A stretch of 22,844 nt of DNA from the IMG/VR virus record IMGVR_UViG_3300022540_001103, positions 1 to 22,844 of that record; one strand, given 5' to 3'. Made by a program: the position numbers and the translations under genes. The notes beneath the pieces were generated by a model, which saw only the letters and a list, made by a program, of their open reading frames with translations, was not told the origin of the DNA and did not search any database. The DNA comes from a virus. How positions within the stretch are numbered: the stretch's first letter is position 1; every line of letters starts with the position of its first letter. Shown here piece after piece: positions 1 through 22,844 of this stretch.

Positions 1-2425
1 TAATCATCTCCTCCACAAGAACCCTACCATACACAGCTCCAAGCCTATCCAAATTCATTTCTATAAGCTTAAGTGCCGCCTGATTCTCCTTCGCAACGAC
101 TTTCATTCCTTCTACGCTATCGTCATACATTTTTGACCATTTGGTTGTCCATGTATCTGCCAATGCCGCAATGCTCGTCTCTAAAGTCTGTATAGGAGGA
201 TGCATTTTTTCAAAAACAACTTCATATGTTCGCAAAAATTCTTCATATTCCAACTCTCTAAAAACTTCAGGTTGCTTCCTTAGTGCTTCTTCAAACTTAG
301 CCAGAAACTCAGGAAGCTTCTTTTTTGTAAGGTCATCTAGTGACAACCCTAAAGATTTGAAATACTTCGCAGCCCGTAACCATTTAGCAGGGTCTTTTTC
401 AGGGGTTAATTCAATTAACTCTCCCAATAATTTTATAGAATCTTCTAATTCTTCCTTACTAAGCACTCGTGCTAAACCTCTAACATGTTCAGATGATGAT
501 TCTAATATCTTATTCCAATCTCTTTGAAGACGATTCAAGAATCTCAAAGCTTCTATAGATTTCCCCACAACTTTTATACTTGTTCTTTGCTCATCCATCC
601 ATTCTCTTACTCGCTTAGCACTATACCCCCAATTTCTAGCAAGAGCTTCTATAATCCAATTAAACTCCGACACATCTTCCTGCCCTTCTCTAAGTGCCTG
701 AATAAATGCATTCACATCCGCATCTAAATGCTCCAAGATAGGCTTACCTCTTCCAAACTCCTCATACATAGCTTCTGTAATTTTACCAAACATCTTCAAA
801 TCTTTCGTCGATGTACGGAGGGCTTGCAACACATCAGCTTTAGCTAAAGCTCGAAGTTCTTTAGCAACCCCACTCGTTACTTCACCCGCTTGTCTAGCCG
901 CAGCAGAATATAAATTCAATTCATCTCTCAATGCCTGCGTTGCTTCAGATTGCCGATGCAGAGAAGCTATTCCCCTATCCGACGAAGCTATCCATAAATC
1001 TAAAGCAGTCTTAACTGCTACATAAAATACAACACCAGCAACTAAACTCACCTTAAGAACCCTCAACGCCCTAGTAAGACCCTCCGCTCTCTTTGTAACC
1101 TTTTGAAACGCCAGTCCTTGTGCATAAAGAGATTTAGTCATCTTCCCTGTTGTTGCATAAAAGGCAGTCATATTAGCCCGCCACATTACTGAACTCGCTG
1201 ACGCAAGTTTAATAGCTTTAGCCACTCCATATATTATCGGGATAGAACCTAACCACACCCTACTTGATTTTAACAAAACAGCAATGGAACTACTAAATAA
1301 ACGAATAAAAGCTCCCAACCATTCAAAACCTTTCCCCTTCCACAACTCATACATCACCTTCAGCATTTTTGCTCCTGCTGCTTTAACTTCCTCCGCCACA
1401 GTTCCAATCATTTTACCATAGGCTCGATTAACTTCTCCTCCATCCTCAGTAGCATCACGAATTTTCCCCAATAACCGCACATAATCTTTGAATCCTTCAC
1501 CCGCCAGAACAAAACTCACCTTCAAAGCTCTCTGTCGCCTGAATATCTCAGGAAGAATATCACTATACCTTTTACTGACTCCTATTATTTGTCTTAGCAC
1601 TCCCGCCAAACCTTTCGCCATAAAAGCATTTCGACCATACTCAATACCAAGTTTATCAAGTAGTTTCTTAGCTTTATCCATAGGTCGCAAAAGTGCAAGC
1701 ATCATCCTATTTAAGCCAGTAGCTGCTTCACTAACATCCAAACCACGCTGAGTCAAAACAGCCAATGCAGCAGAAACCTCATCGACTTGAACTCCCATCA
1801 TCGCTGCGGTAGGCAGAATTTTCCCCATAGCTTGATTCAATTCTTCGGCATGGTATTTCCCTTCCATAACCGATGCAAAAAGCATATCAGATTTTGCCCG
1901 CATTTCATCAGCAGTATACCCATAAGCCTTCATAATAGCAGTCAAACTGGAAGCTGCGGTAGCCAAATCTGTAATCCCTGCTTTTGCATATTTTGCTGAC
2001 ACTACCAAAAGCTTAAATGCTTCTGCTGGCTCAGTTACACCAGCAGACATAATTTCATATAAACCTTTAGTAAGGTCAGTAGCACGCCCCAGATATGGAC
2101 TCAACGCCATAAGGTCTCCAGTAACTACTCGGAAAGATTCAGCCATCTCCTTATTCCGCATATTCACAAGAGTAGACACTTCAGCAAGACGGGTTTGCAG
2201 ACCAATAGCTTCCCCTATTAACTTAGTTAGAGCCCCGAAAAAGGTGAAAATTGCAGTATATATTGCGATACGTTTAAGAGCTAATTCAAGATACCCTGTC
2301 TGCTTTATTACCTGCCGCATCTTGTCAGTAGTACGCTCAAAATGCGTACCCATCTTTGCGGTAGTTGCAGAAACCCCTTCATCTGTGGCGACAAACCGTA
2401 CGCCCGCTTCATAAGATTCAGGCAT
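1..2425 (-). CDS. Tail tape measure protein (partial, C-terminus off the left edge)
   Basis: This is the N-terminal 808 residues of a tail tape measure protein, which sets tail length and is ejected with the DNA. The reading frame was translated by hand and is open from the ATG at 2425 to the window edge. Residues about 70-270 read like the TIGR01760/PhageMin_Tail core, with motifs such as LTKGLYEIMSAGVTEPAEAF, YGYTADEM and LTQRGLDVSEAATGLNRMM. Hydrophobic segments lie near residues 45-70, 375-405 and 455-480, and the remainder is charged, probably helical. It follows the G/G-T chaperone genes, the standard place for this gene. The start is uncertain: only a weak AGG lies upstream of the ATG, and an in-frame TTG lies four codons earlier. 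Translation may be coupled to the end of the G-T extension 34 nt upstream. Confidence 0.93.
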   Translation of the reverse strand, partial: MPESYEAGVRFVATDEGVSATTAKMGTHFERTTDKMRQVIKQTGYLELALKRIAIYTAIFTFFGALTKLIGEAIGLQTRLAEVSTLVNMRNKEMAESFRVVTGDLMALSPYLGRATDLTKGLYEIMSAGVTEPAEAFKLLVVSAKYAKAGITDLATAASSLTAIMKAYGYTADEMRAKSDMLFASVMEGKYHAEELNQAMGKILPTAAMMGVQVDEVSAALAVLTQRGLDVSEAATGLNRMMLALLRPMDKAKKLLDKLGIEYGRNAFMAKGLAGVLRQIIGVSKRYSDILPEIFRRQRALKVSFVLAGEGFKDYVRLLGKIRDATEDGGEVNRAYGKMIGTVAEEVKAAGAKMLKVMYELWKGKGFEWLGAFIRLFSSSIAVLLKSSRVWLGSIPIIYGVAKAIKLASASSVMWRANMTAFYATTGKMTKSLYAQGLAFQKVTKRAEGLTRALRVLKVSLVAGVVFYVAVKTALDLWIASSDRGIASLHRQSEATQALRDELNLYSAAARQAGEVTSGVAKELRALAKADVLQALRTSTKDLKMFGKITEAMYEEFGRGKPILEHLDADVNAFIQALREGQEDVSEFNWIIEALARNWGYSAKRVREWMDEQRTSIKVVGKSIEALRFLNRLQRDWNKILESSSEHVRGLARVLSKEELEDSIKLLGELIELTPEKDPAKWLRAAKYFKSLGLSLDDLTKKKLPEFLAKFEEALRKQPEVFRELEYEEFLRTYEVVFEKMHPPIQTLETSIAALADTWTTKWSKMYDDSVEGMKVVAKENQAALKLIEMNLDRLGAVYGRVLVEEMI

Positions 2426-2458
2426 TTTTTCATTCAACCTAGCTTGAAATTTTTATTC

Positions 2459-2860
2459 TCACCTCTTCCCCTTCTGCAAGACTGCTTGGATTTTTGCTTT
2501 TTCTTCGGCTTTATTCATCCTTTCTCTTTCAATTTCTATTCGAACACCCTCAATCACCAAAAGACCATCCCACTCTTCTCTAGTCAAATCATTAATTTGA
2601 AATACTGCCCCGACACGTCTCAAACCATCAAGATAAAAAAGATGATGTAACCAAGGGACAACAATATAGCTCCCCTCAATATCACTCAGTTTAGATTTAG
2701 AGAAATTGAACTCACATGGTTGACAGACAGTATCCTTGTCCTGAGCAGAATGCCATTTCTGACAACTCTCCTCCCCAGGACACCACCGCCGCCCTAAACT
2801 CTCCGCAACAACAACTTTAGCTGTTTCTTTTAAAAGCGAAGAATCTAATCCCCACTGAAT
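2459..2860 (-). CDS. Tail assembly chaperone T domain, expressed as G-T fusion by -1 frameshift
   Basis: This open frame has no plausible start of its own. It is continuous with the upstream chaperone gene only after a -1 shift at the GGGAAAA heptamer (2866-2860). The fusion would be 248 residues of G plus 133 residues of T, 381 in all. The extension contains a cysteine cluster (C275, C281, H285, C294, C297 in fusion numbering) that could bind a metal. It ends in a charged helix beginning LTREEWDGLLVIEG, a pattern common in T domains. In lambda, G-T binds the tape measure protein through T while G coats it during tail assembly. The position, directly before the tape measure gene, fits that role. 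The frame is long, rich in sensible codons and fills what would otherwise be a 400-base gap. Sequence-level support for the shift is strong, but expression is inferred. Confidence 0.85.
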   Translation of the reverse strand: MQWGLDSSLLKETAKVVVAESLGRRWCPGEESCQKWHSAQDKDTVCQPCEFNFSKSKLSDIEGSYIVVPWLHHLFYLDGLRRVGAVFQINDLTREEWDGLLVIEGVRIEIERERMNKAEEKAKIQAVLQKGKR

Positions 2861-3603
2861 TTTCCCTCTTCTTCCTGTAAACTTGCAGTAAAGATTTCTT
2901 GAACTGCCATCCGCTTCTGTAAGGCATCAATCTTGTCTTTCCACTTTGGGACTTCCATAACATCCTTACCTTCAAAAATGTACCCTTCAACTTTGCTGAT
3001 AAGCTTATCAAAAAGCTCCACAAAAGGACGAATATCCGTAGGAACACGAATCGCACTCACATTACGCTGCTTAGTTCTTTGAAGTTGCATCTTACTGGTA
3101 AGACGAGTAAAGCGAAGATAATCCGAAGCTTCAGGAGCATTAAAATGAAATACAACTCTTTCAGTCGCACCGTTTTGAAAAATAGCAAACTTCATTTCAA
3201 CCCCGCTTTCTGCTAAATCAAAACCCTTAGCCTCAATCAAAGAAGCTTCTTCAGGAACATCTTCTCTTCCACTAAGAAGGAAACCACTAACTGCTTCAAG
3301 CTTGTGCCCTAAAGGAATTTTTTCCTTCCAGTCTTTCGACTCTATAATAGGTTTCCCTTTCCAGAGATAACCTTCAACTTTAACAATCAACGTCTCCCAC
3401 AACCACGCATCCCGCTCTTGACGAACATTCGACATTTCAATAATATCCTTACCTTTACTCAGACCAAGCTGACTTGTTCCTTTGTGGTATTCTACCCAGT
3501 CTTCAAGGGTAGGAACTCGGAACACATGCTTCAACAGAAACTTCTGGTCTCCTCGGACTTCCCGAATAGTGAAAAAACACTCTTCTAAAGATAAATCATA
3601 CAT
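2845..3603 (-). CDS. Tail assembly chaperone G-like protein
   Basis: This 252-residue protein sits between the tail tube and tape measure genes, in the position of lambda gpG. It starts at ATG 3603 behind a strong GGAGGAG. I recognise it by position and by the frameshift signal at its 3' end, not by sequence. The zero-frame product ends four codons after the slippery site (residues FSGD, then TAG). The protein appears to be internally duplicated. Residues 71-108 (KVEGYLWKGKPIIES...WKEKI) resemble 201-238 (KVEGYIFEGKDVMEV...WKDKI), offset by about 129 residues. A weaker match links the FRVPTLEDWVEY stretch near residue 28 with the FHFNAPEASDYLRF stretch near 152. It is probably made in excess over the G-T fusion and coats the tape measure protein before tube assembly. 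Confidence 0.8.
   Translation of the reverse strand: MYDLSLEECFFTIREVRGDQKFLLKHVFRVPTLEDWVEYHKGTSQLGLSKGKDIIEMSNVRQERDAWLWETLIVKVEGYLWKGKPIIESKDWKEKIPLGHKLEAVSGFLLSGREDVPEEASLIEAKGFDLAESGVEMKFAIFQNGATERVVFHFNAPEASDYLRFTRLTSKMQLQRTKQRNVSAIRVPTDIRPFVELFDKLISKVEGYIFEGKDVMEVPKWKDKIDALQKRMAVQEIFTASLQEEEGKFSGD
2860..2866 (-). other. -1 ribosomal frameshift slippery heptamer GGGAAAA
   Basis: On the coding strand the zero frame reads GAG GGA AAA TTC, giving the canonical X XXY YYZ form G GGA AAA. Lambda's G/G-T site is GGGAAAG. A -1 slip continues into ATT CAG TGG and 133 codons before a TGA. An AGGA 6 nt upstream of the heptamer could act as a stimulatory internal Shine-Dalgarno sequence, as upstream SD elements do at some bacterial shift sites. 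The zero-frame stop is four codons downstream. Confidence 0.85.
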
Positions 3604-3610
3604 AATTCAC

Positions 3611-3636
3611 TCCTCCGTATAAATTTTACTCTAACC
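3611..3636 (-). promoter_or_regulatory. Possible degenerate promoter element fused to the Shine-Dalgarno of the G gene
   Basis: The gap upstream of the chaperone gene contains GGTTAGAGTAAAAT, then six bases (TTATAC), then GGAGG. The same GGTTAGAGTA and TTATAC strings flank the -10 region of the promoter candidate upstream of 17697, with identical spacing to the Shine-Dalgarno. However, the -35 position 17 nt upstream reads TCCAGT, which does not resemble TTGACA. It may be a decayed or extended -10 promoter, or just a shared translation-initiation region. Confidence 0.25.
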
Positions 3637-3642
3637 GTCCTA

Positions 3643-4710
3643 TTAACTGGATGCGATTAGGTAATTCTCTGTCTTGTTAATAACTGTAACCTGAAGCAAT
3701 GGAGCAGGACTAGCACCTGTCTTATAAAGAACTCCTTCCTCACTGAAAGTCACTCCATAAGTATAAACCCCATCGGCTTCATCAATCGGCATCGCAGAAT
3801 ACAGAAGGTTAGGAAACTCAAACTGAAGAGTATGTTTTTGTGTACTTTCAATCACATCCCCTTCACATTTGATGTCCAGTACCAGTTCTGTATTAGACAA
3901 AAAGTCATCCAGTAAATCAGAATCTGCGGCAAGGTCAACAACCAGAGCTGGGACAGCACTTCGAACTCCAACCTCTAATCTGCCACGATAAAGACCACTA
4001 GAAGGAAAATATCCACGAGCTTCCTTCGGGTCATTACCAAGCGTAATAGACCAGCTTCTAATTCTAGTAGTAATATTTTCAGCAGCATCTCCCAATAAAA
4101 TAACAGCATTATTTGAAGTCAGATAAGAAACCGAAGGTATAGCAGGCATACTCAAAGTAGAATCTTCTGTCTTTCCACTACCAATTAAATCAGCAGACGC
4201 ACTGAGATGTTCAAAACCTTCAGCAGTAATAGTCAAACCAGAAATTGCCATTGAAAGAAGATACCGCTTTAGAGCAGTAGCTGCTGCAACCTTCTCAACT
4301 ATAGTAGTAACAGGCATCTGAGCCGTCCCTTCAGTATCTGGGTCAAAAAATGTAAATTTATGTCGATAAGTATTAGGAGCATAAGTCGGGTCAGGCTGGT
4401 CAGTGGCAACTTTACCCATAGTAAAAGCAAGTAGCCAACCCAGAATATATGAACTTCCATCTACCACTCTCGTAAGAGCAAGACTTCTTGCAACTTCCCA
4501 CAGGTCAGTAGCAAATTCATGCCCTTTACCTACCGCCTCTCTATCCGAACGTGTTTCTTTCGTAATCTCAGCAGGTCTAACCTCCCTGACAGGATGAGAC
4601 ATCGTTAAATCACCATCAACAACTCTAGTATCATAATCTGACTGTTTCTTTGAGGAAAACGCCCATTGCATCTCCAAGACTCGCTGTGCTTCGTAACCAG
4701 GTAATGTCAT
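3643..4710 (-). CDS. Major tail tube protein
   Basis: This 355-residue protein is a candidate for the major tail tube protein. It lies directly before the G/G-T chaperones and the tape measure gene. The pattern WLLAFTMGKV, then YRHKFTFFD, then VTTIVEKV...SMAISGLTITAEG is typical of siphovirus tube proteins of the Phage_tube_2 kind, where an alternating beta pattern forms the ring subunit. The C-terminal part, ending near GVYTYGVTFSEEGVLYK, is also beta-rich. It starts at ATG 4710, 1 nt after the stop of the 72-residue upstream gene, so it is probably translationally coupled and transcribed from the promoter at 4975-4947. There is no sheath-like gene beside it, which argues for a non-contractile tail. 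The family assignment is by recalled pattern and position. Confidence 0.7.
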   Translation of the reverse strand: MTLPGYEAQRVLEMQWAFSSKKQSDYDTRVVDGDLTMSHPVREVRPAEITKETRSDREAVGKGHEFATDLWEVARSLALTRVVDGSSYILGWLLAFTMGKVATDQPDPTYAPNTYRHKFTFFDPDTEGTAQMPVTTIVEKVAAATALKRYLLSMAISGLTITAEGFEHLSASADLIGSGKTEDSTLSMPAIPSVSYLTSNNAVILLGDAAENITTRIRSWSITLGNDPKEARGYFPSSGLYRGRLEVGVRSAVPALVVDLAADSDLLDDFLSNTELVLDIKCEGDVIESTQKHTLQFEFPNLLYSAMPIDEADGVYTYGVTFSEEGVLYKTGASPAPLLQVTVINKTENYLIASS

Positions 4711-4711
4711 T

Positions 4712-4930
4712 TTATTCCTCCAAATCTAAACTTTTTATTTCCACGCTTCTCTTCTTTTGTTTCGGAACAGGTTCCGTAAAGGGCTTCAAATACTTCTCGT
4801 ATATCTCTCTATCAACCTCAAACCCGTCAGGACTATTCTCTCCTCCATCTTTTATCACAATTGAAAAAGCGGGAGTTCCTATGGTTAAATACCGCCTTCC
4901 ATCTTTGAGACGAACTTTAATAGTAGACAT
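4712..4930 (-). CDS. Small conserved-looking protein preceding the tail tube gene
   Basis: This is a 72-residue protein of unknown function with no recognised domain. It is hydrophilic and begins with a short beta-like stretch (IKVRLKDGRRYLTIG), followed by DGFEVDREIYEKYLKPF and a lysine-rich then acidic tail. The start at ATG 4930 is well supported by TTAGGAGG with 5 nt spacing. It is the first gene after the promoter candidate at 4975-4947 and is followed after 1 nt by the tube gene, so it is probably co-expressed with tail structural proteins. A minor tail or assembly role is a guess from position only. Confidence 0.7.
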   Translation of the reverse strand: MSTIKVRLKDGRRYLTIGTPAFSIVIKDGGENSPDGFEVDREIYEKYLKPFTEPVPKQKKRSVEIKSLDLEE

Positions 4931-4946
4931 ATTAACCTCCTAACTT

Positions 4947-4975
4947 ATAATACTTGTCCTCTCTTTAAATGTCAA
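4947..4975 (-). promoter_or_regulatory. Sigma70/SigA-type promoter upstream of the tail tube operon
   Basis: The minus strand shows TTGACA (4975-4970), a 17 nt spacer, and TATTAT (4952-4947). Only 5 nt separate the -10 box from the AGGAGG of the next gene. A start site 7 nt below the -10 box would therefore give a leader of about 10 nt beginning at the Shine-Dalgarno itself. It separates the methyltransferase gene from the tail tube module and shares this geometry with three other sites. Confidence 0.65.
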
Positions 4976-4979
4976 GTCT

Positions 4980-5609
4980 TTAAACTCCCTTCCTTAACAC
5001 AAAAGTATAGATGTCTTCTCTTCCACATTTAATCTCATCGTCCCGAAGCTCAAGTAGCTTGAAACCAAAAGAAGTCATATACCTAACGAAAGACCGCTCA
5101 GTAAAATAATAAAAATGCTCATCCTCTCTCAGATGCTTAGAACTTAATAAATGTTCCAAGCTTCTAAAAATTGGAATCGAGACAAAAACAAACTGTCCTT
5201 TTACTTTATTAAGAATCCTCCCAGGATGTTCGATATGCTCAAGACTATCAAAAAAGGTAATCCCCTCCAGCTTCTCAAAATTCTCCTCATAAGGATTATA
5301 AAATAACTCCAAAGATTTAAGAAATCTCACAGCTTTAGGATTCACGTCATAGCCCACACAGCTACCTCTCAACTTAATAAATGTCCCACAACCAATTCCT
5401 ATATCCAAAACCTGCCCTCTAGTATAACGATTTACAAGATTAAGTCTAAAGGAATTCAAACATTTCCCTATTTCTGAATTTTCATACACCACATACTTAT
5501 CAAAGTATTCATCATCATATGCACGTGGGGTCACAGGAAAATACCCAATTTCTTGCTTCGGCAACCAGACCAAATTCTTCTCCATCTGCTCTTTAATAAC
5601 TTCATCCAT
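4980..5609 (-). CDS. SAM-dependent class I methyltransferase
   Basis: This 209-residue protein has the class I Rossmann methyltransferase signature. Motif I is VLDIGIGCGTF (residues 67-77), the acidic ribose-binding loop is GYDVNP (86-91), and the post-motif region is FFDSLEHIEHP (119-129), as in Methyltransf_11/23-type enzymes acting on small molecules, sugars or proteins. No DNA methyltransferase catalytic motif (DPPY, NPPY or PCQ) is visible, so DNA modification is unlikely. It starts at ATG 5609 with GAGG 7 nt upstream and overlaps the preceding glycosyltransferase by 8 nt, so the two are likely coupled and may act in one pathway. Both interrupt an otherwise standard run of tail genes. 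The substrate is unknown; a glycan on the virion or on the host surface is an inference from the partner gene. Confidence 0.85.
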   Translation of the reverse strand: MDEVIKEQMEKNLVWLPKQEIGYFPVTPRAYDDEYFDKYVVYENSEIGKCLNSFRLNLVNRYTRGQVLDIGIGCGTFIKLRGSCVGYDVNPKAVRFLKSLELFYNPYEENFEKLEGITFFDSLEHIEHPGRILNKVKGQFVFVSIPIFRSLEHLLSSKHLREDEHFYYFTERSFVRYMTSFGFKLLELRDDEIKCGREDIYTFVLRKGV

Positions 5610-6570
5610 TTCGGTTCCTCAAGTCTTCAAACTTCTCTATTATTCTCTCCTCAGGAATCTCTTTATTAGAAATATATTCATCCCTTGCATGAACCTCCAC
5701 ACAAAAAGGAGTTGGAACAACATGTTCAAACTTTTCCAGTCCCATCTCTTTATTAAAAAGTTCTTCTGGCTCTTTGCTCCCCCCAAAAACACAAAAACAC
5801 TTTGTCTTTAGTGCAATCCCCAACAGAGCAAAAAAACTCGGATGTACTATCATTATATCAGCGAGTTTAACTAAACTAAATAGTATAGGGAGAGACACCT
5901 CTGCATGAACAAGCTTCTTATCAACCCCAGTCAGTTCACCATCAAGCCACTCTTCATCTTCCTCAGTATACGCAAGAGATATATAATAATACTCTTCTTT
6001 ATACTTATCTATTAAAAGCTGAGTATGCTCCATCTTCGGATTCCTTAAAAAATATCTAGCAGGGTATCCCCTTCGGACTGTAGGCGGGTTTATAAGACAA
6101 ACCTTCTTCCCTTCAGTATTCCAAGATTCTAATAACCTTTTCGTCCCCGTCACCCAACTTTTTTTCAAAGGAAAAGAGAAATCAAAATCAGTTATAGAAT
6201 CATAAGCTTTAAAAAACTCCCCATTCAACTTATCCCTCCGTGCCTGTACTTCTCTAACATCTCCTACCATCCAGTTATTCGCATAAGGAATCCTACAAAT
6301 TGTCCAAGATATTTTATGAACACCATCCAAATTTACAGGTGTCCAAATCTCTTTCTTCTGTCTCCCAGCATTTCTTCTCTGTATCTTAAAGTGTCGAGGA
6401 AGATGGAGAGGAAAAACAAACTTCACATTTGGAATATCCCAATAAAATTCTGGAACTGCTGTCCTTAAATATATGGTATGAAAACTCTTCGCCAACCCCT
6501 TTATCAAAACCCGTTGACAAACATTATCTCCAAAACCATCACAGCCCAAAAAATATAGTTCTTTATACAT
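5602..6570 (-). CDS. Glycosyltransferase, GT-B fold, heptosyltransferase (GT9)-like
   Basis: This 322-residue protein resembles GT9 (ADP-heptose:LPS heptosyltransferase-type) enzymes. The N-terminus has the glycine-rich acceptor loop GCDGFGDNVCQRVLIKGLAK (residues 9-28). The C-terminal half has LVKLADIMIVHPSFFALLGI followed by CFCVFGGSKEPE, matching the donor-site region of the GT9 family (A-D-x-x-I...HxAxALG...LFG). It begins at ATG 6570, 14 nt after the upstream tail gene, but no convincing Shine-Dalgarno precedes it, unlike nearly all neighbours. It is followed by an overlapping methyltransferase. Possible roles are glycosylation of a virion protein, or change of a host surface glycan to block superinfection. 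I cannot choose between them. The family-level call is moderately secure and the exact donor is unknown. Confidence 0.75.
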   Translation of the reverse strand: MYKELYFLGCDGFGDNVCQRVLIKGLAKSFHTIYLRTAVPEFYWDIPNVKFVFPLHLPRHFKIQRRNAGRQKKEIWTPVNLDGVHKISWTICRIPYANNWMVGDVREVQARRDKLNGEFFKAYDSITDFDFSFPLKKSWVTGTKRLLESWNTEGKKVCLINPPTVRRGYPARYFLRNPKMEHTQLLIDKYKEEYYYISLAYTEEDEEWLDGELTGVDKKLVHAEVSLPILFSLVKLADIMIVHPSFFALLGIALKTKCFCVFGGSKEPEELFNKEMGLEKFEHVVPTPFCVEVHARDEYISNKEIPEERIIEKFEDLRNRNG

Positions 6571-6583
6571 TATTCAATTACTG

Positions 6584-7084
6584 TTAAGAAGATAAATCCA
6601 CCCATCGCTGTCCTCTCGGATGGTATCCCATTCGTACTTCAAAAATAAAAGCTTCTCTATCTTCATCAGGAGCAATTATATCAAACCTTGTAACAACATC
6701 CAGTTCGTCCAATCCAGGATATAATTCAATGACTCCTCCCAAATTATTATCATATAATGTTCTGTAAACATCTTCATACATAGCCAATACCCCCACATTC
6801 GGAGGCGAGCCAGTAGGATTATCCGCAACGACAGCATCAGAGTGCCCAGACCGAAGCTTCCCCAATAAAATTAACTCTATCGAGTTCGCAATCCATCTTT
6901 GAGCTGCCTTATAAGGAACTGATTCTGCTAAGATAGGACTAATCACAATACAATAATCTTCAAAATCTGGTAAATTATCTCTTCGATACTTCCGAATCTC
7001 AACAACATCTACATAAGCCAAATCACTGGAAGCTTCCAGTGCAGACTTGACTGCTAAGTAAATATCTTTAGGAAACATTGCCAT
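6584..7084 (-). CDS. Tail terminator-like or tail completion protein
   Basis: This is a 166-residue protein in the tail-completion region between the HK97 gp10-like gene and the tube gene. The N-terminus (MAMFPKDIYLAVKSALEASS) and a beta-alternating middle (CIVISPILAESVPYK, ANSIELILLGK) followed by MYEDVYRTLYDNNL fit the small alpha/beta fold of tail terminators, but I see no diagnostic motif. The C-terminus has FIFEVRMGYHPRG. The ATG at 7084 has GAGG 6 nt upstream, embedded in the last codons of the preceding gene. It is the last tail gene before the glycosyltransferase-methyltransferase pair. Assignment is by position and fold impression only. Confidence 0.5.
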   Translation of the reverse strand: MAMFPKDIYLAVKSALEASSDLAYVDVVEIRKYRRDNLPDFEDYCIVISPILAESVPYKAAQRWIANSIELILLGKLRSGHSDAVVADNPTGSPPNVGVLAMYEDVYRTLYDNNLGGVIELYPGLDELDVVTRFDIIAPDEDREAFIFEVRMGYHPRGQRWVDLSS

Positions 7085-7085
7085 T

Positions 7086-7550
7086 TTAGTCCTCTTCCTG
7101 TGCCTTAATTCTTAATGTAATAATTCCAAGATGAGCCTGACTTTCAGCATATACTACCGCTTCCGAGCGTGTCCCTGTTAAAGAAGATGCTGTAGCTGCC
7201 CCATTTGGATAACTCGTAGAGATAAGCTTCCTATTACCCTTCAAAAGAGTCCGAACCAATCGAGCAATTTCATAAGCCCGCTCTTCAGCATCCACTTCTC
7301 CTTCTAACTCTTTAATCCTAACTACAGAACCACAGATAATATCTTGATAAAAAGTTACATATTTATCTTTAAGGTCTCCAGTCATAATATCTTCAAGAGT
7401 AAAATCCCCCAAAGCAATAAATTCAAAAACATCCCCAGATAAGTTTACTCCTGCACTTTTCAAAATTACATCACATTTTCCATCCAGAGGCTGCCCTGGC
7501 TGCCGAGCAGCTTCAAAAATCTCGTACAAAGCTTCCTTATGTTTTATCAT
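7086..7550 (-). CDS. Hypothetical head-tail joining or tail completion protein
   Basis: This 154-residue protein has no family I recognise. Its start ATG overlaps the stop of the upstream gp10-like gene as ATGA, and it ends 1 nt before the next gene, so it is part of a coupled set. The sequence shows an amphipathic N-terminal helix (IKHKEALYEIFEAARQ), a central acidic region with EERAYEIARLVRTLLKGN, and a C-terminal beta-like stretch (GIITLRIKAQ). The region around AYEIARLVRTLL is reminiscent of minor tail proteins that vary around a conserved helix, but this is weak. A structural or tail-joining role is inferred from position. Confidence 0.45.
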   Translation of the reverse strand: MIKHKEALYEIFEAARQPGQPLDGKCDVILKSAGVNLSGDVFEFIALGDFTLEDIMTGDLKDKYVTFYQDIICGSVVRIKELEGEVDAEERAYEIARLVRTLLKGNRKLISTSYPNGAATASSLTGTRSEAVVYAESQAHLGIITLRIKAQEED

Positions 7551-8047
7551 TTAAATGTCTTCTTCATTCCCATTGAAACTTCATATTGATATAAATCCCT
7601 CAACTTTTCCTGTGCGAACTCTTTACCTTGTTCTAACAACCTTTGTGGGCGTTGTCCAGCCACAGACCTCGCTGAAAACCACTCTCCTTCTGGGGTTGTC
7701 CAGGCAAGATGTGTTGCATGAAGAGGAAAAATCGGAACTCCATAAAGACCATGAATACCAGTGCCCAAATCTACATATGGAGGATAAAAAGCTCTCTGAC
7801 CACTAAAGTCTCCTTTTCTCCAACCAAACCAAAAAACAAAGCCTCCTCGACCATAAATTCTAAGGTTCCAATACCTCACAGTAGACTTCATGAGACCTGA
7901 CCTTGACGGAGTGACACCTCTAACAAACCCCACAGTATCTCTTGCAAGCCTTTGAGCTCCCACCTGCACTCGTGCTAAGGATTCATTTATGATTCTACCT
8001 ATATCTGGAGGGAAACCACCCTTCATGCTAACAACTTTGAAATTCAT
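7547..8047 (-). CDS. HK97 gp10-like tail completion/minor tail protein
   Basis: This 166-residue protein resembles the HK97 gp10 family of head-tail or tail completion proteins (equivalent in position to lambda gpZ). Typical features are TPSRSGLMKSTVRYW (residues about 46-60, the family's T-x-x-x-G-x-L-x-x-S pattern), YPPYVDLGTGIHG (about 88-100, the Y-x-x-x-x-E/D-x-G-T motif) and a closing amphipathic helix after GQRPQRLLEQG. The start ATG overlaps the upstream stop as TAATG, and only a weak GGTGATGG precedes it, so coupling is probable. It is followed by an ATGA overlap with the next gene. Confidence 0.7.
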   Translation of the reverse strand: MNFKVVSMKGGFPPDIGRIINESLARVQVGAQRLARDTVGFVRGVTPSRSGLMKSTVRYWNLRIYGRGGFVFWFGWRKGDFSGQRAFYPPYVDLGTGIHGLYGVPIFPLHATHLAWTTPEGEWFSARSVAGQRPQRLLEQGKEFAQEKLRDLYQYEVSMGMKKTFK

Positions 8048-8568
8048 TATCCATCACCACGAGCTTCTTTTATCAGACCCTCCTCAGCACTAGCAATCAG
8101 AGCAACAGTCGGGAACTCATCTAGTCCTGGGAATACCTTTTGAGTTACCTCAAACCAAACTTCTTTATATTTCTTATTTGTTATAAGAGAGTCAGGAATC
8201 ATACTATGAGCCATATACGAAAAATTAGCAGCAAGAGCCAAAATCTCTCTAGTAAAAGAGACAAGTTCCTGCTCTCCCCCCCTACCTCCAACAGATGCTG
8301 TCTTCAACATCCCTGCTTCAGCAATATTAACACCTATAGCAGGAAGACAATAGCTAACCGACAATAAAGCTTCTGCATATCTTAGCCTTTCATTAAAACT
8401 TTCAGGAGAAAGACCATTAGCAACAGCCTTAGCATAGTTAGGTTCCCCAATCATAAGCTTTAACCAAAAAGAGGTGAAATTTAGATAGAAAGTTAGGGAC
8501 TCATTAGTAACTTTTTTGCTGAAATTGCCCGCATTACGGACATCAGCTAGAGAAGCAATGGTTATCAC
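8047..8568 (-). CDS. Putative head-tail connector protein
   Basis: This 173-residue protein of unrecognised family lies in the connector slot between the FI-position gene and the gp10-like gene. It begins with GTG at 8568, preceded by TTGGAGG with 9 nt spacing; no better ATG is available. The sequence looks largely helical (for example FNERLRYAEALLSVSYCLPAIGV and LVSFTREILALAANFSYM), as expected for connector or adaptor proteins that bind the portal. It overlaps the next gene by the TAATG junction. The function call rests on gene order. Confidence 0.5.
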   Translation of the reverse strand: MITIASLADVRNAGNFSKKVTNESLTFYLNFTSFWLKLMIGEPNYAKAVANGLSPESFNERLRYAEALLSVSYCLPAIGVNIAEAGMLKTASVGGRGGEQELVSFTREILALAANFSYMAHSMIPDSLITNKKYKEVWFEVTQKVFPGLDEFPTVALIASAEEGLIKEARGDG

Positions 8569-8588
8569 TTACCTAGACCTCCAAAGAA

Positions 8589-9227
8589 TTATTTATTTTT
8601 CTTTTTGTCTTTCTTTCCTGGGGCTTCTTTAGGTTCCACTACTGGAGGTTCCTCCCCCTCTATAGCCTCAGGTTCCTTCTCTGGAGCCTCAGGAGCCTTC
8701 ACTGACTCTTCAGCCTTAGGTTCCTCTTCTGGAGCCTCAGGAGCCTTCTCAGCAGGTTCTTTAACAGTCTCTTCAGATTCCTCTGCAAGCTCGATTAGTT
8801 CAACCTTTTCCTTTGGAGCTTCAACTTCCTTCTCTGGAGCCTTAACTACTTCAGCCTTCTCTTCTGGAGCATCTTCTATTTCCATATCAACACTATCTTT
8901 CAGCATCCGAATTGCAGTAATCTTTTTCATCTCTTTTGATTCTGCAAAATCCAGAGCAATCCTCAACTGTTTCTTAGACAAATGCCCTCTAACAGTGGCA
9001 CTTCCAGGGTCAAGGCTTCCGTCCTTGATAGCTTTGTAGATTTCATCATTAGTAGGTCGACGAAATGTAACATCACCACTATACGTTCTTTTCTGCTTCC
9101 TATTCCAAGCTTCATCAGACAAATCCTTATACTCCCTCTCCAAAATTCCAGTCAAAACAAAAACCTCTCCTTCTCTGTGAACTTTTCTGGCGTAAGTTAA
9201 TCCAGTTTTCGTACAAATCACTAACAT
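8589..9227 (-). CDS. Acidic Pro/Glu/Ala-rich protein in lambda FI position
   Basis: The ATG at 9227 is chosen because GAGGAGG sits 8 nt upstream; an earlier in-frame start at 9263 has no such signal. The resulting protein is 212 residues. The first 110 or so residues look folded (REGEVFVLTGILEREY, then HLSKKQLRIALDFAESKEM). The remaining 100 are low-complexity KAPE/EAPE/KEPE repeats ending in a lysine cluster, KKDKKKNK. It follows the major capsid gene, where lambda has FI, a packaging accessory protein that is also charged; homology to FI is not claimed. A 48-nt tandem repeat contributes to the low-complexity part. The Ser-rich open frame on the opposite strand is a by-product of this repeat. 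Confidence 0.6.
   Translation of the reverse strand: MLVICTKTGLTYARKVHREGEVFVLTGILEREYKDLSDEAWNRKQKRTYSGDVTFRRPTNDEIYKAIKDGSLDPGSATVRGHLSKKQLRIALDFAESKEMKKITAIRMLKDSVDMEIEDAPEEKAEVVKAPEKEVEAPKEKVELIELAEESEETVKEPAEKAPEAPEEEPKAEESVKAPEAPEKEPEAIEGEEPPVVEPKEAPGKKDKKKNK
8670..8748. repeat. Imperfect 48-nt tandem repeat inside the acidic gene
   Basis: Positions 8670-8700 and 8718-8748 match over 31 nt with two differences, offset by 48 nt. They contain an exact 21-nt shared core (8680-8700 and 8728-8748). The offset is 16 codons, so the repeat keeps frame and encodes KAPEAPEKEP and KAPEAPEEEP. It is probably the product of slippage or unequal recombination. Confidence 0.85.
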
Positions 9228-9265
9228 AATATAAACCTCCTCATAAAGATTCCCACCACCCAACC

Positions 9266-9288
9266 CAGCTCGATTAAAAACCGAGCTG
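9266..9288 (-). terminator. Hairpin between capsid gene and FI-position gene, possible attenuator
   Basis: CAGCTCG (9266-9272) and CGAGCTG (9282-9288) form a perfect 7 bp stem with a 9 nt AT-rich loop, within the longest gap of the window (92 nt). No U-run follows the stem on either strand, so it is not a classic intrinsic terminator. It may lower read-through after the highly expressed capsid gene or protect the capsid mRNA 3' end. Confidence 0.45.
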
Positions 9289-9319
9289 CTCTATGAAAAA
9301 AGCAGGCAGGACAAGCTAA

Positions 9320-10327
9320 TTAAGTAATAACAGTAGCAACAATAAGATTATCAGGTCTTTGAATAATCGGCAAGAAATTGTACTCGATTAGGAAAAACCT
9401 AGCTGACGGGTCTTTTGTCTGCCAGGACTTAGAAAATTTTCCAGTGTGATTCTTAGGAGCATCATGGTCAGCAGAGAGTCCCTGCAAAATCTGGAAAGGA
9501 TTTCCACCTTTAGCCATCATGATAAGTTTCTTCGCATGAATATACTGAACAAAAGAACCAGCCGCATCTTCATATCCGCCATCAAACACATGCCAATTCA
9601 AACCTAACAGTCCCTCGATAACCGAACTCTGTAGATACTGCCACTTATGCTTCTCCGAGAACAATGCTCTAATGAAATGGTTCCGATACACATACTCCAT
9701 AACATCTCCAGAAAGATAAATGTCGGTAGCATCAAAACCAGTATCCTGACGAATCAGCTTCTTCCAAGTATAAATGTCACCAATAATATCAGCATCATAA
9801 TAATCCAGAGCTGGGTCACTTCCAGTAACCGCATGTTCCCACATAACACCAGCATTGACAACATGACTAACATCGATACCCATATCAATCGTAGCCTTAA
9901 CATCAACCTCAGCAATAGTAATCTGCCCTTGCAGAGCTTCCCAACAATAAGATTCCTCCAGCCGTTCTAACCTTTGATTCAGGTCTTTTGTCTCTCTTCG
10001 AACACAAGCCTCAGCATCTGCCTTTGCCATCTCACCAGGCTCTCTGAGCCAACGGATTGTGGTAGGTTCAAAAGCTTTCTTTTCCCTCACATATATAAAA
10101 GTAGCAGTTTTCTCCCCAATACCTAACTGAGATACAATCTTTGCTTCTCTGTTAGGAAGTGTAGGTACAGACCTCTCTCGGCTACCCTTGATAACATCCC
10201 ATTTCGCCGTAGAAAAAGGATGAGTTTTCTTTTTGAACAGATTCCGACCTACATTTTCAGGTGGAGCAACATACTTCTCAATAAGTCCTGTCAGTAATCT
10301 TTGTTTTAACAAACTAATTTCTGGCAT
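9320..10327 (-). CDS. Major capsid protein, lambda gpE family
   Basis: This 335-residue protein forms the capsid shell. It resembles the Phage_cap_E (lambda gpE) family in length, in the N-terminal E-loop region (RSVPTLPNREAKI, then a beta strand with TATFIYVREKKAFEP) and in the pattern GEMAKADAEACVRRETKDLNQRLERLEESYCWEALQG, the spine helix. Downstream come WKKLIRQDTGFDATDIYLSGDVMEYV and the C-terminal P-domain with GGNPFQ and SARFFLIEYNFLPII. It starts at ATG 10327 with GGAGG 7 nt upstream. The order protease-scaffold, decoration, capsid matches lambda C/Nu3, D, E. An isolated hairpin follows the stop. Confidence 0.85.
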   Translation of the reverse strand: MPEISLLKQRLLTGLIEKYVAPPENVGRNLFKKKTHPFSTAKWDVIKGSRERSVPTLPNREAKIVSQLGIGEKTATFIYVREKKAFEPTTIRWLREPGEMAKADAEACVRRETKDLNQRLERLEESYCWEALQGQITIAEVDVKATIDMGIDVSHVVNAGVMWEHAVTGSDPALDYYDADIIGDIYTWKKLIRQDTGFDATDIYLSGDVMEYVYRNHFIRALFSEKHKWQYLQSSVIEGLLGLNWHVFDGGYEDAAGSFVQYIHAKKLIMMAKGGNPFQILQGLSADHDAPKNHTGKFSKSWQTKDPSARFFLIEYNFLPIIQRPDNLIVATVIT

Positions 10328-10358
10328 CTTATTTCCTCCAAGTTATTTAAACTCTCTC

Positions 10359-10976
10359 TTACCAAATAAGAGCGTCTGCAATTTCCCAATATTTAGCTCC
10401 CAAATCTTCAAGAATCTGAGCATTCCAAAGAGTAGCAGCAGACACGATAGAATACTTCACAGCTCCCCCAATAAGAACTTCGATAGCAACATCATCGGCT
10501 CCTGTAGAATCGCCAGGAATCCTAACGAATCCAACAGCCTTATAAGCATCACCATTAAAATGTGTATAAGAAGCGGTAACAGCAACTGCTCCAGGGATTG
10601 AACCAAGCAAGAAGAAGATAAAACCGTTCTTATAATCAACAACAAAGTCAGTCCCCTCTGTCTTAGCTGCTCCATCAACCTTAACATCAGTAATAGGGGA
10701 TTCAACAGGATAATTAGCTAACGCAAAAACCTGTTGAGCAGCGTCTCCAGTTCCTAAAGCTTCATCAGCAATATCAGCTCCATCAACATATTTGATATAC
10801 TTTTTAGCTGTGGTATCCCACGCAATCGGGTCTCCAATTTCAACAACTCCCTCTCCAGCTTTCAAATTACCAGAAGCTTGGTAATAAGGTAAAGTAGTAA
10901 AAGCTAAAATCTCTTTCGCTTTAGTAATTGCGACTTCGGCAATACCTGGTAATTTTATACTATAATCTTGTGTCAT
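10359..10976 (-). CDS. Head decoration (gpD-position) protein
   Basis: This 205-residue protein is located between the scaffold and capsid genes, where lambda has the decoration protein D. Residues about 20-75 (AKEILAFTTLPYYQASGNLKAG, then VEIGDPIAWD and KYIKYVDGADIADEALGTG) match the small beta domain with an early alanine/glycine turn found in D-like decoration proteins. Residues about 85-140 hold an extra beta domain (FALANYPV, VDYKNGFIFFLLGSIPG, VAVTASYTHF), a 'fragment then DY-x-x-G' pattern common in phage surface domains. The insert would enlarge the protein relative to lambda D (about 110 residues). It starts at ATG 10976 behind GGAGG with 9 nt spacing. Confidence 0.65.
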   Translation of the reverse strand: MTQDYSIKLPGIAEVAITKAKEILAFTTLPYYQASGNLKAGEGVVEIGDPIAWDTTAKKYIKYVDGADIADEALGTGDAAQQVFALANYPVESPITDVKVDGAAKTEGTDFVVDYKNGFIFFLLGSIPGAVAVTASYTHFNGDAYKAVGFVRIPGDSTGADDVAIEVLIGGAVKYSIVSAATLWNAQILEDLGAKYWEIADALIW

Positions 10977-11000
10977 CGTCTATTTCCTCCAATAAAATTA

Positions 11001-11621
11001 TTATTCACTCTTAGGCTTAGGGATTAATCCCTCGTCTTCGGCTGCTTCAATATTTCTTTTCAGGTCTTTTTCATCCTGTGCATCTTCTGATTTTTCCTTT
11101 TCTATTTCTTCGATACCCTTCTCGTCTAATTCAACCAGTTTCTTCCCCTCTCTTCGAACCTTCGCCATCTCTTCAAAAAGCTTAACGTCAGCTTTATACA
11201 TCTTCTCTAAAACAGGCTTTTCCGTCGGGAATGCAAAGCCTTCTGAAAGAAGAGCACCAACAGCCTTATCAGCTTCCATTCCAGTTATCTTCTCTTGTAA
11301 TCCGCCAACCGTATCAGTGACTTTCTTTTGTTCCTTGGAAAGTTCAATAAACTTCTCAAGCATAGCTTTGACTAACTCATCGGGTTTCTTGTCGTCTCCC
11401 TCTCCCAACTTCAGTTCATCTTTGATTTTCTTTATCATCTCATCACTCAGCAACTTTTCTTTATCCTCTTTCGAAACAAGCTCCCCTTTATCAATTTTAT
11501 CACTTAGAGTCTTTAACTCTTCGCTATCCGTGAGCAAAGCTACAACGTCAACCTTCTCCTTACTCTTCAGAAACTCAATCGCATTTTCCTTAGTTAGTTC
11601 AACTTTTTCTCCTGGCATCAT
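11001..11621 (-). CDS. Nested scaffold protein from an internal in-frame start
   Basis: Within the protease-scaffold gene, GGAGG (11630-11626) lies 4 nt before ATG at 11621 and 7 nt before a second ATG at 11618, all in frame. Translation from either yields a 205-206-residue protein consisting only of the charged coiled-coil region (start MMPGEKVELTKENAIEFL). Nested scaffolds made this way are known for lambda Nu3 within C and Mu Z within I. It would assemble the prohead together with the longer protease form and then be degraded. The second ATG has better spacing. Expression is inferred from the signal only. Confidence 0.7.
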   Translation of the reverse strand: MMPGEKVELTKENAIEFLKSKEKVDVVALLTDSEELKTLSDKIDKGELVSKEDKEKLLSDEMIKKIKDELKLGEGDDKKPDELVKAMLEKFIELSKEQKKVTDTVGGLQEKITGMEADKAVGALLSEGFAFPTEKPVLEKMYKADVKLFEEMAKVRREGKKLVELDEKGIEEIEKEKSEDAQDEKDLKRNIEAAEDEGLIPKPKSE

Positions 11622-12335
11622 ATGACCTCCAGTTTTATTTTTTTCACTCAAAATAAGGGGCGTATACTTCTCATCCGCATCCGACAATGATACTGCTTGA
11701 TAACCACCAAGCCCCTCAATATATGGATGATTAACCAGAGCTACGTGTTTAACCACAGCTCCAAGTTCTTCATCAGTTTTCTTGTCTCTATACTCTAAAT
11801 CCAACCAACAACTCACGCCTGGAGCTTTATCCGAACTTTCAATATTCGAATTCATCTCCTCATCGTCCACACTTAAAACAGCATCAAGACCCACATCGGT
11901 CTTGATAAACTCTTTAATTGACCCAACCTTCATCTTTGGGTCATCAGTATGTGTCAGAACAACGGGTGCCTCTACAGGCACTCCCTTCTTAAAATTAGCT
12001 ATAATCTCATCAGCAACTTCAGGTGTAATCTCAAACTCAACATCCCGATTCTCAGGATGTTTCCATATGCCAAAAGCCAGAATCGGCTTCCTCCACAATT
12101 TCCCATCCTGCTTTTCAAAATCTTTCTTTTCATCAAAGAAGGCAAGTTGTATATTAGGCATCCTAATACCCTCCTCTAATAAGGTTTTCTTCCCTCTCGC
12201 ATTCCGCAAGGACGTATAACACATTCCTTGTATCTGGTCATCAGGTCGGTCAGGGTCACTATGATGCAAAGTTCTTATGCACCGACTAATGAAATCCTGA
12301 CTCCCCTCGCCTTCATTCGGTTTCGGTACAGGCAT
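11001..12335 (-). CDS. Head maturation protease with C-terminal scaffold domain
   Basis: The ATG at 12335 is chosen because TGGAGG lies 6 nt upstream; a TTG two codons earlier overlaps that signal. The 444-residue protein has an N-terminal module, MPVPKPNEGEGSQDFISRC (1-19), seen at the start of many phage head proteases. A protease domain follows at about residues 60-215, with probable catalytic His129 (APVVLTH) and Ser175 (APGVSCWLDLEYR), as in Mu gpI/U35-type assemblins. Residues about 240-444 are a charged, coiled-coil scaffold region rich in Lys and Glu. An internal start at residue 239/240 has its own Shine-Dalgarno, so the scaffold can be made alone. The gene precedes the decoration and capsid genes. 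A promoter candidate lies at 12383-12354. Confidence 0.8.
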   Translation of the reverse strand: MPVPKPNEGEGSQDFISRCIRTLHHSDPDRPDDQIQGMCYTSLRNARGKKTLLEEGIRMPNIQLAFFDEKKDFEKQDGKLWRKPILAFGIWKHPENRDVEFEITPEVADEIIANFKKGVPVEAPVVLTHTDDPKMKVGSIKEFIKTDVGLDAVLSVDDEEMNSNIESSDKAPGVSCWLDLEYRDKKTDEELGAVVKHVALVNHPYIEGLGGYQAVSLSDADEKYTPLILSEKNKTGGHMMPGEKVELTKENAIEFLKSKEKVDVVALLTDSEELKTLSDKIDKGELVSKEDKEKLLSDEMIKKIKDELKLGEGDDKKPDELVKAMLEKFIELSKEQKKVTDTVGGLQEKITGMEADKAVGALLSEGFAFPTEKPVLEKMYKADVKLFEEMAKVRREGKKLVELDEKGIEEIEKEKSEDAQDEKDLKRNIEAAEDEGLIPKPKSE

Positions 12336-12353
12336 AAACAACCTCCATTTAAG

Positions 12354-12383
12354 ATAATATACCTAATCTAATACGTTTGTCAA
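12354..12383 (-). promoter_or_regulatory. Sigma70/SigA-type promoter upstream of the protease-scaffold gene
   Basis: TTGACA (12383-12378), an 18 nt spacer and TATTAT (12359-12354) lie in the 63 nt gap before the protease gene. Seven bases after the -10 box comes the GGAGG of that gene, so the predicted leader is about 12 nt. It would boost expression of scaffold, decoration and capsid proteins, needed in large amounts. Confidence 0.65.
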
Positions 12384-12398
12384 CCCCTTCTTTCATTT

Positions 12399-12725
12399 TT
12401 ATTCAATTTTCTCCAATTGTCCTAAATAAAAATCTAAATCACTTAGATTAAAATCACCCGACTCCTGAGGTTCCACACCTAAGGCATGAGCAATCCGCAA
12501 CAACTTCCTCAGAGCAGTTCTTTTCACACCAGCAGAAGCATTAATCTGATTAACTTTCACTAAAGCATTCCGAACTTGGGCTCTATCAATCTTACCCGCA
12601 ACATCTTTATACGGCAACACTCTCAACAACCTGGGAACAGTCCGACCAGTCTCATCTACCTTCCCACCAAGCAAAACAATAAGAAAGGCTGAATCAGGCA
12701 AATCATCAACAGAAACATTCTGCAT
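12399..12725 (-). CDS. Small protein with DLPDSAFL...VRNAL module of phage head genes
   Basis: This 108-residue protein starts at ATG 12725 with AGGAG 7 nt upstream and overlaps the preceding gene by 20 nt. It matches a module I know from the ends or neighbours of Mu-like phage head proteases: a start like D-L-P-D-S-A-F, then GGKVDETGRTVPRLLR, a proline-tyrosine step (VLPYKD), VRNALVKVNQ, and a closing helix with AHALGVE. Here it is free-standing instead of fused. The biochemical role of this module is not known to me. It precedes the protease gene, so head assembly is likely. It could interact with protease or portal. Confidence 0.6.
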   Translation of the reverse strand: MQNVSVDDLPDSAFLIVLLGGKVDETGRTVPRLLRVLPYKDVAGKIDRAQVRNALVKVNQINASAGVKRTALRKLLRIAHALGVEPQESGDFNLSDLDFYLGQLEKIE

Positions 12726-13044
12726 ATTCTATCTCCTTTATAAAATTTTCAATCTCACGAGATAAACCATTAAACACTGTCCTTTCATTTTGAGAAAGCA
12801 TTTGTTTCTGAGGATTAATAGGAGTAGCAGGCTGAAATTGACCCCCCCGACTAACACAAAGAGACTGAGCTACCTGAATACTAATATTCCCAGGGATTCT
12901 TATACTGCGAAGAGCCAACTTCCCGTTAGGTAACTTTCCGTAGACCATACGTAAAACCCCATATGCAGTTTTCTTTGTACGGATTTCAGCTATCTCAGTA
13001 ACTTTGTCATTAACCATACATGAGTGTTCCGTGCGGAAAGGCAT
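12706..13044 (-). CDS. Small EHS/EHA-type head-module protein
   Basis: The ATG at 13044 is supported by TGGAGG 6 nt upstream; a TTG two codons earlier overlaps that signal. The 112-residue protein begins MPFRTEHSC and continues with a beta stretch (YGVLRMVYGKL) and LALRSIRIPGNIS. That resembles a module which begins many phage head protease or portal-associated proteins (P-F/Y-x-x-E-H-A/S, then GKxxLQAIRF). The C-terminal half (LSQNERTVFNGLSREIENFIKEIEY) is probably helical. It is the first gene after the portal and is preceded by a promoter candidate at 13090-13062. Function unknown; head assembly is inferred from position. Confidence 0.55.
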   Translation of the reverse strand: MPFRTEHSCMVNDKVTEIAEIRTKKTAYGVLRMVYGKLPNGKLALRSIRIPGNISIQVAQSLCVSRGGQFQPATPINPQKQMLSQNERTVFNGLSREIENFIKEIEYAECFC

Positions 13045-13061
13045 ACCCAACCTCCACTACT

Positions 13062-13090
13062 AAAATACTTTAACCTCACACCTTTGTCAA
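13062..13090 (-). promoter_or_regulatory. Sigma70/SigA-type promoter upstream of the small head modules
   Basis: TTGACA (13090-13085), a 17 nt spacer and TATTTT (13067-13062) fill the gap between the portal stop and the next gene. The GGAGG follows after 6 nt. The -10 box is weaker (4 of 6) than at the other sites, but it shares the GGTTAxAG-TAT sequence seen around the -10 of the site at 17744-17716. Confidence 0.55.
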
Positions 13091-13092
13091 CC

Positions 13093-14532
13093 TTAGTTTC
13101 TAATAAACCCTGCGGGCGTTTGGAAATAGCCTCTATCCATAGGAAACAAAGAAAGCTCTTCATCTGTTTCATCAACCTTAGTTCCTGGAGCTTTTTTCTT
13201 CTCTATTACCTCTTGTTCTCCTTCTCCAGCTCCAGCCTCCATTGCCGCTCTCTCCTTCTTCATTCGCTCCTCAACTTCCTTATAATCAATCTCTATACCC
13301 AACTCTTCAGCAACTGACTCCTCCATTTTGAGAGCAAACTCAGGACTAACCTGCGGAAATCTTGCAGCTAACAAATTCTTAAAAACATCCATAATAGCTG
13401 AACGAATCGTATCTGAAAATGGAGAAAATATCAATGTAGGATATTTCTTTGTCCCAAAATTCCAATCAATTAATTGAGGGATAATCTGAGTATTAAAAAC
13501 CTCAGAAATATCTTCAAGAAGTGACATAAGAGACATCAGGAATAAATTACTCTGGTCACTCGAAAGAGCAAAACTGCCCCCTCTACCTTCTTGTCCCAGA
13601 TTCATAAACTGAGTAAGAAAAGCCCTAGACATCATAGAATCATGATGCTGAATAAGCCCCAAGAACTCATCGAGCTTTCGTTGGCTCTCAAACTTTTCAA
13701 CCGTACAATCTTTAGGCATTGTCATAGCAACGCTGGTTCCCAAAGCTCGCAAAGATTCCCTAAACTTCTCCAGTGAAGTATCCTTAAGATTTGTGGGATG
13801 TGTTCCTATCCTGATAGGAACAGCATTTAACTGATAAGCCAAATGAGCAATCGAATATAGTTTATGCTTTTTATCATAATGATAAAAGACAGGAAAAAAA
13901 TCCCCTTCTCCCAAATAAGGATTTTCTTCTGCGTTATAAACAAAGTATGCAATCTTGTCCTTCTTCCACTTCACATCGACAAGCTTATCCTGAAAAGTCG
14001 TTTCTTGATGAGCCCCCGTTATAGAACCATGAGCATCATAAAGCAACTTGGTACATAAAGTACTACGGTAAGCTAGTTTATCCAGCCAGAACTTCCCATC
14101 TTCATATCTCCAAACCTTCTCAAAGATTTTATATCCATCTCGAACTGCAAGAGCCATGCGAGCGATTGCCACACGTAGAGAGGTCTGCATCCCTCCCGCC
14201 GCAGGACTCCTAAGCAAATTCTTTTCAATAAACTTAGCTTCTTCCTCTCCTCCCCCATCTTTCGAGGGCTTTATCTTAGGACGAGACATCCTTACAGGAT
14301 ACTTTATTGCATTAAGAATCCCCTTAGCTTGCCCATCATTTCTCGTCATAAAGATTAACTGTTCAATTGAAACATCCCGAAAATCTAAAACTTCTTTCTG
14401 GATAGTAGTCACCATCTCTGTAATGGTTCCTATGACTCCAGCCTCCGCTCTCTTCCGTCTACCAGGAGTTTCACCAAACCTTATTTCTTCAGTTATAGGA
14501 TTACCACCATCATCAACCAATTTTACTGCCAT
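13093..14532 (-). CDS. Portal protein, Mu gp29/DUF935-like
   Basis: This 479-residue protein follows the large terminase gene, the usual place for the portal, which forms the dodecameric DNA channel and docking ring. It starts at ATG 14532 with AGGAGG and 5 nt spacing. Residues about 55-190 have the portal pattern of a helix-rich clip (LIFMTRNDGQAKGILNAI) with RMALAVRDGYKIFEKVWRYEDGKFWLDKL, as in DUF935/gp29-type portals. NLGQEGRGGSFALSSDQSNLF, with a conserved Gly-rich turn, is also typical of them. The C-terminus is acidic and low in complexity. No MuF-like head morphogenesis domain (gp30) is found next to it. Confidence 0.75.
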   Translation of the reverse strand: MAVKLVDDGGNPITEEIRFGETPGRRKRAEAGVIGTITEMVTTIQKEVLDFRDVSIEQLIFMTRNDGQAKGILNAIKYPVRMSRPKIKPSKDGGGEEEAKFIEKNLLRSPAAGGMQTSLRVAIARMALAVRDGYKIFEKVWRYEDGKFWLDKLAYRSTLCTKLLYDAHGSITGAHQETTFQDKLVDVKWKKDKIAYFVYNAEENPYLGEGDFFPVFYHYDKKHKLYSIAHLAYQLNAVPIRIGTHPTNLKDTSLEKFRESLRALGTSVAMTMPKDCTVEKFESQRKLDEFLGLIQHHDSMMSRAFLTQFMNLGQEGRGGSFALSSDQSNLFLMSLMSLLEDISEVFNTQIIPQLIDWNFGTKKYPTLIFSPFSDTIRSAIMDVFKNLLAARFPQVSPEFALKMEESVAEELGIEIDYKEVEERMKKERAAMEAGAGEGEQEVIEKKKAPGTKVDETDEELSLFPMDRGYFQTPAGFIRN

Positions 14533-14542
14533 GTCAACCTCC

Positions 14543-16252
14543 TTAAAACTTTACTTCCTCCGCTTTAAAAGCTTCAAACCCTTCTGGTCTCTGCTCCCTT
14601 TCAGCAGTTTTTTCAGACCAAAAATCAATACTTCCCCAACCCTCCTCTTTTACACAATTATACACAGCCCCAGCAACTGCATCAGAACCATCCTTGCCTC
14701 TCCCAGTACGATGTTCAATTCTCTTACCCTTCCAGTCTATCAGAAAAGGCATCTCTTCTTCAATCAAAATTTTATTATAATATGAAATAAACCGTCCCTC
14801 ATATATAGCATCCTGCCACGTCTCATAAGCCTCTCGTGTCCTGTCAACAGACTGAATGTCCACTTCAAGCCCCTTCGCCTCCATTGCCTGCATCATCTGG
14901 AGAGATTGATAACCATCAAAAGTCAACAGAGCAACATAGAAACCTCGCTGTTCTACAAATTCTATCAACATGCTCTGTATCTCAGCAAAATTAACTTCCC
15001 CACCAGGAGGAGCTTCAAAATATGCCAGAACATCCAGCTTCAACAACGGCATATCTACAGTCACTATTTGTTTCTCTCCTTTTTTATCCTCTGCTTCTAT
15101 TGTTTCTTGTTTTACATCATAGGCATGAACAAAACAAAAAGCAGCTCTACATCGATTTTTAGCCAAATCCACATGTCCAAACCTGAGAAAACTATCTGCA
15201 CATCGAAACGAGGATTTATAACGTCCCGTATCTATATCAATAGGATTGGGAAGGTCATGACTAAATGCCCGCTTTATCGCAACATGGTTCTTAAAGAACG
15301 CATCCTCAGCGACTTTAGGCTCACACAAAATTCGACAAGCAAATCTTATCGGGTTCCTCTTCTTCTCATGAGCAAAATCCGAAGCTTTCTTGGTTGGGTT
15401 TATATCAAAAGTTGACCCAAAACTCGTATACATCTTAGAGTCATTTTTACCTTCATCGTATCGAGTCGTAATAAAATCCCCCTTAAAACGTGGAAACGAA
15501 AGAGACACAACTTTACCCACCTTTGGAAATCGCATTATAGATGTCATTGCAAGGTCATGCAAAGAATTCGCAGACATCGGAATATTTTTCCGCAACCGAG
15601 TCCTTTTCAAATCCGCCACTTCTTCATCCGTTTTGAACGCCGCTATCTCATCCAAAACAACTATAATCAAATTCAACCCCTCCTGAGCTTCCGCCTCGGA
15701 ATGTCCACTGATAAGAGTAATAGCCTTTTCAAACCGAATTTCCGAAGCTAGAACATCTGCCCTACCTTTAAAGAAAGGAGAATTTTTCACATACCTACGG
15801 AGCGGAGTAAAAAACACATTGGCTGCCTGGTCTTTTGTACTTGCAGTATTCAACATATGAATCGACTCAGACCCACAAGACATGTCAGGAGAATAGTAAT
15901 AAGCCTGCGGATTCTTCAAAGCCAAAAGCAAATAAGCAATCCTTAAAAACATAATGCGAGCCACAAAATCCTTCCCACTCCCTTTCCCCCACAGAAGCAC
16001 CAGCTCATTCACATACCTCATCCGCTTCCAGCCTAAGCTCTTCAATGTGTCAGGATTATAAACCTGACTTGCATACTCCACAGCTTCATACTGTTTAGGA
16101 GAAAGTTCAGGAAGCCCAAGAAACCGCTTCCCTCGAATAAATTCTTTCAAAGGGACAGGCTCAAACTCAAAGATAGATGAGCTCCCACGACTGAAGCCCT
16201 TTCCAGTCTCTATCTTCTCAATTGCCTTTTGAAATATAGTCTTACTATGCAT
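14543..16252 (-). CDS. terL: Large terminase subunit
   Basis: This 569-residue protein packages DNA into proheads with an ATPase and a nuclease domain. The ATPase has a Walker A-like LLWGKGSGKD (residues 86-95, with Asp after the catalytic Lys, as in several TerL) and Walker B IIVVLDE (about 196-202). The nuclease domain follows, with acidic residues at HVDLAK (near 363), LLTFDGYQS (near 447) and GKDGSDAVAGAV (near 525), matching the RNase H-like terminase nuclease. Phrases such as SVDRTREAYETWQDAIYEGR are typical of TerL. The start ATG overlaps the upstream stop as TAATG, with GGAG 9 nt upstream. A possible small subunit lies two genes upstream. Confidence 0.93.
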   Translation of the reverse strand: MHSKTIFQKAIEKIETGKGFSRGSSSIFEFEPVPLKEFIRGKRFLGLPELSPKQYEAVEYASQVYNPDTLKSLGWKRMRYVNELVLLWGKGSGKDFVARIMFLRIAYLLLALKNPQAYYYSPDMSCGSESIHMLNTASTKDQAANVFFTPLRRYVKNSPFFKGRADVLASEIRFEKAITLISGHSEAEAQEGLNLIIVVLDEIAAFKTDEEVADLKRTRLRKNIPMSANSLHDLAMTSIMRFPKVGKVVSLSFPRFKGDFITTRYDEGKNDSKMYTSFGSTFDINPTKKASDFAHEKKRNPIRFACRILCEPKVAEDAFFKNHVAIKRAFSHDLPNPIDIDTGRYKSSFRCADSFLRFGHVDLAKNRCRAAFCFVHAYDVKQETIEAEDKKGEKQIVTVDMPLLKLDVLAYFEAPPGGEVNFAEIQSMLIEFVEQRGFYVALLTFDGYQSLQMMQAMEAKGLEVDIQSVDRTREAYETWQDAIYEGRFISYYNKILIEEEMPFLIDWKGKRIEHRTGRGKDGSDAVAGAVYNCVKEEGWGSIDFWSEKTAEREQRPEGFEAFKAEEVKF

Positions 16253-17277
16253 TATTTTTCACTCCGAGCGTCCTGACAACCTTGGTACAAAGCCCGACCA
16301 AAAGAGTACCGAATATTGCGAAGACTCCGACCAGGGTCGGTACAAATGTACTCTACTCCCCATCCAGACTCAACTGCCTGCTTTGCAAACCTCCTCAAAA
16401 CATAATAATCAGCGTTATCAGATGCACAACTCGCTATCTTCACTCCCCGCTCATTTTGAGGAATCGTTTCTTTTAGTTCAAAGTTCTGCTTAAAATAGCT
16501 AAAACCCTCTCCTCCCAGCTTACCGAACATATTCTTAGAAACCACTAAAGGTATATCTCTACCAAATCGCCCCACCGCACTATCCACAAAGGAACTTATC
16601 TCTTTGTCACGGAGTCCCGAACTTAAATCCCACACGATTCGAAACTTCTTACTCTTTTCCATATACCACAATAAAGCATTTTTATACTTTGGAAGAGCCT
16701 TCAAAAGATATGGAACTTCCTCACTAAAAGGAGTAATGAAAACAGACAATCCTCTCTCCGTCAGAATAGAAAAAATCAATTCACACAGTCTCAAATGACT
16801 CTCCGCATTCTTAAATTCAAAATCCAACTGGTTAAGAAACTCCAAATGCCGAGTAGTAAACAAAATAAACCTAGTCCCATTATTTAGATTTTCAGCAAGA
16901 CGATTAGCAAAAAACCGAATGTCTGAAATATGGTAGCCAAATAGGTCAGAAAGACTAAACAGAAGAGGAACTTCTATCTTTACAACATCAAACTCAAGGG
17001 TCTTCTCAGTAAGGCACTTATCCCCTTTTAAAAGCTCAAATTTCACACTACCCGAATCCTGAATATTAAGAAAAAATCGATTCCAAGAGTGTTTATTTAC
17101 TAGAATATTCTCCTTACCACTAGGAGTAATTCTGAAGTCTACCCGTTCCTCAAACATACCTTTAAGAATAAACTCTAAATAGATACCTGTATACGGAAGC
17201 CATTGCTTTCTTTTTTCCAAAAACTCAGTATCAAACTTATTCTCATCTCCTAAATATACATCAACTCGTATCTTCAT
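16252..17277 (-). CDS. Unknown 341-residue protein in the terminase operon
   Basis: I do not recognise this protein. It starts at ATG 17277 with GGGAG 7 nt upstream and overlaps the terminase start, so the two are coupled. Residues 1-110 look beta-rich (MKIRVDVYLGD, YLEFILKGMF, GSVKFELLKGD). The rest alternates helices and strands (RFILFTTRHLEF, LSVFITPFSEE, FRIVWDLSS, IPLVVSKNMFGK), suggesting an alpha/beta domain. Cysteines cluster toward the end (IASCASDNADYYV, VEYICTDPG, LYQGCQDA). There is no obvious Walker, nuclease or transmembrane motif. Its place between a possible small terminase and the large subunit suggests a packaging or regulatory role, but it may be a cargo gene. Confidence 0.7.
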   Translation of the reverse strand: MKIRVDVYLGDENKFDTEFLEKRKQWLPYTGIYLEFILKGMFEERVDFRITPSGKENILVNKHSWNRFFLNIQDSGSVKFELLKGDKCLTEKTLEFDVVKIEVPLLFSLSDLFGYHISDIRFFANRLAENLNNGTRFILFTTRHLEFLNQLDFEFKNAESHLRLCELIFSILTERGLSVFITPFSEEVPYLLKALPKYKNALLWYMEKSKKFRIVWDLSSGLRDKEISSFVDSAVGRFGRDIPLVVSKNMFGKLGGEGFSYFKQNFELKETIPQNERGVKIASCASDNADYYVLRRFAKQAVESGWGVEYICTDPGRSLRNIRYSFGRALYQGCQDARSEK

Positions 17278-17295
17278 AGCTTCTCTCCCCCATCT

Positions 17296-17697
17296 TTACT
17301 TATCTCCCTCTTCCACAATACTTTTCAAACAACGAAAAATATCTCTTCGCAAACTCTCATCTACAACTACCTTAGTTAGCTCCTCCACACATTTCTTATA
17401 AAACGCCTGCCTTTTTGCTTGTTCCCGCTTAGCTGAATGCATCTCTGTAAATGTCATTGTCAGCCAGCGTTGTAATTTATCCTGAGCAGCTCTGAACTTC
17501 TTCTCACTGAAGCTCTTCGCATCCATATCCATGCCTAATGTAGTAACATAAGCATCAGCTACTCTATCAATTAACATCTGATGGAAGATTGTAATCTCCC
17601 TCGAATCCCCTTCGAAAAGCTTCTCTCCTTCTGCTATTAACTTCTGGTATATCCTAGTTTCCTCAGGCTGGTATTTTGACAAATCTCTCTCAAACAT
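17296..17697 (-). CDS. Possible small terminase subunit
   Basis: This 133-residue, mostly helical protein is the first gene of the packaging block, just below a promoter candidate. It starts at ATG 17697 behind AGGAG with 7 nt spacing. The central segment FHQMLIDRVADAYVTTLGM resembles the helix region of some P27-type small terminases, which often carry LIDRxAxAY-like patterns, followed by a long charged helix (FRAAQDKLQRWLTMTF, HSAKREQAKRQAF) suitable for oligomerisation. No helix-turn-helix can be pointed out with confidence. Order (small protein, unknown, TerL, portal) supports but does not prove TerS. An unrelated regulator is possible. Confidence 0.5.
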   Translation of the reverse strand: MFERDLSKYQPEETRIYQKLIAEGEKLFEGDSREITIFHQMLIDRVADAYVTTLGMDMDAKSFSEKKFRAAQDKLQRWLTMTFTEMHSAKREQAKRQAFYKKCVEELTKVVVDESLRRDIFRCLKSIVEEGDK

Positions 17698-17715
17698 AAA
17701 AACTCTCCTGTATAA

Positions 17716-17744
17716 AAGATACTCTAACCTTATTCAGATGTCAA
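17716..17744 (-). promoter_or_regulatory. Sigma70/SigA-type promoter upstream of the packaging genes
   Basis: TTGACA (17744-17739), a 17 nt spacer and TATCTT (17721-17716) are present. The -35 box overlaps the last codons of the clamp-loader gene, whose stop is at 17730. The AGGAG of the next gene follows after 6 nt, giving a predicted leader of about 12 nt. It marks the border between the DNA-metabolism block and the packaging and structural genes and could serve as a late promoter. Confidence 0.6.
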
Positions 17745-18842
17745 GAGTCGGACAACCTCGTCACCCTTCAAAGGCTGGGGTTTGGTGGGGGATTTCGACA
17801 ACCCTCCAATTGTACTAGCAATCTCATGAAACAAAAGCTTTGCGGCTGGCTTCCCCTGGGACACAATCCGATTAGAAATAAAACCATAAGTACACTTCAA
17901 CATCCCTCCATACAAAAGACTATCCCTGGTTCCCGCCTTTAAAGCCTGTTTAAGCATACTACCCAGATAGTCAACAAACCGCCGTATAAAAATCTTAAAG
18001 TCAGGCTGAAACACCTGGAACTCATCAAACAACTCCACCGCTTTAACAAAACCTCCTGTTTTTAACTGCCTTATAATCTCTTTAACAACTGTCACATCTC
18101 CATACACTTCCTTTACTAGCTCCTTTGTAACCACACCCTTCCCAAGAACAGATAAATGCTCAAGCATCACAAGCACTTCCCGCAGATTATAACTTGACAA
18201 ATCATACAGCTCCCGACACAGCTCCATCGAACAATTTGTAGCCTCCTCATCCAACAAACTCTTCAAAAATTTCTCTATTTCCAGCCATCGAATCAGCTTA
18301 AATCGAAACTCCAGAAGACGACTCACAACCGCCTCACTCTTCTTGACAATCTCCGAAACATCTGTAGTAATTAAAATAAAGAAAACATTCTCAGGAGGCT
18401 CTTCCAGGAGCTTTAATAATGCATTAAGAGCTTCTTTAGACATCATATGACATTCATCCATAATCACAATCTGGTACTCTGCAAAAGAATAAGAAACGAG
18501 GCGGTCTCCGAGTTCTCTTATATTATCAATCAAACCACAAAATGCTGCATCAAGCTCCAGCACCCCACCGAGCCCCTGAGTTATCTGATAACAACTTTCA
18601 CATGTTCCACAAGGCTCTACCCCCGTTCGCTTATCACAATTCAGGGATGCAGCAACAACCCTTGCCACAGTAGTTTTCCCTACTCCACTGCTACCACCAA
18701 AAAGAGCTCCCGCAGGAAGCGGTCTCTGATTCTTGTAATATTCACCTAGAACAATCTCAAAGAAATCAACAATGTGCTTCTGTCCTAGAACATCTTTAAA
18801 CTGTTTCGGTCTATACTTAAGATTCCATCTCGTTGCTGCCAT
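17730..18842 (-). CDS. dnaX: DNA polymerase III gamma/tau-type clamp loader subunit
   Basis: This 370-residue AAA+ ATPase matches bacterial DnaX. It has Walker A GGSSGVGKT (49-57), the zinc module C69, C78, C81, C84, the LELDAA...IDNIRELGDRL segment (95-115), Walker B IVIMDECHMM (125-134), sensor 1 region ILITTD (156-161) and an SRL (174-176) in place of the usual SRC arginine-finger motif. The C-terminal third would be the collar domain. It is shorter than E. coli gamma (431) and lacks the tau extensions that bind DnaB and polymerase. It starts at ATG 18842 (GAGG, 6 nt) and overlaps the radical SAM gene by 26 nt. It could load a host or phage sliding clamp. No delta, delta-prime or clamp gene is seen in this window. 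Confidence 0.92.
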   Translation of the reverse strand: MAATRWNLKYRPKQFKDVLGQKHIVDFFEIVLGEYYKNQRPLPAGALFGGSSGVGKTTVARVVAASLNCDKRTGVEPCGTCESCYQITQGLGGVLELDAAFCGLIDNIRELGDRLVSYSFAEYQIVIMDECHMMSKEALNALLKLLEEPPENVFFILITTDVSEIVKKSEAVVSRLLEFRFKLIRWLEIEKFLKSLLDEEATNCSMELCRELYDLSSYNLREVLVMLEHLSVLGKGVVTKELVKEVYGDVTVVKEIIRQLKTGGFVKAVELFDEFQVFQPDFKIFIRRFVDYLGSMLKQALKAGTRDSLLYGGMLKCTYGFISNRIVSQGKPAAKLLFHEIASTIGGLSKSPTKPQPLKGDEVVRLLTSE

Positions 18843-21414
18843 GACACACCTCTCTCAATTTTTCTTTTTCCTTCTCCCAAAGCCCTACTTTTTCCACAGA
18901 GAAAGAAAGAATCTTCCGAAAAGATTTATCATTAAAGAAACCTTTCAAGAATACTCGAATGTCAACATCATGACTTAGCTTAATCTTCAACACGCCATAA
19001 TCTTCTACACGAACATCCCAGAAAAATACTTTTTTAAGGTCAATCTCCTTCTTCCGCTTCCCTGAATAATATCGGGTTACTTGCTGCAAAACAACAACCT
19101 CAGAGGCATCGAGGAATTGATTATAATAGGCTCGTAGTACATCCTGATTCCAAATCCCTGTCTCAATCCTATACTCACTTATAACACTCTTCAGTCTCGG
19201 TTTTTTAGCCTCAAGCTCCATACGCCGAACAAGCTTCATATTCGGAAGTGCCGCACCCTTCAAAAGTTGAAACTCCTGCTCAGAGATTTCCCGTTGTGTT
19301 GCCATAAAGAAATAGTCGTAACCTCCATACCAATTCTTATTGTCTCTATCACTAAGAAAAACCATCTGATTCACAGACAAAGGAAAATCACACAAATAAG
19401 CTGCCCGATGAAACACAGCCTTAAAATGTGAATTCGGCACCATTTGATAACCATCAGGTACTCGATAGATAACCCGATGCCATCGAACGTAGCTCTGCTC
19501 ATCATTCTCAGGAGCATCAAGAACACCAGCTCCCATCCTTGGTTTAATCCGTATTTCTCTTTTATCAAATTGCCCTGACTTTATGCCAAGATACATTTTA
19601 AGCAGAGACGACTTTGGTACGCCCCTATCTACAATATCCCAAGGAAAGATTTCATTACTATAACGCTCCCGCATAATGTATCCCCAGGAAAAATCTGTTT
19701 TCTTCATCCATTTCGTTACAGTATCTTTCATAGTACGACAGTACGATGCATAGAACGGTCTGTCCAACTCTTCAGCAGCTTTCACCACAGCTTCAGCAAA
19801 CCTCGTATCCCCCAAATGCATACCCTGCATCACATACAGAAAATTCTCCTCAAATTTTCCTCCTCCCCCTCTAGGATATTTCACAATGCGTTTAATAACT
19901 TTACCTTCTTCATCTTTAACATTAAATCTATCAAGATGTTCACTAATCTCCATCCAGGGCTGTCTCTGGTCTAAAGTCGGCTTCTTCCACTGGAGAGGAG
20001 TACAGGGCTCTATAAAAATAGGAGTCCAACTAACCAGTATTTGTATTTTGGACTTCATCAAATCCCGATACTGAACAACTTTATCCAACAAGGAAAAAAA
20101 CTCCTCATAATCCTTCCAATCCTCATCTACATTTGCAAGCATATAAAATTTGATTTTTGTATACCCTTCAGTCTCTATTGCAATTCGACACGCCTTCAAA
20201 ATCTCCTCCTCAGTAATCCCCTTTAGAAGACGATTTCGCAATCGCTGAGACACACCCTCAACTCCAAGAGCCAACTGACGCATTCCCAACCTACTCAAAA
20301 AACGGTCAAATTCTCGGTCTTGAGTAAAAGCATCCATCCGTATGGAAAGAGGGTCAACAACCCGACTAATTTTAGCTAATTCATTAAACAATTTCCGTTT
20401 TTCAGTATAAAAAGCAAACTCTGTAGCAATAGGACAAAGCCCTTTAAATGTACCGCCATTCTTTTTGTTCTCTTTCATCCCCACAACTATCTTTTCTACA
20501 CTTCGCTCTCGGTAAGGGCGATACTTCCAGCCGATACCACAGAATGCACAAACTCCTCGACACCCCCTTGAAATCTCCACTTCTCCCAGCCCCATAGTAG
20601 CATCCGTATATGAAGGAATAGGCTTCGTATACATAGGAACTTTATCCAACTCCTTACATTTAGCGACTTTAAACTTCATAGGAAATTTTGAAGGGCTCGG
20701 TTCCCATTTAAGGAACTTTTCCTTATCATATTTTGGTTTATAAAACCTTGGACAAAAAATAAAATCAAAGTCTCTCTGAGCAATGCCCAGCCCCTCATGA
20801 TTAGACAACCCATGCTCTTTCACATTCATCCACATCGTAAGCAAATCAAACAGTCCAGGCTCCGCATCCCCCAGATAAATCATATCTGCAACAGGATAAG
20901 CAACGCAGAAGTTACCATACATTGCCGAACCTCCCACCATAATCATCGGGTATCTAGGCTCGTCCGTTCCGTCATGATGCTCTCGGTCTTGTCTCAACAC
21001 AGGAATACCACTCATCTTAAGCTGGAGGATAAAATTAACCCAGGGAGGAAGGAAACTCAGAGAAGTAGCAACTATATCAAACTCTCCTGCTGACCGCTTC
21101 GATTCCACACTGAAAAGAGGGTATAGGTGCTTCCGAAATAGCTTATATTCTTTTTCCGTACTAGGGAAATAAGCTCTTTCACAGACAACATCCTCCCTCC
21201 ATTCATTAATCATTTGATAGAGGAGAGGAAGACTCTGATTCCCCCTAAAATCTTCATAGCGATAAGGGGCAACCAAAAGGATTCTCAGTTTGGCAGAATC
21301 CCAGTCCTTATGAAATGTATTGGGTTCCCTCCCCAGATAGCAATGAGGCAAATCGAGTTCAGACTTATGCTCTTCCAAAAAATCTTTAACTTCCTCGGAA
21401 GACCTAATTAGCAT
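18817..21414 (-). CDS. Radical SAM protein, TIGR03960-like with C-terminal DUF2344 domain
   Basis: The ATG at 21414 is chosen over a preceding TTG because GAGG lies 5 nt upstream and the codon overlaps the upstream stop as TGATG. The 865-residue protein has three parts. Residues about 45-190 resemble the B12-binding-like Rossmann domain of TIGR03960 proteins, ending in MIMVGGSAMYGNFC and a G-D-A-E motif. Residues about 275-490 are a radical SAM domain with RGCRGVCAFC, i.e. C285, C289, C292 for the 4Fe-4S cluster, followed by YRPYRERS. The DUF2344-like domain, about 640-850, has LPNMKLVRRMELEAKKP and SGKRKKEIDLKK. The reaction of this family is not established to my knowledge. Coupling to the glycosylase and clamp loader suggests co-regulation with DNA metabolism. 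No sign of frameshift. Confidence 0.88.
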   Translation of the reverse strand: MLIRSSEEVKDFLEEHKSELDLPHCYLGREPNTFHKDWDSAKLRILLVAPYRYEDFRGNQSLPLLYQMINEWREDVVCERAYFPSTEKEYKLFRKHLYPLFSVESKRSAGEFDIVATSLSFLPPWVNFILQLKMSGIPVLRQDREHHDGTDEPRYPMIMVGGSAMYGNFCVAYPVADMIYLGDAEPGLFDLLTMWMNVKEHGLSNHEGLGIAQRDFDFIFCPRFYKPKYDKEKFLKWEPSPSKFPMKFKVAKCKELDKVPMYTKPIPSYTDATMGLGEVEISRGCRGVCAFCGIGWKYRPYRERSVEKIVVGMKENKKNGGTFKGLCPIATEFAFYTEKRKLFNELAKISRVVDPLSIRMDAFTQDREFDRFLSRLGMRQLALGVEGVSQRLRNRLLKGITEEEILKACRIAIETEGYTKIKFYMLANVDEDWKDYEEFFSLLDKVVQYRDLMKSKIQILVSWTPIFIEPCTPLQWKKPTLDQRQPWMEISEHLDRFNVKDEEGKVIKRIVKYPRGGGGKFEENFLYVMQGMHLGDTRFAEAVVKAAEELDRPFYASYCRTMKDTVTKWMKKTDFSWGYIMRERYSNEIFPWDIVDRGVPKSSLLKMYLGIKSGQFDKREIRIKPRMGAGVLDAPENDEQSYVRWHRVIYRVPDGYQMVPNSHFKAVFHRAAYLCDFPLSVNQMVFLSDRDNKNWYGGYDYFFMATQREISEQEFQLLKGAALPNMKLVRRMELEAKKPRLKSVISEYRIETGIWNQDVLRAYYNQFLDASEVVVLQQVTRYYSGKRKKEIDLKKVFFWDVRVEDYGVLKIKLSHDVDIRVFLKGFFNDKSFRKILSFSVEKVGLWEKEKEKLREVCHGSNEMES

Positions 21415-21971
21415 CAAATCCTCATCAAAACCTCATCTAAAACTTTTGCTACTTTCTGAAGCTCTCTAAACTTTTCTGGCTTATAACAAACGGATGCTGG
21501 ATGAATGGACGGGATGACTTTAAACCCCATCTTATGTTTAAGAACCTTCCCATGATATTCACTAATCTTCGATATGCTATTAATAAAATAATTCGGCTGG
21601 GCTCCAAAAACCACCACAACTTTCGGCTTCATAAACTTCAAACTAGGAATCAAAAACTTACGAACACACGTACTAACTTCATACCTTGACAATAAACGAT
21701 TCTTCTTTGTCTTACACAAGCACACATTTGTCACAAAAATATCTGGTCGCTCCAGCTCTATTTCCATAAGGAATCTCTCAAAAACTTCACCCGCCTTCCC
21801 TACAAAAGGACGACCTATCTCATCTTCTCTTTCTCCAGGATTCCGCCCAATGAAGAATACTTGAGGAGAAGAAAAACAACCCTCGCCAGGAACAGGATTT
21901 TTGCAATCACGACGAGCTGGACAAGCCGTACAAGCCAAAACAGCCTCTCGATAGTCTTGATACCACCTCAT
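21414..21971 (-). CDS. Uracil-DNA glycosylase, family 4-like (Fe-S)
   Basis: The ATG at 21971 is preferred to a GTG two codons earlier because GAGGAG sits 5 nt upstream and the ATG overlaps the upstream stop as ATGA. This 185-residue protein removes uracil from DNA in base excision repair. Cluster cysteines are C14, C17, C86 and C102, with the expected family 4 spacing. Motif A reads GRNPGEREDEIGRPFVGKAG, the conserved asparagine is in FVTNVCLCK, and the C-terminal motif is IPSIHPASVC. In motif A the acidic residue of the usual GEAPG is Arg here, which may alter activity or specificity. Extra cysteines at 23 and 32 flank the cluster region. Next gene overlaps by TGATG. Confidence 0.88.
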   Translation of the reverse strand: MRWYQDYREAVLACTACPARRDCKNPVPGEGCFSSPQVFFIGRNPGEREDEIGRPFVGKAGEVFERFLMEIELERPDIFVTNVCLCKTKKNRLLSRYEVSTCVRKFLIPSLKFMKPKVVVVFGAQPNYFINSISKISEYHGKVLKHKMGFKVIPSIHPASVCYKPEKFRELQKVAKVLDEVLMRI

Positions 21972-22504
21972 TCCCACTCCTCAAAGTTATCATTCATATG
22001 AAGAAAAATCACTGGAAGATTCCAGTACTTCTCCCCCCTCTTCTGATTATAAATAAAAATATTCTCATCATCCAAAATCTGTTTAAAAGAGATACTCGCT
22101 CGGTCTCCCTGCTCATCCAGCTTAATAAAATGCTCCACATCAATCATCGCTATAAGATTCACTCTCTTACCTAAATTGAACTGCTCCTGTTGCTTTTCCG
22201 TCACACCATAATTACGGTAATTAATAACAATATAAGCTCCTCCTCGATTCTGAGATACTTCCATAAGAGACTCGATTTGATACTGTGTTACAGCACCAAA
22301 AGGAAATCCCGTCAGTGATTTCATCCACTTCAATTCAAAGGCTACGAAAACTTTCTCATAAAATACATAGCAGTCATACGGCTTTCTAGGGATGAACCTG
22401 GAACTCCCCACTCTAGGCATATCAGGAATCTTCTGAAAATGAGCATTAGGAAAGTAGAACCTAAAGGAATCCCTCCACTCTTTTTGGAAAACAGTCTCTC
22501 TCAT
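21968..22504 (-). CDS. RecU-like Holliday junction resolvase
   Basis: This 178-residue protein resembles RecU-family PD-(D/E)XK nucleases that cut Holliday junctions during recombination and chromosome or concatemer resolution. D44 (RKPYDCYVFY), E57 and K59 (FVAFELKW) have the same 13 and 2 residue spacing as the catalytic Asp, Glu and Lys of Bacillus RecU, followed by GFPFG, then TQYQIESLMEV with Q74 or Q76. The N-terminus is shorter than cellular RecU (about 200 residues). It starts at ATG 22504, 2 nt after the upstream stop, with GGAG 13 nt upstream, so initiation may rely on coupling. It could process replicating phage DNA before packaging. A related nuclease of another subfamily is possible. 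Confidence 0.78.
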   Translation of the reverse strand: MRETVFQKEWRDSFRFYFPNAHFQKIPDMPRVGSSRFIPRKPYDCYVFYEKVFVAFELKWMKSLTGFPFGAVTQYQIESLMEVSQNRGGAYIVINYRNYGVTEKQQEQFNLGKRVNLIAMIDVEHFIKLDEQGDRASISFKQILDDENIFIYNQKRGEKYWNLPVIFLHMNDNFEEWE

Positions 22505-22506
22505 TT

Positions 22507-22844
22507 CTAAAATTTATCTCCTTCATCTTCTTGAGTGAAATTACCCTGTTCACTCAACCACCACTTATAACTAAGAGCAACAATAAGATAAAAAGTACCC
22601 ATAATAGGGCTACCATCAATCTGAATCCGCACCAATTCAACAAAAGTATGGCGGTCAATTATATTCCCAACTTTCAAATTTTCAATTACCTCAGTGAATC
22701 CCTTAACAAACTCATCCCAACACTGCTCTTTAAGACGAACCCCTGTAGTCGGGCATTTAAACTCCTTCAACCACCAGATATAAGTGTATACAGCAATCTT
22801 GTAAAAATTGACTTCTGGAAGAAGCTCTCCCAACTTCTTATAGT
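22507..22844 (-). CDS. Unknown protein, 5'-truncated by window edge
   Basis: The frame is open to the right edge of the window, and the first possible start inside it is a TTG at 22833 with no clear Shine-Dalgarno, so the beginning is probably missing. At least 112 residues are present. It is rich in tryptophan and tyrosine (AVYTYIWWLKEF, LSYKWWLSEQG), with a Cys pair in FKCPTTG and KEQCWDEF. No recognised domain. It ends 2 nt before the RecU-like gene, so it belongs to the same transcription unit. I cannot assign a function; a recombination or replication accessory role would be only a guess. Confidence 0.6.
   Translation of the reverse strand, partial: YKKLGELLPEVNFYKIAVYTYIWWLKEFKCPTTGVRLKEQCWDEFVKGFTEVIENLKVGNIIDRHTFVELVRIQIDGSPIMGTFYLIVALSYKWWLSEQGNFTQEDEGDKF

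Follow-up and report, generated by a model that had tools for sequence, protein, structure and literature searches.

The gene studied here encodes a radical SAM enzyme fused to a C-terminal domain of the DUF2344 type, and adds a new viral form to a known but uncharacterised protein family. It lies on IMG/VR record IMGVR_UViG_3300022540_001103; the window, meaning the whole stretch of DNA analysed, spans the entire 22,844-base virus record, which is probably a genome fragment, and carries portal, terminase, capsid and tail-tube genes recognised by Pfam and PHROGs matches. We consider the find of more than ordinary interest because the gene appears to be old, is recurrent, and has gone unnoticed in phage annotation.

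Domains and motifs of the fusion protein

The gene and the parts of its product, all on the minus strand, are as follows.

18817–21414, minus strand: radical SAM / TruA-like (DUF2344-type) fusion protein, 865 aa, ATG at 21414 (open reading frame; TIGR03960 below cut-off; both Pfam radical SAM domains; dN/dS)
20665–21294, minus strand: Rossmann domain (B12-binding-like, Radical_SAM_N2), residues about 41–250 (PF19864 at residues 64–213, 91 bits; AlphaFold2 model; MgmA match from residue 44)
19855–20586, minus strand: radical SAM barrel, residues about 277–520 (PF04055 at residues 279–439; MgmA 9ccb, Z 16.8)
20539–20562, minus strand: CxxxCxxC motif (CRGVCAFC), residues 285–292, for a [4Fe-4S] cluster (sequence; three cysteines invariant in all clade-1 relatives)
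20500–20520, minus strand: RPYRERS, residues 299–305, directly after the cluster loop (sequence; matches cellular RPVRERS)
18820–19500, minus strand: DUF2344-type domain with predicted TruA-like pseudouridine-synthase fold, residues 639–865 (profile-profile match to cellular DUF2344; tail-only model)
19315–19353, minus strand: loop at the TruA catalytic-loop position, SDRDNKNWYGGYD, residues 688–700, with Asn692 at the position of TruA Asp60 (profile alignment; tail alignment)

Both Pfam radical SAM domains score above their gathering thresholds (Radical_SAM_N2 at 91 bits, Radical_SAM at 51 bits). TIGR03960 matches residues 20–606 with 227.4 bits (E 3.2e-67) but does not reach its curated cut-off of 462.3 bits, so the membership in TIGR03960 assumed by the original prediction is not supported by that cut-off, even though the match is significant and a radical SAM barrel is predicted. 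Among the profiles it had proposed as a check, PF04055 thus stands above its gathering score, TIGR03960 falls below its cut-off, and TIGR03936 gave no match. The feature set of TIGR03960 (Radical_SAM_N2, Radical_SAM, CxxxCxxC and RPxRERS) is found complete in the window protein, and the motif stretch, SRGC285RGVC289AFC292GIGWKYRPYRERS, bears out the expectation of an intact CxxxCxxC followed by YRPYRERS.

The C-terminal CxxxCxxCG of cellular TIGR03960 members is missing from the window protein, and no Cys triplet occurs anywhere in clade 1, the window's own clade; clades 2 and 3 keep the motif, as do clade-4 members and cells. The phage proteins thereby show that it is dispensable. The proposed three-part fusion is kept in its B12-like domain, radical SAM core and DUF2344-type tail, but the description "full-length" has to be given up with the loss of this motif. 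Separately, one clade-4 member has its C-terminal Cys motif interrupted by an intein-like insert.

Between the window gene and its relative L001, dN/dS was 0.125 over the whole reading frame, 0.085 in the radical SAM part and 0.207 in the tail, which shows that the fusion gene is under purifying selection. Together with the invariant cluster motif, this ratio indicates an active enzyme.

The full-length AlphaFold2 model (pLDDT 78.4, pTM 0.79) contains a Rossmann domain and radical SAM barrel of the MgmA type, as in a cobalamin-dependent radical SAM methylase. MgmA (9ccb) is the closest solved fold (Foldseek E 2.6e-9; Z 16.8, with 375 residues aligned over 44–539), followed by CysS, MiaB, OxsB, AprD4, TsrM, TokK and RimO. 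Review literature regards Rossmann domains of this kind as forming the cobalamin site in cobalamin-dependent radical SAM enzymes, many of which bind the cofactor base-off and lack a His ligand (PMC13331322). Judging from the model, cobalamin may likewise be the cofactor of the phage protein's Rossmann domain.

Detecting the relationship of the tail to DUF2344 required profile-profile comparison. The window tail does not reach the gathering score of DUF2344 (PF10105/TIGR03936): a PF10105 search of the window gave no match even at E ≤ 1, and Pfam and NCBIfam searches with the window tail alone gave none either, while the relatives L001 and L002 matched PF10105 at E 1.5e-4 and 3.9e-5, both below the cut-off. 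When 12 phage tails were compared with cellular DUF2344 profile to profile, they matched at 97.8% (E 7.8e-13, 208 columns), against at most 1.7% for unrelated families and at most 0.8% for 20 column shuffles. On these alignments the homology is real though remote, with the tail too divergent for Pfam.

A tail-only AlphaFold2 model (pLDDT 85.7) had TruA as its best fold match (Z 10.9, 3.6 Å, 193 of 264 residues), and the best 50 VIA fold rows were all pseudouridine-synthase-fold proteins, or RNP or mitoribosome entries containing one. By sequence, the cellular DUF2344 profile aligns with TruA (58.5%, E 9.6e-5); the phage tails alone gave 0.3% and no alignment, and the tail profile had no sequence match in the PDB. 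DUF2344 has already been placed in the pseudouridine-synthase domain clan (PMC7955657), and the phage proteins now tie it to RNA-enzyme folds by structure. The catalytic GRTD loop of TruA is replaced in cellular DUF2344 and phage tails alike: no Asp is conserved at the catalytic position among the aligned phage tails, and the window has Asn692, equated with TruA Asp60 by profile alignment, not superposition. The tail may therefore bind RNA without catalysis.

Occurrence, ancestry and gene neighbourhood

Viral contigs were scanned by alignment and by whole-record searches, which found the fusion in three lineages of phages, with 21 or more IMG/VR records between them. A fourth group lacks the tail.

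Clade 1 (window type): the window, L001, L002, L052, L053, L054, L055 and the fragment L111
Clade 2: L056–L061, separate, without the tail
Clade 3: L091–L093, 34% identity
Clade 4: ten larger records, about 30% identity
14543–16252, minus strand: terminase large subunit, the phage marker (phrog_2/phrog_9; marker scan)

Among 39 records with a related terminase, each searched whole, 10 carried the gene, a lower bound since the records may be fragments. No PHROGs family matched any of 15 proteins tested, and an annotated phage collection of 50,697 records gave cell-type matches only and no true phage match, which agrees with the earlier statement that no characterised phage copy is known. We set those cell-type matches aside as likely mislabelled bacterial DNA, because their sources were short gut scaffolds that carry no annotation and a record labelled "Microcystis phage" that contains trpS, ispG and mqnC. 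The genome contigs scanned held only distant cellular matches.

In two trees, the 18 phage fusion rows grouped into a single clade (100/100), separate from the cellular proteins of Bacillota and Chloroflexota; the position of clade 2 is unsure owing to long branches. The phage gene thus appears to be not a lone capture but a member of an old virus-only clade, provisionally so, as only these two phyla were sampled deeply. Cellular radical SAM–DUF2344 fusions in Bacillota (six long frames checked) nest within that phylum, indicating that the joining there was separate from the phage fusion. Since phages and, at least once, Bacillota brought the two parts together in separate events, we take them to act together.

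Cellular relatives are common. Of 30 Bacillota loci, 29 have a separate DUF2344 gene close to the radical SAM gene, as do 13 of 20 loci in Chloroflexota, and 274 of 299 sampled genomes of one phylum match the phage profile, so by profile search the cellular family seems close to universal in that phylum. An Rng/RNase-G/E-like gene follows DUF2344 in at least 11 Bacillota loci (the flanks of many others end early), and in one fully read cellular locus the genes that come next, named by eye, are L21, YsxB, L27 and Obg, which looks like a ribosome or RNA setting. Our literature search found no work on the function of the TIGR03960/DUF2344 radical SAM family and no experiment on any member. Slr0320 was considered as a possible cellular relative and set aside, its gene being 1596 bp and its stated domain borders different (PMC8065906).

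In the window, the fusion gene is surrounded by genes of DNA replication and repair.

21968–22504, minus strand: RecU-like Holliday-junction resolvase (PF03838; phrog_843)
21414–21977, minus strand: family-4-type uracil-DNA glycosylase (UDG), its stop overlapping the radical SAM start (NF040953 126 bits and TIGR00758 114 bits, both below cut-off; PF03167 above gathering score)
17730–18842, minus strand: DnaX-like clamp loader that begins before the radical SAM gene ends (TIGR02397 221 bits; phrog_5846)

The gene lies between UDG and clamp loader with overlaps, as originally described: the UDG stop and radical SAM start share one base (TGATG), the clamp-loader ATG lies 26 bases within the end of the radical SAM gene, and a purine-rich site precedes both starts. 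Clade-1 genes come in the order DnaN, SbcC C-terminal part, resolvase, UDG, radical SAM and DnaX (L052 and L053 have a RuvC-like protein in place of the RecU-like resolvase). Several clade-4 records keep DnaN/SbcC part, radical SAM and DnaX at about 30% protein identity, with the order incomplete in some, and in clade 3 the radical SAM gene stays near DnaX. Four genes are common to all eight fetched records of clades 1–3, namely those for an SbcC-like ATPase, an SbcD-like nuclease and the SbcC C-terminal part, plus the radical SAM gene; the last was the selection criterion, the other three were not. UDG genes are found in clade 1, G308 (clade 2) and G320 (clade 4), and in none of the three clade-3 records or most clade-2 records, which rules out UDG as an obligate partner. 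By gene order, the DnaN/SbcC–radical SAM–DnaX region is conserved across distant phages, and UDG was added in the window's lineage. The idea of a DNA-metabolism operon survives as a link to the replication region; adjacency to UDG is not general.

Possible substrates

The lines of evidence point in different directions: the tail fold and cellular gene partners to RNA, the phage neighbourhood to work on DNA, and the nearest solved fold to a protein methylase. With about even confidence, we suggest that the phage protein is a cobalamin-type radical SAM enzyme that modifies structured RNA, most likely by C-methylation of host or phage tRNA or rRNA. The MgmA-type core supports this suggestion, with the RNA and ribosome enzymes MiaB and RimO among its fold matches, and the TruA-like fold of the tail, typical of RNA-modifying enzymes, favours RNA over DNA as the substrate. 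Against it count the phage neighbours, which are DNA-replication and DNA-repair genes and not RNA genes, and the few tRNAs (two over six phage records scanned), as well as the facts that MgmA modifies a protein and that the tail could bind DNA or protein.

Starting from the directly supported domains, motifs, selection, tree and gene order, we infer the following scheme. The C-terminal TruA-like domain, without the catalytic Asp, would grip the RNA, while the predicted N-terminal Rossmann domain would hold cobalamin as methyl carrier. By analogy with its enzyme class, the CxxxCxxC-bound [4Fe-4S] cluster would split SAM, and the resulting 5'-deoxyadenosyl radical would activate the target carbon. 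Given the gene order, the enzyme would probably be made together with the replication proteins, and the RNA change would fall in early to mid infection.

It is also conceivable, though in our judgement unlikely, that the enzyme acts with the replisome and UDG to modify phage DNA, for example with a C-methylated base or sugar in the polymer, protecting or marking it. The DnaN/SbcC part–radical SAM–DnaX order kept in clade 1 and several clade-4 records, the proximity to DnaX in clade 3, and the overlaps with UDG and DnaX starts would fit such a role. The absence of UDG from clade 3 and most of clade 2 speaks against it, as do the RNA-enzyme type of the tail fold and the RNase-G-like and ribosomal-protein genes adjoining the cellular relatives; inspection by eye of the open reading frames of G307, G005 and G304 revealed no nucleotide-hypermodification genes.

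Modification of a ribosomal or replication protein, as by MgmA and RimO, likewise seems improbable to us. The nearest solved fold is the protein C-methylase MgmA, RimO matches too, and L21 and L27 are neighbours in one cellular locus, but the tail matches are RNA enzymes and, to our knowledge, neither MgmA nor RimO carries a TruA-like tail. That the gene is a recently captured, decaying host gene, functionless in the phage, is very improbable: the score under the family cut-off and the Cys motif lost from clade 1 could suggest it, but the low dN/dS, the cluster motif intact in all clade-1 members, and the well-supported virus-only clade with conserved neighbours argue against it.

More broadly, several large-phage lineages might carry, in their replication region, a widespread, virus-specific radical SAM system that during infection adds a carbon-linked mark of a kind not yet described to phage DNA or to host or phage RNA. 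We offer this only tentatively and think it somewhat doubtful; if true, such a mark could serve nuclease evasion or translation takeover.

Comparison with known systems

In the TIGR03914/TIGR03916 pair, a radical SAM gene lies next to a UDG-like gene. The window resembles it in placing radical SAM beside UDG, but many phage relatives that carry the radical SAM gene have no UDG, and a UDG-linked enzyme of the TIGR03916 type was ruled out, as there was no TIGR03916 match at E ≤ 0.01. The methylthiotransferases MiaB, RimO and MtaB share an N-terminal Rossmann-type domain and radical SAM barrel (Z about 12) and have RNA or ribosome targets; their C-terminal module is unlike the phage TruA-like tail, and no MiaB-family score for the phage protein came near the cut-off. 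MgmA (TIGR04014), a radical SAM glutamine C-methylase with a B12-binding domain, shares the Rossmann and barrel fold at 18% identity, but acts on protein and lacks the tail. The pseudouridine synthases TruA, PUS3 and PUS1 have the fold of the phage C-terminal domain (Z about 9–11), with 4–11% identity in structural alignments; the Asp of their GRTD loop is replaced in the phage tail, which is a module of another enzyme.

Also close are the uncharacterised bacterial TIGR03960 (rSAM_fuse_unch) and TIGR03936/DUF2344 proteins, which are fused or adjacent. The phage protein is like them in Radical_SAM_N2, CxxxCxxC, YRPxRERS and a homologous C-terminal domain, but it scores below the cut-off, lacks the C-terminal CxxxCxxCG and the GFNP motif of DUF2344, and belongs to its own virus-only clade. 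This branch, with its apparently inactive pseudouridine-synthase fold, and its place beside replication genes, offers an independent handle on the cellular family. The phage gene sits in a replication context, whereas cellular TIGR03960 genes sit among RNase-G-like and ribosomal-protein genes.

Gene content of the window and other phages

The window and its relatives differ in the resolvase gene preceding the uracil-DNA glycosylase (UDG) gene, which occupies the following positions:
window, 21968-22504, RecU-like
viral locus L052, 6885-7433, RuvC-like
viral locus L053, 6844-7452, RuvC-like

L001 and L002 also encode the RecU-like form, and L052 and L053 have the RuvC-like one: resolvases of these two types are exchanged at a single position before UDG. 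They also differ in a pair of short ORFs, shared with L001, whose counterpart in L002, L052, and L053 is a single reading frame about 240 aa long:
window, 12399-13050, two overlapping ORFs of 108 and 114 aa

The phages of L066-L070 and L074-L076 encode a large part of their own replisome, including DnaN, DnaX, a delta-like subunit, PolA, RecA, helicase, and primase, as well as a sigma-like ORF (named by eye).

Variation in the radical-SAM proteins

In the clade-3 proteins (L091, L092, and L093; 8980-11832), four residues separate the first two cysteines (GCNAGNCSFC, CX4CX2C), and an extra zinc-ribbon-like C-terminus is present, as in most clade-4 proteins. In the ORF of L234 (9312-13190, record G334; also L145), the C-terminal Cys motif is interrupted by an apparent intein, flanked by CYGK and TCGVC. 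Another intein-like insert, in L236 (7785-11669, record G343), lies immediately upstream of the third cysteine of CxxxCxxC (CPAWCSF / CHLTY). The clade-2 gene of L061/L097 (8956-10997, record G313) is split over three frames, through either mutation or assembly error.

Phage-labelled records

Cell-type TIGR03960 genes were present in four phage-labelled records (MW495066.1, MT839369.1, MT836750.1, and MT835938.1), the first of which additionally carries trpS, ispG, and mqnC; all four are probably bacterial DNA.
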